Assembly: GCA_022599775.1 (NCBI GenBank)
Contig: JAHZLQ010000065.1
Span: forward strand, 1-64,000
Direction: 5' to 3'
Length of the DNA: 64,000 nt
DNA from: Gammaproteobacteria bacterium
Lineage (GTDB): Bacteria > Pseudomonadota > Gammaproteobacteria > Nevskiales > Nevskiaceae
Part shown: positions 1 through 64,000 of the stretch, one piece after another
Position numbering within the stretch: the first letter of the stretch is position 1
Layout of the letters: every line of letters starts with the position of its first letter
Notes under the pieces: generated by a model
What the model was told of the DNA's origin: nothing
Database searches by the model: none
What the model saw: only the letters and a program-made list of their open reading frames with translations
Position numbers and translations under genes: made by a program

Positions 1-1
1 C

Positions 2-121
2 GGTTTCCTGGGACGAAAGAGCGATGGCGAGCCCGGTGTGAAGACCCTCTGGCTCGGCTTACAGCGCGTCGCCGACTTCGGCATCGGCTTGCGATATGCC
101 CGTGAAGTCGGCGCGCTTTGA
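2..121 (+). pseudogene. C-terminal end of an IS4-family transposase (cut by the window edge)
   Basis: The frame that starts at base 2 is open to a TGA at 119-121 and reads GFLGRKSDGEPGVKTLWLGL followed by QRVADFGIGL. This matches the conserved C-terminal end of IS4/Tn5-like transposases as I remember that family. Only about 39 residues are visible, so I cannot tell whether the upstream element is intact. The T/G-rich stretch just after the stop (122-145) is where the terminal inverted repeat would lie, but one end alone does not prove it. This is the only mobile-element trace I see in the window. Confidence 0.7.
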
Positions 122-306
122 GTTGTGTGTAATCGGATGGGTTTGGGGGGGCGGCGCATGGGACTGGTCGGGCTTGTTCAGTTTAAACGCCAGCAGAGGC
201 GTCTGTGCGACGACAGCCGCTACGGCCGATGGCTTGCAAGTCCGCGGCCTTGCCCCCATGTTGACGATCTTCGGCGCCATCGCGCCTTGATCGGGAGACC
301 TGCAAG

Positions 307-915
307 ATGATTCGCTCGGCTCGTTTGTTTGTGGGCTTGCCGCTCGTGTTACTGAGCCTGTTGCTCTCCGGTTGCGGTTACAACGCGATCCAGCGCCAGG
401 AAGAGGCGGTGAACGCGGCCTGGTCGGAAGTGCTCAACCAATATCAGCGACGCGCGGACCTGGTGCCCAATCTGGTCAACACCGTGAAGGGCTACGCCAA
501 GCAGGAGAAGGACGTGTTTACCGAAGTCACCGAGGCGCGTGCGCGCGTCGGCAGCATTCAGGCGACACCGGAACTGGTCAACGATCCCGAGGCCTTCAAC
601 CGCTTTCAGCAGGCGCAGGGGCAGCTGAGTTCGGCGTTGTCGCGATTGCTGGTGGTGTCCGAGAACTATCCGCAGCTCAAGTCGGACACGGTGTTCCGCG
701 ATCTGCAGGCGCAGCTCGAAGGCACCGAAAACCGCATCACCGTGGCGCGCAAGCGCTATATCGATTCGGTGCAGGAATACAACGTCACCATCCGCTCGTT
801 TCCGACGAATCTGACGGCGAAGATGTTCGACTACAGCACCAAGTCCAACTTCAGTGTCGAGAACGAGGCCGAGATTTCACGTCCGCCGGCGGTCGATTTC
901 GGCACGGGCGAATAA
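307..915 (+). CDS. LemA family protein (putative lipoprotein)
   Basis: The 202-residue protein has a hydrophobic N-terminus ending in LLLSGC (Cys23), a lipobox, so it is probably a membrane-anchored lipoprotein. The rest is the alpha-helical LemA domain, with the typical AWSEVLNQYQRRADLVPNLV segment near residues 38-57. The role of LemA proteins is unresolved. They are often encoded next to TPM/YgcG proteins, as here. A Shine-Dalgarno-like GGGAGA at 293-298 lies 8 bases before the ATG. The gene abuts the next start, so lemA and the two TPM genes very likely form one operon. Confidence 0.93.
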   Translation: MIRSARLFVGLPLVLLSLLLSGCGYNAIQRQEEAVNAAWSEVLNQYQRRADLVPNLVNTVKGYAKQEKDVFTEVTEARARVGSIQATPELVNDPEAFNRFQQAQGQLSSALSRLLVVSENYPQLKSDTVFRDLQAQLEGTENRITVARKRYIDSVQEYNVTIRSFPTNLTAKMFDYSTKSNFSVENEAEISRPPAVDFGTGE

Positions 916-1800
916 GTGCGCGTGATGCGCCTGCTGTGCGTCGCCGTGCTGGCCGCCGTCTGCTCGGTAGCGATGGCGCAGACGGTCGAGGTGCCGGCTT
1001 TGAAGGCGCATGTCACCGACCGGACCGGGACGTTGTCGTCCAGCGAGCAATCCGCCCTTGAAAGCAAACTGACCGCCTTCGAGCGCGAAAAGGGTAGCCA
1101 GATCGCCGTGCTGATGGTGCCGAGCACCGGCGATGAAACCATCGAGCAATACGGCATCCGCGTGGCCGAGCAATGGAAGCTCGGCCGCGAGGGCGTGGAC
1201 GACGGCGCGATCCTGATCGTTGCCAAGGACGACCGCAAGTTGCGCATCGAGGTCGGCTACGGACTCGAAGGTGCGTTGCCGGACGTGACCGCCAAGCGCA
1301 TCGTCAGCGACGTGGTGACACCGTATTTTCGCGACGGGGACTTCTATACCGGTGTCTCGTCCGGTGTGGATGCGATGATCGCCGTGGTGCAGGGCGAACC
1401 GCTGCCGCAGCCCAAAGCGCGCGCCCAGCGGCACGGTGATCCGGCGATCATGGCGCTGGGCACCATGCTGATCTTCGGCACCGTGATCGGTTCGATGGTC
1501 GCCGCCGGCTCGACCAAGCGGCGCGGCGGCGTGGTTGGCGCGTTGGTGGCCGGAGGGCCGGCCGCGTTGCTGATTTCCCCGGTGGCGGGTGTCAGCGTGG
1601 CGGTGGTCGCCATATTGCTGGTGATGTTTCTCGGTGGTGGCGGCGGTGGTCGTGGTCTCGGTCGCCGGCGGAGCGCGCTCTATTACGGCGGTCTCGGCGC
1701 CCTGGGTGGTTTCGGCGGTGGAGGTGGCGGTTTCGGCGGCGGCGGATTTTCCGGCGGCGGTGGCGGTTTTGGTGGCGGTGGTGCCTCGGGAGGTTGGTGA
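916..1800 (+). CDS. TPM domain protein with glycine-rich tail (YgcG-like)
   Basis: This 294-residue exported protein starts with a signal peptide (about residues 1-22). A TPM domain follows (about 32-155, including the DRTGTLSSSE and GYGLEGALPD segments). Hydrophobic segments at about 175-245 are followed by a C-terminal tail almost entirely of Gly and Phe. This layout is that of YgcG/TPM proteins, which are membrane-bound with the TPM domain outside the cytoplasm. Their biochemical role is unclear; plant and some bacterial members are linked to phosphatase activity or photosystem repair. The GTG at 916 touches the lemA stop; the ATG at 925 gives an equally good signal peptide and may be the real start. 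Confidence 0.9.
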   Translation: MRVMRLLCVAVLAAVCSVAMAQTVEVPALKAHVTDRTGTLSSSEQSALESKLTAFEREKGSQIAVLMVPSTGDETIEQYGIRVAEQWKLGREGVDDGAILIVAKDDRKLRIEVGYGLEGALPDVTAKRIVSDVVTPYFRDGDFYTGVSSGVDAMIAVVQGEPLPQPKARAQRHGDPAIMALGTMLIFGTVIGSMVAAGSTKRRGGVVGALVAGGPAALLISPVAGVSVAVVAILLVMFLGGGGGGRGLGRRRSALYYGGLGALGGFGGGGGGFGGGGFSGGGGGFGGGGASGGW

Positions 1801-1801
1801 C

Positions 1802-2317
1802 GTGAACACCCTGCAACGTGCTTGGCGGCATGCGGTGACGGCTCGCCTGAGCCTGCGGCGGCATTTCACCCCAGCCGTACTTGAAACCATCGAAGCCACG
1901 GTGCGTGCCTGTGAAACCCGTCATCCCGGCGAGATCCGCTTTGCGGTCGAAGCCGGTCTGAGCTTGGTTGACGTCTTCGCCGGTCTCGGTCCGCGCGAGC
2001 GCGCCGAGGACCTGTTTTCGGCGCTGCGTGTCTGGGATACCGAGCACAACAATGGTGTGCTGATCTACGTACTGATGGCCGACCGCAAGATCGAGATCGT
2101 GGTTGATCGTGGAGTGGCCGGCGGGCATGTGCCGCAGAGCGAGTGGGATGCCTGCGCCGAGGCCGCTTCGCGGGGCTTCCGCGCCGGCCAGTTCGAGCAG
2201 GGGGCGGTAGCGGCGATCGAGTCAGTGACCTCGGTGCTGGCGAAGTACCCGCCGGGCAGCCCCGGCGTGCGGGCCGACGTCGGCAACGAACTGCCGGATT
2301 CACCGGTGGTCCTATAG
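1802..2317 (+). CDS. second TPM domain protein, no signal peptide
   Basis: I place the start at the GTG at 1802. GGGAGG lies just upstream (1788-1793), and the gene begins one base after the previous stop. The product is 171 residues: basic at the N-terminus, then a TPM domain with the RAEDLFSALRVWDTEHNNGV and DRKIEIVVDRGVA segments. No signal peptide or clear membrane segment is visible, unlike its upstream neighbour. Paired TPM genes behind lemA are common, and the soluble second copy may act with the membrane-bound one. That is inferred from gene order only. Confidence 0.85.
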   Translation: MNTLQRAWRHAVTARLSLRRHFTPAVLETIEATVRACETRHPGEIRFAVEAGLSLVDVFAGLGPRERAEDLFSALRVWDTEHNNGVLIYVLMADRKIEIVVDRGVAGGHVPQSEWDACAEAASRGFRAGQFEQGAVAAIESVTSVLAKYPPGSPGVRADVGNELPDSPVVL

Positions 2318-2355
2318 ACTGGCCGGCATCCGCATTCTCAAGCGAGGGTCAATCC

Positions 2356-3195
2356 GTGCGTTTCGAAGGTACCGAAAATTACGTCGCCACCGACGATCTG
2401 ACGATGGCGGTCAACGCCGCCGTGACGCTGTCCCGCCCGCTGCTGGTCAAGGGCGAGCCCGGTACCGGCAAGACCCAGCTGGCCAAGGAAGTGGCTGCCT
2501 CGCTCGGCATGCCGTTCTACGACTGGCCGATCAAGTCCACCACCAAGGCCCAGCACGGACTCTACGAGTACGACGCGGTCAGCCGCCTGCGCGATTCGCA
2601 GCTCGGCGAGGAAAAGGTCAAGGACATCGGCAACTACATCGTCAAGGGCCGCTTGTGGGAATGCTTCGAGGCGCAGCAGCGCCCGGTGCTGCTGATCGAC
2701 GAAATCGACAAGGCCGACATCGAGTTTCCGAACGATCTGCTGCGCGAGATCGATCAGATGGAGTTCTATGTCTACGAGACGCGCCAGACCATCACTGCGA
2801 GCAATCGGCCGGTCATCATCATCACCTCGAACAACGAGAAGGAATTGCCGGACGCGTTTCTGCGCCGTTGCTTCTTCCACTACATCCGCTTTCCGGATCG
2901 CGAGACGATGCAGAAGATCGTCGACGTGCACTTCCCGGACCTCAAGAAGCAGCTGCTGAAAGAGGCGATGGAGGTGTTCTTCGGCCTGCGCGAGCTGCCC
3001 GGCCTGAAGAAGAAGCCTTCGACTTCGGAACTGTTGGACTGGCTCAAGCTGCTGATGGCCGAGGACATTCCGCCGGAAACCCTGCGCGAGGCCGGCGTCA
3101 AGAAATCGCTGCCGCCGCTTTATGGTGCGCTGCTCAAGAACGAGCAGGACGTGCACCTGTTCGAGCGCCTGGCGTTCATGGCACGCCGCAGCTGA
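2356..3195 (+). CDS. MoxR-type AAA+ ATPase
   Basis: The 279-residue protein starts at GTG 2356, preceded by GCGAGGG. Walker A is GEPGTGKT (33-40) and Walker B is VLLIDE (111-116). The sensor region IIITSNNEKELPDAFLRRC follows. MoxR AAA+ proteins act as chaperones that fit metal centres or remodel partners, and they usually sit beside a gene for a von Willebrand (CoxE-like) protein. No such partner follows here: the next gene is a small unrelated secreted protein. The ATPase is 38 bases downstream of the TPM gene and could share its transcript. Confidence 0.88.
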   Translation: MRFEGTENYVATDDLTMAVNAAVTLSRPLLVKGEPGTGKTQLAKEVAASLGMPFYDWPIKSTTKAQHGLYEYDAVSRLRDSQLGEEKVKDIGNYIVKGRLWECFEAQQRPVLLIDEIDKADIEFPNDLLREIDQMEFYVYETRQTITASNRPVIIITSNNEKELPDAFLRRCFFHYIRFPDRETMQKIVDVHFPDLKKQLLKEAMEVFFGLRELPGLKKKPSTSELLDWLKLLMAEDIPPETLREAGVKKSLPPLYGALLKNEQDVHLFERLAFMARRS

Positions 3196-3202
3196 GCTTG
3201 CC

Positions 3203-3232
3203 GCGCGCACCCGCAAGGGGCGCGCGCCTTTC
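3203..3232 (+). terminator. possible hairpin terminator after the MoxR gene
   Basis: GCGCGC at 3203-3208 can pair with GCGCGC at 3222-3227, and CCC 3210-3212 with GGG 3218-3220, leaving a 5-base loop. CCTTTC follows. The T tract is short, so this is a plausible but weak intrinsic terminator. Confidence 0.4.
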
Positions 3233-3418
3233 ATCCCGCGGCATCGACCGCTGAGTCAGTGATGGCGCCGCGCAGGCACCGATCTGCGATATCCATACAG
3301 GCGACGCTTCCGGTCGGGGGGCTGGATCGTCAATACGGCGGCGGCCGAACTGCAAATCGGTCGCCGCTCTTGTCGACGGAACGACCGACTTGGTTCGTAC
3401 CTTGCATGGAGCGCAGGC

Positions 3419-3871
3419 ATGTGGCGCCTACTTCTACCGATGAGCCTTTGTGCGATGAGCTCTCTATCGCCGGTGGCCGCGGCTGAAGACGACGAGGTTT
3501 CGTTCGTATTCCGCATCCCCTTTGGGGCCAGCAGTGATGAGGTGCGGGATCGCGAGGTCGCCCGCGCCGTGCTGATGATTCGCGAGCGTGACCCCTACGA
3601 GGAAATCGCCTGCGAGATCATCTGCAAGCGTGCCGAACGGCCGGAAGACCCGATCGAAATCGACTTCGAGGCGCTCGCCAGCGGAATCCGCAGCCTGTCC
3701 GCACCGATTCCGTTCACCGTCTACGGAGACGGATACCACAGCGAGAACCCGTACGAGTCGCGCTCGGTGGTGTACCGCACGCCCGTGGTCGGCAGCCTGA
3801 TCCAGGCGATCGCCGAGCGCTTTTCGAACGAACCGGCATTTCCGATCGAGGACGAAACGCCGCTCGAATGA
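3419..3871 (+). CDS. small exported protein of unknown function
   Basis: I do not recognise the family. The 150-residue product begins with a good signal peptide (MWRLLLPMSLCAMSSLSPVA, cut near AAA). The mature part is acidic and has one close cysteine pair (CEIIC). Codon use and GC content look like the neighbours, and it fills the space between the MoxR and hutU genes. A weak hairpin lies between it and the MoxR gene, so it may have its own promoter. The reading frame is well supported by its signal peptide, but the function is unknown. Confidence 0.6.
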   Translation: MWRLLLPMSLCAMSSLSPVAAAEDDEVSFVFRIPFGASSDEVRDREVARAVLMIRERDPYEEIACEIICKRAERPEDPIEIDFEALASGIRSLSAPIPFTVYGDGYHSENPYESRSVVYRTPVVGSLIQAIAERFSNEPAFPIEDETPLE

Positions 3872-3951
3872 GGCGTGGTGCCCCCGCGCATCCGGCAGTT
3901 CGCAAACCCCGCAGGTAACATGATCGGCGTGCCCCGACGCTGGACATCGTC

Positions 3952-5628
3952 ATGACCGTTTCCGAATCCGTAGTGCCCGGCCCGCGTCCGATCCGCGCGC
4001 CGCGCGGCAGCGCGCTGAGCTGCCGCAACTGGCTGATCGAAGCCGCGTTCCGCATGATCCAGAACAATCTCGACCCGGAAGTGGCCGAGCGCCCCGACGA
4101 TCTGGTCGTCTATGGCGGCATCGGCCGCGCGGCGCGGGACTGGGCCTGCTTCGAGAAGATTCTCGAAACCCTGAAGCGTCTGGACGAAGACCAGACCCTG
4201 CTGGTCCAGTCCGGCAAACCGGTCGGCGTATTCCGCACCCATGCCGACGCGCCGCGCGTGCTGATCGCCAACTCCAATATCGTTCCGCACTGGGCCACTT
4301 GGGATCATTTCAACGAACTCGATCGCAAAGGCTTGATGATGTACGGCCAGATGACGGCCGGTTCCTGGATCTACATCGGCAGCCAGGGCATCGTGCAGGG
4401 CACCTACGAAACCTTCGTCGAGGCCGGTCGCCAGCACTATGGCGGCGATCTGGCCGGGCGCTGGATTCTGACTGCGGGTCTCGGTGGCATGGGTGGGGCG
4501 CAGCCGCTGGCGGCGACGATGGCCGGCGCCTCGATGCTTGCGATCGAATGTGACCCCGCGCGAATCGACATGCGTCTGCGCACCGGTTATCTGGATCAGA
4601 AGGCCGACACGGTCGACGAAGCCCTGGCGCTGATCGACGAAGCCTGCGAAAGCCAGCAGGCCATTTCCGTCGGTCTGCTCGGTAACGCCGCCGAGATCCT
4701 GCCGGAGCTGGTGCGGCGCGGAATCCGACCGGACATGGTCACCGATCAGACCTCGGCGCACGACCCGGTCAACGGCTATCTGCCGGTCGGCTGGAGCCTC
4801 GAACAGTGGCACGAACGGCGCCGGCACGATCCCGCAGCCGTGATCAAGGCCGCCAGCGCCTCGATGGCCGTCCACGTCAAGGCGATGCTCGACTTCCAGA
4901 AGCGCGGCATTCCCACCTTCGACTATGGCAACAACATCCGTCAGGTCGCGCAGGAACATGGCGTCAAGAACGCCTTTGATTTTCCGGGTTTCGTGCCGGC
5001 CTACATCCGCCCGCTGTTCTGTCGTGGTGTCGGACCGTTCCGCTGGGTGGCGCTGTCCGGCGACCCCGAAGACATCTACAAGACCGACGCCAAGGTCAAG
5101 GAACTGCTGCCGGACGATGCGCACCTGCACCGCTGGCTCGACATGGCGCGAGAACGCATTCAGTTCCAGGGTTTGCCGTCACGCATCTGCTGGGTCGGGC
5201 TCGGCGATCGCCATCGTCTGGGGCTGGCGTTCAACGAGATGGTGGCCAGCGGTGAGCTCAAGGCGCCGGTGGTGATCGGACGCGATCACCTCGACTCCGG
5301 TTCCGTCGCCAGCCCCAACCGTGAAACCGAAGCCATGCTCGATGGCTCCGACGCCGTGTCCGACTGGCCGCTGCTCAACGCCCTGCTCAGCACCGCCGGT
5401 GGCGCCACCTGGGTGTCGCTGCATCATGGCGGCGGCGTCGGCATGGGCTTTTCGCAGCATGCCGGTCTGGTCATCGTCTGCGACGGCAGCGCAGCGGCGG
5501 CCGAGCGCATCGGCCGCGTGCTGTGGAACGATCCGGCCAGCGGCGTGATGCGTCATGCCGATGCCGGCTACGAGACCGCGATCGATTGCGCGCGCGATCA
5601 GGGCCTGGACCTGCCGATGCTGGGCTGA
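3952..5628 (+). CDS. hutU: urocanate hydratase
   Basis: Urocanase converts urocanate to 4-imidazolone-5-propionate, the second step of histidine breakdown, using a tightly bound NAD+ as electrophile. The 558-residue length is normal for the family. The NAD-binding [10 protein letters not shown] motif lies near residues 174-183. Cys413, within RICWVGLG, fits the active-site cysteine found near position 410 in Pseudomonas. The gene stands alone: hutH, hutI, hutG and the HutC regulator are not in this window. The ATG at 3952 has no strong ribosome binding site, but the N-terminus matches family length. Confidence 0.95.
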
Positions 5629-5714
5629 TTCGTGCACTGCGCGCGCCAGCTCACAGAGAGTTCAGGCGCTGTCGCTTAGCCTCTTGCCTCGTCCAAGACA
5701 CTTAGGAGCACAGC

Positions 5715-6143
5715 ATGAGCACGAACCAAGGTTCAGCGAAATGGAATGGCGGACTCAAGTCCGGCAAGGGTTCGATCTCCACGCTCAGCGGCGCGCTCAA
5801 GGATTACCCGTATTCGTTCACCAAGCGCTTCGAAGGTGAAAAAGGACTCAACCCGGAAGAACTGATCGGCGCCGCGCATGCGAGCTGCTTTTCGATGGCA
5901 TTGTCGATGATGCTGGAGCAGGCCGGCATGCCGCCCGAGCACGTTCACACGCAAGCCACGATCACGCTGGATAAGGATGGCGACGGCTTTGCCGTCACCA
6001 AGTCGCACCTCGACGTGATCGCCAAAATCCCAGGAGCGGAAGCGCAGAAGTTCGAGGAAATCGCGGCGCAGGCCAAGGCCGGCTGCCCGATCTCCAAGCT
6101 GCTCAGCTGCGAGATCAGCATGGCGGCTCAACTCGAAGCCTGA
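5715..6143 (+). CDS. osmC: OsmC-family peroxiredoxin
   Basis: OsmC proteins are cytoplasmic thiol peroxidases that reduce organic hydroperoxides. At 142 residues it has normal length. Cys58 (AHASCFSMAL) and Cys124 (KAGCPIS) match the two catalytic cysteines of E. coli OsmC (near 59 and 125). A clear AGGAG at 5704-5708 supports the ATG at 5715. It lies 86 bases after hutU and 43 before a crotonase gene. It could be co-transcribed with the lipid genes downstream, which would fit removal of lipid peroxides, but that link is inference. Confidence 0.92.
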   Translation: MSTNQGSAKWNGGLKSGKGSISTLSGALKDYPYSFTKRFEGEKGLNPEELIGAAHASCFSMALSMMLEQAGMPPEHVHTQATITLDKDGDGFAVTKSHLDVIAKIPGAEAQKFEEIAAQAKAGCPISKLLSCEISMAAQLEA

Positions 6144-6186
6144 GGCGATCGGGCTATGCTTTCCGGACGATCGTTCCGGAGGCGAC

Positions 6187-6972
6187 ATGGCCAACATTAC
6201 AAGCTCGACTGAAGGTAGCGTCCTCACGGTCACCATCGACCGCCCAGCGCAGCGCAACGCGGTGGATCGCGATACCGCGAGCGAACTCGCCGAGACCTTT
6301 CGAACATTCGACCGCGATCCGGCGCTGAGCGTCGCCATTCTCACTGGAGCCGGCGCGCACTTCTGCGCCGGCGCCGATCTCAAGGCCGTGGCCAGCGGCG
6401 ATCCGAGCATGATGAACCGGCTGGATGCGGACGGTGACGGCCCCATGGGGCCGACCCGGATGGCCTTATCCAAACCGGTGATCGCCGCGATTTCCGGCTA
6501 CTGCGTGGCCGGCGGCTTGGAGCTTGCGGCTTGGTGCGATCTGCGCGTGGCCGACGAAACCGCGGTGTTCGGCGTGTTCTGCCGTCGCTTCGGCGTGCCG
6601 TTGATCGATGGTGGCACGGTCCGTCTGCCACGCCTGATCGGCATGAGCCGCGCAATGGACATGATCCTGACCGGTCGCGCCGTGGACGCGCGAGAAGCCC
6701 ATGCGATCGGACTGGCCAATCGACTCGTGCCGGCCGGCGAGTCGCTGGAGCAGGCTCGGACACTGGCGGGTCAGCTGGCGGCCTTCCCGCAGACCTGCCT
6801 GCGCAATGACCGCCGCGCCGCCCAGGCGCAATGGCATCTGGATGAGCCTGCGGCGCTGCGGCGCGAATTCGAGTTCGGCCAGGCCAGCCTCGCCAGCGGG
6901 GAAGCCGTGGGTGGCGCGCAGCGCTTCGAGTCCGGCGCTGGCCGTCACGGCCGTTTCCGGCAAGATCGATGA
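6187..6972 (+). CDS. enoyl-CoA hydratase/isomerase (crotonase) family protein
   Basis: The 261-residue crotonase-fold protein has the oxyanion-hole segments HFCAGADLKA (58-67) and SGYCVAGGLELA (103-114). Such enzymes hydrate or isomerise acyl-CoA esters. The classical catalytic Pro-Glu loop is replaced by VPLIDGGTVRLPRL near 137-150, so it may not be a plain beta-oxidation hydratase and the substrate is open. GGAGG just upstream supports the ATG at 6187. It precedes the WS/DGAT gene by about 70 bases in the same direction, so a common role in acyl-CoA use is plausible. Confidence 0.88.
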   Translation: MANITSSTEGSVLTVTIDRPAQRNAVDRDTASELAETFRTFDRDPALSVAILTGAGAHFCAGADLKAVASGDPSMMNRLDADGDGPMGPTRMALSKPVIAAISGYCVAGGLELAAWCDLRVADETAVFGVFCRRFGVPLIDGGTVRLPRLIGMSRAMDMILTGRAVDAREAHAIGLANRLVPAGESLEQARTLAGQLAAFPQTCLRNDRRAAQAQWHLDEPAALRREFEFGQASLASGEAVGGAQRFESGAGRHGRFRQDR

Positions 6973-7042
6973 GTTGTCGGCACAATCGCCCGACCAAAAA
7001 TGGGGGACGCGTGCCAATGCGAGCCCGCTGCGAGGGGAGATG

Positions 7043-8422
7043 ATGGCCAAGAAGTTGCCGCTGCTGGATTCCGGATGGTTGACGATGGAAACGCCGGAAA
7101 CGGCGATGCACGTGGGCGGCCTGTTGCTGTTCAAGTTGCCCGACGAGGCGCCCGAGGACTTCCTGCAGAACCTGCTGCGTGACCAGCTCGATCTGGATCG
7201 CGTGGGCGTGCCGTTCAATCTCAAGCTGCGCACGCGTCTGCCGCTGCAACTCGATGCCGCCTGGGTCGAGGATGATCGCTTCGATCTGGAATACCACGTG
7301 CGCATCACGGCGCTGCCGCGCCCGGGGCGGGTTCGCGAACTGCTGGCGCTGGTGTCGCGTCTGCATCAGCAGCGTCTCGATCTGCGTCGTCCACCCTGGG
7401 AGTGCTATCTGATCGAGGGCCTGGACGGTGGGCGCTTCGGCGTCTACGTCAAGATTCATCATTCGCTGGTCGATGGCGTGGCCGCGATGCGGCTGCTGCA
7501 GTCGCGGCTGTCGACCCGGCCCGACGAGAAGTCGCCGCCGATCTGGTCCGCGCAATGGAACGAAGGCCGCGCGCGCAGCAACACCCCGGCGCCGCGCCAG
7601 ACCCCAGCGCTCAGCCGTGCGATCAGGAGCTACGGTTCGGGCGCCAGACTGTGGTTGGGCGGGCTGCGCCGGCGTGCCGATGACGGCTCCGGTTTGCCGC
7701 CGAAGGCGCCGGACACGATCTTCAACACGCGCGTCACGCCGGCACGGCGCTTTGCCGCGCAGTCCTGGGACATCGCACGGGTGCGTGCCGTGGCCAAGGC
7801 GCATGGCGCCACCCTCAACGATGTGTTCCTGGCGATGTGCAGCGGCTGTCTGCGCCAGTACCTGATCGAGCGCGAGGCCCTGCCGGACGAACCCTTGGTG
7901 TCCTATGTGCCGGTATCGGTCCGCGCCTCCGATCAGCGTGACGACGGCGGTAACGCGATCAGCGCGGTGCAGGTCACGCTCGCGACCGATATCGCGGAGC
8001 CTTCGGCACGGCTCGCCGCCATCCACGGCTCGATGAACCATGCCAAGAGGAAACTTGCGGGGATGGGGCGCGCCGAACTCAATGCCTACACCACCTTCAG
8101 CAACCTGCCGCTGCTGATCGGGCAGATGACCGGCTTGTCGGGGCGCATGCCGGCGCAGTTCAATCTGGTGATTTCCAATGTGCCGGGTCCGACAAAGCCG
8201 CTTTATTTCGGTGGCGCCGAATTGCTGGCGACCTATCCGGTGTCACTGATCTGGCACGGTTATGCCCTCAACATCACCGTGCAGAGCTACAACGGACACC
8301 TCGACGTCGGCTTCATCGCCTGTCGCGACACCGTGCCGCATGTGCAGCGCATGCTCGGCTATCTGGAAGACGCGCTGGCCGAACTCGAAGCTACCGCGCC
8401 GACAGCGCGGCGCAAAGCTTAG
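7043..8422 (+). CDS. wax ester synthase / diacylglycerol acyltransferase (WS/DGAT)
   Basis: The enzyme family joins fatty acyl-CoA to fatty alcohols or diacylglycerol, making wax esters or triacylglycerol as storage lipid. The roughly 459-residue protein has the catalytic HHSLVDG motif (about 139-145, the HHxxxDG signature) and NLVISNVPGP in the C-terminal half. Both are hallmarks of the family. The start is ATG 7043, or ATG 7040 one codon upstream; GAGG at 7032-7035 fits 7043. It converges with the methyltransferase gene, and the two stops overlap by 4 bases. Which ester is made cannot be read from the sequence. Confidence 0.92.
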   Translation: MAKKLPLLDSGWLTMETPETAMHVGGLLLFKLPDEAPEDFLQNLLRDQLDLDRVGVPFNLKLRTRLPLQLDAAWVEDDRFDLEYHVRITALPRPGRVRELLALVSRLHQQRLDLRRPPWECYLIEGLDGGRFGVYVKIHHSLVDGVAAMRLLQSRLSTRPDEKSPPIWSAQWNEGRARSNTPAPRQTPALSRAIRSYGSGARLWLGGLRRRADDGSGLPPKAPDTIFNTRVTPARRFAAQSWDIARVRAVAKAHGATLNDVFLAMCSGCLRQYLIEREALPDEPLVSYVPVSVRASDQRDDGGNAISAVQVTLATDIAEPSARLAAIHGSMNHAKRKLAGMGRAELNAYTTFSNLPLLIGQMTGLSGRMPAQFNLVISNVPGPTKPLYFGGAELLATYPVSLIWHGYALNITVQSYNGHLDVGFIACRDTVPHVQRMLGYLEDALAELEATAPTARRKA

Positions 8423-9096
8423 GCGCGGCGGGCGACCAACAGCAGCGATGCCGGCACCGTCGAGGCATCGGCACGCGGCTCGAGCAGTTCGACCAGTTGC
8501 AGCGCGCCGCGGTTCAACAGTTCGCACCAGTTGTGAAGCGTGCGGAAATACCACGGAGCTGGCCGGGAAAAGCCGCCGGTGATGCCGGCCCAGGTGCCGT
8601 CGCGCCAACCGTCGACATAGGGGTGTTGCTCGTCGCAGGCCAGCAGCGGATGCAAGGTCTGGATCAGCAGCCAGCCGCCGGCATTCAGCAGCCTGGGAGC
8701 GGCCGCGATCAGCCTGCCCACAGACTGCTCGCCGAGCAGCGAGAAATTCGCGACCAGGGCATCGAATCTGCGCGGCAGGGCGCCATTCGCCAAGGCTTCG
8801 TAGGACAGCTGATGAAACTCGGCACCGCCCAACTGGCGCGCCGAGTCGATCAGTGCGGCCACCGCATCGGTGCCGGTCACGTGCAGGCCGGCGTCCGCGA
8901 GCCGCCGCGCCAACCAGCCTTCGCCGCAGCCGAGATCGAGCACCTCGCGCGCGCCGCAAGCCATTACTGCGTCGACGATCGCCCTATCCGTGACTTCGCG
9001 CCGGCTGGCGATCCGTGCCTCGCGCACGGCCTGCGTCCAGGGTGCCGCGTTCTCGGCCCAGGCGTCGAGGATGCCGGCCTCGTCCAGGCCGTTCAT
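8419..9096 (-). CDS. class I SAM-dependent methyltransferase
   Basis: The 225-residue protein has a Rossmann methyltransferase fold: motif I is EVLDLGCGEGWLARRL (near 50-65), the motif II acid lies in HVTGTDAVAAL, and the motif IV region is FDALVANFSL. The substrate cannot be told from sequence. Its ATG overlaps the stop of the upstream ada-like gene (ATGA), so the two are translationally coupled. That may tie it to alkylation response, or it may only be a passenger. Confidence 0.85.
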   Translation of the reverse strand: MNGLDEAGILDAWAENAAPWTQAVREARIASRREVTDRAIVDAVMACGAREVLDLGCGEGWLARRLADAGLHVTGTDAVAALIDSARQLGGAEFHQLSYEALANGALPRRFDALVANFSLLGEQSVGRLIAAAPRLLNAGGWLLIQTLHPLLACDEQHPYVDGWRDGTWAGITGGFSRPAPWYFRTLHNWCELLNRGALQLVELLEPRADASTVPASLLLVARRA

Positions 9097-9959
9097 GCCT
9101 GCGCCCGACGTGCTGGTACTGCCTGTGTCCGGGTTCCGGTGAGCGCTTGTTCGGCGGCCAGCATCATGGTTTTGCGCTGCGAACCCCAGTGGTAGTCGCC
9201 GACCGCGCCGCTGCTGCGAATCACGCGATGACAGGGAATCAGATAGGCCAGCGGATTGTCGGCCACGCAGCTGGCCACGGCGCGAACCGCGCGCGGCTCG
9301 CCGGTCGCCGCCGCCAGGCTCGAATAGCTGGCAAGCCCGCCGAACGGCACGCGCAGCAAGGCCTCCCAGACCTTGATGCGCAGCGGGGTTCCCTTCAGCA
9401 AGACGCCGAGCGATTGTTGTGGCGCTTCGCCGCGCATGCGTCGGCTCAGTTCCTGCGCCGCGTCGCGATGGGCCGCCGGCTCGGCAACCCGTTGCGCGCC
9501 CGGCCAGGCCGCGCGCAGTTCGTCGAGCGCCTGCGTCTCGTCATCCACGAACGCGATTCGGCACAGGCCGCGCCCAGTGCTGGCGAACAGCGTGCGGCCG
9601 AAGGGCGTGGCTTCGAAACTCCAGCGGATGTGCAGGCTGGCTGCGGCGTTGCGGTATTCGCCGGGTGTCATGCTTTCGAGCCCGACGAACAGATCGTGCA
9701 TGCGCGAGGGGCCGGACAGGCCGCTGGATATCGCCGCATCGAGCACCGGGATGCGCTGCGCCAGCAACTGTTTGGCCTGCACCAGCGTCAGCGCCTGCTG
9801 GAAATCCTTGGGCGAGACGCCGACCCAGTCCACGAACAGGCGCTGAAAATGGAAGGGGCTGAATCCCGCCCGTTCGGCCACGGCACTCAGCGGCGCAGTG
9901 CGGCCGTCATCCGTGGCCAGAAACTCGATGATGTGGGCGATTCGGGTGTAGGTGTCCAT
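9093..9959 (-). CDS. Ada-like protein: AraC-type DNA-binding domain plus O6-methylguanine-DNA methyltransferase
   Basis: The 288-residue protein has an N-terminal AraC/XylS helix-turn-helix domain (about 5-105, with AERAGFSPFHFQRLF). An Ogt-type methyltransferase domain follows (about 110-280) with the active site PCHRV (Cys243), which accepts methyl groups from O6-methylguanine. The zinc-containing N-terminal domain of E. coli Ada, which senses methylphosphotriesters, is absent. How this protein would be switched on as a regulator is therefore unclear. It is the first gene of a leftward pair with the methyltransferase and is divergent from miaB. Confidence 0.93.
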   Translation of the reverse strand: MDTYTRIAHIIEFLATDDGRTAPLSAVAERAGFSPFHFQRLFVDWVGVSPKDFQQALTLVQAKQLLAQRIPVLDAAISSGLSGPSRMHDLFVGLESMTPGEYRNAAASLHIRWSFEATPFGRTLFASTGRGLCRIAFVDDETQALDELRAAWPGAQRVAEPAAHRDAAQELSRRMRGEAPQQSLGVLLKGTPLRIKVWEALLRVPFGGLASYSSLAAATGEPRAVRAVASCVADNPLAYLIPCHRVIRSSGAVGDYHWGSQRKTMMLAAEQALTGTRTQAVPARRAQA

Positions 9960-10055
9960 CTCGGTCTGCCGAGGAGCCAGGCGCTCATGCTCGCCGCTTC
10001 ATGGCCGCGCCGCCACCCGGAACTTGCGGCCGTCAAATCGGCCGGGTGGCTCCGT

Positions 10056-10061
10056 TATACT
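10056..10061 (+). promoter_or_regulatory. putative -10 element for miaB
   Basis: TATACT matches the sigma-70 -10 consensus at five of six bases and lies 42 bases upstream of the miaB ATG, between divergent genes. I see no good -35 box at the right distance. Confidence 0.4.
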
Positions 10062-10103
10062 GATCGGCCCTGATTTTCCGGCCGCCTTCGGCCAAGACCG
10101 CAG

Positions 10104-11447
10104 ATGTCCTCCAAGCGCCTGTACATCAAGACTTTCGGCTGTCAGATGAACGACTACGATTCGACCAAGATGGCCGACGTACTCGCGAAATCGCATGGCT
10201 ACGAACGCACCCTGGTCGCCGAGGAGGCGGATCTGCTGCTGCTCAACACCTGTTCGGTGCGCGAGAAGGCGCAGGAGAAGGTGTTTTCGGAACTGGGCCG
10301 CTGGCGCGAATGGAAGGCCGCGAAGCCGGATCGCCTGATCGGCGTCGGCGGTTGCGTCGCCTCTCAGGAAGGCGAGGCGATCGCGAAGCGCGAACCGCTG
10401 GTGGATGTGATCTTCGGGCCGCAGACCCTGCACCGGCTGCCGCAGCTGATCGATCGGGCCGGTGCCGATGGCCGCACCGCGGTCGACATCAGCTTTCCGG
10501 AGATCGAGAAGTTCGACCGCCTGCCGGAACCGCGCGCTGATGGTCCCACGGCCTTCGTCTCGATCATGGAAGGCTGCTCCAAGTACTGCACGTTCTGCGT
10601 GGTGCCGTACACGCGCGGCGAGGAAGTGTCGCGGCCGATGGAGGATGTGCTGGTCGAATGCGTGCGCCTGGTCGAACAGGGCGTGCGTGAAATCACCCTG
10701 TTGGGTCAGAACGTCAATGCTTATCGCGGCGCCGCGCCGGGCGGCGAGGTCTGCGATCTGGCCCTGCTGATCCGCTATCTTGACCGGCTCGACGGCCTCG
10801 AACGCATTCGCTTTACGACCTCGCACCCATTGGAATTCTCGGACAGCCTGATCGAGGCCTTCGCCGAGGTGCCCAAGCTCGCGAGCTATCTGCACCTTCC
10901 CGTGCAATCGGGTTCCGACCGCATCCTCGGCATGATGAAGCGCAATCACCGTCGCGAGGTCTACATCGACAAGATCCGCCGGATTCGCGAGGCGCGACCC
11001 GACATCTCGCTGTCCTCGGATTTCATCGTCGGCTTTCCGACCGAGAGCGACGAGGACTTCATGCAGACCATGGACCTGATCGGCGAAGTGGCTTGCGACG
11101 CCGCCTATTCCTTCGTTTACAGCCCGCGTCCCGGCACGCCGGCCGCCAATCTGTACGACGGCGTGTCCGCCGAGACCAAGGCGCGTCGCCTGGAAATTCT
11201 GCAGGCGCGCGTGCGCCAGCTGTCGGACGCGTTCTGCCAGCGTCAGATCGGCCTGACCCAGTCGGTGCTGGTGGAGCGGCCGTCCAGGCGTGGCAATGGC
11301 CAGATCGCCGGCCGCACCTCGCACAACCGCTGGGTCAATTTCGATGGACCGGAGAGTCTGATCGGCCAGTTCGTGGACGTGGTGATCACCGAGGCCATGC
11401 CGAACTCCCTGCGTGGCCGCCTCGCTGACGAGCGCGCCGCCGCGTGA
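10104..11447 (+). CDS. miaB: tRNA-2-methylthio-N6-dimethylallyladenosine synthase
   Basis: MiaB is a radical-SAM methylthiotransferase that adds a 2-methylthio group to i6A37 of tRNAs. The 447-residue protein has the N-terminal cluster-binding part (Cys13 in TFGCQMND, then the cysteines in NTCSVRE and GGCVAS). The radical-SAM motif CSKYCTFC is at 158-165, and a TRAM-like RNA-binding end completes it. Length and order agree with the family. It opens a run of four tightly packed genes (phoH, ybeY, corC) with overlapping ends, an arrangement conserved in Gammaproteobacteria. Confidence 0.97.
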
Positions 11448-12481
11448 GTCCCGCCACCACCAAGCCGCGCAGCCTTGACATGGTGCTGGAGCCGGACGAT
11501 TCGCAACGCTTGTCGAACCTGTCCGGCCCGTTCGATGCGCATCTGCGCCAGATCGAACTGCGCCTTGGCATCGAAATCCGCAATCGCGGCAATCGTTTCC
11601 GTCTGCTCGGCCCGGAAACCGAAATCGCGCGCGGCGAAGACGTGCTGCGTGCGCTCTACCAGCAGAGCGACGACGACGAAACCACGCTGACCACCGAGCA
11701 CGTGCATCTGGCGTTGTCCGAGGCGACCGCGGGCGAGGTCGTGCAGGCGCGCAGAACCGAGGCCGTGCCCGGCGCCGAAGGCGAGGTGGTGATCCGCACC
11801 AAGCGCGGCGTGGTGCGCGGCCGCACGCCACAGCAGAAGGCCTATCTCAAGGCGATTTCCGAAAACGATTTGTCGTTCGGCATCGGCCCGGCCGGCACCG
11901 GCAAGACCTACCTGGCCGTGGCCAGCGCCGTCAATGCGTTGGAACGTGATCGCGTGCGCCGCATCGTGCTGACGCGCCCCGCCGTGGAGGCCGGCGAGAA
12001 GCTCGGATTCCTGCCCGGCGACATGGCGCAGAAGGTCGATCCCTATCTGCGACCGCTGTACGACGCCCTGTACGAGATGATCGGCTTCGAGCGGGTCGCG
12101 CGGCTGATCGAACGCGCCGTGATCGAGGTTGCGCCGCTGGCTTTCATGCGCGGACGCACGCTCAATGAATCCTTCGTGATTCTGGACGAGGCGCAGAACA
12201 CCAGCGTCGAGCAGATGAAGATGTTTCTGACGCGTATCGGTTTCGGCAGCGTTGCCGTGGTCAACGGTGACACCACCCAGATCGACCTGCCCAAGCACAT
12301 TCGCTCCGGCCTCAAGCACGCCAGCGAAGTGCTCGACAAGGTGCCGGGTGTGAGCTTCACTTATTTCCGCAAGGAAGACGTGGTGCGCCACCCTCTGGTG
12401 CAGGCCATCGTCGAAGCCTACGAGCAGCACGACCTCGCGCAGACCGAAGGGTCGGGCAACGGCCGGGGTGGCGCCGCTTGA
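11444..12481 (+). CDS. ybeZ: PhoH-like ATPase (YbeZ)
   Basis: The 345-residue protein has a PhoH domain with Walker A GPAGTGKT (148-155) and the Walker B-like FVILDEAQN segment. A KH-like N-terminal part precedes it. In E. coli the protein partners YbeY and has been linked to RNA metabolism. The start overlaps the miaB stop by four bases and its own stop overlaps the ybeY start, so the genes are coupled. Confidence 0.94.
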
Positions 12482-12939
12482 TCGAGGACATCGTGGTGCA
12501 GCGCCGTGTGGCGCCGCTCGGCGTCCCGGCACCGGCCAGCCTGCGTGCCTGGGCCGCCGCCGCGCGCGAGGATGCGGCCGGCGAGATCACGCTGCGGCTG
12601 GTCGACGCCGACGAGAGCCGCGAACTCAACCGCGATTACCGCGGCAAGGACAAGCCCACCAACGTGCTATCGTTTCTGGCCGAAAGCCCGATTCCCGGGG
12701 AATGCATGCTGGGCGATATCGTGATCTGCGCGCCTGTGGTGGCTGCCGAAGCAGCCGAGCAGGGCAAACCGCAACGAGCCCATTGGGCGCACATGGTGGT
12801 GCACGGTGTCTTGCATCTGCGAGGCTACGACCATATCGAGGAGCAGGACGCAGAGGTGATGGAAGCGCGTGAATGCGCGATCCTTGCGTCCTGTGGTTTC
12901 CCGGACCCTTACAACACGCGAAATGAGCGACGATCATAG
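12478..12939 (+). CDS. ybeY: endoribonuclease YbeY (16S rRNA maturation)
   Basis: YbeY is a zinc metalloendoribonuclease needed for 16S rRNA 3' processing and ribosome quality control. The 153-residue protein carries the signature [11 protein letters not shown] with metal ligands His109, His113 and His119. I take the TTG at 12478, which overlaps the phoH stop (TTGA). The residues it adds ([11 protein letters not shown]) line up with the beta-strand that begins other YbeY proteins. GTG 12493 is a shorter alternative. Confidence 0.94.
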
Positions 12940-13774
12940 TAGCCGCCCTCCCGACAACGGGGGGGGCAACTGGTTCCGCAGACTGGGCAAGAGCCTGGCC
13001 GGCGGACCGCGCAATCTGACGGACTTCCTCGAAGTTCTGGCCGAGGCGCAGGAGCAGCAGCTGCTCGACGCCGATGCCGTTTCGATGATCCAGGGCGTGC
13101 TCGAAACCGCCGAGACCCAGGTTCGCGACATCATGGTGCCGCGCGCACAGATGGTGGTCGTGGAGAGCGACTGGTCTCTGGACAAGATTCTGGACACCGT
13201 GGTCGAGTCCGGTCACTCGCGTTTCCCGGTGGTCGGTGATTCGCGCGATCAGGTCTCCGGCATCCTGCTGGCCAAGGATCTGCTGCGCTATTCGAAATCC
13301 GAGGCGCAGCCCGCGTTCAGTCTGGAATCGCTGGTCAGACCGGCGGTGTTCGTGCCCGAGTCCAAGCGCGTCAACATGCTGCTCAAGGATTTTCGCGGCA
13401 GTCGCAATCACATGGCGATCGTGGTCGACGAGTACGGCGGCGTCGCCGGCCTGGTCACGATCGAGGACGTGATCGAGCAGATCGTCGGCGATATCGACGA
13501 CGAATACGACGAATCCGAAGGCGCGCTGATTCTCAAGCAGGACGAGCGGCGCTTTCTGGTCAACGGCCTGACGCCGATCGAGGAATTCAACGAATACTTC
13601 GAAACCGATTTCTCGGACGAGGAATTCGATACCGTGGGCGGCCTGGTGATTCATCGATTCGGCCACATGCCGCGACGTGGCGAAGCCGTCAAACTCGGGA
13701 AATTCCAGTTCAATGTGCAGCGCGCGGACAGTCGTCGTGTGCATCTGCTCCAGGTCACCCTGGCGGCGGAATAG
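12923..13774 (+). CDS. corC: CBS-domain transporter-associated protein (CorC/YbeX)
   Basis: The 283-residue protein has two CBS domains (about 75-195), with the conserved DIMVPRAQM at the start of the first and [17 protein letters not shown] in the second. A CorC/HlyC-type C-terminal domain follows (about 205-283). In E. coli YbeX is tied to magnesium homeostasis and ribosome metabolism. The ATG at 12923 overlaps the end of ybeY by 17 bases. In E. coli and Pseudomonas the next gene is lnt, but here it is a DUF4105 protein. Confidence 0.93.
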
Positions 13775-13863
13775 CCGAGTCGGTACACGGCTTTCACGAG
13801 CGGTGATTAAACTAGTGGGATGGCACGCCGGGACGCGTGACCGCCTGTCTTCAATTCCGGGGA

Positions 13864-15111
13864 ATGGTTCTGACTTTCGGGACTCGATCGCTGTTGCGGT
13901 TGTTCGTCGCGCTCGCCTTGGGCCTGAGCGCGCTGGACGCGTCTGCGCAAACCGCGCGGCCGGACGCCAATCCGGAAATCAGCCTGATCACCTTCGGCCC
14001 CGGTGAAATCTACTGGGAGCGTTTCGGCCACAATGCGCTGCTGGTTCGTGAACGCTCGCGCGACGCGGCCACGGTCTACAACTACGGCATTTTCGACTTC
14101 AATCAGAAGAACTTCTTTCTGAATTTCGCGCGCGGCAAGATGATGTACCGCGTCGCCGAGGAACCCTACAGCCGCGCCTTGCTGCCGTACGCCTACGAGG
14201 GACGCTGGGCGGTGCAGCAGAAGCTCGCGCTCACGCCCGGACAGGCCCGCGAACTGCGTGACTTCCTCAAGTGGAACCTGCGCCCCGAGAACGTCGAATA
14301 CCACTACGACTATTTCATCGCGAACTGTTCGACCAAGGTTCGCGACGCCATCGATTCGGTGCTCGACGGCGCGCTGCGCAGCCAGCTGGAAGCCCAGCCG
14401 GCCGGTACCACGTATCGCCGCGAGGTCACCAGCCTGACGGCGGCCGAATCCTGGCTGATGCTGGGCATGGACGTGGCGCTGGGGCCGGCCGCCGATGTGC
14501 CGGTCAACGTCTGGGAAGATGCCTTCGTCCCGATGAAGCTGATGGACGCGCTGCGCGGCGTGCAGATTGACGACGGCAAGGGCGGAACCCGCCCATTGGT
14601 GGCGGAGGAAGTCTCTTTATTGCCGCAGCGTGCGGCCATCGAGTCAGCCACGCCGCCGGATCTGCGCCTGCCGTTCGCGCTGGCCGGCCTGCTGTTCGCC
14701 GCGCTGGTGCTGGGTCTGAGCTGCGTGCGCAGCCGCAAGCCGGCACGTGTTGCGTTTTCGGTACTGGCGAATGCGTACTCGCTGATCACCGGGCTGGCCG
14801 GACTGGTGCTGCTGGCGTTCTGGCTGCTGACCGACCACTGGCCGACCTGGCACAACCTCAACCTGCTGCTGTTGAACCCACTGGCCTTGATTCTGCTGCC
14901 GACCTGGGTCCGCGCCGGTTTTTCCGGCTGGCACCCATCCAGTCGCGCCTACCTGCTCGGCTGTCTGCTGGGCCTTGCGGCGCTGCTGGTTACGGTGCTC
15001 GCGGCCACGCCGCTGGCGCCGCAGCAGAACCTGCAATGGGCCTTGCTGCTGGCGCCCAGCCATGTCGTGCTGGGGTGGTGTCTTTACCGGCGGCGAGCGC
15101 AGGCCTCCTGA
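13864..15111 (+). CDS. DUF4105 / Lnb-type periplasmic domain membrane protein
   Basis: The protein has about 415 residues and a signal peptide (VLTFGTRSLLRLFVALALGL). A periplasmic DUF4105 domain (about 30-260) contains conserved RFGHNALLV (His56) and NCSTKVRD (Cys155). About five membrane segments follow (about 265-410). Pfam now names this domain after Lnb, a lipoprotein N-acyltransferase described in Bacteroides. A His and a Cys in such positions would suit a thiol acyltransferase. The gene sits directly behind corC, the usual place of lnt. An in-frame GTG at 13837 is an alternative start, but ATG 13864 starts a clean signal peptide. The function is inference from domain and position. Confidence 0.82.
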   Translation: MVLTFGTRSLLRLFVALALGLSALDASAQTARPDANPEISLITFGPGEIYWERFGHNALLVRERSRDAATVYNYGIFDFNQKNFFLNFARGKMMYRVAEEPYSRALLPYAYEGRWAVQQKLALTPGQARELRDFLKWNLRPENVEYHYDYFIANCSTKVRDAIDSVLDGALRSQLEAQPAGTTYRREVTSLTAAESWLMLGMDVALGPAADVPVNVWEDAFVPMKLMDALRGVQIDDGKGGTRPLVAEEVSLLPQRAAIESATPPDLRLPFALAGLLFAALVLGLSCVRSRKPARVAFSVLANAYSLITGLAGLVLLAFWLLTDHWPTWHNLNLLLLNPLALILLPTWVRAGFSGWHPSSRAYLLGCLLGLAALLVTVLAATPLAPQQNLQWALLLAPSHVVLGWCLYRRRAQAS

Positions 15112-15200
15112 GCCTTTCCCCGCTTTTTTCGCTTGCTGTAACCCCAATCGTCGCGCCCCTCCGTTTACAGGAATACCACCTGAATAACGGAGTTGTTGCC

Positions 15201-16922
15201 ATGCGCTCGATTCTTGTCGCGGCCGGACTGGCCACCATCGTATTGGCGGCCGCCTGCGGCACGCCGCGTGAGCCGCAGCGGACTGCGGAGACGCAGACGC
15301 CACCGGTCGTCGCGCCCAAGCCGCATCCCGAAGCGGCCGACGCGGTCGCTCAGATCATGCTGGAGCGTGCCCAGGCCAGCGGCGCCCAGCAGAAGTACGC
15401 GCTGCGTTCGCAGATGATGGCGCCGGTGTCGGTCCTGCCGAACCCGCGGCCCTTGCCGCCGATGAGCCCCGAAGAGCGCGAACGCTACGCCCATCTGGCG
15501 CAGAACCCGGTGCACGCCGTCGGTGAAGACCCGGTGTCCACCTTCTCGGCCGATGTGGATACCGGCAGCTATGCCAATCTGCGCCGCTTCCTGCAGCAAG
15601 GACGTCTGCCGCCGGAAGATGCGGTGCGCGTCGAGGAATTCATCAACGCCTTCGACTACGCCTATCCGGCCCCTGGCGGCACCGCGTCGAGCGCCCCGTT
15701 TTCGGTGCAGACCGAAGTGGCGCCGACGCCGTGGAACGCGAACACCTTGCTGATGCGTGTCGGCATTCAGGGCTGGTTGCCCGCGGGGCCGCTGCCACCG
15801 TCCAATCTGGTGTTCCTGGTCGATGTCTCGGGCTCGATGCAGGCGCAGGACAAGCTGCCGCTGCTGCAATCCTCGCTGCGTCTGCTGGTCGGACAACTGC
15901 GCGCCGAGGACCGCATCAGCTTGGTCACGTATGCCTCGGGTGTGCGCACGGTGCTGGAGCCGACGCCCGGCGATCAGCGCGCGACGATCCTCGCGGCGAT
16001 CGACGATCTGCGCGCCGGCGGTTCGACCAACGGCGGCGACGGCATCCGCCGCGCCTACGACGCCGCGCATCAGGCCCGGATCAGCGATGGCATCAACCGC
16101 ATCCTGCTGTGCACCGACGGCGACTTCAACGTCGGCACCGTCGACTTCGAACAGCTCAAGGATCGGGTGGAACGCGAGCGCGCCGGTGGCGTGGCACTGT
16201 CCACTTTCGGTTTCGGGCAGGGCAACTACAACGATCAGTTGATGGAACAGCTCGCCGATGCCGGCAATGGCAACTACGGCTACATCGACACCTTGATGGA
16301 GGCGCAGAAGCTGTTCGTGCGCAACCGCGCGGCCACGCTGCGCACCATCGCCAAGGACGTGAAGATCCAGGTCGAATTCAATCCGGCGGTGGTCGCCGAG
16401 TACCGGCTGATCGGCTACGAGAACCGCGCCCTGGCGCGCGAGGATTTCGCGAATGACAAGGTGGATGCCGGCGAGATCGGTGCCGGCCACAGCGTGACCG
16501 CGCTGTATGAAATCGCCCTGCTCGGTTCCGGTGGGCAACGCCTGGAACCGCTGCGCTACCAGCCCGAGGCCACAGCCGCGCCGCATGGCGGTGAACTGGC
16601 CCTGGTGCGCCTGCGTTACAAGGCGCCGGACGGCGAGGTCTCGAAACTGATCGAACGGCCGGTGCGTCGCGACGAGGTGCTGTCCGATTTCGATCAGGCC
16701 AGCGAATCGACACGCTGGGCGGCGTCCATCGCGGCCTTCGGGCAGTCGCTGCGCGGCGGCAAGTACCTCGGACGCTACGGTTACCCGGAGATTCGCGCGC
16801 TGGCTGCGCACAGCCGCGGTGATGATCCGTATGGCGACCGTGCGGAACTGCTTAAACTGGTCGATCTGGCGCAGTCTCTGGCGCAGCACACGACCGGAAC
16901 GGATGTCGCAAGCGGACACTGA
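15201..16922 (+). CDS. von Willebrand factor A lipoprotein (YfbK-like)
   Basis: The 573-residue product starts with a lipoprotein signal (LAAAC, Cys19). It has a YfbK-type N-terminal region containing DPVSTFSADVDTGSYANLRR, then a VWA domain with the metal-site motif DVSGS at 208-212. A DUF3520-type C-terminal region follows. VWA domains mediate metal-dependent protein binding; this one faces the periplasm. GGAG at 15188-15191 sits 9 bases before the ATG. The end overlaps the next gene, a sigma factor, by 20 bases, so the two are probably co-expressed. Confidence 0.88.
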   Translation: MRSILVAAGLATIVLAAACGTPREPQRTAETQTPPVVAPKPHPEAADAVAQIMLERAQASGAQQKYALRSQMMAPVSVLPNPRPLPPMSPEERERYAHLAQNPVHAVGEDPVSTFSADVDTGSYANLRRFLQQGRLPPEDAVRVEEFINAFDYAYPAPGGTASSAPFSVQTEVAPTPWNANTLLMRVGIQGWLPAGPLPPSNLVFLVDVSGSMQAQDKLPLLQSSLRLLVGQLRAEDRISLVTYASGVRTVLEPTPGDQRATILAAIDDLRAGGSTNGGDGIRRAYDAAHQARISDGINRILLCTDGDFNVGTVDFEQLKDRVERERAGGVALSTFGFGQGNYNDQLMEQLADAGNGNYGYIDTLMEAQKLFVRNRAATLRTIAKDVKIQVEFNPAVVAEYRLIGYENRALAREDFANDKVDAGEIGAGHSVTALYEIALLGSGGQRLEPLRYQPEATAAPHGGELALVRLRYKAPDGEVSKLIERPVRRDEVLSDFDQASESTRWAASIAAFGQSLRGGKYLGRYGYPEIRALAAHSRGDDPYGDRAELLKLVDLAQSLAQHTTGTDVASGH

Positions 16923-17451
16923 CGAAACCCTGATGCAGGCCTACGGCGCCGGCGACGCGGACGCGTTCCGGCGCCTCTACCTGCGCCATGCCGATCCGGT
17001 GTACCGCTACTGCCTGCGTGCCAGCGGTTCCACCGCGAACGCCGCCGAGTTCGCGCAGGACGTGTGGACGCGTGTGATCGAATCCCGGCAACGCTACACA
17101 CCGACTGCGGGATTCAAGACCTGGCTGTACCGCATTGCCCACAATCGCATGGTCGACCACTGGCGCACACAGGCGACGCGCGGCGGCAGCGAGACTTTGG
17201 CCGACGAACAGGCCGATCCCTCGGCATCTCCTGAACGCCGTGCCGCCGCCGAGGACTGCGTGGCTCGTCTGCAAGTCGAACTCGCTGGCTTGCCATTCGA
17301 ACAGTGCGAGCTGATCGTGCTGCGCGAAGAGGGCGAACTGACGCTGGAGCAGATGGCGGGGCTGCAGGGCGTGGGTCGCGAAACCGTCAAGAGCCGGCTG
17401 CGCTACGCGCTGGCCAAGCTGAAGGAGGCCTTGCATGACTGCCTCGAATGA
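16903..17451 (+). CDS. sigma-70 family RNA polymerase sigma factor (ECF type)
   Basis: The 182-residue protein has region 2 (about 10-85, with FRRLYLRHADPVYRYC and FKTWLYRIAHNRMVDHWR) and region 4 (about 118-175, a helix-turn-helix around LEQMAGLQGVGRETVKSRLR). These belong to extracytoplasmic-function sigma factors. It starts inside the vWA gene and overlaps the following membrane protein gene by 17 bases. That protein is the likely anti-sigma factor. I cannot identify the target promoters. Confidence 0.9.
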   Translation: MSQADTDETLMQAYGAGDADAFRRLYLRHADPVYRYCLRASGSTANAAEFAQDVWTRVIESRQRYTPTAGFKTWLYRIAHNRMVDHWRTQATRGGSETLADEQADPSASPERRAAAEDCVARLQVELAGLPFEQCELIVLREEGELTLEQMAGLQGVGRETVKSRLRYALAKLKEALHDCLE

Positions 17452-18295
17452 GCGCGATCCCGATCGCGAACTAGATGACTATCTGGCGGGTCGCCATGCG
17501 CTGTCGCGTCTCTACGCGCAGGCGCGGGTCGAGCGTCCCACCGGGCATGACGCAGCAATACTCGCCAAGGCTGTCGCGGCGACGCGGGCCGGCACACCCA
17601 AGCGTGGCGGGCGCCGCTGGCCGCCGGTCCTGGCCGTGGCCGCGACGATGGTGCTCGGCGTGGCCGTCGGCTGGAATCTGCTGCAGGCACCGGGGACGGA
17701 CGTCAGCGCCGATTCCGACAGTGCGATGGGATCGGCGCCATTGTCCGCGGGCTCGGCCGCGCCGTCCGCATCCGGCGACATCGCGGCCTTGGGTTCGCAG
17801 AAGGCCACCGAAGCCGCCGAAGCCATACTGGCCGAGGATGCGCGGCAACAGCGTCTTGCGCAAAAGCAGGAGTCCGCGCGCGCTGCGCAGCCACGTGCCC
17901 AGGCCTTCGCGGCGCCACGCTCGGTGCCCAGCCCGAACCCGCAGATGGCCGCACCGCAGGCTCGGGCCGCGCCGCCGCCGCGGGGGGCCGCCAATCCCTC
18001 GCCGCCGCTGATTTCCGACGACCCGCAGATTCAGCGGCTGATCGACCAGGTGCGCGAACTGCCGGACGGAACGATTCGTCTCGACGGCAAAAGCCTGTCC
18101 GGCTCGGCGCTGGCCGAGGTCTGGACGCAGCGCTGGGCGCGTTCCGGCACGCGTTGCTCACTGGCTGCGGATTTCGTGGAATTTTGTGCGCTGCCGGACT
18201 ACGAGGATGCACAGATCGAGCAGGATGGAGAACTTCAGCCCCTGCGCCCGGTTCTACATCGCTGGATTCGCAACATGGAACATCCGCTGAGATGA
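17435..18295 (+). CDS. single-pass membrane protein, probable anti-sigma factor
   Basis: The 286-residue protein has a short cytoplasmic N-terminus (1-60, with DRELDDYLAGRHALSRLYAQ). One membrane segment (about 62-83) follows. Then comes a long Ala/Pro/Gln-rich linker (about 95-200) and a periplasmic end with two cysteines (CSLAADFVEFC). This topology and its place directly behind an ECF sigma gene suggest an anti-sigma factor. It lacks the zinc HxxxCxxC motif of many of them and I do not recognise a named family. The role is inferred from position and topology. Confidence 0.6.
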   Translation: MTASNERDPDRELDDYLAGRHALSRLYAQARVERPTGHDAAILAKAVAATRAGTPKRGGRRWPPVLAVAATMVLGVAVGWNLLQAPGTDVSADSDSAMGSAPLSAGSAAPSASGDIAALGSQKATEAAEAILAEDARQQRLAQKQESARAAQPRAQAFAAPRSVPSPNPQMAAPQARAAPPPRGAANPSPPLISDDPQIQRLIDQVRELPDGTIRLDGKSLSGSALAEVWTQRWARSGTRCSLAADFVEFCALPDYEDAQIEQDGELQPLRPVLHRWIRNMEHPLR

Positions 18296-18987
18296 GCACG
18301 TCACGCGCAACCCCGTACTTCGACGAAGCCACTTTCAAGTTTCTGCGACAGCTTTCGCGCAACAACAACCGCGAGTGGTTCACTGCGAACAAGGCACGCT
18401 ATGAGGCGTCCGTGCGCGGCCCGGCGCTGGCGCTGATCACCGATCTCGCCGAGCCCCTGGCCGCAATCAGCCCGAAGTTCCGCGCCGTGCCCAAGGCCGT
18501 GGGCGGCTCGCTGTTCAGGATTCAGCGCGACACCCGCTTTTCCAACAACAAGCTGCCGTACAAGACCTGGATCGGCCTGCGCTTTTTCCACGAACGCGGC
18601 CGTGATGGCGATGCGCCGCTGTTCTATCTGCACATCGAACCGGGCAACAGCTTCGTCGGCGGCGGACTGTGGCATCCGCAGACGGCGGCACTGCGCAAGA
18701 TCCGCGACTACCTGATCGCCAATCCGATGAGCTGGAAGGCCTTGTGCGCGCAGGCGGCGGAACGGGGCTTCGCCTGGGGCGGAGAATCACTGCTGCGTGC
18801 ACCGCGCGGTTACGAGCCGGACCACGAACTGATCGAGCATCTCAAGCGCAAGGATTTCGTGCTGTCACGGGAACTTTCCGATGACGAGGTTCTGTCGGAT
18901 CAGTTCGGCCGCACGATCATTGCCGCATTCGATCAGGTGGCGCCATTGGTCGACTGGCTGTGCGACGCAGTGGAGATCGATTTCTAA
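18292..18987 (+). CDS. DUF2461 domain protein
   Basis: The 231-residue cytoplasmic protein fits the DUF2461 (TIGR02453) family, recognisable from FLRQLSRNNNREWFTANKARY at the N-terminus, FRIQRDTRFSNNKLPYKTW in the middle and SFVGGGLWHP. The function of the family is unknown. The ATG at 18292 overlaps the stop of the upstream membrane protein gene (ATGA), so it may be translated from the same message as the sigma-factor genes. Confidence 0.88.
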   Translation: MSTSRATPYFDEATFKFLRQLSRNNNREWFTANKARYEASVRGPALALITDLAEPLAAISPKFRAVPKAVGGSLFRIQRDTRFSNNKLPYKTWIGLRFFHERGRDGDAPLFYLHIEPGNSFVGGGLWHPQTAALRKIRDYLIANPMSWKALCAQAAERGFAWGGESLLRAPRGYEPDHELIEHLKRKDFVLSRELSDDEVLSDQFGRTIIAAFDQVAPLVDWLCDAVEIDF

Positions 18988-19033
18988 GAGCGCCGGCCTC
19001 GGCGAGCGAAAGGGCGTGGTCTTGGCAAATGCT

Positions 19034-20371
19034 CTACTCGATGTCGAGTTTCTTGATCTTGTAGCGCAACGCGCGAAACGACATGCCCAGCAACTGCGCG
19101 GCGCGCGTCTTGTTGTAGCGCGCTTTCTCCAGCGCTTCACGAATCGCCTGCCGCTCCATGTCCTGCATGTGCTCGGGCAGTGAGGCTTTGCCGGACGCCG
19201 CGTCCGGCGGCGTCAGGATGGGATCGTCGCGCAAGGCGAGGTCTTCGACCGTGATGGTCTGTCCGTCGCACAGCGTCACGGCCCGTTCGAGGATGTTTTC
19301 CAGCTCCCGGACATTGCCGGGGAAGTCGTAGAGGCGCAGGCGCTGCATTGCCGCAGTGTCGATCGCGGGGGGTGTCTCGAATCCGGCCTCGGTGGACAGG
19401 CGCTGCAGGATGTGCCGGGCCAGCACCGGGATGTCGTCGCCGAGTTCGCGCAGCGGTGCGGTCTGAACTTCGATGACGTTGAGGCGATAGTAGAGGTCTT
19501 GCCGGAATGCGCCGTCGCGAACCAGCTCCGACAGGTTCTTGTGCGTGGCCGAGATGATGCGCACGTTGACCGGAATCTCCAGTTCGGCGCCGACCGGGCG
19601 CACCGCGCGTTCCTGTACCGCGCGCAGCAGCTTCACCTGCATGTGCAGCGGAAGATCGGCAACCTCGTCCAGAAACAGCGTGCCGCCTTCGGCACTCTGG
19701 AACAGCCCGGCCTTGTCGCGTGTGGCGCCGGTGAAGCTGCCTTTGACATGCCCGAAGAATTCGCTCTCCATCAATTCGCCGGGAATGGCGCCACAGTTCA
19801 CCGGCACGAACGGGCCGCTGGCGCGGCCGCTGCGCTGGTGAATCATGCGTGCGGCCAGTTCCTTGCCGGTGCCGGATTCGCCGGTGATGTGCAGCGGCGC
19901 CTGCGATCGCGCGACACGCGCGATCAGCGCGCGCAGCTGCTGCACGATCGCGGAATTTCCGAGCAGTTCGGCGCTGCTGGCGGTCGCCGGCGGCAATGGC
20001 GGACTCCCGAGCTTGAGCGCCGCGTCGACCAGCTTGCGCACGGTGGCGAGGTCCACCGGCTTGGCGACAAAATCGAAGGCGCCGGCCTTGAGGCTTTCGA
20101 CGGCGGCTTCGGCATTGCCATAGGCGGTAATGACGGCGACCGGTGTTTGCGGGCTGTGTCTCTGGATGTGGCCGATGATGTCGAGCCCGCTGCCGTCCGG
20201 CAGACGCATGTCGGTGATGCACAGATTGAAGCTGTGGCGCGAAAGCTGCTCTTTGGCTTCGGCGACGCTGGCCGCAGCCTCGCTGCGCACGCCCATGCGC
20301 GAGAGCGTGATTTCCAGCAGTTCGCGAATGTCGGCTTCGTCGTCGACGATCAGGCCGAGTGCTTGATTCAA
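19034..20371 (-). CDS. pilR: sigma-54-dependent response regulator PilR
   Basis: The 445-residue NtrC-type regulator has a receiver domain (phosphorylated Asp54 in CITDMRLPDG). The AAA+ sigma-54 activator domain has Walker A GESGTGKE near 170 and the sigma-54 contact loop as GSFTGA, with Ser instead of Ala, as in other PilR proteins. A Fis-type helix-turn-helix ends it (NKTRAAQLLGMSFRALRYKI). With PilS it activates type IV pilin transcription in related bacteria. The start overlaps the pilS stop by four bases. No type IV pilin gene lies in this window. Confidence 0.9.
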   Translation of the reverse strand: MNQALGLIVDDEADIRELLEITLSRMGVRSEAAASVAEAKEQLSRHSFNLCITDMRLPDGSGLDIIGHIQRHSPQTPVAVITAYGNAEAAVESLKAGAFDFVAKPVDLATVRKLVDAALKLGSPPLPPATASSAELLGNSAIVQQLRALIARVARSQAPLHITGESGTGKELAARMIHQRSGRASGPFVPVNCGAIPGELMESEFFGHVKGSFTGATRDKAGLFQSAEGGTLFLDEVADLPLHMQVKLLRAVQERAVRPVGAELEIPVNVRIISATHKNLSELVRDGAFRQDLYYRLNVIEVQTAPLRELGDDIPVLARHILQRLSTEAGFETPPAIDTAAMQRLRLYDFPGNVRELENILERAVTLCDGQTITVEDLALRDDPILTPPDAASGKASLPEHMQDMERQAIREALEKARYNKTRAAQLLGMSFRALRYKIKKLDIE

Positions 20372-21978
20372 GGACTGGCTCCTCCGGCCCGGGCGAAGAT
20401 GATGCGAAAGCAGGCGCCGCCTTCCGGAGCGGCGCAGTCAATCAGTCGCGCATGATTGTATTCGCATAACTCGCGCGCGAGATAAAGTCCGAGCCCGGTG
20501 CCGCCGTGGGCGGTGGTGAAGAAGGGTTCGAAGATCTGTTCGCGTCGGTCCTCGGCGATGCCCGGTCCATCGTCCCGGATTTCGAGAAACGGCGCGCCGC
20601 CCTCCGTGATGCCGATGGCCTGTGAAACCGTGGCGCCACCATGCTCGAAGGCATTGTCCCAAAGATTGAACAGCACCTGGCTGAGGTGTTCGTGATCGAA
20701 TCGCACCGCCGGGTCGCCACCGGACGGCGGCGGTTCGACCCTGCCCGAAGCCTGCGGATGAGTCTCCCGGTACTGCTGCATGGTGTGGTTCAGGTGCTCG
20801 CCCAGCGCGAGCGTGCCCGGTGGCCGAACCCGCGGACGCGACAGATTGAGCACGTCGCTGACGATGCGCTCGATACGCCGGCCGTGGCGCTGAATCATGT
20901 TCAGCAGCCGCTGATCCTCGCCCTCGAGCCCCTGGTTTTCGCCGAGCAGCTGACTGGCGTGCTGGATCGCCGACAGCGGGTTGCGGATTTCGTGGGCGAT
21001 GCTCGCGGACAGGCGACCGAGTGCGGCCAGTTTCATGCGCTGCGCTTCGGCGCGGATCTGCGCGGCGTCTTCGAGCGTGACCAGCAGCGGCGCCTCGGCG
21101 TCCGTGGTCAGCCGGGTGTAGCGCGGCATCAGTTCCACGTTGCCAAGCACAATCGGCGAATAGGCGCCGGGCAAGCCGTCCCGCCAGAGGCCCACGGCCT
21201 CGGCGAGGTCGGGCACCTGATCGAGCCGCGGTGGATCGGCCGCGCCTTCGTCCAGGTGCAGCAGGCGCCGCGCGACGCCGTTCAGGGCGCGCATTTGATT
21301 GTTGTTGTCGAGCACGATCACCGCGGTGCGCATCGATTCGACGATGCTGTCGTTGATGCGCGACAGATTGATCAGCTCGCTGCCGACGCGCGCCGCCTGC
21401 GCTTCGCTTTTGCGTGCGCGTACCGCCATCTGGTTGGCGGCGGTGGCGGTTGCGAAGAAGATCACACCGAGTATGCCGATGCCGGTGAAGTCGTCCGCGC
21501 TCCAGCCGGTGCGCAGTTGCCGGTAGATTTCCTCGCTGAACAGCGCCAGCGTCGAGGCGGCGGCCGTGAGCAGAGCCAGCCGCCCCGGCAGCACCAGCGC
21601 ATAGCCCACGGCCGGTGTGATCAGCAGCACGCCCAAGCCGCTGTCGACACCGCCGCTGCTCAGCAGCAGCAGCGACAGCCCGACCAGATCGACCGTGAAT
21701 TGGAGGGTGGCGTGCACGATCAGTCCGGCGGCACGCCATTGCATCGCCAGTGTGGTCAGGATGCCCGCGCCGAAGTAGCAGAAGATGCTGAGCTGGAACA
21801 GCCCGGGCTGCTCGCTGCCCAGCGCTGTCGGCGCCACCCGGCTGTAGTAGAGACCCACCAGCAGGACTGCCAGCAGCAGGCGGTAGCCGCAGATCGCGAG
21901 CAGGATCTGCCAGTCGCTCTCGCGCGTCGCACCGGCGGTGGGGCCCGACGTCCGATCCGGGGCAGTCGGGTTCAGCAT
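20368..21978 (-). CDS. pilS: sensor histidine kinase PilS
   Basis: The 536-residue kinase has a membrane domain of about six segments (roughly 25-190) and a PAS-like region (about 205-310). The HisKA box has His329 in SIAHEIRNPLS, and a HATPase domain carries the N-box NLWDNAFEHGG and the G-box DDGPGI. It is the sensor partner of PilR, and the two genes are coupled by overlap. The 241-base gap upstream to sucC holds divergent promoters for both genes, but no box is clear enough to mark. Confidence 0.88.
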   Translation of the reverse strand: MLNPTAPDRTSGPTAGATRESDWQILLAICGYRLLLAVLLVGLYYSRVAPTALGSEQPGLFQLSIFCYFGAGILTTLAMQWRAAGLIVHATLQFTVDLVGLSLLLLSSGGVDSGLGVLLITPAVGYALVLPGRLALLTAAASTLALFSEEIYRQLRTGWSADDFTGIGILGVIFFATATAANQMAVRARKSEAQAARVGSELINLSRINDSIVESMRTAVIVLDNNNQMRALNGVARRLLHLDEGAADPPRLDQVPDLAEAVGLWRDGLPGAYSPIVLGNVELMPRYTRLTTDAEAPLLVTLEDAAQIRAEAQRMKLAALGRLSASIAHEIRNPLSAIQHASQLLGENQGLEGEDQRLLNMIQRHGRRIERIVSDVLNLSRPRVRPPGTLALGEHLNHTMQQYRETHPQASGRVEPPPSGGDPAVRFDHEHLSQVLFNLWDNAFEHGGATVSQAIGITEGGAPFLEIRDDGPGIAEDRREQIFEPFFTTAHGGTGLGLYLARELCEYNHARLIDCAAPEGGACFRIIFARAGGASP

Positions 21979-22219
21979 GACGATTTCACACGGCCAGAGG
22001 CTGCTGCGAGTTCTCGAACCATGACCCGCCGCGGGACTCGGAAGCGGATTTTGACCAGTTCGGACACCGCATTGAGGACAAATCGGATCATCGGTCGGTC
22101 GGGCGGTAATTAGGCTTATTTTGCGTGGACGGCCGGTTTAGGGGAAAATCGCGCGCCGCATCATCCCTCGTCCATCATCGTCGACGCCTTCTGGTGTCGG
22201 CACAGCTCCGGAAGACGCC

Positions 22220-23377
<1,158 letters not shown>

Positions 23378-23391
23378 GCCGGAGCTGCGCA

Positions 23392-24267
23392 ATGAGCATC
23401 CTCATCGACAAGAACACCAAGGTCATCTGCCAGGGCTTTACCGGCAAGCAGGGCACCTTCCATTCCGAGCAGAGCATCGCCTACGGCACCAATCTGGTCG
23501 GCGGCGTGTCGCCGGGCAAGGGCGGCACCACGCATCTCGACCGCCCGGTGTTCAACACCGCGCATGACGCGGTCGCCGCGACCGGCGCCGAGGCTTCGAT
23601 GATCTACGTGCCGGCGGCCGGTGCCGCCGACGCCATCCTCGAAGCGGCGGACGCCGGCATCAAGGTCATCATCTGCATCACCGAGGGCATTCCGGTGATC
23701 GACATGGTCAAGGTCAAGGCGGCGCTGAAGAACTATCCCGATGCCGTGCTGATCGGGCCGAACTGCCCCGGCGTGATCACGCCGGGCGAATGCAAGATCG
23801 GCATCATGCCGGGTCACATTCACATGCCGGGCAAAATCGGCATCGTGTCGCGCTCCGGCACGCTGACCTACGAGGCCGTGCACCAGACCACGCAGATCGG
23901 TCTGGGCCAGTCCACCTGCGTCGGCATCGGCGGCGATCCGGTGCGCGGCATGGGCTTCATCGACGTGCTGGCCCGCTTCAACGAAGACCCGCAGACCGAA
24001 GGCATCATCATGGTCGGCGAGATCGGCGGTTCTTCCGAGGAAGAGGCGGCCGAGTACATCAAGGATCACGTCAAGAAGCCGGTGGTAGCCTACATCGCCG
24101 GCGTCACCGCACCGCCGGGCAAGCGCATGGGTCATGCCGGCGCGATCATCTCCGGCGGCAAGGGTACGGCCGACGAGAAGTTCAAGGCGCTGGAAGCCGC
24201 CGGCGTGAAGACGGTGCGCTCGCCGGCGGATCTGGGTTCGGCGATCAAGGAACTGATGGGCGCCTGA
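23392..24267 (+). CDS. sucD: succinyl-CoA synthetase alpha subunit
   Basis: The 291-residue protein has the CoA-binding Rossmann domain ([13 protein letters not shown]) and the phosphohistidine loop [10 protein letters not shown] with His248, which carries the phosphate during catalysis. It forms a complex with SucC encoded just upstream. The length is normal for the family. Confidence 0.97.
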
Positions 24268-24398
24268 GTCCGTTTGTCGTTGAATTCCACCGTGACGGCA
24301 TCGACGGTGAAGTGGTATCGGACGGCGGTTCGGGCACAGGCCCGGGCTGCCGTTTGTTCGTCTGAGGCGCCGCAGAATGGCGCCGGGAAGGCCTGCGC

Positions 24399-26018
24399 AT
24401 GAGTCGTCCAATCAAGCTGGTCGCCGCCCAGATCAATCTCTGGGTCGGTGATGTCGATGGCAACGTCAAGCGCATCATCGATGCGGCCAATGCGGCCAGG
24501 GACCGGCACGGCGCGGATTTGATCGCGTTTCCGGAACTGTCGTTAATCGGCTATCCGCCGGACGACCTGCTGTTGCGGTCCGGTCTGCCGCCGGTGATCG
24601 AGGAGGGACTGTCGCGCATCCGTCGCGAAGTCCAGGGCATTCACGTCGCCGTCGGGCATCCGGAATACGCGCGGGACGGCATGTACAACGCGGCCTCCGT
24701 ATTCCGCGATGGCGAGGTGATCAGCCGCGCGCGCAAGCAGCTGTTGCCGAACTATGGCGTGTTCGACGAACGCCGCCATTTCCGGCCTGGCCGTGACGAC
24801 ACGGCGGTGTTCGAACTCGGCGGGATGCGTGTCGGGCTGTGCATCTGCGAAGACCTGTGGGGGCCGGCGCCTGCTGCGCAGGCGCGCAAGGCCGGCGCGC
24901 AGCTGCTGCTCAACATCAACGCTTCGCCTTTTGCCATCGGCAAGGCTCAGCAGCGCGAGGCGGTGTTTCGCGAGCGTGCCGGCGAAAGCGGACTGCCGGT
25001 GCTGTACGTCAACGTCGTCGGCGGCCAGGACGACCTGATCTTCGACGGGGACTCGGCAGCCGTGAACGGCGACGGTGAGTTCGCGATGCGCGCCCCGCTG
25101 TTCGAGGAGGGCCTGCATCTGGTCGAGTTTGATGGCGACCGTTTCATGCCGGCCGCTCAGCGGGCGCCTCAGAACGAATACGCCGTGATCTACAAGGGCG
25201 TGGTGCAGGCGATACGCGACTATGTCGATCGCAACGGCTTTCCGGGGGCGCTGATCGGCCTGTCCGGCGGCATCGATTCGGCGCTGGTGGCCGCGATGGC
25301 GGTCGATGCGTTGGGGCCGGAGCGGGTCTGGACGGTGTCGCTGCCTTCGCGCTACACCGCCGACATGTCCAACACGGACGCGGCCGAGCAGGCGCGGCGC
25401 ATGGGTGCAAAGTATTCGGTGTTGCCGATCGAGCCGGCCTACGAGGCATTTGCCGGCGTATTGGCGGACACCTTTGCCGGCCGCGAGCCGGACCTGACCG
25501 AGGAGAACATCCAGTCACGCAGTCGCGGCGTGCTGTTGATGGCGCTGTCCAACAAGTTCGGGCATGTGGTGCTGACCACCGGCAACAAGTCGGAGATGGC
25601 GGTGGGCTACGCCACCTTGTACGGCGACATGTGCGGCGGCTTCGCACCGATCAAGGATTGCTACAAGACCCTGGTCTACGATCTCGCGCGTTACCGCAAT
25701 ACCGAGTCCGAAGTGATCCCGCCGCGGGTGATCGAACGACCGCCGTCGGCGGAGTTGCGGCACGATCAGAAGGATTCGGATTCACTGCCGGACTACGAGG
25801 TGCTCGATCCGATTCTGGAGGCCTACGTCGAAGCGCAGCGGTCGATCCCGGAGATCGTGGCGATGGGCTTCGACGAAGCCGATGTGCGCAAGGTGGCGGC
25901 CCTGGTTCGTCGCAGCGAGTACAAGCGGCGCCAGGCCCCTCCGGGTCCCAAGGTCACGCATTGCGCATTCGGGCGTGAGCGGCGCTATCCGATCACCGCG
26001 GTGTACGGCGACCTCTGA
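24399..26018 (+). CDS. nadE: glutamine-dependent NAD+ synthetase
   Basis: The last step of NAD synthesis amidates nicotinate adenine dinucleotide. The 539-residue protein has an N-terminal nitrilase-type glutaminase domain with the triad Glu46 (FPELSLIGY), Lys113 (RKQLLPNYG) and Cys150 (CICEDLW). The C-terminal ATP-pyrophosphatase domain has the SGGIDSA loop (289-295). It therefore uses glutamine as well as ammonia. It converges with bamD. Confidence 0.96.
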   Translation: MSRPIKLVAAQINLWVGDVDGNVKRIIDAANAARDRHGADLIAFPELSLIGYPPDDLLLRSGLPPVIEEGLSRIRREVQGIHVAVGHPEYARDGMYNAASVFRDGEVISRARKQLLPNYGVFDERRHFRPGRDDTAVFELGGMRVGLCICEDLWGPAPAAQARKAGAQLLLNINASPFAIGKAQQREAVFRERAGESGLPVLYVNVVGGQDDLIFDGDSAAVNGDGEFAMRAPLFEEGLHLVEFDGDRFMPAAQRAPQNEYAVIYKGVVQAIRDYVDRNGFPGALIGLSGGIDSALVAAMAVDALGPERVWTVSLPSRYTADMSNTDAAEQARRMGAKYSVLPIEPAYEAFAGVLADTFAGREPDLTEENIQSRSRGVLLMALSNKFGHVVLTTGNKSEMAVGYATLYGDMCGGFAPIKDCYKTLVYDLARYRNTESEVIPPRVIERPPSAELRHDQKDSDSLPDYEVLDPILEAYVEAQRSIPEIVAMGFDEADVRKVAALVRRSEYKRRQAPPGPKVTHCAFGRERRYPITAVYGDL

Positions 26019-26060
26019 GCGCGGCGTGGCCGGCTGGGCCTGGGGACGGCGCGCCGCGGT

Positions 26061-26990
26061 TCAGGCACCGCCCGGCGGCAGCGCGTCCGGCAACTGACCG
26101 GTGTTGCCGTCATTGTCCTCGGAGTCGCCGAAGCTGAACCAGTTTCCAAGCCGTTCGAAGAACCCTGGCTTGGACTTGCGTTCCAGTTCGCGCGCCTGTG
26201 CCACTTCGAGCGCCTGGCTGTTGGCTTCACGCAGACTGCGGGCTTCGGAGGCCTGCTGCGTCAGGCCGAGCGACGTGTAGGCGCGTTCGAGCAAGGCCAG
26301 CGCCTCGTAGCTGGCCGGCGAACCTGGATAGTCGCTGATCACGGCCTCGGCGCGGCGGGCGGCCGCGACGTAGGCGCCGCGACGCAGGTAGAAGTCGACG
26401 ATGTGCAATTCGTGCGCGGCGATCCGGTCGCGCAGATAGAGCATGCGCTGACGTGCGTCAGCGGCGTACTTGCTGTCCGGATAGCGCTGAACCAGCAGAC
26501 CGAAATCATCGAAGGCGCGCCGAGAATCGCCCATGTCATGGCGGGTCGGATCGAAGCCCGGGAAGCCGTCGAAGGCGCTTTCGCCGCTTTGGAAATTGGT
26601 CAGCCCCCGCAGGTACAGCACGTAGTCGATATGGTCGTCGCGCGGATGGTCGCGCATGAACCGGTCGGCGGCGGACAGTGCCTGCTCCGGCTGATAGCTG
26701 CGATACTGCGCATAAATCCCCTCAAGTTCCGACTGCGTGGCGAATTCACTGAACGGAAAGCGTGCCTTGATCGCTTCGTAGCTGCGCAGGGCCGCAGCGT
26801 AGTCGCCGGAGTCCAGGTTCTTGCGGGCCGCGCGGTACATTTCCACGGCCTCGGCCCGCAGCTCTTCCTGTGACTTGCCGGAGTTGAGCAATGCTGGATC
26901 GTCGTCTTCGGGACGGGTGTTGCCCGAGCAAGCCGCAAGGATCAGGACGCAGCTTGCGATCAGCACGGACCGCAGTCGAATTGAGGTCAT
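26061..26990 (-). CDS. bamD: outer membrane assembly lipoprotein BamD
   Basis: BamD is the essential TPR lipoprotein of the BAM complex that inserts beta-barrel proteins. The 309-residue protein starts MTSIRLRSVLIASCVLILAA and has the lipobox LAAC, followed by five TPR-like repeats (for example YRAARKNLDSGDYAAALRSY). The C-terminal tail is longer and more charged than in E. coli. I chose ATG 26990 because a TATACT box at 27029-27034 gives a leader of normal length; ATG 27014 would be nearly leaderless. The gene is divergent from rluD, as in E. coli. Confidence 0.93.
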   Translation of the reverse strand: MTSIRLRSVLIASCVLILAACSGNTRPEDDDPALLNSGKSQEELRAEAVEMYRAARKNLDSGDYAAALRSYEAIKARFPFSEFATQSELEGIYAQYRSYQPEQALSAADRFMRDHPRDDHIDYVLYLRGLTNFQSGESAFDGFPGFDPTRHDMGDSRRAFDDFGLLVQRYPDSKYAADARQRMLYLRDRIAAHELHIVDFYLRRGAYVAAARRAEAVISDYPGSPASYEALALLERAYTSLGLTQQASEARSLREANSQALEVAQARELERKSKPGFFERLGNWFSFGDSEDNDGNTGQLPDALPPGGA

Positions 26991-27013
26991 GGAAACGTTT
27001 TTCGAGATCAACA

Positions 27014-28006
27014 TTGAGTCAGCCGACGAGTATAGCGGATAGGTCCGGGGCCGAGGATCACAGCGCCAGCGTCCCCGCGGAGATGCATGGATGGCGCTTG
27101 GACCAGGCTGCGGCGCGTCTGTTCCCTTCGTTTTCAAGAGCCCGGCTGCAGGCCTGGATCGACGAGGGACGGCTGCGTTGCAACGGTGCGCCGGTGGCGC
27201 GCCGCAGGGACCCGGTGACCGAAGGCGACACGCTGGAGCTGTCGCCCGTCGAGGAGCCGGATACCCGTGTGCGCCCACAGGCGCTGGATTTCGACGTTCT
27301 CTATGAGGATGACGATCTGGCGATCGTCAACAAGCCGGCCGGGCTGACGGTGCATCCGGGGGCGGGCGCCGCCGACGGCACCTTGCAGAACGCGCTGCTG
27401 CACCGGTTCCCCAAGTCCGACCGGGTGCCGCGTGCCGGCATCGTGCATCGTCTCGACAAGGACACGTCGGGCCTGTTGGTCGTGGCGCTGAGCGTGGCCG
27501 CGCATACCCAGCTGGTGCGCATGCTGCAAGCCCGTGAAATCCGCCGCGAGTACGACGCCGTGGTCTCCGGCCGTGTGACCGCCGGCTCCACGGTGGATGC
27601 GCCGATCGGGCGCGATCCGCAGCACCGGACGCGCATGGCTGTGGCGCACGACGGCCGCGATTCGGTCACGCATTTCCGGGTCGAGAAGCGATTCGCCGCG
27701 CATACCTGGCTGCGGGTCCGTCTGGAGACCGGACGTACCCACCAGATTCGTGTGCACATGAAGCACCTGAACCACCCGATCGTCGGCGATGCCACCTATG
27801 GCGGTCGGCAGATCCGCGGGCCGGGCCTCGCGCCGGCGGTGCGCGAAGCGCTCGCCAGTTTTCCAAGGCAGGCGCTGCACGCGAGACTGTTGCAATTGCA
27901 GCATCCATTGAACGGTTCCGAAGTCATGATCGAGGCGCCGCTGCCGGCGGATATGGCCGCACTGGTACGGGTGCTGGCCGCCGAATCGCCGGACCGTGGC
28001 GACTGA
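27014..28006 (+). CDS. rluD: 23S rRNA pseudouridine synthase RluD
   Basis: RluD makes pseudouridines 1911, 1915 and 1917 in helix 69 of 23S rRNA. The protein has an S4 domain (GWRLDQAAARLFPSFSRARL) and a catalytic domain with HRLDKDTSGL (Asp148). There is no in-frame ATG before 27083. Starting at 27083 would drop residues (SVPAE) that align with TVSEN of E. coli RluD, so I use TTG 27014, giving 330 residues. Its promoter must then lie within bamD. It is followed by pgeF with an 11-base overlap, the same order as in E. coli. Confidence 0.9.
   Translation: MSQPTSIADRSGAEDHSASVPAEMHGWRLDQAAARLFPSFSRARLQAWIDEGRLRCNGAPVARRRDPVTEGDTLELSPVEEPDTRVRPQALDFDVLYEDDDLAIVNKPAGLTVHPGAGAADGTLQNALLHRFPKSDRVPRAGIVHRLDKDTSGLLVVALSVAAHTQLVRMLQAREIRREYDAVVSGRVTAGSTVDAPIGRDPQHRTRMAVAHDGRDSVTHFRVEKRFAAHTWLRVRLETGRTHQIRVHMKHLNHPIVGDATYGGRQIRGPGLAPAVREALASFPRQALHARLLQLQHPLNGSEVMIEAPLPADMAALVRVLAAESPDRGD
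27029..27034 (-). promoter_or_regulatory. putative -10 element for bamD
   Basis: On the minus strand the sequence is TATACT, five of six matches to the sigma-70 -10 box. It would start transcription about 30 bases before the bamD ATG at 26990. The -35 region is weak. Confidence 0.4.
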
Positions 28007-28775
28007 GCCACACTGCGCGTCGCCGACGCTGCTGCGGCCGCAATGGCCGGCGCCGGCCGCCGTCAACGCCGTGCTCAGCACGCGGCTGGGCGGGGTCAGC
28101 GCGGCGCCATTCGACAGTCTCAATCTCGGCGCCCATGTCGGCGATTCGCCAGAGGCCGTCGCCGAGAACCGTCACCGGTTGATTCAGGCCGCCGGCTTGC
28201 CCATGCCCCGGTGGCTGCGGCAGGTGCACGGCCGTCGCGTCGTGCGTCTGCCATTGGACGACGTCGAACAGACCGCGGGCGAGGCGGCTCGCCTCCCGGA
28301 GGCGGACGCCTGCTTTACCACGCAAGCGGGCGTGAGTTGCGCCGTGCTGGTGGCGGACTGTTTGCCGGTCCTGTTCTGCGATGCGCACGCCAGCGTGGTC
28401 GCGGCCGCTCATGCCGGATGGCGCGGGCTGTCCGCCGGTGTGCTCGAAGCCACGGTGGCGGCCTTGCCGGTCGCGCCGGAGACGCTGATGGCCTGGCTGG
28501 GGCCGGCCATCGGGCCGGTGGATTTCGAGGTTGGCGAGGAGGTGCGCCAGGCCTTTGTCGAGCGGCACGTCGACAGCCTCCAGGCGTTTCGCTCCAGCGC
28601 ACCCGGAAGATATCGGGCGGATCTCTACGCGCTTGCACGCATCCGTCTTCGCGCGGCGGGGGTATCGCGCATTTATGGCGGGAGCGGGTCCACGCTGAGC
28701 GAACCGCAGCGCTTCTATTCGTTTCGCAGGGACGGAACCACCGGCCGTTTCGCCGCTTTGATCGCCTTGCGCTGA
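27996..28775 (+). CDS. pgeF: peptidoglycan editing factor PgeF (YfiH, laccase-domain family)
   Basis: The 259-residue YfiH-family protein has the metal-site segments LRQVHGRRVV, VADCLPVLFCD and AAAHAGWRGLSAGV, with the conserved His and Cys ligands. In E. coli PgeF removes wrong L-Ser-containing peptidoglycan precursors. Members were also reported as polyphenol oxidases. The GTG at 27996 overlaps the rluD end, which couples the two genes. Confidence 0.93.
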   Translation: MATEPHCASPTLLRPQWPAPAAVNAVLSTRLGGVSAAPFDSLNLGAHVGDSPEAVAENRHRLIQAAGLPMPRWLRQVHGRRVVRLPLDDVEQTAGEAARLPEADACFTTQAGVSCAVLVADCLPVLFCDAHASVVAAAHAGWRGLSAGVLEATVAALPVAPETLMAWLGPAIGPVDFEVGEEVRQAFVERHVDSLQAFRSSAPGRYRADLYALARIRLRAAGVSRIYGGSGSTLSEPQRFYSFRRDGTTGRFAALIALR

Positions 28776-28997
28776 GTGCACCGCCGTGCGCGTGATTACG
28801 CAAGTCCATTGACGCTGGGGTGCCTGCATGGACGCACGAGCATGAACCGGCGAATCAGTTTAGGATGCTGCACCAGCTACCGTACGCCACCGTTTGGTGG
28901 CTGCGAATGGATTCGATATCAAGGTATCGAAACGGATCGATTCAAAGCCCGCATGGATGCGAGCGTATGAATAGCCAAAATGGCACAAAACAACTGC

Positions 28998-29006
28998 GAG
29001 GAGAGG
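28998..29006 (+). promoter_or_regulatory. strong ribosome binding site deciding the start of the BNR-repeat gene
   Basis: GAGGAGAGG lies 6 bases before the GTG at 29013. It makes that codon a better start than the in-frame ATG at 28980, which has no such site. Confidence 0.7.
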
Positions 29007-29012
29007 CGATCC

Positions 29013-30041
29013 GTGCGTATCGCTAATTCGGGGAATCATGTCGGCCGCTCGTTGCGGCGCTCCGGCTTCAAGTCAGCCATTGCATGGCTTTCGATGCTGG
29101 TCCTTGGCGCCAGCGGCGCAGCCGCTGCGCAGGACGGTGAGTCCGCTGCGCCGGTGCAGCCGCGTCCAGCGGAAATCATGAGCCGGGCCGATCAGAGTCT
29201 GCTGCTGGATGTCACCTTCACCGGCAAGCACTTCGTCGCGGTCGGCGAGCGCGGCGACATCCTGGTTTCGAATGACGGCAAGGCCTGGGCCCAGGTCCAG
29301 GTGCCGGTGCGTGCCCCGCTCACGGCCGTGCAGTTCGTCAACGACGAGCAGGGCTGGGCGGTGGGGCACGATGCGGTGATCCTGCACACCGAAGATGGTG
29401 GCCGCACCTGGAGTCTTCAGAATTTCGAGCCCGAGCTCGAGCAGCCGTTTCTCGACCTGTATTTTCTGGATGCGCAGCGCGGCTATGCGGTGGGCGCCTA
29501 CGGGATGATGGTCGGCACCGACGACGCGGGCCTGTCCTGGGAGCCGGTCGATGCGCCGGCCATCCGCGACGAGGAACTGCATTTCAACAGCATCACGCAG
29601 CTTGCGGACGGCACGCTGTTCATTGCCGGTGAATCCACGATGATGGGATTCTCGCGCGACCACGGCGAGACCTGGACCCGTTTCGAATCACCGTACGACG
29701 GCACCCTGTTCGGCGCCCTGCCGTTTGGCGAGCACGGCGTTCTGGTTTACGGCATGCGCGGCAACGTGCTCTACACGAAGGATCTGTCCGAGGGTCTGGA
29801 GGGCTGGACGGCGCTCGACACGCAGACCGTGGCGTCGTTCTTCGGCGGCACTCGGCTGCCGGGCGGCGGCTATGCGCTGGTCGGCCTCAATGGCCAGATT
29901 CTGGAGTTGCAGGAGGATGGCCAGATCGCGGCACGTGAGTCCACCGGGCGCGCCGACAGTCTGGCTGCCGTGACCCCGATCGGGGACGGACTGCTGCTCG
30001 TGGGCACCGCCGGCACCGCTCGTTTGAGCCTCAACAAGTAG
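29013..30041 (+). CDS. exported YCF48/BNR-repeat beta-propeller protein
   Basis: The 342-residue protein has an N-terminal signal peptide (about 1-40, ending near GAAAAQDG). Repeats of the BNR/YCF48 kind follow, each with a GxTW-like or W-aromatic turn (NDGKAWAQVQ, EDGGRTWSLQ, DDAGLSWEPV, RDHGETWTRF). They form a beta-propeller related to photosystem II stability factor YCF48/HCF136. Outside phototrophs such proteins are often encoded beside MMPL/RND transporters, as here (20 bases before the next gene). It is likely a periplasmic partner of that transporter; this is inference from gene order. Confidence 0.87.
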   Translation: MRIANSGNHVGRSLRRSGFKSAIAWLSMLVLGASGAAAAQDGESAAPVQPRPAEIMSRADQSLLLDVTFTGKHFVAVGERGDILVSNDGKAWAQVQVPVRAPLTAVQFVNDEQGWAVGHDAVILHTEDGGRTWSLQNFEPELEQPFLDLYFLDAQRGYAVGAYGMMVGTDDAGLSWEPVDAPAIRDEELHFNSITQLADGTLFIAGESTMMGFSRDHGETWTRFESPYDGTLFGALPFGEHGVLVYGMRGNVLYTKDLSEGLEGWTALDTQTVASFFGGTRLPGGGYALVGLNGQILELQEDGQIAARESTGRADSLAAVTPIGDGLLLVGTAGTARLSLNK

Positions 30042-30060
30042 AAGAGCCAGGGAACAGCAC

Positions 30061-32634
30061 ATGGCGACCGATATGAAGCCGAACTCGGTGACGGAGAGAA
30101 TTCTCAATGCCGTCATCCCGATCATCTATGGCCGCCGTGTGGTGGTGTCGATCCTGCTGGCGCTGCTCACGGCCTTCTTTTTGTGGGAGACGCTGCAGGT
30201 GCGTCCCGATGCCGGATTCGACAAGTCGATTCCGCTCGAACACGAGTACATGCACGTCTACAAGCAGTACGAAACCGAGTTCGGTGGCGCCAATACGGTG
30301 CTCGTGGCGCTGGTGCAAAAAGACGGTGACATCTACAACGAAGAGTTTCTGAGCAAGCTCAAGGCCGTCACCGACGCGGTGTTCTTCCTGCCGGGCGTGG
30401 ACCGCTCGCGCGTGTCCTCGCTGTTCACGCCGGACGTGCGCTACCTCGAAGTCGTGGAGGGTGGTTTCCGCGGCGGCAACGTGATCCCGGCGGACTACCA
30501 GCCGACCCCGGAGATGTTCAAGCTGGTGCGTGGCAACGTCGCCAAGGCCGGCGTGATCGGGCGCTATGTGTCCTCCACGCAGAATGGCGCCATGGTCTAC
30601 GCCGAGCTGCTCGAAACCGACCCGATCAGCGGCGACAAGCTGGACTACCAGAAGGTTGCGGCGGATCTGGAGAAGATTCGCGAAAAGTACGAAACCGACG
30701 ACATCAAGGTGCACATCGTTGGTTTTGCCAAGGTCGTCGGCGATGTCACCGACGCCACCATGGAAGTGGTCGGCTTCTTCCTGATCGCCGTGTTCGGCAC
30801 GATGCTGGCGCTGTGGTGGTATCTCGGCAGCTTCCGCCTGGCGCTGCTGCCGATGGGCTGCTCGATCGTCGCGGTGATCTGGGAATTCGGCTTGTTGCGG
30901 CTGTTCGGTTTCGGGCTCGATCCGTTCGCGATCCTGGTGCCATTCCTGGTGCTGGCGGTATCGACGAGTCACGGCGTCCAGTACGTCAACACCTGGGCCG
31001 ACGAAGTCATCCGTGGGCGCAACAGCTACGACTCCTCGGTGGAAACCTACCGGCGCCTGGCGATCCCCGGCATCATCGCGCTGATTACCGACTTGTCCGG
31101 CTTCCTGACGATCCAGCTGGTGCCGATCGAGATCGTGCGCGAAATGTCGTGGAATGCCTCGTTCGGCATGCTCGCGATCATCGTCACCAACAAGGTGTTG
31201 ATGCCGATCTGGCTGTCCTACCTGTCGGTCAAGGATGTGGATACGTTCCGCGTCAAACGCCAGGCCAAGCTCGACGCCGGTGACAAGCTGTGGCGCGCGA
31301 TGACGGTGGTGACCAAGCCCAGCGTCGCCATCGTGCTGATCATTGTCAGCGCCGGCGTGCTCGGATTCTCGTGGTGGAAGCAACAGGACCGCATCATCGG
31401 CGATGCGCAGGTCGGCGTTCCCGAACTGCGTCCGGAGTCCCGCTACAACCAGGATTCCTACGCCATCACCCAGAACTTCGCGATCGGTGTCGACATACTC
31501 AAGGTCATCGCCGAAACCGATCCCGAAGCCTGCATCAAATACAACGTGATGGAGCAGATCGACCGCTTCGCCTGGCGCATGCAGAACACGCCCGGCGTGC
31601 AGTCGACCATCTCCTTGCCGCAGGTCGCCAAGCAGGTGAACTCTGCGTTCTCGGAGGCCAACCCAAAATATCTGGTGCTGCCGCGCAATCATTACGTGAT
31701 GGTGCAGGCGATTTCGCCGGTACCGACCTCGACCGGCCTGCTCAATCCGGATTGCTCGGCCATGGCCGTACTGATCTTCACGGCCGACCACAAGGCGCAA
31801 ACGATCGCGCACATCGTCGAGGAAGCGAAACGCTTCCAGGCTGAAAACGACGCGGAGTTCTTCGAAACGCATCAGGACGTCGAACCGGCGTACTGCGCGA
31901 ACAAGACCGAGACGCGTCGCGAAATCGGTATCGCCGAAACGGAGCTGGCGCGCTACACGGCCGCCCTGCGCAAGTCCGGCATGGACGACGACGGCGTCGA
32001 CAACGATCGCGGCGTCACGGAGCGCAAGGAAAAGGTCAATGAGCGCAAGCAGGAATACGCCGGTCTGGACAAGGTCTGCCCGGTCAATTTCGCAATTGCC
32101 TCGGCCAATGTCGGCGTCATGGCCGCGACCAACGAGGTGGTCGAGGAGAAGGAATTCGGCACGATCTTCTGGGTCTACGTCGTGATCACGATTTTCTTGT
32201 TGCTGTCCTACCGTTCGCTGTCTGCGCTGATCGCGGTGGTGCTGCCGCTGTTCATGGTCTCGATCCTCGCCAACGCCTTGATGGCCATGTTCGGAATCGG
32301 GCTCAAGGTGGCGACGCTGCCGGTGGTGGCGCTCGCCGTCGGTATCGGCGTGGACTACGGCATCTACATCTACGACGTGCTTCAGCACGAGCTCTACAAG
32401 AACGGCAGAACGCTGCGCGAAGCGTACTTCGAAACCCTGCGCCAGACCGGCAAGGCCGTGATCTTCACCGGCATCTGTCTGGCCGGTGGTGTCGCCACCT
32501 GGCTGCTGTCCGATCTGCAGTTCCAGCGCGACATGGGCCTGCTGCTGGTGGTGATGTTCTCCGCCAACATGCTGGGCGCGGTGATCCTGCTGCCGGCCTA
32601 TGCGCGCTTCATCATGAAGTTGCCGAACGGCTGA
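30061..32634 (+). CDS. MMPL/RND-superfamily transporter
   Basis: The 857-residue protein has the RND two-fold layout. One membrane helix lies near 25-45, a large periplasmic loop (about 50-240) follows, and five helices at about 245-400 include SFRLALLPMGCSIVAVIWEF. The second half repeats this: a helix near 430, a loop at about 450-690 and five helices at about 695-855. It resembles exporters of hydrophobic compounds or lipids (MMPL, HpnN-like). No periplasmic adaptor or outer membrane factor gene is adjacent; the BNR protein upstream is the only partner. The substrate is unknown. AGGGA before the ATG supports the start. Confidence 0.9.
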   Translation: MATDMKPNSVTERILNAVIPIIYGRRVVVSILLALLTAFFLWETLQVRPDAGFDKSIPLEHEYMHVYKQYETEFGGANTVLVALVQKDGDIYNEEFLSKLKAVTDAVFFLPGVDRSRVSSLFTPDVRYLEVVEGGFRGGNVIPADYQPTPEMFKLVRGNVAKAGVIGRYVSSTQNGAMVYAELLETDPISGDKLDYQKVAADLEKIREKYETDDIKVHIVGFAKVVGDVTDATMEVVGFFLIAVFGTMLALWWYLGSFRLALLPMGCSIVAVIWEFGLLRLFGFGLDPFAILVPFLVLAVSTSHGVQYVNTWADEVIRGRNSYDSSVETYRRLAIPGIIALITDLSGFLTIQLVPIEIVREMSWNASFGMLAIIVTNKVLMPIWLSYLSVKDVDTFRVKRQAKLDAGDKLWRAMTVVTKPSVAIVLIIVSAGVLGFSWWKQQDRIIGDAQVGVPELRPESRYNQDSYAITQNFAIGVDILKVIAETDPEACIKYNVMEQIDRFAWRMQNTPGVQSTISLPQVAKQVNSAFSEANPKYLVLPRNHYVMVQAISPVPTSTGLLNPDCSAMAVLIFTADHKAQTIAHIVEEAKRFQAENDAEFFETHQDVEPAYCANKTETRREIGIAETELARYTAALRKSGMDDDGVDNDRGVTERKEKVNERKQEYAGLDKVCPVNFAIASANVGVMAATNEVVEEKEFGTIFWVYVVITIFLLLSYRSLSALIAVVLPLFMVSILANALMAMFGIGLKVATLPVVALAVGIGVDYGIYIYDVLQHELYKNGRTLREAYFETLRQTGKAVIFTGICLAGGVATWLLSDLQFQRDMGLLLVVMFSANMLGAVILLPAYARFIMKLPNG

Positions 32635-32643
32635 ACGTTCTGG

Positions 32644-32659
32644 GCTCGCACCAGCGAGC
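32644..32659 (+). terminator. small hairpin after the transporter gene
   Basis: GCTCGC (32644-32649) and GCGAGC (32654-32659) form a perfect 6-bp stem with a 4-base loop, 10 bases after the MMPL stop. No T run follows, so termination here is uncertain. Confidence 0.3.
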
Positions 32660-32738
32660 GCGGAGCGCGCCGGGTTGGAGTTCGGCTGGCCCTATGGGGG
32701 CGGTGTACACTTCGGCGGCCGAGTGTTGGAGCAGAGTC

Positions 32739-33059
32739 ATGGCTCTGAATGAACTGTTACTGCGCAATCAGGATCGGATTGCGGAAATATGCACGCAGTT
32801 TGGAATCGCCCGCCTGGACGCCTTCGGCTCGATCGTGCGTAGTGATTTCCTCGATGCGAGCAGTGACGCCGATTTCGGCGTCGAATTTGACGATCGAATC
32901 GACGGCAGCGCATTGCGCCGATATTTCGGATTCAAGAGCCAGCTCGAAACCCTGCTGGGCCGGCCGGTGGATTTGGTGGAATTGGCGGCGATGCCCGATT
33001 CGCGGCTCAAGCGCCTCATCAGTCGCGAAGCGGTATCCGTCTTTGCAGCGGCGTCCTGA
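32739..33059 (+). CDS. MNT-type nucleotidyltransferase (MntA-like antitoxin)
   Basis: The 106-residue minimal nucleotidyltransferase has the active-site pattern FGSIVRSDFL (Gly30-Ser31) and SDADF (Asp43, Asp45). The spacer between GS and DxD is 11 residues, one longer than the common GSx10DxD. In MNT/HEPN toxin-antitoxin pairs the MNT protein AMPylates and silences the HEPN ribonuclease. The HEPN gene follows directly but is frameshifted. I chose ATG 32739, which starts the conserved region; ATG 32694 would add an unlikely extension. Confidence 0.82.
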   Translation: MALNELLLRNQDRIAEICTQFGIARLDAFGSIVRSDFLDASSDADFGVEFDDRIDGSALRRYFGFKSQLETLLGRPVDLVELAAMPDSRLKRLISREAVSVFAAAS

Positions 33060-33397
33060 CGTTTATCTCGAACTCGCGTTGCTTGCCTTGCGCAAGCTTC
33101 CACGGTTTCTGCGTGGACGTTCGCTGGATGCCTATTCTGGCCGATGACTATTGCCAGTCTGCAGTGGAGCGGCAGCTGGAAATTGCGGGTGACGCTCTCG
33201 GTCAAATCAGGCGCTACGATCCACACCTGTTCGCACGAATCCCGGATGGTGATCTGATCGTGGCCTTTCGTAACGTACTTGCCCACGGCTACGCCGTACT
33301 TGATCACAGGAAGGTGTACGAGGCGGCAACCGATGAAGCGGCGCTTCTACTGAATGCCCTGGAGCTTCTCCTGCAAAGCGACCGATACAGCGATTGA
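33043..33397 (+). pseudogene. HEPN-domain (HepT-like, DUF86) gene with a frameshift
   Basis: A TTG at 33043, overlapping the end of the MNT gene, opens a frame reading RRPDVYLELALLALRKL and RGRSLDAY, then stops at 33145-33147. The neighbouring frame continues at once with LADDYCQSAVERQLEIAG to a stop at 33397 and carries the HEPN active site RNVLAHGY (R-x4-H). Removing one T at about 33135-33136 joins the halves into a normal-length HepT protein. It is therefore broken by a one-base insertion, unless this is an assembly error. The ATG at 33128 could still give the C-terminal half alone. Confidence 0.78.
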
Positions 33398-33434
33398 TTC
33401 AGTGTCTGTCCCTTGGGGGTATGGCCTTCGCCGT

Positions 33435-34268
33435 TCAGCCGGCCGGCTTGCGATGCCCCGCGCACGTGAGCTGGGTGATCTCCCCGGTTTCCAGTGCCAT
33501 GGCCGTCAGCGCGCCGCCCCAGACACAGCCGCTGTCCAGTCCCCAGACCCGATGCTCCGGCCAGGCCACCCGTCCCAATGTGGACCAGTGGCCGAAGACG
33601 ATGCGGTGATCGCGCGACTGACGGCCATCGGCGGCGAACCAGGGGTGCACGTCGCTGCGACCCGAGTCCGGCGCGCTCTTGAGCCTCAGTGCCAGACTGC
33701 CGTCGCTGCGGCAGTAGCGCAGGCGCGTGAAACAGTTCACCACGAACCGGGTCCGGGCGTGACCGCTGAGTCCTTCGCTCCAGACCGTGGGCTCGTTGCC
33801 GTACATGTGACGAAAGAAATCGGCAGCATCGGGTGCCTGCAGCGTCTGCTGTGCCTCCCGCGCGAGACGCAGCGCCTGTGGCAGCGTCCATTGCGGCGCC
33901 AGCCCGGCATGAAGCATCGACCAGCCCAGGGTTTCGTCCTGCAGCATCAAGGGGCAGGCCGCGAGCCAGTGCAGCAGCTCGTCACGGTCGGGTGCGTCGA
34001 GCACGGCCTGAAACGTGTCCTTGCTGCCTGGAGTCTCCGTGCCCGAAGCGCAGGCCAGCAGGTGCAGGTCGTGATTGCCGAGTACCGCGTGCACCGAATC
34101 GCCGAGTGAACGGACGAATCGCAGGGTTTTCAAGGAATCGGGCCCGCGGTTGACCAGGTCGCCCGCCAACCACAAACGGTCGCGGCCCGGTTCGAACCGA
34201 AGCTGGTCGAGCAGGGCACGGAGTTCATCGTGGCATCCCTGGATATCGCCGATCGCGTAGGTGGTCAT
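33435..34268 (-). CDS. apaH: symmetrical bis(5'-nucleosyl)-tetraphosphatase
   Basis: ApaH hydrolyses Ap4A to ADP and can decap Np4-capped RNA. The 277-residue metallophosphatase has all metal motifs: GDIQGCHDEL at the N-terminus, GDLVNRGPDS and GNHD. The ATG at 34268 matches the family's usual MxTYAIGDIQG start; an in-frame start 12 codons upstream is unlikely. In many relatives apaH follows rsmA and apaG. Here it stands alone, far from rsmA. Confidence 0.95.
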   Translation of the reverse strand: MTTYAIGDIQGCHDELRALLDQLRFEPGRDRLWLAGDLVNRGPDSLKTLRFVRSLGDSVHAVLGNHDLHLLACASGTETPGSKDTFQAVLDAPDRDELLHWLAACPLMLQDETLGWSMLHAGLAPQWTLPQALRLAREAQQTLQAPDAADFFRHMYGNEPTVWSEGLSGHARTRFVVNCFTRLRYCRSDGSLALRLKSAPDSGRSDVHPWFAADGRQSRDHRIVFGHWSTLGRVAWPEHRVWGLDSGCVWGGALTAMALETGEITQLTCAGHRKPAG

Positions 34269-34383
34269 TTCGTGCTTAGATCGTGGCAGGGGTGTCGCCG
34301 ACAACCGGCAAGAGCTAGCGGTATCAACGGCTGCGCCGGGCTGCGAAGCCGACGAGCGGTAGGGATTGACGCGGTCAGCAGCT

Positions 34384-34412
34384 TTGACGGTTTGCAGGCC
34401 GGGCCCAATTAT
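34384..34412 (+). promoter_or_regulatory. flp: putative flp promoter
   Basis: TTGACG (34384-34389) and AATTAT (34407-34412) are spaced by 17 bases, about 54 bases before the flp ATG, in the divergent gap with apaH. The -35 box is strong and the -10 box weak. Confidence 0.45.
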
Positions 34413-34420
34413 AGGCCTGC
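34394..34420. promoter_or_regulatory. inverted repeat over the flp promoter, possible operator
   Basis: GCAGGCC (34394-34400) and GGCCTGC (34414-34420) form a perfect 7-bp inverted repeat with a 13-base spacer that contains GGGCCC. It covers the spacer and -10 box of the putative flp promoter and could bind a dimeric regulator. No regulator gene is adjacent. Confidence 0.4.
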
Positions 34421-34465
34421 GGGTGCGAAGCGCCCATTCTCGGGTTTTATGACAGGAGTCGAACG

Positions 34466-34651
34466 ATGTTCAAGCAAGTTAAGCAGTTTGTTCGGGACGA
34501 GGAAGGCGCCACCGCCATCGAATACGGTTTGATCGTGGGTTTGATCGCCGTTGTGATGATCGGCGCATTGATTGTTATCGGGCCAGCGCTGGGTGGCATT
34601 TGGGATAAAGCTGAAGTGCAGATCAGTACTGGTGCCGATCAAGTAGAGTAA
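34466..34651 (+). CDS. flp: Flp/Fap-type pilin
   Basis: The 61-residue prepilin has a short basic leader ending in Gly. The Flp signature follows: EGATAIEYGLIVGLIAVVMI, with the Glu-Tyr pair six to seven residues after the likely cut (G/A). It is the major subunit of the Tad pilus used for surface attachment. AGGAG lies just upstream of the ATG. It is the first gene of the locus and the only pilin copy visible. Such genes are usually expressed much more strongly than the assembly genes. Confidence 0.93.
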   Translation: MFKQVKQFVRDEEGATAIEYGLIVGLIAVVMIGALIVIGPALGGIWDKAEVQISTGADQVE

Positions 34652-34675
34652 TCGGCTGATCGCACCATTTTCAAA

Positions 34676-35125
34676 GTGGCGCTCGCGGTTGGATTGTGGG
34701 CGTTGGCCGTTGGATTCTATGACGCGGCCAGCGCCCGAATTCCGAATGTTGCATCCCTTGCGGGATTGTTGCTCGCGCTTGTCGCACTGGCGACGGATAG
34801 CCACGGCTGGCATGGTGCGGGACTGGTGTCCTGTGGAATCGGATTTCTGCTGGGGGGGCTGATACCCTTGAGTGGTTATCTGGCCGGGGGGCTCGGTGCC
34901 GGAGACGTCAAGTTCAGTGCGGTGCTTGGCCTGCTTCTTGGCGCGACGGGTGTGCTCTGGATGCTGCTGATCGCCGCCTTGCTGATGGGACTCGCCAGCC
35001 TGCTATTGTTGCTTGCCGCTCGAAATGCAGCAGGTACAGGCAAACGGCGCATCCCAGCCGGACTGGCCATAGCAGCCGGTGTCTGGTTTGTGATATTGGG
35101 TGGTCCGGAATTCCTGATCACCTGA
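34676..35125 (+). CDS. cpaA: prepilin peptidase (TadV/CpaA)
   Basis: The 149-residue membrane aspartyl protease of the A24 family has the catalytic aspartates in FYDAASARIPN and GAGDVKFS. It has about five membrane segments and is the short, Tad-type form without the methyltransferase domain. It cleaves the Flp leader. The start is GTG 34676, 24 bases after flp. Confidence 0.9.
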   Translation: MALAVGLWALAVGFYDAASARIPNVASLAGLLLALVALATDSHGWHGAGLVSCGIGFLLGGLIPLSGYLAGGLGAGDVKFSAVLGLLLGATGVLWMLLIAALLMGLASLLLLLAARNAAGTGKRRIPAGLAIAAGVWFVILGGPEFLIT

Positions 35126-35177
35126 TTGGAGATTCAAGAGTGATGCCTCGCGCATCGTGAACTTTGGGGGCCTAGGG

Positions 35178-35621
35178 ATGGGGATACTCAGAAAAAGGCA
35201 GCACGGCAGCGCCGCTGTCGAATTCACGTTCGTATTCCCGCTTCTGTTCATGCTGGTCTACGGTGTGATTACCTATTCCTTTCTGTTCCTGCTCACCACT
35301 GCGGTCCACTACGCGGCTCAGGTCGGGGCGGAGGCTGCCGTGGCCGTCGCGCCGCGTGCGGATGAGGGCGAATACCTCGCCGACATCGATGCGCGCGTTC
35401 GTGCAGTGGTCTATCAGAACCTGTCATGGCTTTCGCCGAGTCAACTCGAGCGCCTGACGATCGAACCTTCCTTTCCCGATGACGACGGTGTCGACGATAC
35501 CGTGCTGGTTCGCCTGCAGTTCAATACTGTCGGCCTGTTTCCGGTGGTCGACCTCCCGCTGGTAGGGCCGGTTCCGCGTTTCCCCGACATCGTGGCCGCA
35601 ACCGCGAATGCCAACATCTGA
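35178..35621 (+). CDS. tadE: TadE-like pseudopilin
   Basis: The 147-residue protein has a TadE domain at the N-terminus (GSAAVEFTFVFPLLFMLVYG). A basic leader and a conserved Glu five residues after the likely cleavage point mark it as a prepilin peptidase substrate. The remainder is an extracytoplasmic domain without clear similarity. I use ATG 35178, with GGGGG 7 bases upstream; GTG 35157 is an alternative. It is a minor pilin of the Tad system. No TadF or TadG gene is present. Confidence 0.86.
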   Translation: MGILRKRQHGSAAVEFTFVFPLLFMLVYGVITYSFLFLLTTAVHYAAQVGAEAAVAVAPRADEGEYLADIDARVRAVVYQNLSWLSPSQLERLTIEPSFPDDDGVDDTVLVRLQFNTVGLFPVVDLPLVGPVPRFPDIVAATANANI

Positions 35622-35660
35622 TTCATCGTTTCCGGACTTATTCCGCCACGAGGCCAGGAC

Positions 35661-36572
35661 ATGAGCAGTACAGCCTTGAGAATTGTCGCCGCGATCACCG
35701 TGCTATTGGCGATCGTGCTCGCGTTTGCCGCCTACAACATCAGCCGCCAGTACGCGGCCAAGAATCAGCAGGCCGCCGCGCCCGCTCAGACCGAACCGTC
35801 GGAGCCCAAGACATTGGCGGTGGTGGCGACCAAGCCACTGGCGGCCTACAAGCCGATCGATCGCGAATCGGTGCTGGTGGCGCCGGTGGCGGTTCTGCCG
35901 GAGGGCCACTTCACGACGCTCGACCAGGTCGTCGGCAAGGTGCCGCTGCTCGATATCGACGCCGGAGCACCGGTCACCGGCCGCTATTTTCAGGAAGGCA
36001 ATGCGCTGGCGCGGGTGATTCCGGAAGGCCATCGGGCGATCTCCATGGAAATCTCCGAAGTGATCGCTGTCGGCGGTTTCCTGCGGCCGGGCGATATCGT
36101 CGACGTGCTGATGTACGTGCGGGGCAGCGGCGACACCAAGGCGCAGTCGCGAATCCTGCTCAAGGACATCCGCGTACTGGCTTATGAGGAGCGCATCATC
36201 GACCGCCCCGAGGGGCTCGAGGAAGAGGATGACGACAAGCGCCGCCGCCAGCGCACTGCGGTGGTGGCGGTTCCGGAAAACGATACGACACGTCTGATGC
36301 TCGGCATCAGCCTGGGCGACGTGCGTCTGGCACTGCACGGGCAGAGCCTCGGCGTGCCGGAGGTGACGATGGCCGATCTCGAAGCGGTCGAAGCCACCGG
36401 TAAATTGCCGATGACGGAGCAGGCCAAGGCCGCAGACGCAGCGAAGAAAGTGCCGGACATGGCGATCACGGCGGAGCAGTTGACGGCGGTCAAGCCACCC
36501 CCGGCGCAGGTCAAGCCACGGCACAAGGTTTATGTGTATCGCGGCACCGATGTGCAGACGGTGTACGAATGA
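35661..36572 (+). CDS. cpaB: Flp pilus assembly protein CpaB (RcpC)
   Basis: The 303-residue protein has one N-terminal membrane helix (about 7-26) and an SAF domain (about 55-125, VLVAPVAVLPEGHFTTLDQV). A RcpC-type domain follows, beginning GHRAISMEISEVIAVGGFLR. The C-terminal extension is Pro/Lys/Ala-rich. CpaB is thought to help stabilise the secretin and may bind peptidoglycan. The next gene, cpaC, starts 52 bases after its stop. Confidence 0.93.
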   Translation: MSSTALRIVAAITVLLAIVLAFAAYNISRQYAAKNQQAAAPAQTEPSEPKTLAVVATKPLAAYKPIDRESVLVAPVAVLPEGHFTTLDQVVGKVPLLDIDAGAPVTGRYFQEGNALARVIPEGHRAISMEISEVIAVGGFLRPGDIVDVLMYVRGSGDTKAQSRILLKDIRVLAYEERIIDRPEGLEEEDDDKRRRQRTAVVAVPENDTTRLMLGISLGDVRLALHGQSLGVPEVTMADLEAVEATGKLPMTEQAKAADAAKKVPDMAITAEQLTAVKPPPAQVKPRHKVYVYRGTDVQTVYE

Positions 36573-36624
36573 GCCGCAGGCTCGAATCCCGACCCACATC
36601 GACGAATACTCAGAAGGGCCAGTC

Positions 36625-37962
36625 ATGATCAAGCGAGTTCTTGGAACGCTGTTGTTCGGGGGAATGCTCTGGGCCGGCGCCGCGGTCGCGGCGGTTCCTA
36701 CCCTCGTCCAGGTGGACGTGGGGGCGCACAAGTTGATGCGCGAGTCGGCGAGCGTGATCCGGGTCGCCGTTGGCGACCCCGCGATTGCCGATGTCAATGT
36801 GATCAATCGGCGAGAGCTGCTGATCACCGGCAAGGCGCAGGGCATCACCAGCCTGATGGTCTGGAAGCAGGGCGCGGCCGATCCCGCTGAGTTGCGTGTG
36901 CGCGTGAGCCCGCCGTCCGATCCGCTGGCCTCACGCACGCCCGACCCGGAACTCGCCGGCGCGGAAATCGATACCGGGCGTCGCCTGTCCGGCAGCCTGC
37001 CGAATCTGGCCGCACATCGGCGTGCGCTCAATGCCGCTCAAGGCGGCGCTGAAGCGCCGGTCAGCGACAGCAGCACGATCCCGCTGGAAACCCAGGTCAC
37101 CACCGAAATCCGCGTCGCCGAGGTCAATCGCACCACGGCGCAGCGCTTCGGTCTGAACGTATTCAAGAACACCGCCAACACGACCGCGGGCTTGGCGCCT
37201 CCGGGTACGCTGAGCGGTGTGGTCGGCGGCGACAGCGGCTTCACACTGAATAGTTCGTCCGGCTTCGTGCCCTTGCAGAACGCCTTCAATCTGGTGATCG
37301 GCGATGCCTCGAACGGCATACTCGGCGTGCTGAGCATGCTCGAAGGGCGAGGTCTTTCCCGCACCCTGGCCGAACCCAGCCTGACGGCCACCAGTGGCCA
37401 GACCGCCACCTTCCTCGCCGGCGGTGAATTCCCGGTGCCGGTTGCGCAAAGCGGCGTTTCGTCCGGCGGCATCACCGTGCAGTACAAGGAGTTCGGTGTG
37501 CGCCTGAGTCTGACGCCGACGGTCCTTTCGCGGCAGCGGATTGCGCTGCGCGTGGCGCCGGAAGTCAGCGAACTCGACTACTCGGCCGGCATCTCGATCA
37601 GCGGTGTGGCGGTGCCCGCGCTGAACGTGCGGCGCACCGAAACCTCGGTCGAACTCGGTGACGGCGAGAGTTTCGTGATTTCCGGCCTGGTCAGCAGCAA
37701 TATGCTGTCGAATGTCGACAAGGTGCCGTGGCTGGGCGACGTGCCGATACTCGGCGCCTTCTTCAAGTCCACCACCGTGTCGCGCAACGACAAGGAATTG
37801 ATCATGGTGGTCACGCCGCATCTGGTGCGTCCGATGCGTCGCGAGGCGCGTCTGCCGCCGCTGCCGGGCGAGCGTTACGACGCCTATCGTCCGCGCTTCG
37901 ATCAGTTGATCTTCCAGGAGCGCGGCGATTTCGACGAAGCCGAATTCGGCTTTGGCCGCTGA
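36625..37962 (+). CDS. cpaC: Tad secretin CpaC (RcpA)
   Basis: The 445-residue outer membrane secretin begins with a signal peptide (about 1-23). A N-terminal BON-like pilus domain (about 25-95, VGDPAIADVNVINRRELLITG) precedes the secretin domain (about 165-405), which contains VPWLGDVPILGAFFKS, the family's hallmark near the end. It forms the channel through which the pilus leaves the cell. I use ATG 36625, with GAAGGG 6 bases before it; an earlier in-frame start would lose the signal peptide. Confidence 0.95.
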   Translation: MIKRVLGTLLFGGMLWAGAAVAAVPTLVQVDVGAHKLMRESASVIRVAVGDPAIADVNVINRRELLITGKAQGITSLMVWKQGAADPAELRVRVSPPSDPLASRTPDPELAGAEIDTGRRLSGSLPNLAAHRRALNAAQGGAEAPVSDSSTIPLETQVTTEIRVAEVNRTTAQRFGLNVFKNTANTTAGLAPPGTLSGVVGGDSGFTLNSSSGFVPLQNAFNLVIGDASNGILGVLSMLEGRGLSRTLAEPSLTATSGQTATFLAGGEFPVPVAQSGVSSGGITVQYKEFGVRLSLTPTVLSRQRIALRVAPEVSELDYSAGISISGVAVPALNVRRTETSVELGDGESFVISGLVSSNMLSNVDKVPWLGDVPILGAFFKSTTVSRNDKELIMVVTPHLVRPMRREARLPPLPGERYDAYRPRFDQLIFQERGDFDEAEFGFGR

Positions 37963-38025
37963 ACGATCGCTGCCGTTTCACGTACCGGGAATGATTATTC
38001 CGAGAATGACAGGGAAGCCTCGTTT

Positions 38026-39213
38026 GTGAAGACGCATGGAATTGTCGTTGCCGATGATCCGGTCTACCTGAGCTGGCTGCAGGCTGCGGTCGGCAATACC
38101 GTGGAATTCTCCTGGGTGCGTCCGCTCGACGCGGAGGACCTGTTGGAGCGCGTCGCCAATCTCGGCGAAATCGATATCGCCCTGTTCGAGTTCGATGGCG
38201 GATCGTCGTCGCAGCGGGCGACCATGGTCGAACGGCTGCTGGAACGCTACCCGGATGTTCCGGTGGTCGGGCTCGGTGCCGAAGGACGTCCCGAGATCGT
38301 GCTGGCCGCGATGCGTGCCGGTGCCCGCGATTTCTTCGTGCTGCAGCGTGATGACGACAATCTGTCGGTGCTGCTGTCCAAGGTTCTGCGCCGCACCGTG
38401 GTGTCCGCGCCGCGCAACGCCGGGCAGGGCAAGCTGTACACCACATTCGCGGCCCAGCCCTATGACGGCATCGCGTTCTTCGCCGAACATCTGGCGCTCG
38501 GTTTTGCCGACGGCGGCCTGTCCGGCGAGCGCATCCTGCTGGTGGACATGGCCTGCCCGCCGGGATCAGCATCTGTGTTTCTGAATCTCAATCAGTCGTA
38601 CAGCGTGCTGGACGCGGTCAACGACGTCTACCGCTGCGACCAGACCCTGGTCGACACGGCATTTTCACGCCACGAGTCCGGGATCTACGTTCTGTCGCTG
38701 CCGGAAGATCTGGTAGGGCGCCCGCAGTTCGAGGTCGATGACTTCCTGAAGCTGGTTGAGGTTCTGCGTGGACTGTTCACGGTCACCGTGCTGGCGCTGG
38801 ATGGTTCGCTGCCACTGGAGGCGCTGTCGACCCTGGTCGGCCAGTCCGATCGTGCGCTGATGCTCAGTGATCAGTCGATTCTGCGCTCGCGCCACAGCAA
38901 GCATCTGCTGCGCGCCCTGCGTCTCAAGGACTGCGCGCTCGATCGTACGGTACTGGTGGTGGACCGGTTCCGCCGCCGCATCGGTCTGGATCCGGAAAAC
39001 CTGGCGCGACTGCTGGACCTGCCGATGTTCGCCACGCTTTCCGGGCAGAGCACCAACCGCATTCAGGCGATGAATTCGGGCGAATCCCTGTATTCCCTGG
39101 CGCCCAAGGACCCGTACTGCCTTGATGTGGGCGCCGTGGCCAAGGCGCTCAAGACCGGTGCCGATACGGCCACGGCGCCACCCAGCGGTTTGATCGGCAA
39201 GTTGTTCGGGTGA
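38026..39213 (+). CDS. cpaE: CpaE/TadZ-like pilus localisation protein without a P-loop
   Basis: The 395-residue protein has an atypical receiver-like N-terminal domain (about 1-120) and a MinD/ParA-like domain (about 135-360) with ERILLVDMACPPGSASVFLN and GIYVLSLPEDL. At the place of the deviant Walker A (KGGVGKTT or KGGVGATT) it reads FAAQPYDGIAFFAEHL. It therefore lacks the Lys and Gly residues that bind ATP phosphate. It is in the normal CpaE position and is probably a localisation factor that no longer hydrolyses ATP. The GTG at 38026 has AGGGA 10 bases before it. Confidence 0.85.
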   Translation: MKTHGIVVADDPVYLSWLQAAVGNTVEFSWVRPLDAEDLLERVANLGEIDIALFEFDGGSSSQRATMVERLLERYPDVPVVGLGAEGRPEIVLAAMRAGARDFFVLQRDDDNLSVLLSKVLRRTVVSAPRNAGQGKLYTTFAAQPYDGIAFFAEHLALGFADGGLSGERILLVDMACPPGSASVFLNLNQSYSVLDAVNDVYRCDQTLVDTAFSRHESGIYVLSLPEDLVGRPQFEVDDFLKLVEVLRGLFTVTVLALDGSLPLEALSTLVGQSDRALMLSDQSILRSRHSKHLLRALRLKDCALDRTVLVVDRFRRRIGLDPENLARLLDLPMFATLSGQSTNRIQAMNSGESLYSLAPKDPYCLDVGAVAKALKTGADTATAPPSGLIGKLFG

Positions 39214-39217
39214 TGCG

Positions 39218-40453
39218 ATGACGGCCAATCCGGAACTCTCCCGCTTTCGACTCAGCGACCAGTACCAGACGCTCAAGGCCAGCCTGCATCGGCACATCAT
39301 CGCGCTGATCGAAGAGCGCAATCTGGACATCGACACCTGGCCGGCGGAGCGCGTCGAGCGCTTCGTGTTCGACAATGTGCGTCGCTATGTGGTCGAGCAG
39401 CGACTGCCGGTCAACCAGCGCGAATCCGAAGCCCTGGCCGTGGATGCGCTGGACGAACTGGTCGGCTATGGCCCGATCCAGTCGCTGGTCGAGGATGACG
39501 AGGTCAACGACATCGTCGTCAACGGGCCCAACAGCGTCTTCGTGGAACGCGCCGGGCGCCTCTACAGCGTGCCGGTGCGCTTCAACAACGATAATCACGT
39601 GATCCGTGTGATTCAGCGCATTCTGGCGCCGATCGGTCGCCGTATCGACGAATCCACACCGATGGTCGACGCACGTCTGCCGGACGGCTCGCGCGTCAAT
39701 GCGATCATCCCGCCGGTCGCACTCGACGGGCCCTGCCTGTCGATCCGCAAGTTCCGCAAGCAGCCGCTGTCCTCGGCCGACCTGATCCGCAGCGGCAGCA
39801 TCAGCGAAGCGGCGCTGACTTATTTGCGCGAACGGGTCGAAGGACGGATCAACACCATCGTGCTCGGCGGCACGGGCTCGGGCAAGACCACATTTCTCAA
39901 CATGCTGTCGCAGTGGATTCCCAACTCCGAACGCATCATCACCATCGAGGATGCCGCGGAACTGCGTCTCACCCATGGCCATACGGTGCGTCTGGAAACA
40001 CGTCCGCCCAACCTCGAAGGCCAGCGCGCCGTGAACGCACGCGATCTGGTACGTAACGCCCTGCGTATGCGCCCGGATCGCATCATCGTCGGCGAGGTTC
40101 GTGGAGATGAGGTGCTCGACATGCTGCAGGCCATGAATACCGGGCACGACGGCTCCATGACCACGATTCACGCCAATGGTCCAGCGGACGCAATTCATCG
40201 TATCGAGCTGCTCGCCGGCTTTGCCGGCTTCAGCGGCAGCGAGCTCACCCTGCGCGGGCAGATCGCCAGCGCCGTGCAGATGTTGGTACACGTCAGCCGA
40301 CTCGCCGGCGGCGAACGCCGGGTGATGGCGATCACCGAAATCGAAGGTCTCGATCGCGGTGAAATCCGGGTGCGCCCGGTGTTTCGCTACGACGCAGAGC
40401 AAGGGCGGCATCTCGATCTGCGTGACCCAGCCGCAGCAGGGGGCCCGTCATGA
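39218..40453 (+). CDS. cpaF: Tad secretion ATPase (TadA/CpaF)
   Basis: The 411-residue hexameric ATPase powers pilus assembly. Walker A is GGTGSGKTT (217-225), and RIITIEDAAEL and RMRPDRIIVGEVRG (Walker B/Asp box) follow. The N-terminal domain (about 1-150) with LVEDDEVNDIVVNGP is typical of CpaF. It starts 4 bases after the cpaE stop and overlaps tadB by ATGA. Confidence 0.97.
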   Translation: MTANPELSRFRLSDQYQTLKASLHRHIIALIEERNLDIDTWPAERVERFVFDNVRRYVVEQRLPVNQRESEALAVDALDELVGYGPIQSLVEDDEVNDIVVNGPNSVFVERAGRLYSVPVRFNNDNHVIRVIQRILAPIGRRIDESTPMVDARLPDGSRVNAIIPPVALDGPCLSIRKFRKQPLSSADLIRSGSISEAALTYLRERVEGRINTIVLGGTGSGKTTFLNMLSQWIPNSERIITIEDAAELRLTHGHTVRLETRPPNLEGQRAVNARDLVRNALRMRPDRIIVGEVRGDEVLDMLQAMNTGHDGSMTTIHANGPADAIHRIELLAGFAGFSGSELTLRGQIASAVQMLVHVSRLAGGERRVMAITEIEGLDRGEIRVRPVFRYDAEQGRHLDLRDPAAAGGPS

Positions 40454-41370
40454 GCCAGGAAATGATCTGGATATTTGCGCTCGCTGCGTTTGCGCTGGTG
40501 GTCTCGGCGTTCATTCTGTGGGCACGCGCGGGTCGCCGAGAAAAGCAGGAAGAAGTACTGCTGCGTCTGCGCGCGGGCGAGGACGCCGGTTTGCCCTCGC
40601 CGATCGAAGACGGCGACGAGGGTTGGTTGCGGCCGGTCTACCACTTCGTCTGGCGTACCGGTTCGGACGCCACGCCGCGTTCGATCGCGATCGGTCTGGC
40701 TGTGCTCGTGGTCTTGCTGATCCTGTTGCCGCTGGCGCTGGGTGTGCTCGTGGGGCTTGCGGTATTGGCGATCCTGCTGGTCTTCGGCTACGGCTTGTTG
40801 CAACGCCAGGGTGCGAAGCGGCGAGCGAGGATTCTGGAGCAGCTGCCCGACTTCCTGGAATCGGCCATGCGTGTGCTGGTGGCCGGCAACACCCTGGACG
40901 AGGCGCTGTTCGCCGCAGCCAACGACAGTCGCGACCCGATTCGGACTCTCTTTCTGAGAATTTCGCGCCAGGTGCGCCTCGGTGCGCCGGTCGACGAGGT
41001 CCTGGGCCAGTACGCGGATATCTATCGGATGCGCGACCTCAAGGTCATGGCGATCGCCGCCTCGATCAACCGCCGCTACGGTGGCAGCATGCGCAATGTG
41101 GTTCGCAGTTTGATCACGGCCATTCGCAACCGGGAGCTGGCGGCACGGGAACTGCGCGCGCTGACGGCCGAGACGCGATTCTCGGCGCTGGTGCTTGCGA
41201 TTGTCCCTATTGGCTTGACGCTTTACATCCTGGCGCGTAATCCGGGTTACTACTCCGACATGTGGATGACGACGGGCGGCAAGATCACGCTGATGGCAAC
41301 GGCCGGTCTGCAAGTGGCCGGTGTCTACGTCCTGTGGCGAATGCTGCGCGGTGTGGAGGACGCAGATTGA
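40450..41370 (+). CDS. tadB: Tad inner membrane platform protein TadB
   Basis: The 306-residue protein has an N-terminal helix (about 6-25) and a pair of helices near 78-117. A T2SSF domain (about 130-260) and further C-terminal helices follow. It forms the inner membrane platform with TadC, encoded in overlap downstream (TGATG). Membrane layout and position make the assignment firm. Confidence 0.93.
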   Translation: MSQEMIWIFALAAFALVVSAFILWARAGRREKQEEVLLRLRAGEDAGLPSPIEDGDEGWLRPVYHFVWRTGSDATPRSIAIGLAVLVVLLILLPLALGVLVGLAVLAILLVFGYGLLQRQGAKRRARILEQLPDFLESAMRVLVAGNTLDEALFAAANDSRDPIRTLFLRISRQVRLGAPVDEVLGQYADIYRMRDLKVMAIAASINRRYGGSMRNVVRSLITAIRNRELAARELRALTAETRFSALVLAIVPIGLTLYILARNPGYYSDMWMTTGGKITLMATAGLQVAGVYVLWRMLRGVEDAD

Positions 41371-42311
41371 TGAGCCCCGAACTGTTTGCCTTGCTGGTGG
41401 CGGCGGCGATTCTGGTCGGCGCCATCGCGGTTGCCGTGCTGATTCTGGTGTTTTCGCAAACGCGGCAGACGCAGCGCATCTCACGCCGGCTCGACCCCGA
41501 ACGTCACCACACGGATGCCGAGGCCGATGCACAGGATGATGATCCCAAGCTGCTCGGCAGCATCGCCAGCGGCGGTCGGCGCGTCGAGAATTTCGTCGAT
41601 ACCAAGCAGGAAACGCCCAAGCTGCTGGCGCAGGCCGGCTGGCGCTCCGTCGATGCGCGCAACAATTTCTACATCGCGCAGGCCTTGACACCGGTACTCG
41701 CGGCGATCGTGCTGATCGTCGCCTACCTGCTGTTCGGCGAACGCATGCGACCGGTGTTGTGGCTGTTGTTCGGCTTCGCGCTGATGGCGATTTCGATTCT
41801 GTTGCCACGCATGATGTTGCGTTCATCGGCCACCAGCCGTCGCGAGCAGATCCGGTCCGAGGTGCCGCTGTTCATTCATTTGCTGGTCCTGCTGTTCGAA
41901 GCCGGGCTGTCGACACGTCAGGCGCTCAGCAGCCTGGTCAAAGAGGGGCGCGGCGTGCTGCCGGAACTGGGCCGAGAATGCGGGATCGCGATGCGCCAGA
42001 TCGAGGCCGGCGCCGATACCGGTGATGTCTTCAAGAATCTCAGCGATACCCTGGAAGTGGCGGATCTGGCCAGTGTTCTGGGTGTCCTGCGGCAGGTGGA
42101 CCGTTACGGCGGCGAAGTCCGCGAACCGCTGCTGGACGTGCTCAAACTGCTGGAAGAACGCCGCTCGCTGGACCTGCGCGAACGCGTGAATCTCACCTCC
42201 GGCCGCATGACCGTAGTGATGATCCTGTTTTTCTTTCCGGCTCTGATGATCTTCGTCGGCGGCCCCGCGTTCGTTTCCATCGTGCGCGCCTTGCGAGGTG
42301 TTGCCGGATGA
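41370..42311 (+). CDS. tadC: Tad inner membrane platform protein TadC
   Basis: The 313-residue T2SSF-family protein has an N-terminal helix (about 5-30), helices near 108-150, the T2SSF domain (about 165-285, VPLFIHLLVLLFEAGLSTRQ) and a last helix at about 285-308. It starts within the tadB stop codon and ends over the start of tadD (ATGA), so the three genes are coupled. Confidence 0.93.
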   Translation: MSPELFALLVAAAILVGAIAVAVLILVFSQTRQTQRISRRLDPERHHTDAEADAQDDDPKLLGSIASGGRRVENFVDTKQETPKLLAQAGWRSVDARNNFYIAQALTPVLAAIVLIVAYLLFGERMRPVLWLLFGFALMAISILLPRMMLRSSATSRREQIRSEVPLFIHLLVLLFEAGLSTRQALSSLVKEGRGVLPELGRECGIAMRQIEAGADTGDVFKNLSDTLEVADLASVLGVLRQVDRYGGEVREPLLDVLKLLEERRSLDLRERVNLTSGRMTVVMILFFFPALMIFVGGPAFVSIVRALRGVAG

Positions 42312-42997
42312 CAAGGCTTTGGCTCGGTCTGCTGCTGACGACCGTGCTGCTCGGCTGCGCTGCGCCACAGCGGATGTCGGGCACGGAAAGCTCGGTGAAG
42401 ATCGACCAGCCGTCGACCGAGGACGAGGTCGCGGGCGTCCATACCGATCTGGTGCGCACGATGCTCGCGCGCAAGCAGTATTACGCGGCGCTTGCGCACA
42501 TACAGGATCTGCGCAATCGCAACGGCGACAGCGACGAGCTGAGCATGCTGGAAGCCGAGGGCCTGCGTGAGCTGGGACGCAATACCGAGGCGACGCAGAT
42601 CTACCGACGCCTGCTGCGCGGCCGTTATTCGGCCGAGGCCAACCACGGCCTGGGATTGATTTACGTGCGCGACAATCCATCCGCCGGGATCGACTATCTG
42701 GGTACTGCCGTGAGCCAGCGGCCGACCGATATCGAGATGCGCAACGATTACGGCTACGCCCTGATGCAGGCGGGCCGCTACGAGGCTGCGCTCACCGAAC
42801 TGGCAACGGCGATGGAACTGGCGCCGGGCAACGGTCGGGCACGCAACAATTTGCTGATTCTGCTGATGCTGACCGGCGATGAGGCGGGCGTGCGACGGGT
42901 GGCCGCGTCGGGCGGACTGGACAACGCGGCCTTGACGGTATTGCGCCGTCAGGCCGCGTCTCTGCGGTCGCGGACCGTCGCGGCCGGATCGCAATGA
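42308..42997 (+). CDS. tadD: TPR lipoprotein TadD
   Basis: The 229-residue lipoprotein has lipobox LLLGC (Cys17). TPR repeats follow (about 45-180), including LRNRNGDSDELSMLEAEGLR and MRNDYGYALMQAGRYEAAL. TadD is needed for secretin assembly or stability in Tad systems. It overlaps tadC by four bases. Confidence 0.9.
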   Translation: MTRLWLGLLLTTVLLGCAAPQRMSGTESSVKIDQPSTEDEVAGVHTDLVRTMLARKQYYAALAHIQDLRNRNGDSDELSMLEAEGLRELGRNTEATQIYRRLLRGRYSAEANHGLGLIYVRDNPSAGIDYLGTAVSQRPTDIEMRNDYGYALMQAGRYEAALTELATAMELAPGNGRARNNLLILLMLTGDEAGVRRVAASGGLDNAALTVLRRQAASLRSRTVAAGSQ

Positions 42998-43029
42998 GCG
43001 GTCACGAACTGAACTTTTGGGAGTAAGTC

Positions 43030-43284
43030 ATGCGCTATCTGATATCGGTGGTCCTGTTCTGCGTTTCGGCTCTGGCGTCTGCGGAGACGCCCGCCGTGGG
43101 TGTTGAGACCCAAGCCTGGCTTGATCTGCAGACCAGCAACAATGCTGCGATCGGGGCACCTGAGCCGCTGTCCGGCGAGGTTGCGGCCCGCGTCTACCAG
43201 CGCTATCTCGAAAGCTTCGAGTATCCGATTCCCGAAACCTTCGAGCGTGAGCGCTTCGTCCAGGACGGCGGCGGCAGCAACTGA
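43030..43284 (+). CDS. DUF3613 small exported protein
   Basis: The 84-residue protein starts with a signal peptide (about 1-18). The mature part, with TQAWLDLQTSNN, PLSGEVAARVYQRYLESF and PIPETF, matches the DUF3613 family, which I know mainly from tad loci of Xanthomonadales and relatives. It is 32 bases after tadD with TTTGGGAG before the ATG. Its role is unknown; an accessory pilus protein is likely from position. Confidence 0.82.
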   Translation: MRYLISVVLFCVSALASAETPAVGVETQAWLDLQTSNNAAIGAPEPLSGEVAARVYQRYLESFEYPIPETFERERFVQDGGGSN

Positions 43285-43386
43285 CATCCGGCGGCGGTGC
43301 TCATCGTGTCGCACCCGATGTGCGATGCGTCTGATCTACTCAGTTTGTCTCCGCACAGAACCCCGACCCCGGGTTAGACTCGATTC

Positions 43387-46300
43387 ATGTGGAAATGGGG
43401 GGAGTGGCTAAGGCGTCCGGGAATCGCAGCGCTGGGCTTGGGATTGGCCTGGCTGCTTGGACTGTTGCTGATCGTCGCCGCCATCTCCAGCCTCTGGCAG
43501 AGCGAGGCGCTGCAGGAACAGCTCGACCGCGAGCATGCGCTCAAGACTGCGCAGGCGGCCGTGGCCACGGTACTGGTCAGCGGCGGCGGCGTCGCCGAGC
43601 TTCAGGGCACGGTTTCACAGCTTCTGAGCGATGACGGCCTCGGGTTCAAGTCCGTATCGGTTCGCGCGCTCGGTGGAATCGAGCTGGCACGCGCCGGTGC
43701 CTACGACGCGCTGGCCTTGCCGCTGTTGTCCTCGCCGGTCAACGGCCGTTTCCGCGAATCCCTGTACGAGATGGCCGGCGACCGGGTCGAAGTACCAGTC
43801 ATGAGCGAGGGCCGCACCCTGGCCACGCTGGACCTGGTACTGGTCGAGCCGACGCGGCGCGTGGTGCACGACGAGGCCGTTGCCCGTCTGCGCTGGTTTG
43901 GCATTGTCGGCCTGGCTCTGAGCCTGCCGCTGGTGCTGTTGCTGTTTGTTCTGTCACGCCGCGGCGCTGTCATGGAACCGCGCTGGGCGCATCGCCTGCG
44001 TACCGCCGTACGTGACACTCCGCCGGCTTCCGACGATGCGGTGCAGCAGCTGCCGGCCGAGATCGATTCGCTGTCTCAGCTGTCCTACGCGATGATATCG
44101 GTGACGCGCGACGCGCGGGTGCGTGACATGAACCTGCTGGCGGCGCAGATGACGGGATGGGCACAGGCCGATGCGATCGGCCGCCTGATCTACTCCGTGT
44201 TTCATCCCCTGGGACTGGACGATGAACCCCTGGTCACGCCGGTGGAACGGGCGCTGCATGACAAGGAGCCGGTGCCACCCGAGGAATGTCGTCTGCGCGC
44301 GCGCGACGGCGTGGTTCGCCATGTCGAAACCATGGCCACATTGACGCGCGACGAGGGTGGTGGCGTCGACGGCGCGGTTCTCATGTTCCGCGATATCGGC
44401 GCGCGCCAGAAGGCGATCGAGGACATTCGCCGCCAGTCGCGTTTGACGCACGGCATCATCGACCATCTGGTCGAGGGCGTGCTCACCACCGATGCCGCTG
44501 GCGTGATTCGCTTCGCCAATCTCAGGGCGATGCGCATGTTCGGTTACACCCGTGACGAACTCGCCGGCGCGACGATGACCAAGCTGATGCCGGTGCCGTT
44601 CCTCAACACGCCCGGCATCCGCCTGAGCGATTACCTGTCGTCAGCTCAGCGCAGCAAATTGCCGCGTGTGGTCGGCTGGCGCAAGGACGCCACCACGTTT
44701 CCGGTGGAGCTGCTGGTGGAGGCCATGGTGCTGCCGGGAGTAGGTGCCCGCGAGGACGGCCACGTCATCATCGTCCGCGACATTACGGATCGTCTCAAGA
44801 GTGACAATCTCAGCCTGCGTCTCGGCCGCCTGCTCGACAGTGCGGCCGAGGAGGTCTACGTGTTCGACGCGCAGTCGCTCTATCTGCTGGACGTGAACAA
44901 GAGCGCACGACGCAATCTCGGCTTCCGCATCGAGCAGCTGTCGCGGATGACGCCATTGCAACTCGCGCCCGACATGGATCCGGAAGCCTTCTACGGGCAT
45001 CTCAGCCGGCTGCGCGGCCTTGAGGACGAGAACGTGGTGTACCGCACCGCGCATCAGCGCATCGATGGCAGCAGCTATCCGGTCGAAGTCCGTCTGAGCT
45101 ATTCGCGTGACGAGGAACCGCCGGTCTACATGGCTTTGGTGTCCGACATCACCGAGCGCCAGGCAGCCGAGGAACGCCTGCAGCACCTGGCCCACAACGA
45201 TGCGCTGACGGGACTGCCGAACCGGCCTGTCCTGCATGACCGTCTTGCCCAGGCCGTACTGCTGACACAGCGTTCGCGTCGCCTGCTCGGTGTCATGTTC
45301 GTCGACCTCGACCGCTTCAAGGCGATCAACGACAACTACGGACATGAGGCGGGCGACCATGTCCTGCAGATGGTCGCCGAGCGCCTGCGCGCAAGCGTCC
45401 GCGGCTCCGATACGGTGGCGCGGCTGGCGGGCGACGAATTCGTGGTGTTGATGCCTGGTCTCAACGAGCCCGGCAATGCCGAAGTGCTGGCGCAGAAAAT
45501 GGTGGAGGCCTTCCGTCGCCCGATGAGCGTCGATGGCTATACGCTGGTGGTGACGGTCAGCATCGGCGTGACGGTCTATCCGGCGGACGAGTCGGATCCC
45601 GAGTCGCTGCTGCGGCATGCCGATCAGGCGATGTTCGAGGCCAAGAAGGCGGGCCGTGCCGGCTACAAGATGTTTGCCGCCGACACCAGTGCGGAGACCG
45701 CGCGGCGCATCGTTCTGGAACGCGACCTCAATCACGCTGCGGCACTCGATCAGCTGCGGCTGCGTTACGAGCCGCTGTACGCAGCCGCCCGCGACGAGTT
45801 GGTGGCGATGCGCCTTTCGACGATCTGGCAGCACGGCACGTACGGGGAGATCGGGGAGTCCGAGACGCTGCAATTGGCGGCCCACATCGGGGAGGTCGAG
45901 CGGCAGCTGCTGTGGCAGTTGCAACGGCACGGACAGTTCTACGCGGGCTGCCGTGGCAATCGGCCGGTCGAGGTGCCGGTGATCATCGACATGCTCGACT
46001 GGCAGCTGCACGACGCCGGACTGTGCAGCCACATGCTGGACGTGATGCAGCGCTATGCGGTGCCGCCGATGTCTCTGATCGTCGGCTGCAGCGAGGCCGC
46101 GCTGGCCGATAACGCTGTCATGCCGCAGCCCGGCTTCTCGCTGTTGCGCGGCGCTGGCGTCCGGTTCTGTGTCAACGAGGTCGGCAATGGCGCGAACGCG
46201 CTCAACACCCTGGGCAATCTGCCGGCCGATTTCGTGAGCCTCGCACCGGCTTGCATCGCCGGGCTGCCGGCCAACGAGAATGCGAGCGCGACGGCCAAGG

Positions 46301-46503
46301 CGGTGATGGCGATGGCGAAACGTCACAACAAGCGAGTGATCGCCTCGGGGCTGACCCACCCCGCGCAACGCGACATGCTGGCGGCACTCGGCGGCGCCTG
46401 GGTGGCCGGTCCGGTGCTGGGCGAACCGATTGCCGTCGACGACACGGAGCAGTTTCTGGCGCAGTTCAGCGTCGTCGGCGGCGGCCGTCAGTCGTCCAAA
46501 TGA
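43387..46503 (+). CDS. membrane PAS-GGDEF diguanylate cyclase with degenerate EAL domain
   Basis: The 1038-residue protein has two membrane helices (about 16-38 and 175-197) around a periplasmic domain, then several PAS domains (about 230-600). The GGDEF domain (about 605-770) has active-site AGDEF at 681-685 and an intact RGSD inhibition site at 672-675, so cyclase activity is likely. The last 260 residues have EAL-domain size and order but lack the EAL motif (AMRLSTIW stands there). They also lack DDFGTG (NEVGNG), so phosphodiesterase activity is unlikely. It follows the tad locus and may control surface attachment through c-di-GMP; that link is inference. Confidence 0.9.
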   Translation: MWKWGEWLRRPGIAALGLGLAWLLGLLLIVAAISSLWQSEALQEQLDREHALKTAQAAVATVLVSGGGVAELQGTVSQLLSDDGLGFKSVSVRALGGIELARAGAYDALALPLLSSPVNGRFRESLYEMAGDRVEVPVMSEGRTLATLDLVLVEPTRRVVHDEAVARLRWFGIVGLALSLPLVLLLFVLSRRGAVMEPRWAHRLRTAVRDTPPASDDAVQQLPAEIDSLSQLSYAMISVTRDARVRDMNLLAAQMTGWAQADAIGRLIYSVFHPLGLDDEPLVTPVERALHDKEPVPPEECRLRARDGVVRHVETMATLTRDEGGGVDGAVLMFRDIGARQKAIEDIRRQSRLTHGIIDHLVEGVLTTDAAGVIRFANLRAMRMFGYTRDELAGATMTKLMPVPFLNTPGIRLSDYLSSAQRSKLPRVVGWRKDATTFPVELLVEAMVLPGVGAREDGHVIIVRDITDRLKSDNLSLRLGRLLDSAAEEVYVFDAQSLYLLDVNKSARRNLGFRIEQLSRMTPLQLAPDMDPEAFYGHLSRLRGLEDENVVYRTAHQRIDGSSYPVEVRLSYSRDEEPPVYMALVSDITERQAAEERLQHLAHNDALTGLPNRPVLHDRLAQAVLLTQRSRRLLGVMFVDLDRFKAINDNYGHEAGDHVLQMVAERLRASVRGSDTVARLAGDEFVVLMPGLNEPGNAEVLAQKMVEAFRRPMSVDGYTLVVTVSIGVTVYPADESDPESLLRHADQAMFEAKKAGRAGYKMFAADTSAETARRIVLERDLNHAAALDQLRLRYEPLYAAARDELVAMRLSTIWQHGTYGEIGESETLQLAAHIGEVERQLLWQLQRHGQFYAGCRGNRPVEVPVIIDMLDWQLHDAGLCSHMLDVMQRYAVPPMSLIVGCSEAALADNAVMPQPGFSLLRGAGVRFCVNEVGNGANALNTLGNLPADFVSLAPACIAGLPANENASATAKAVMAMAKRHNKRVIASGLTHPAQRDMLAALGGAWVAGPVLGEPIAVDDTEQFLAQFSVVGGGRQSSK

Positions 46504-46922
46504 ATCGCCAGCACGTCGCAGCTGGCGCGGTGCAGCACGCCATCGTCGGTATAACTGAACAGCGCTGAAAGACCGTGGCGCGGATGATGACCGACCACGA
46601 TCAGGTCCGCTCGCGTTTCCTGCTGGGCGCGCAGAATTTCCGGGGTGATCGAGCCGATCACCACGCGCAGGAAGCTGCGATCGAGATCGTTGCGGTCGCA
46701 CCATTCGCCGATACGCGTCTCGGCGAACTCGGCACGCTCACTGCAGAGGTCGATCGGCGTCGCCAGCAGTGCGTCGCCGGCCGGATCGATCGGAAGATAC
46801 TCCACCACGTGAATCAGACTCAGTGAGGCACCGAAGCCGCGTGCCAGATCGCGCGCCTTGACCAGCATCTTCTCGCCTTCGTCATGCGTTTCGATGGCGG
46901 CCAGCAGATGTTTGTAGATCAT
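46488..46922 (-). CDS. universal stress protein (UspA family)
   Basis: The 144-residue Usp domain protein starts MIYKHLLAAIE and has the C-terminal ATP-loop-like segment VVGHHPRHGLSALF, followed by CDVLAI. GGAGGAA just upstream of ATG 46922 fixes the start. Its 3' end overlaps the end of the convergent GGDEF gene by 16 bases. It lies 39 bases downstream of rsmA on the same strand and may be read from that operon. Usp proteins bind nucleotide and aid survival under stress; this one has no known partner. Confidence 0.88.
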   Translation of the reverse strand: MIYKHLLAAIETHDEGEKMLVKARDLARGFGASLSLIHVVEYLPIDPAGDALLATPIDLCSERAEFAETRIGEWCDRNDLDRSFLRVVIGSITPEILRAQQETRADLIVVGHHPRHGLSALFSYTDDGVLHRASCDVLAIHLDD

Positions 46923-46961
46923 GTATTCCTCCGCGCGGTGTCGGGTGCACCGCAAGCTCGC

Positions 46962-47792
46962 TTATTGTGCCCCAGGCTCGGGCTTCTGCGCCGATCCAGC
47001 GTCTGCCACGAGCTGGCAGCTCAGCGCGCCGAATTCGGCGGCCGAAAGGCGTTCCGCCCGCAGCGAGGGGTCGACGTTCGCGGCCCGAATCTGGTCGCTG
47101 TCCAGCAGCCCCTTGAGTGCATTGGACAGCGTTTTGCGCCGTTGCCCGAAAGCGGCCGTGACAATACGGTCGTAGACGCCGAAATCCGGTATCGCGAACG
47201 GGGCAGGGCGCGGCCGCACTCGCACGACGGCCGAATACACCTTGGGCGCTGGGTGGAAGGCGCCGGGGCTGACACGGAACAGCGAGACGCACTCGGCGCG
47301 CGCTGCAAGACTGACCGTGAGCCGCCCATAGTCGCCTCCGCCGGGCTTGGCCACCATGCGGTCGACGACTTCCTTTTGCAGCATGAAGTGCATGTCGCGG
47401 ATGTGGTCGGCGAACTGCAGCAGGTGAAACAGCAGCGGTGTGGAAATGTTGTAGGGCAGGTTGCCGACCACGCGCAGCGGCTGCCCCGGCGCCAGAGACG
47501 GAAAATCGACCTTGAGCGCGTCGCGCTGATGTATCACCAGGCCCGGGTGATGCTCGCAATGCGCCTGCAGGAACGGGATCACGTCGCGATCGAGCTCGAT
47601 GACCTGCAGCTTTTCGCCGGCCGCCAGCAGCGGCTTGGTCAGCGCGCCGCGGCCCGGCCCGATTTCGATCAGCGCCTGCCCGGGCTTGGGCGATATCGCA
47701 TGAATGATGCGCGCGATGATGTTCTGGTCATGCAGAAAGTTCTGGCCGAAGCGCTTTTTCGCGAGCGGCGGCCGCGTGCCGGGTTCAATCAC
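46962..47792 (-). CDS. rsmA: 16S rRNA dimethyladenosine transferase
   Basis: RsmA (KsgA) dimethylates A1518 and A1519 of 16S rRNA, a late step of 30S assembly. The 276-residue protein has the SAM motif [14 protein letters not shown] and the catalytic NLPYNIS motif. It overlaps pdxA by 8 bases and belongs to the lptD-surA-pdxA-rsmA operon known from Gammaproteobacteria. Confidence 0.96.
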
Positions 47793-48810
47793 GGCGGCTC
47801 CCCGGCTGCCTCCGGCTCAGGCGAATCGCAAGCGCAATCGCGGCCTCGAAACTGCCGCTGTCGGCGTGGCCGCTGCCGGCGAGATCCAGCGCGGTTCCGT
47901 GGTCTACCGATGTTCTCACGATCGGCAGGCCCAAGGTCAGGTTGACGGCACGACCGAAGCCGCAGTACTTGAGCACCGTCAGCCCCTGATCGTGATACAT
48001 CGCCAGTACGGCGTCCGCGCCCTGCAGCTGGTGGGGTGTGAACAGCGTATCGGCGGGGAGGGGGCCATGCAGGTCCAGGCCCTCGAGGCGCAGTTGTTCG
48101 AGCGTGGGCACGATCGTGTCGATCTCCTCGCGCCCGAGGTGTCCGGATTCTCCGGCGTGAGGATTGAGCCCGCTGACCAGGATGCGCGGCCGTTCGATGC
48201 CGAACTTTTGCTTCAGATCCCGATCGAGGATGCGTGCCACCGCGGACAGTCGGTCCGGCGTGATGGCGCTGGGCACCTCGCGCAGCGGCAGATGTGTGGT
48301 GACCAGGGCGACGCGCAGTTCGCTGCCGTCGCTCAGTGGTGCGCTCAGCATCATCACCGGTAGCGGGCTGCCACAGCGTTCGGCCAGAAACTCGGTGTGG
48401 CCGGTAAACCGGATGCCGGCGTCATTGATGATGCCCTTGTGCACCGGCGCGGTGACCATGGCATCGCCTCGTCCGTCCAGGCAGGCGCAGGCGGCTTCGC
48501 GCAGCGTATCGAGCACATAGCCGGCGTTGGCGGCGTCGAGATGCCCAGCCCGTACCGGGGCCCTGAGTGCGACCGGCCAGACGCACAGCGTGCCGGCACG
48601 GTGGGGGGGCGCCGCGTCGGGTGTGTCCACGGTGTGGATGCGCAGCGACTGCCTGGTAGTGCGCGCGCGTGCCGCGAGCAGCTCTGGGTCGGCGATGGCG
48701 ACCAGCCGCGCCGGCCATTGCTGCTGCGCGATCGAAACCGTAAGGTCCGGACCGATGCCGGCCGGTTCGCCCGGAGTGAGCAGCAGGCGCGGAGCGTGGC
48801 CGGCAGTCAT
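47785..48810 (-). CDS. pdxA: 4-hydroxythreonine-4-phosphate dehydrogenase
   Basis: PdxA makes a precursor of pyridoxal phosphate. The 341-residue protein has the metal-binding histidines in [13 protein letters not shown] and [17 protein letters not shown]. It begins with [11 protein letters not shown], typical of the family. It follows surA closely and overlaps rsmA. Confidence 0.96.
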
Positions 48811-48823
48811 TGACGGCGCGGCG

Positions 48824-50131
48824 TCAGCCGCCGGGCGAGGTGGTGCTCACCGAACCGTCGGCCAGTCGGTATTCGACGTAGGCTTCGTCACGCAGGCGGC
48901 GCAGCCAGACATCGTATTCCTCGGCCATGCGGCGGTTGACGATGGCCTGGCGTGCACGCGCACGCTGGGACTCCTCGGTTACATCGCGACTGCGGCGATC
49001 CAGAACCTTGGCGACATGCCAGCCGAACTGGGTGCGGAACGGCTGCGAAATCTCGCCGGGCTGGAGTTGATCGATGCGAATCTGGAATTCCGGTGCGAAC
49101 ACGCCCGGAGGCTGCCAGCCCAGCTCGCCGCCCGAATTCTTGGACCCCGGATCGTCCGAGTACTGGCGCGCGAGGTCGGCCAGGTCTTCGCCGCCCTGCA
49201 GGCGGTCGTAGATTTCACGCGCCTGCAGGCGGGTCGCCTCTTCGTCGCGGATCGCGTTCGGCATCAGCAGGATGTGCGCGGCCTTGGTCTCGGTGACGAT
49301 GCGGCGTGGCTCGCCGCCACGCAGGCCGTTGAGCATCAGGATGTGGAAGCCGGAGGTGGCCTCCAGTACCGGGCTGATCTCGCCTTCCGACAGTTTCCGG
49401 GCGTTCTCGCTGAACAGCGTCGGCAGATCGCCGAGACGGCGCCAGTCGAGATCGCCGCCCTGCAACGCCTGCTGGCCGTCGGACTGTGCGATGGCGACCT
49501 GGGCGAAGTCTTCGCCGTCGATGATGCGTTGGCGCAGCGCTTCTGCCTTGGCGCGGGCGGCGTCGCGTTCGTCGGCCGAGGCGCCATCCGGCACGGCGAC
49601 GAGGATGTGGCCGAGGCGGACCTCCTTGTCATCTTCCTTCTGGTTGGCCAGTTCGAAGGCGATATCCTGCTCGGAGACGTTGATCTGGCTTTCGACCTCG
49701 CGTGCGCGCAGGCGCTGGATCAGCACTTCGTCGCGAACCTGTTCGCGCACGGCGAGGTAGTCGCCGCCCTGTTCGCGGATCGACTGCGCGAATTCGGCCA
49801 GCGCCATCCCGTTCTGCTTGGCGATGTTGGTCAGCACTTCATTGAGTTCGCGGTCATCGACGCGAATTCCGATTTCGCCGGCGCGCTGGGTCTGGATGCG
49901 CGTCACGATCAGCCGTTCCAGAACCTGTTGGCGCAGGATGTCGACCGGCGGTGCGGCCAGATCACGACTCTTGATCTGTTCCTGGGCCGTATTCATGGCG
50001 ATGTCGAGTTCGCTTTGCAGGACCACGCCGTCATTGACGACCGCGACGATGCGGTCCAGCGGCTGGGCGGCGGGCGCCAGGGCCGGGATCAGCACGAGCG
50101 CGAGGCACAGCAGGAGTTTTTTTGGTTTCAT
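48824..50131 (-). CDS. surA: periplasmic chaperone and peptidyl-prolyl isomerase SurA
   Basis: SurA escorts outer membrane proteins such as LptD to BamA. The 435-residue protein has a signal peptide ([20 protein letters not shown]) and an N-terminal chaperone domain ([18 protein letters not shown]). Two parvulin domains follow: [11 protein letters not shown] near 178 and AAHILLMPN near 290, with the [12 protein letters not shown] end. I use ATG 50131; earlier in-frame starts lack a signal peptide. It is encoded behind lptD, the usual order. Confidence 0.95.
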
Positions 50132-50232
50132 GGATTCGTGCGGTGTTTTCAGGATGCCGCTGAGGCCGATGGTGAGTTCAGCCCGCAAGCCTAGCATGGG
50201 CTCCGAGCCCGTTAGCGCTGGAGGCTTCGGCC

Positions 50233-52410
50233 TCATTCGCGGTATTCGTTCTGTGAATCGAGCAGGTCCTGGAAGCCGGAGCCGATCGCGCCCAGCCCCT
50301 TGAGTTCGAGTTGCAGATAGATGCCGCTGTCGTAGTCGCCACGCGTGCTGCTGATGTATCGCCGCCAGGTCGTGCGGGCGGTCCAGCAGCAGGTTTCGTA
50401 TTCGAAACCGGCCAGCGATTCGATGGTGCTGTTGTCGGTCAGTGAATAGCGCCAGCGACCGATCACATCCCAGCGTCCACCGATCGGAAAGGCGGCCAGC
50501 AGGTCGGACTGTTCAAGAATGTCGCGGCGATAGCGGTAGGCGAATTCGAAGCGCCGTCCGTCGCGACGGTACTTGAGCCCCGTGGCGAAACGGTTGAACT
50601 CGCTCGCGCTCGGCGACCATTGCACCGTCGCGCTGGTCGACAGGTACTTCGAATACTTCACTTCCGCGGCCGCCAGCACATCGGTCGCGCCTTCGTCCGG
50701 CGGTTCGCTGTCGGGAAGCGATACCTGCGAAGGGTCGAAGCGCAGGATCTGACCGAAGGTGGCCGAGATGCGCGCCAGTCCGCTGTCCGGATCGAGCAGC
50801 CGCGTGGTGACGGCACCGGTGATCTGGTTGGCATCGCTGATGCGGTCGGTACCCGAAAAGCGGTTGCGTGCGAACAGCTGCACGATGTCGAAATCCGGTT
50901 CACCGCTGTCGAACACCGGAAAGTCGTCCTGTTCGCGGTACGGGGCGTACAGGTACATCGCGCGCGGTTCCAGGGTCTGCAGCATGCCGCTGTCGGTGAC
51001 ACGATCGAAGCGCAGCCCCGATTCCGCCGAAAGGACCGGCAGGCTGCGTTGCAGATCGTTGTCCGTGCCGCCCGAGGTATTGCTCAGCTTGTATTCGGTG
51101 TGATGCAAATCCAGTTGTCCGGTGGCGTACCAGGCCGATTTGTCGACCACGGTGCGCAGGTAGGGCACGAGTGCAACCCGTTGCCCTTCGACGACATCAT
51201 CGCCATCAAAGTTCACGTATTCGCCAGAAAAACCGGCGCGGGTCGCCCACAGGCGACGCTGCGTAAGTGTGTCGAAGGTGATCTGGGGCAGTCGCCGGTA
51301 CGGCTGCTCAGTGTTGATGACGGTCGGATCGAGCGTCTGGAAGTCCTGCACCGTCATCTTCACGGTGTAGGCGGCCGGCGCCTGGTAGGTCAGGCGCGCA
51401 TGCCGTTCAAGATGCGTCAGCGCCGACAGATTGATGCGCCCGCCGAGATCCTCGAAGTATTCCAGGTCGCTGACTTCGGCGTAGTTCGCCTCCAGCGCCA
51501 GGCGGTCGCTGAGCAGACCGCTATGCTCGTACTCCAGAAAGCTGCGGTCGCGTTGGGCGACGTCGTCGTCCGGCAGATGTTCGCCGTAGACTTCGCCGCG
51601 GCCGTAGTCGCCCGGCAGCAGATAGCGGAATTCGCCGCCGAGCTGAACGCCACGTTTGGACATGTAACGCGGAATCAGCTGGGCATCGTAGTTGGGTGCC
51701 AGATTCAGATAGAACGGCCAGCGCAGGTCCAGGCCGGTCTTGCCGGATTCGCCAAGCGTTGGAAACAGAAAACCGCTGCGGCGCCGATCATCGATCGGGA
51801 ACTGGAAATACGGCAGATAGAGGATCGGCACACCGGCAAAGTGCAGGCGTGCGTTGCGGGCGCTGCCGAGGCCTTCGTCGCGGTCCAGATGGACGCGACT
51901 GGCCTTGAGGACCCAATCCTCGTGACCGGGCGCGCAGGTCGTGTACTCCACGGCGTCGAGCCGGGCCCGGGTTTCGCCGAGCAACTCCAGGCGCTCTGCG
52001 TTGCCGCGGGCGGCGCTGTCGATCAGGGTGAACTCGGTGCCCATGAACACACCGGTTTCGCGGCCCAGATAAAGGTCCGCGGTCCGGCTGCGAACCACCA
52101 TCTCCTTGCTCTGAAACAGGCTTTCGGCATCGACGCGCACACGCTCGTCGGCTTCTTCGTAGGACAGGGATTCCGCCGACAGCCGTTTGTCGCCCTGGGT
52201 CACCACTACCGAGCCCTCGAATTCGCTGAGGCCGCTGCGTAGCAGCGACGCCTTGTCCGCTGTCAGCGTGACCTCCGGAGAACCACCGTTCGATTCGAGC
52301 GGTGGCACCGCAAGCTGTGGACACGAGGCGTCCTCGGCGAGTGCAGGCGCGCAGAGCAAGCTGCCCGACAATGCCAACAGGGCCGGAAGTTTGCAGTGGT
52401 GAAGGCGCAA
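50233..52410 (-). CDS. lptD: LPS-assembly outer membrane protein LptD
   Basis: LptD inserts lipopolysaccharide into the outer leaflet together with LptE. The 725-residue protein has a signal peptide (about 1-25) and an N-terminal jellyroll domain (about 45-180, LTADKASLLRSGLSEFEGSV). A beta-barrel follows, with the conserved CCW near the C-terminus whose cysteines take part in the disulfides. A cysteine also sits near the N-terminus (EDASCPQ). It is divergent from amgK with a 102-base gap. Confidence 0.95.
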   Translation of the reverse strand: MRLHHCKLPALLALSGSLLCAPALAEDASCPQLAVPPLESNGGSPEVTLTADKASLLRSGLSEFEGSVVVTQGDKRLSAESLSYEEADERVRVDAESLFQSKEMVVRSRTADLYLGRETGVFMGTEFTLIDSAARGNAERLELLGETRARLDAVEYTTCAPGHEDWVLKASRVHLDRDEGLGSARNARLHFAGVPILYLPYFQFPIDDRRRSGFLFPTLGESGKTGLDLRWPFYLNLAPNYDAQLIPRYMSKRGVQLGGEFRYLLPGDYGRGEVYGEHLPDDDVAQRDRSFLEYEHSGLLSDRLALEANYAEVSDLEYFEDLGGRINLSALTHLERHARLTYQAPAAYTVKMTVQDFQTLDPTVINTEQPYRRLPQITFDTLTQRRLWATRAGFSGEYVNFDGDDVVEGQRVALVPYLRTVVDKSAWYATGQLDLHHTEYKLSNTSGGTDNDLQRSLPVLSAESGLRFDRVTDSGMLQTLEPRAMYLYAPYREQDDFPVFDSGEPDFDIVQLFARNRFSGTDRISDANQITGAVTTRLLDPDSGLARISATFGQILRFDPSQVSLPDSEPPDEGATDVLAAAEVKYSKYLSTSATVQWSPSASEFNRFATGLKYRRDGRRFEFAYRYRRDILEQSDLLAAFPIGGRWDVIGRWRYSLTDNSTIESLAGFEYETCCWTARTTWRRYISSTRGDYDSGIYLQLELKGLGAIGSGFQDLLDSQNEYRE

Positions 52411-52512
52411 TGCGCGTCTCGTACTCGGAATTCTTGAGGACGCGAAGTATGTGGACCGAGCCGCCGCGGCGCAATTGTTTGGCGCACTGTGCCCCGATAT
52501 GCTGCGGCGCAG

Positions 52513-53529
52513 ATGAGTATCTCCCCGCTACAGATCGGCACCGAAGGGTCCGACGACCTGCGCGCGCAGCAGGCCCGGCACTGGGCACAGACCGCGCTCG
52601 GACATCCGTTCGAGCGTTTCGCTCCGGCGTCGGCCGATGCCAGTTTCCGGCGTTACTTCCGCGGTGAGGCTCGTGAGCGCTCATGGATCGTCATGGACGC
52701 GCCGCCGCAGCATGAGGACTGCGAACCGTTCGTGCGCATCGCCGGCCTGCTCGACGCCGCCGGTCTCAATGTACCGGCGGTGCTGGCGCAGGATCTGGAC
52801 CACGGATTCCTGCTGCTGAGCGATCTCGGCACGCGGACCTTGCTTGATGTGCTCGACGAGGAGAATGCCGATGCCTTGATGGGCGCGGCCATCGATGCGC
52901 TGATCCGCTGGCAGCGCGCGTCACGGCCCGACGCGTTGCCGGAGTACGACGACGTCCTGCTGCGTCGCGAACTGGCGTTGTTCCCGGACTGGTATCTGCA
53001 ACGGCATCTCGGCCTGACCCTGAGCGGCTCGCAACACGAGGCCTGGAACGGCATTGTGGAAAGCCTGATCGCCGCCGCGCTGGCACAGCCACGCGTCTTC
53101 GTGCACCGCGACTACATGCCGCGCAACCTGATGCTGTCCGAGCCGATGCCGGGCGTGCTCGACTTTCAGGACGCGGTCTATGGACCGATCGCCTACGACG
53201 TGATTTCACTGTTCAAGGACGCTTTCCATTCCTGGCCGGCGACGCGTGTCGATGCCTGGACTGCACGCTATTGGCGCGACGCGAAGGCCGCCGGACTGCC
53301 GCTGGGCGACGAGGCCGCGTTCCGCCGCGACTGCGACTGGATCGGCCTGCAGCGACATCTCAAGATTCTCGGCATCTTCGCGCGCCTGAGCCTGCGCGAC
53401 GGCAAGCCGAAGTATCTGGCGGACACGCCGCGCTTCGTGCGCTACGTGGTGGACGTGGCGGCGCGCTATCCGGAGTTCGCGGCGCTGAGCGAGTTGTTCG
53501 AACGCCAGATACTTCCACGGCCCGCCTGA
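52513..53529 (+). CDS. amgK: N-acetylmuramate/N-acetylglucosamine kinase AmgK
   Basis: AmgK phosphorylates the anomeric position of MurNAc and GlcNAc in the peptidoglycan recycling route first described in Pseudomonas. The 338-residue aminoglycoside-phosphotransferase-fold protein has the catalytic HRDYMPRNLM and metal-binding LDFQDAVYGP segments. I use ATG 52513, which starts MSISPLQ. Its stop overlaps the start of murU (TGATG). The pair divergent from lptD is a known arrangement and bypasses de novo UDP-MurNAc synthesis. Confidence 0.94.
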   Translation: MSISPLQIGTEGSDDLRAQQARHWAQTALGHPFERFAPASADASFRRYFRGEARERSWIVMDAPPQHEDCEPFVRIAGLLDAAGLNVPAVLAQDLDHGFLLLSDLGTRTLLDVLDEENADALMGAAIDALIRWQRASRPDALPEYDDVLLRRELALFPDWYLQRHLGLTLSGSQHEAWNGIVESLIAAALAQPRVFVHRDYMPRNLMLSEPMPGVLDFQDAVYGPIAYDVISLFKDAFHSWPATRVDAWTARYWRDAKAAGLPLGDEAAFRRDCDWIGLQRHLKILGIFARLSLRDGKPKYLADTPRFVRYVVDVAARYPEFAALSELFERQILPRPA

Positions 53530-54209
53530 TGCGCGCGATGCTGCTGGCGGCCGGGCGCGGCGAACGCTTCAGGCCCTTGACCGATCAGTGTCCCAAGCCG
53601 CTGGTCGAGGTCGCCGGCCAGACGCTGATCGAACGACATCTGGGGCGCTTGTCGGCGGCCGGCGTGCGCGAAGTGGTGATCAATCTCGGCTGGCTCGGCG
53701 CACAGTTGCGACAAGCGCTGGGTGATGGGGCGCGTTACGGGCTCGTGATCGAGTACAGCGAAGAAGGTTGGCCCGCGCTGGAGACCGGCGGCGGGCTCCA
53801 GCGCGCATTGCCGTTGCTCGGCGAGGCACCGTTCCTGGTCGTCAACAGCGACGTCTGGACGGACTATCCGATCGAACAGCTGGTGGCGCGGGCGGCGATA
53901 TTGCCCGATGAGCGACTTCTGCATCTGGTGCTGGTCCCCAATCCGGAACATCATCCCCAGGGCGATTTCAATCTGGAATCCGAAACCCTGGGCGACGCCG
54001 GCGAACGTCTCACGGCCGCCGGGCTGTGGCTGGCCCGCCCGCGGCTGCTGGACGGTAGCGACGAAACCGGACCGTTCTCGGTCGTTCCGTACTGGCGCCG
54101 TGCCATCGCCGCGGGCCGCGCCAGCGGCGAGCGTTACGACGGACTGTGGTTCGACGTTGGCACGCCGCAGCGACGCGAGGCTGTGGAGGGGTGTTTGCGG
54201 GGAGGGTAA
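53529..54209 (+). CDS. murU: N-acetylmuramate alpha-1-phosphate uridylyltransferase MurU
   Basis: MurU turns MurNAc-1-phosphate into UDP-MurNAc, the step after AmgK. The 226-residue sugar nucleotidyltransferase has the nucleotide-binding LLAAGRGERFRPLTDQCPKP segment (5-24) and the metal-site VNSDVWTDYP. Coupling with amgK supports the specific assignment over a generic mannose-1-phosphate guanylyltransferase. Confidence 0.93.
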   Translation: MRAMLLAAGRGERFRPLTDQCPKPLVEVAGQTLIERHLGRLSAAGVREVVINLGWLGAQLRQALGDGARYGLVIEYSEEGWPALETGGGLQRALPLLGEAPFLVVNSDVWTDYPIEQLVARAAILPDERLLHLVLVPNPEHHPQGDFNLESETLGDAGERLTAAGLWLARPRLLDGSDETGPFSVVPYWRRAIAAGRASGERYDGLWFDVGTPQRREAVEGCLRGG

Positions 54210-54221
54210 AAAGACCCTTGT

Positions 54222-54298
54222 CTCGCGCAAAGACGCGAAGACGCAAAGTTTAAAAACCTCATTAAGCTGTTCTTTGCGTCTTCGCGCGAGTCCAGCTT
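54222..54298. repeat. palindromic repeat between convergent murU and lipA, possible bidirectional terminator
   Basis: CGCGAAGACGCAAAG (54234-54248) and its perfect complement CTTTGCGTCTTCGCG (54272-54286) form a 15-bp stem with a 23-base A/T-rich loop. CTCGCG (54222-54227) can also pair with CGCGAG (54285-54290). The left arm is made of near-repeats of an 8-base unit (AAAGACGC, GAAGACGC). T and A runs flank it. It can serve as a terminator for both genes. Similar AAGACGC-rich palindromes are, to my memory, dispersed in many proteobacterial genomes. Confidence 0.8.
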
Positions 54299-54314
54299 TT
54301 TTCGCTCTACGTAT

Positions 54315-55301
54315 TCAGACCGCCCGCGCGTGCAGCACTTCCTCGGCCTGCTGGTCGGCGTGGTAGCTGGAGCGCACCATCGGCCCACTGGCCACGTGCG
54401 AGAAGCCCATCTGCTCGCCAACCACACGCAGGCGCTCGAATTCGTCCGGGTGCACGAAACGCATCACCGGATGATGGTGCTTGGAAGGCTGCAGATACTG
54501 GCCGATCGTGAGCATGTCCACGTCGTGGGCACGCAGGTCGCGCATCACGTCCTCGATCTCCTCGATCGTTTCGCCGAGTCCGACCATCAGGCCGGACTTG
54601 GTCGGTACCTTGGGGTGCATCTGCTTGAACCGCTTCAGCAGGTCCAGCGACCACTGGTAGTCGGAGCCCGGACGCGCCTGCTTGTAGAGACGTGGCACGG
54701 TTTCCAGATTGTGATTGAACACATCCGGCGAGTTGTCCTTGAAGATCGTCAGTGCCGGGTCCATGCGGCCGCGGAAGTCGGGCACCAGCACTTCGATCTG
54801 GATGCTCGGCGACAGCCGGCGGGTTTCGCGGATGCAATCGACGAAATGGCTGGCGCCACCGTCGAGCAGATCGTCGCGATCCACGCTGGTGATCACCACG
54901 TAGCGCAGATGCAGATCGGCGATGGTGCGCGCCAGATTCAGCGGCTCGTCGGCATCCAGGGCATTCGGGCGGCCGTGCGCGACGTCGCAGAACGGACAGC
55001 GCCGCGTGCAGATGTCGCCCATGATCATGAAGGTGGCCGTGCCCTTGCCGAAGCATTCACCGAGATTCGGGCAGGAGGCTTCCTCGCAGACCGTATGCAG
55101 TTTGTGCTCGCGCAAGGTCGCCTTGATGCGGGCAACTTCCGGCGAGGTGCCGAGCTTGGCGCGTATCCATTCCGGTTTGCGCGGAGCCTGCTGCGTGACT
55201 TCGATCTTGATCGGAATCCGCGCCATCTTTTCCGCGGCGCGCAGCTTCACGCCCTGCGGGATCGGGGCGCGGCGGGGCGGGGTGTTGTCGGGAGCGCTCA
55301 A
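54315..55301 (-). CDS. lipA: lipoyl synthase
   Basis: LipA inserts two sulfurs into octanoyl groups on lipoate-dependent proteins. The 328-residue radical-SAM enzyme has the auxiliary cluster cysteines ([12 protein letters not shown]) and the SAM cluster motif CTRRCPFC. The C-terminal RSSYHA supplies the serine that binds the auxiliary cluster. lipB is not adjacent; the olsA-like gene is upstream on the same strand. Confidence 0.97.
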
Positions 55302-55378
55302 AGGAAGCTCTGGGCTGAGTGGACCGGCATTGTAACGCCGATCATCGCGCCGGTCCGGCGCCCGCCGAGGCGTCTCGA

Positions 55379-56161
55379 TCAGGCCAGGGCACTCAGGCGT
55401 GCCGCGACCGGCGTGGTCTTGATCGTGGAATCGGCTTCGACCACGGCCTGGATCTGTGCCTGCGCGAGTCCGGCCAGCGTCTTGCGGTCACGGTTGCCGA
55501 TGCTGATCGGACTGCAATAGTCGATTTCCACGCGCAGCACCGGCTCGCGCAGCAAGCGCAGAATGTGCCAGAACAAGGCGTCGTCGCCGACATACGGCGC
55601 GACCGCCGTGCCGTTCGCGCCCTTCCCGTAGCGCAAGGCGACCGGCTGTATCGACTTTCCGGTTTCGGTGGCCAGCCCGAACAGACGCGCATGAAAGCGC
55701 CCCACCTCGCGGCCATCGGTGGTGGTGCCTTCCGGAAAGAACAGCAGGCGTCCGCCATCGTTCAGAAACGGCTCGATGCGCGACTGTAGCGCGGCGGTCA
55801 CATTGCCGCCGCGGCGGATATAGAACGAGCCCGCGGCCGTGGTCAGCCAGCCGACGATCGGCCAGTCGCGGATGTCGGACTTGGCCACGAATCGCGTCTG
55901 TTGCTGCGCGGCGATGACCGGAATGTCGAGCCAGCTGATGTGATTGGCGACCAGGATCGGGGCCTGTGCCGAGGGCGTGCCACGCACGTCCACCTCGATA
56001 TTGAACACGTCCAGCAGAACCGACAGCCACCAACGCGACAGCCGGTCACGCGGGACACGGCTGCGCAGCAGCAGCACCGCCAGCGCCAGCAGCAGCCCAA
56101 TTATCAGGTGCAGCACCAGACGCAGCGCCCGTACGGTGCTGAGCAGAGGATTGTGGGTCAT
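55379..56161 (-). CDS. 1-acyl-glycerol-3-phosphate/lyso-ornithine lipid acyltransferase (PlsC family)
   Basis: The 260-residue membrane acyltransferase has an N-terminal helix (about 15-38). It carries the PlsC motifs NHISWLD (NHx4D) and FPEGTT. I use ATG 56161, which starts just before the membrane helix. The next gene upstream is an OlsB-like N-acyltransferase, 26 bases away. This one is therefore probably OlsA, adding the second acyl chain to lyso-ornithine lipid, rather than a phosphatidate enzyme. That choice rests on gene order. Confidence 0.85.
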
Positions 56162-56187
56162 CCCGGGACGTGGGTTCGATGGATCGA

Positions 56188-56979
56188 TCAGTCGAGCCCG
56201 GACGCGACCACCGAGGTCAGGCTGGCGCGGTCGAGGAAGTGGCGGGCATAGCGCGGATTCAGGTCGGAGACGTTGAGCAGCATGAACACGTCCGCGCAGT
56301 TGAACTCCGTATCCCAATAGGCGTCACCGCAGGCCTTGGCGCCGAGGTTGACGTAGGCCTTGAGCAGCGGCGGCATCCGCACCGGGCCGGTCGGTCGGGC
56401 GTCGGCCGTCGGCAGGTTCACGTAGGGCCGCACACGTTGATAGGCCGGCGCCGAGTACTTCTGCCGGATCGTGTCGAGAATCGCGTGCGCGCGGGCGCCG
56501 CCGTCCTCGAGCCCGATCGAGGCGCAGCCGAACAGGTAGTCATAGCCTTCGCGCGTGATGAATCCGGCGATGCCCTGCCACAGCGTGCCGATCACGGCCC
56601 CGCTGCGGAATTCGACGTCGACGCAGGTGCGTCCGATTTCCATGACGCGGCCGGGCAGGGCATCGACCATCTGCAGATCGAATTCACTGGAGGAATAAAA
56701 GCCGCCGGCGACGGCTGCGCACTCGTCGGTGAGAATTCGGGTGCAGGCGATGACGCGACCGCTTTCGACCTCGCGCACCATCAGATGCCGACAGTGGGCG
56801 TCGTATTCGTCGGTGTCGATATGCGCCTCCCCGCCGTCGATCTGTGCCCCCATTTCGCCGGCGAAGATGCGGTAGCGCAGTTTCAGGGTTTCGAGAATCT
56901 CCGCACGCGTGTTCGCGAAACTCACTTCGAAGCGAGGCGGCGCGGTGAGTCCATTGTTGCGGTCCGTCTGGGGCTGCAT
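56188..56979 (-). CDS. OlsB-type L-ornithine N-acyltransferase
   Basis: The 263-residue protein belongs to the GNAT-like OlsB/hemolysin-acyltransferase family, with LKLRYRIFAGEMGAQI near 33-48, MEIGRTCVDVEFRSGAVIGT and YLFGCASIGLEDG. OlsB transfers a 3-hydroxyacyl chain from ACP to ornithine, starting ornithine lipid synthesis, which replaces phospholipids when phosphate is scarce. The PlsC-family gene directly downstream fits OlsA. I see no Pho box, though this would need a search. Confidence 0.85.
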   Translation of the reverse strand: MQPQTDRNNGLTAPPRFEVSFANTRAEILETLKLRYRIFAGEMGAQIDGGEAHIDTDEYDAHCRHLMVREVESGRVIACTRILTDECAAVAGGFYSSSEFDLQMVDALPGRVMEIGRTCVDVEFRSGAVIGTLWQGIAGFITREGYDYLFGCASIGLEDGGARAHAILDTIRQKYSAPAYQRVRPYVNLPTADARPTGPVRMPPLLKAYVNLGAKACGDAYWDTEFNCADVFMLLNVSDLNPRYARHFLDRASLTSVVASGLD

Positions 56980-57043
56980 GGCATGACCCGTTCATGAAGA
57001 CGGCGCCACTGTATGAACCGGCTGTTGAACTCAGGTGACCGGA

Positions 57044-59548
57044 CTATGAACCTTCGATGACGCCCCGGCGCCATTCCGAACGGATCGCCGGATCGCTCCA
57101 GATGCGTTGATGCAATGAGGACAGCAGGTCCGGCGCGCCCAGCAGGAAGTTGCGTTCCGTGTCCGACAGGCTGCTCGGCAGGAGTTTGAGGTCCTGCTCC
57201 AGGCGTTCCCGCCGCTGCGCTTCCACGGGCATTGGAATCTGGGTGCGAGGACGCCCCGATGCGCAGGCGATGGCATTGGCCACCGGTTCGGCGACCGCGC
57301 GCAGAAAGCCGGCCTCGTAGGGGTCGGGCTCTTTCAGGAACGTCGCCAGCGCACGCAGTTCCTCGGGCGGGGCGGTTTCCTCGGGAATCAGGAACAGCTT
57401 GCGCTGGCGACACCAGCGGCCGAGCGTGACGCGGCTGGAAAACACCGACATCGGAATGGCGATGATCAGGCTGCCGGCGATCGGTGCCAGCCACCACAGG
57501 AACGTCGGGTTCAGCCAGTAGACGAACGCGGCCCACACCAGGCCCAGTACGGTGCCGCTGCCGTGGCGGCGCAGCGCCTCGCTCCAGGGTGTTGCAGCGT
57601 CGTCGCGCGGCGGCGACTTCCACTTGGTGCCGAAGCCGAGCAGCGCACCGCTCACGTAGCGGGCGTGAAACAGCATGCGGATCGGTGCCAGGATGGCCGA
57701 GAACAGCATTTCGAACAGCAGGCTGTCGATCAGCTTGAAAGCGCCGCCGAACGGTTTGCTGCGACCGCGCAGGATCAGCAGCAGCGCGGCGAGGATTTTC
57801 GGCAGGAACAGCAGCGTCATGGTCGCGCCGAACAATTGCAGCGCCCATTCCGGGTGCCACTCGGGCCAGGTCGGGAACAGCTGGTAGGGCTGCGAGAAGT
57901 ATTCGGGTTCGACCAGTTCATGGCGCGCCAGCGAGGTCGTCGACAGCACCAGAAAGATGAACCACAGCGGCGCCGAGAGATAGGCCATGACACCGGTCAT
58001 GAACACCGCGCGGTGGGCCGGATGCAGGCCCTGCGCCAGAAACAGGCGGAAGTTCTGCAGATTGCCCTGGCACCAGCGCTGGTCGCGCTGCAGTTCGTCG
58101 AGCAGCGCCGGCGGCATTTCCTCGTGACTGCCCGGCAGATCGTAGGCGATCCACACGCCCCAGCCGGCGCGCCGCATCAGCGCCGCCTCGACGAAGTCGT
58201 GGCTCATGATCTCGCCGGCCAGCGGGCCGCTGCCGGGCAGCTTGCTGAGCGCGCAGTGGCGGATGAACGGCGCCACGCGGATCATCGCGTTGTGACCCCA
58301 GTAGTGGGATTCGCCGAGCTGCCAGAAATGCAGCCCGGCGGTGAACAGCGGTCCGTAGCAGCGCGTCGCGAACTGCTGGATGCGCGCATACAGCGTGTCG
58401 CGGCCCGAGGCCATCGGTGCGGTCTGGATGATGCCGGCGGTGGGATTGGCCTCCATCAGCTGCGCCAGGCGGTACAGACAATCGCCGGACATCACGCTGT
58501 CGGCGTCGAGGATCACCATGTACTTGTAGCCGCTGCCCCAGCGCCGGCACCAGTCGGCGACGTTGCCGCTCTTGCGCTTGATGCGGTGTTGGCGACGTCG
58601 GTAGAAGATGTGGCCGAAGCCGTCCACCTCCTCGCACAGCTTCATCCAGGCTTCGACCTCGGCGACGCGGACGTCGGCTTCGGAGCTGTCGCTGAGTACG
58701 TAGAAATCGAAGCGCGGCAGCTGGCCGGTGCGGCGCGTCGATTCGAAAGTGGCGCGCAGCCCCGCGAAGACGCGATGCACGTCCTCGTTGCAGATCGGCA
58801 TCAGGATCGCGGTGCGCACGTTGTCGGCGACCGCGGCGTCGGGTTCTGCCGTCGCGGAAATCGCGTATTTGTCACGACCCGAAAGCAGTGCCCAGAAGCC
58901 CATCAGCGCGGTCCAGAAGCCGGCCGACACCCAGGCGAACAGGATTGCGTACAGGATCAGGATCGTCAGTTCCAGCGCGTCCTGACCGTGGTACGGCAGC
59001 ACCGCGGTCATGAAATAGGTGCCGTAGATCGTCTGGCCAATCACCAGGCCCAGCAATAGCAAGCGACGGATGGTGCCGGTCACGGCCCAGGCCGGCAGCT
59101 TGGTTTCGGGTTTGCGTGCGTCGGTCTCGCCCGCGGCGAGACGGCGACGCTTGCCGAAGAAGCGGCTGCGTAGTCCGCGCCCGATTCGTACCAGAAGATT
59201 GCGTGACAGCGCTTCCGGTCGCATCGAGGCGCGACTCAGCGGCGGCGTGGTGATCAGGCGGAAGCGCCCCTGCAGGTCGCGAACCAGCGGTGCGCGCGGA
59301 TGTTCTCCACGAATGCGCAGGGCAATCGAGCTTTCCGGGCCTTCGCTGCCGGCGAGACGGCGATGGGCTTCCTCGAAGGCGGCCGCCTGACCCTGTTGCT
59401 CGGCGACCTCGCGTAGCGATCGGCGCTGTGACTCATCCAGTGGCAGGCGGCCAAGGTAGGCATCGAAAGCCGCGCGGCTGGCGGCGGACACGCTCGGTCG
59501 GGATGCCGACTGGGGCTCGATCGACTCGGCTCCGGGAGGAGTGCTCAT
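57044..59548 (-). CDS. opgH: glucans biosynthesis glucosyltransferase H
   Basis: OpgH (MdoH) is the inner membrane glycosyltransferase that polymerises the linear beta-1,2 glucan backbone of osmoregulated periplasmic glucans. The 834-residue protein has N-terminal helices (about 160-240), a GT2 domain with YMVILDADSVMSGD and DQRWCQGNLQNF, and C-terminal helices. It overlaps opgG by four bases. The opposite strand has a long open frame that I regard as a shadow. Confidence 0.95.
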   Translation of the reverse strand: MSTPPGAESIEPQSASRPSVSAASRAAFDAYLGRLPLDESQRRSLREVAEQQGQAAAFEEAHRRLAGSEGPESSIALRIRGEHPRAPLVRDLQGRFRLITTPPLSRASMRPEALSRNLLVRIGRGLRSRFFGKRRRLAAGETDARKPETKLPAWAVTGTIRRLLLLGLVIGQTIYGTYFMTAVLPYHGQDALELTILILYAILFAWVSAGFWTALMGFWALLSGRDKYAISATAEPDAAVADNVRTAILMPICNEDVHRVFAGLRATFESTRRTGQLPRFDFYVLSDSSEADVRVAEVEAWMKLCEEVDGFGHIFYRRRQHRIKRKSGNVADWCRRWGSGYKYMVILDADSVMSGDCLYRLAQLMEANPTAGIIQTAPMASGRDTLYARIQQFATRCYGPLFTAGLHFWQLGESHYWGHNAMIRVAPFIRHCALSKLPGSGPLAGEIMSHDFVEAALMRRAGWGVWIAYDLPGSHEEMPPALLDELQRDQRWCQGNLQNFRLFLAQGLHPAHRAVFMTGVMAYLSAPLWFIFLVLSTTSLARHELVEPEYFSQPYQLFPTWPEWHPEWALQLFGATMTLLFLPKILAALLLILRGRSKPFGGAFKLIDSLLFEMLFSAILAPIRMLFHARYVSGALLGFGTKWKSPPRDDAATPWSEALRRHGSGTVLGLVWAAFVYWLNPTFLWWLAPIAGSLIIAIPMSVFSSRVTLGRWCRQRKLFLIPEETAPPEELRALATFLKEPDPYEAGFLRAVAEPVANAIACASGRPRTQIPMPVEAQRRERLEQDLKLLPSSLSDTERNFLLGAPDLLSSLHQRIWSDPAIRSEWRRGVIEGS

Positions 59549-61056
59549 TGGGCGGGCAGCAGATAGCTCCAGGTTTCGGAGAGCGGTTTGTCGCCATCAC
59601 GCAGCGCCGCGCGCATCTCCACCGGCTTGCCGGAATCCTTGACGCGGTAGCGCAGGTTCAGCCGCCAACCGCCCGTCGCCGGGTTGGGTTGCAACTGCTT
59701 CTCCATGAGTTCTCCGTTGTCATTGATCCAGACCGGAGCATCGATTTTGGCAGCTTGAGCCAGATTTGCCAGCGGTCCGCCCACAAAATCCACGACCATG
59801 CGCAGCGAGTCGTCCGGTTCGCGGCGGAAGCCGTGGCCGCGCCGCGTCTGCACCACGCGCGCCAGCTCGGGACCGCTCAGCTCGTCGTGCTCGAACGACA
59901 TCCGGTAGGCGTATTGGAAGGCCTCACCGGGCTTGGGCTGGGTCGCCGGCACCCAGAAGGCGACCACGTTATCGTTGGTCTCGTCCTTGGTTGGAATCAT
60001 GATCAGTTCGACGCGACCCTTGCCCCAGTCCCCTTTGGGCGTGATCCAGGCGCTGGGCCGCAGGTCGTAGCGGGTCTCCAGATCCTGGTAATTGGTGAAG
60101 TCACGGTCTCGCTGCATCAGCCCGAAGCCCTTGAGCGTTTCGGTGCCGAACGAGGTGCTGACCAGACGCTTGGGGTTGGTCAGCGGGCGCCACACCCACT
60201 CGCCGGTGCCGTCGTCGACCAGCAGGCCGTCGGAATCGTGAACCTCGGGGCGGAAGTCCTCGAACGGCGAGGTCTGGTTCTCGCCGTAGTAGTACATGCT
60301 CGTCAACGGCGCAAGCCCGAGCTTGCCGACCTTGTCACGCATGAACAGGGTGACTTCGACGTCGACCTTGGTATTGACGCCGGGTTGCAGCACGAAGCGA
60401 TAGGCGCCGGCGGCGCGCGGCGAATCGAGCAGCGCGTAGATTTCCAGCGAGGTCGAGCTCGGCGCTGGCCACACCACCCAGAACTCGGTGAAGGCCGGAA
60501 ATTCCTCACCCGAAATTAGCCCGGTGTCGATCGCCAGTCCACGGCCCGATAGCCCGTAGCGCTGATGCTTGCCCAGTGCGCGGAAGTAGCTCGCGCCGCG
60601 AAACACCATGACCTCGTCCTTGAAGTCCGGCTTGTTGATCGGATAGTGCACGCGGAAGCCGGAATAGCCGACATCGCCGAAGCTGCTGGGATCGAACTTG
60701 TTCTTGCCGAAGTCGAACGAGTCCGGATTGTAGGACAGACGGCGCACGCCATCGGCGCTGATCAGATTGACCGTGACCGACTGCTGATACTGGCGGCCCG
60801 GATGGAAGAACTGCAGTTCGAACGGGAGCTTGGCGCCGCGCCACAGTGCCTTTTCGGGCTTGAAGCGGATGTCGCGGTAGGCGTCATAGTCGATTTCGCG
60901 CAAGGGGCCGGGCAGATTGTTCTGCGGCGCCTCGTAGGCCTGGGTGGACAGCTTCCGGGCGCGCGCCACCACATCCTCGAAACCGAAGGCCGATGCGATG
61001 CCGGGCAGGCACAGCGCCATCGCGAGGAGCGCTCGAAGAAAATGCGTTGAACTCAT
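59545..61056 (-). CDS. opgG: glucans biosynthesis protein G
   Basis: OpgG (MdoG) is a periplasmic protein needed for glucan branching. Recent work shows this family has beta-1,2-glucanase-like activity. The 503-residue protein has a signal peptide (about 1-23) and the segments EIDYDAYRDIRFKPEKALWR and YYYGENQTSPFEDFRPEVHD that identify the family. It is coupled with opgH. Confidence 0.95.
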   Translation of the reverse strand: MSSTHFLRALLAMALCLPGIASAFGFEDVVARARKLSTQAYEAPQNNLPGPLREIDYDAYRDIRFKPEKALWRGAKLPFELQFFHPGRQYQQSVTVNLISADGVRRLSYNPDSFDFGKNKFDPSSFGDVGYSGFRVHYPINKPDFKDEVMVFRGASYFRALGKHQRYGLSGRGLAIDTGLISGEEFPAFTEFWVVWPAPSSTSLEIYALLDSPRAAGAYRFVLQPGVNTKVDVEVTLFMRDKVGKLGLAPLTSMYYYGENQTSPFEDFRPEVHDSDGLLVDDGTGEWVWRPLTNPKRLVSTSFGTETLKGFGLMQRDRDFTNYQDLETRYDLRPSAWITPKGDWGKGRVELIMIPTKDETNDNVVAFWVPATQPKPGEAFQYAYRMSFEHDELSGPELARVVQTRRGHGFRREPDDSLRMVVDFVGGPLANLAQAAKIDAPVWINDNGELMEKQLQPNPATGGWRLNLRYRVKDSGKPVEMRAALRDGDKPLSETWSYLLPAQ

Positions 61057-61143
61057 ATCCTCAAAATCCGTTCTTCGGCAGCGCCCGCAGAGACTCGGCG
61101 ACGGCTGACTGCGGGCTGGGTAGCCTGCCGGTTACAGCCACCA

Positions 61144-62307
61144 TCAACGGCCGGGAATTCCCGGCACGCCAACCCGAACACGGTAGACCTGATACGGCGC
61201 GGCTCGATCGATCTGTACAGGCAAGCGCCCCAACACCTGCTGGAGCGAGCTGCAGGTAATGTAGAGGGCACCATCCGGACCGAAACTTAACCCATCCGGC
61301 CAGCGCAGCAGCGGGCTCTGGATCAGCGTTCCGAGGGTGCGATCCTGCCACAGCACGGCGATCGCGGAATGCTCGATGTCGGTCAGATAGACGTTGCCGC
61401 GCTGATCCACACTGATGCCGTCGGTCATGGTCTTGGGCGCGAAGATTTCCACGCGATTGGCGAGCTGGCTGGCGCTCAGCGACTCGTTCATCAGATCGGC
61501 GGTCTTCACCCGATACAGATGCAGGCTGCTCACGGGCGCGAAGTACAGCCACAGGCCGCTCGCATCGAGCCCGACCGCATCCACGCCAGGGCGTACGCTG
61601 AACAGGTAGAACAGTTCCATACGCCGGCCCTGCACGCGCGGCGTGTAGTACTCGGCGGTGACGGAGGGATGTTCGTCGAGCACGCGACGCGCGCTGTGGT
61701 TGGCCACGTCGTAGACGATCAGCGCGGGATTCTGGGCCAACAGGCTGGCGTCGGAGATGAAGATCGTATTGCCGTCCGGCATCACTTGCAGATCGTTGAG
61801 GTGCGAGCCGTAGCCGGCGATCTCGCGCGGGAAGCTGAAATTTTCGAGGAGTTCGCCGCTGTCGATGTCGAAGGCCAGCAGGCGTGCCGGGTGCAGGCCG
61901 TGGTTGCCGTTGTCGAGGACCCACAAGCGGTTCTGCGCGTCGACGCGAACGCCGAGCACCGTATCGAAGCTGTCCGGTTCACCTTCGCCGGTCTGGAACG
62001 CGAGGTTGGGGAAGGGTTTCATCTGCCCGTCCACCAGCTCCACGACCTTCCATGCGGGGCGGGCTTCCGGGTGCAGCGACACGAAAATCCGTCCGCTCGC
62101 GGACACGCTGATATTGCCGGGTGGGGTCGGCAGATCGGCTACGCGCTCCAGCGCGGACGCCGGCATCTGCGGCGGCGTGTCGCGAGCCGGAAAATCGTTG
62201 CCGCCGCCGTAGCGCCACTTCACGGCGGCGCCCAGCAGCAGGATCAGGATGACGATGAACGTCAGCAGCCGGCTCAGGAACCGGCCGAGCAGTGACCGCC
62301 CGCTCAT
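61144..62307 (-). CDS. membrane-anchored royal-jelly/yellow-type beta-propeller protein
   Basis: The 387-residue protein has an N-terminal helix (about 10-32) that anchors or exports it. A six-bladed propeller follows that resembles MRJP/yellow-like and SMP-30 families: [40 protein letters not shown] and [19 protein letters not shown]. Bacterial members are annotated as L-dopachrome tautomerase-related, but the substrate is unknown. The ATG at 62307 overlaps the stop of the RNase T gene (ATGA), and opgG lies 87 bases downstream. Confidence 0.82.
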
Positions 62308-62969
62308 GGGATGACGTCTGCCGCGGTGTCGGCGGTGATCGGCAGCGTCACCTCGAACAATGGCCTGATGCGGTTGACGATCCAGCAATACAGGTCGGCG
62401 GTCTGTTCCGCGTCATAGATCGCCGAATGCGCCTCCGAATCGCTGTACGGAAAACCGGCGGCCTCAAGCGCGCGTCTCAGCACCGTCTGCCCCAGCGCGG
62501 CGCCGCCCAGCGTTGCCGTATCGAACACCGAAAACGGGTGGAACGGATTGCGTTTGTAAGCGTTGCGGGCACAGGCAGCATTGACGAAACCGAGATCGAA
62601 GTGTGCATTGTGGCCGACTAGGATTGCACGTTTGCAGCCGGCTTCCGACACTGCACGGCGGATCGGCCGGCATACCTTGTCGAGCGCCGCACGCTCATCG
62701 ATCGCCATGCGCAGCGGATGGTCAACGATGATGCCATTGACGTCCAGCGACGCCTTTTCGATATTCGCGCCGGGGAACGGCTGCACCTGCGCGGCATGGG
62801 TTTCCTGCCGAAACAGCTGCCCGTCCTCGTCGATACCGAGAATCACCACGGCGATTTCGAGTAGCGCGTCGGTCTGTGCATTGAAGCCGCCGGTTTCCAC
62901 ATCCACGACCACGGGCAGAAAACCGCGGAAGCGGCGCGACATCGGCACGTGTATGCGTGGGGGTTCCAT
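62304..62969 (-). CDS. rnt: ribonuclease T
   Basis: RNase T is a DnaQ-fold 3'-5' exoribonuclease that trims tRNA and other stable RNA ends. The 221-residue protein has the exonuclease motifs [21 protein letters not shown] and [14 protein letters not shown]. This is a gammaproteobacterial enzyme, which supports the placement of the genome. ATG 62969 is used; a downstream ATG at 62942 would also keep all motifs. Confidence 0.94.
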
Positions 62970-63059
62970 GGGCTCGTTTTAAATGCGGCGCTGCATCATA
63001 GCATCGCCCCTTGTGGGGGCTGGCTGAACGCCCGGTGCAGGCGTGGCCGGCAACTCTTA

Positions 63060-63065
63060 TATAAT
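63060..63065 (+). promoter_or_regulatory. argG: putative -10 element for argG
   Basis: TATAAT is a perfect sigma-70 -10 box, 72 bases before the argG ATG. The -35 position (63036-63041, TGCAGG) is poor. Confidence 0.55.
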
Positions 63066-63137
63066 GCCGCGCCCTCCAAGCGGAGCGGCACCGCGCTGCG
63101 GGACCACCGCATTTCCATTCGTCCGCCGGACCCTGTC

Positions 63138-64000
<863 letters not shown>

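Follow-up and report, generated by a model that had tools for sequence, protein, structure and literature searches.

The window, a 64,000-nucleotide stretch of DNA from a member of the Nevskiaceae, carries an intact miaB-phoH-ybeY-corC block followed by a fifth gene on the same strand (Table 1). The original prediction had given this order from the letters alone, and Pfam identified the four upstream products as MiaB, PhoH, YbeY, and CorC. Read from its ATG at 13864, the fifth gene encodes a protein of 415 amino acids, while an alternative GTG start at 13837 would give one of 424. The earlier assignment to the DUF4105 (Lnb-type) proteins was borne out by both Pfam Lnb domains: Lnb_N (PF13387; residues 38 to 182, E value of 5e-21, 75.5 bits against a gathering score of 22.2) and 5TMH_Lnb (PF25221; residues 270 to 397, E value of 2e-11, 44.7 bits against a gathering score of 25.2). 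Neither the LNT_N membrane domain nor a nitrilase domain was found in the protein with the Pfam and NCBIfam models. With the NCBIfam lnb model NF051878 the protein scored 208 bits, whereas 550 are needed to count as an equivalog. Among 99 genomes sampled from the phylum to which a Cyclobacteriaceae relative (G107) belongs, 26 matched this model at 141 to 322 bits, and none of them reached 550. Since other Bacteroidota homologues also fall below 550, the cut-off appears to be tuned to Bacteroides.

TABLE 1 Features of the corC-lnb region of the window
Feature	Position	Strand	Basis
miaB	10104..11447	+	Pfam
phoH	11444..12481	+	Pfam
ybeY	12478..12939	+	Pfam
corC (ybeX), gene marking the slot	12869..13774	+	Pfam; synteny
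Lnb-type protein, candidate lipoprotein N-acyltransferase	13864..15111	+	Pfam Lnb_N and 5TMH_Lnb above cut-offs; AlphaFold (AF2) model, pLDDT 93
Signal peptide, residues 1-28, putative site ASA28/Q29	13864..13947	+	By-eye sequence reading; model helix 8-18
Periplasmic permuted NlpC/P60 domain, residues about 31-257	13954..14634	+	Fold matches to TseH 6v98, YiiX 2if6, and 3kw0
His56 codon, predicted catalytic base	14029..14031	+	Invariant in gammaproteobacterial and Bacteroidota proteins
Cys155 codon, predicted nucleophile	14326..14328	+	Invariant in gammaproteobacterial and Bacteroidota proteins
Five transmembrane helices, residues 268-414, with conserved H325, N331, N333, and P339	14665..15105	+	Pfam, alignment, model

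No solved structure matching the protein by sequence was found, and we used the AlphaFold model (mean pLDDT of 93). It has a helix for the signal peptide and, at the C-terminal end, five more, in agreement with the signal peptide and roughly five membrane helices read earlier from the sequence. A comparison with NlpC/P60-type folds had been proposed, and residues 31 to 257 of the model matched the permuted members TseH (6v98) and YiiX (2if6) at a Z score of 11.3 and 3kw0 at 9.2; the match to H-REV107 was weak (Z score of 5.4) and not decisive. As modeled, this segment is a permuted NlpC/P60 domain of the TseH/YiiX kind. Permuted NlpC/P60 members act on lipids via a Cys and a His (PMC12994826). 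His56 and Cys155, which had been numbered correctly from the start, do not vary among 75 aligned relatives or among 24 Bacteroidota Lnb proteins, and they occur in the permuted NlpC/P60 order. In both groups, H56, C155, N154, Y146, R114, R185, P223, and N331 show no or almost no variation, and H325, N333, and P339 are strongly conserved as well.

A profile-profile comparison (hhalign) with the 24 Bacteroidota Lnb sequences gave a probability of 100% over 358 columns spanning both domains. The window protein resembles Lnb of Bacteroides in its PF13387-PF25221 order, its invariant His and Cys, its transmembrane H, N, N, and P residues, and its length of about 400 amino acids. It differs in its gammaproteobacterial host, its place behind miaB-phoH-ybeY-corC, its score below the NF051878 cut-off, and its phylogeny, as the gammaproteobacterial proteins formed a clade apart from Bacteroidota in a FastTree tree (100% local support). 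Recent horizontal transfer from Bacteroidota is not favored, given this separate clade and GC and GC3 values that match those of the neighboring genes. Tox-Act1 is reported to be the sister clade of DUF4105 and to use a His and a Cys in catalysis (PMC12994826). The five-helix membrane domain of the window protein is absent from TseH, Tox-Act1, and YiiX, the first two of which are type VI secretion effectors.

The last step of lipoprotein maturation, addition of a third fatty chain, is attributed to Lnt, which is essential in E. coli. Lnt is generally treated as the essential proteobacterial N-acyltransferase and as an antibiotic target. The window's genome encodes the enzymes of the earlier pathway steps, with Lgt scoring 266 bits and LspA 148 bits, whereas a profile search of the whole assembly returned no LNT_N match. 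TIGR00546 gave three partial, sub-threshold matches, which we rejected as Lnt because they are soluble CN-hydrolases without the Lnt membrane domain, one of them with a GNAT-like part joined to its N terminus. The finding that would have spoken most strongly against the original prediction, an intact lnt at another place in the genome, was thus not seen in either search. The window protein is the only Lnb_N protein of its genome. The assembly is 99.2% complete in 78 contigs; a stretch may be missing from it, though relatives show the same pattern.

Across the 37 genomes of the family, LNT_N was found in 7 and an Lnb-type protein in 26; none had both, and 4 had neither. We located the block by tblastn on fetched regions. 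In all seven Lnt genomes, lnt lies directly after corC, and in 25 of the Lnb genomes, Lnb takes that position; for the 26th (G028), the order was taken from an apparent duplicate, L051, with the same protein length and score. Fisher's exact test gave a P value of 2e-7 for the family alone and of 2e-13 once order-level outgroups were included, although the kinship of these genomes means that both values overstate independence. Where neither enzyme was found (G019, G026, G029, and G034), only corC paralogues of 26 to 30% identity are present, and no corC orthologue is assembled. We rejected these four genomes as a third solution, since the whole corC block is missing and an assembly gap is likely. 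No lnt remnant was seen at the slot of the Lnb loci. Short Lnt5 matches beside corC in these loci were taken as an artifact, as the Lnt5 query reading frame runs upstream into corC in another frame. With Lnt absent and the slot exclusive, these comparative data strongly support the proposal that Lnb, with its predicted activity, replaces Lnt in this lineage.

We built a tree of MiaB, PhoH, YbeY, and CorC in order to follow the history of the slot. It requires five state changes overall, at least four of them within the family. A single clade of all Lnb genomes was rejected (p-AU of 8e-8), as was a single clade of the in-family Lnt genomes (p-AU of 2e-4), and both kinds occur in genus g11. Lnt sequences from the family group together with moderate support (92/95), and Lnb sequences from the family fall into neighboring groups that Rhodanobacteraceae sequences separate. 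Repeated distant import fits these results less well than an exchange between relatives or a long period of coexistence with later sorting; we assign no direction to the exchange.

In a broader survey, corC was directly upstream of Lnb at 72 of the 78 named related loci found by sequence. Lnb after corC occurs in Nevskia and Solimonas of the Nevskiaceae and in other families, including Rhodanobacteraceae (Dokdonella, Rhodanobacter, and Tahibacter) and Lysobacteraceae (Luteimonas and Lysobacter). Among 49 Lnb genomes outside the family, LNT_N was absent in 37, sub-threshold in 1, and above the cut-off in 11, mostly as divergent proteins. Four of seven Lnt-like proteins examined from Lnb genomes fell below the TIGR00546 cut-off. 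Tahibacter and other Rhodanobacteraceae-type genomes (L189 to L194) have reading frames of 830 to 870 amino acids with LNT_N and CN-hydrolase domains alongside Lnb at the corC slot. Two Rhodanobacteraceae-type Lnt-like proteins that we checked (about 690 amino acids) pass TIGR00546 at 186 bits and keep the aligned E, K, and C. One Gemmatimonadota genome (G075; L188 and L058) combines an Lnt of canonical appearance with an Lnb relative, which is not beside corC. Exclusion between Lnb and Lnt is therefore not universal, as some Lnb genomes outside the family also have divergent Lnt-like proteins.

In an even sample of 369 Gammaproteobacteria, a full-length Lnb was present in 5 genomes and LNT_N in 335. 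LNT_N was absent from four of the five Lnb genomes, compared with 30 of the 364 others (P = 3e-4). We counted Lnb by the membrane domain and a full-length alignment. Lnb_N alone would be misleading here, because long (600 or more amino acids) and short (about 350 amino acids) DUF4105 proteins share this domain with the window protein. Both kinds were found alongside Lnt, and the long ones match the new full-length Lnb profile weakly and only in the N-terminal domain. This second, longer family is present in most relatives from the family and order, with or without Lnt, and absent from the window's genome.

Taken together, we are confident that the product of the gene is an Lnb-type lipoprotein N-acyltransferase and that it took over the last maturation step from Lnt at Lnt's own position. 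Lnt (PF20154 plus CN_hydrolase) and the window protein would then have in common a chromosomal slot, membrane anchoring, and a reaction, which for the window protein is a predicted one. Their folds are unrelated: Lnt is a nitrilase-fold enzyme with an E-K-C triad, while the window protein is a permuted papain-like enzyme with a His and a Cys. In the mechanism we propose, the five helices would anchor the protein and hold the papain-like domain in the periplasm. His56 would activate Cys155 to attack an acyl ester of a membrane phospholipid, giving a thioester; the apolipoprotein would then receive the acyl chain on the free alpha-amine of its S-diacylglyceryl cysteine. Such a reaction would be of the ping-pong type, as in Lnt, achieved with an unrelated fold. 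At the membrane domain, the conserved H325, N331, and N333 probably give the lipid site its shape.

The same fold could belong to a lipid-acting papain-like enzyme with another substrate, such as a phospholipase or an enzyme that acylates some other amine, in which case lipoproteins would stay diacylated. Some bacteria do live without lipoprotein N-acylation, which speaks for this reading. Since the exchange with lnt is exact and repeated at one slot, and since the full-length match to Bacteroidota Lnb includes the membrane domain, we favor a candidate N-acyltransferase and consider a different substrate improbable. We give even less credence to Lnb being an accessory to a cryptic Lnt or another N-acylating enzyme. 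The Rhodanobacteraceae and Gemmatimonadota cases of co-occurrence point in that direction, and a draft assembly can miss genes. However, LNT_N is absent from all 26 family Lnb genomes, and this is the model that detects Lnt in 335 of the 369 sampled Gammaproteobacteria. That an unrelated membrane peptidase landed beside corC by coincidence would agree with the older view of DUF4105 as an uncharacterized NlpC/P60 relative, but Lnb directly follows corC at most sampled loci in several families, and its presence tracks the absence of Lnt; we regard coincidence as next to impossible.

Our preferred reading, replacement of Lnt by an Lnb-type N-acyltransferase, involves a kind of enzyme that is already known. 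In Bacteroides, Lnb is established as the enzyme that N-acylates lipoproteins (Armbruster et al. 2024 PNAS, as cited in PMC13103446, PMC12994826, and PMC13251419), and a 2026 study reports that Lnt has displaced DUF4105 proteins repeatedly, in three genomic contexts (PMC12994826). The DUF4105 clade of that study is mainly from Bacteroides, and its main text mentions neither Gammaproteobacteria nor xanthomonads. Our literature search, with subscription papers mostly outside its scope, found no report of Lnb in place of Lnt in Gammaproteobacteria. What is new is a well-supported gammaproteobacterial case and the recurrent exchange in place. We think it likely that two unrelated enzymes have repeatedly been swapped at one slot in Nevskiaceae and their Xanthomonadales relatives, that N-acylation is accordingly a swappable module in Gammaproteobacteria, and that many cultured species (in Solimonas, Luteimonas, Lysobacter, and Dokdonella) are without Lnt and depend on Lnb. 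A gammaproteobacterial lineage with a Bacteroides-type enzyme instead of Lnt would change the picture of Lnt as the general enzyme, and it offers culturable organisms for testing Lnb. Close relatives that differ at one slot also provide a natural experiment on why cells change enzyme, be it lipid donor, lipoprotein sorting, or escape from inhibitors.

A lipobox scan near the gene returned three lipoprotein candidates, at 307 (+), 15201 (+), and 26990 (-). The one at 15201 is the vWA protein already listed as a nearby lipoprotein in the original prediction. Downstream of lnb, positions 15201 to 18300 of the window encode this vWA lipoprotein together with a sigma-70-like factor and its possible anti-sigma factor, a protein that has a single hydrophobic segment. 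The three genes may form a unit for envelope stress. Matches to the vWA and sigma genes among the compared loci were confined to the window's genus. In the order's other families, leuS and an LptE-like gene come after lnt, which is also the arrangement in Pseudomonas, and this downstream part was not seen beside the slot in the window's family, whether the slot holds lnt or lnb.
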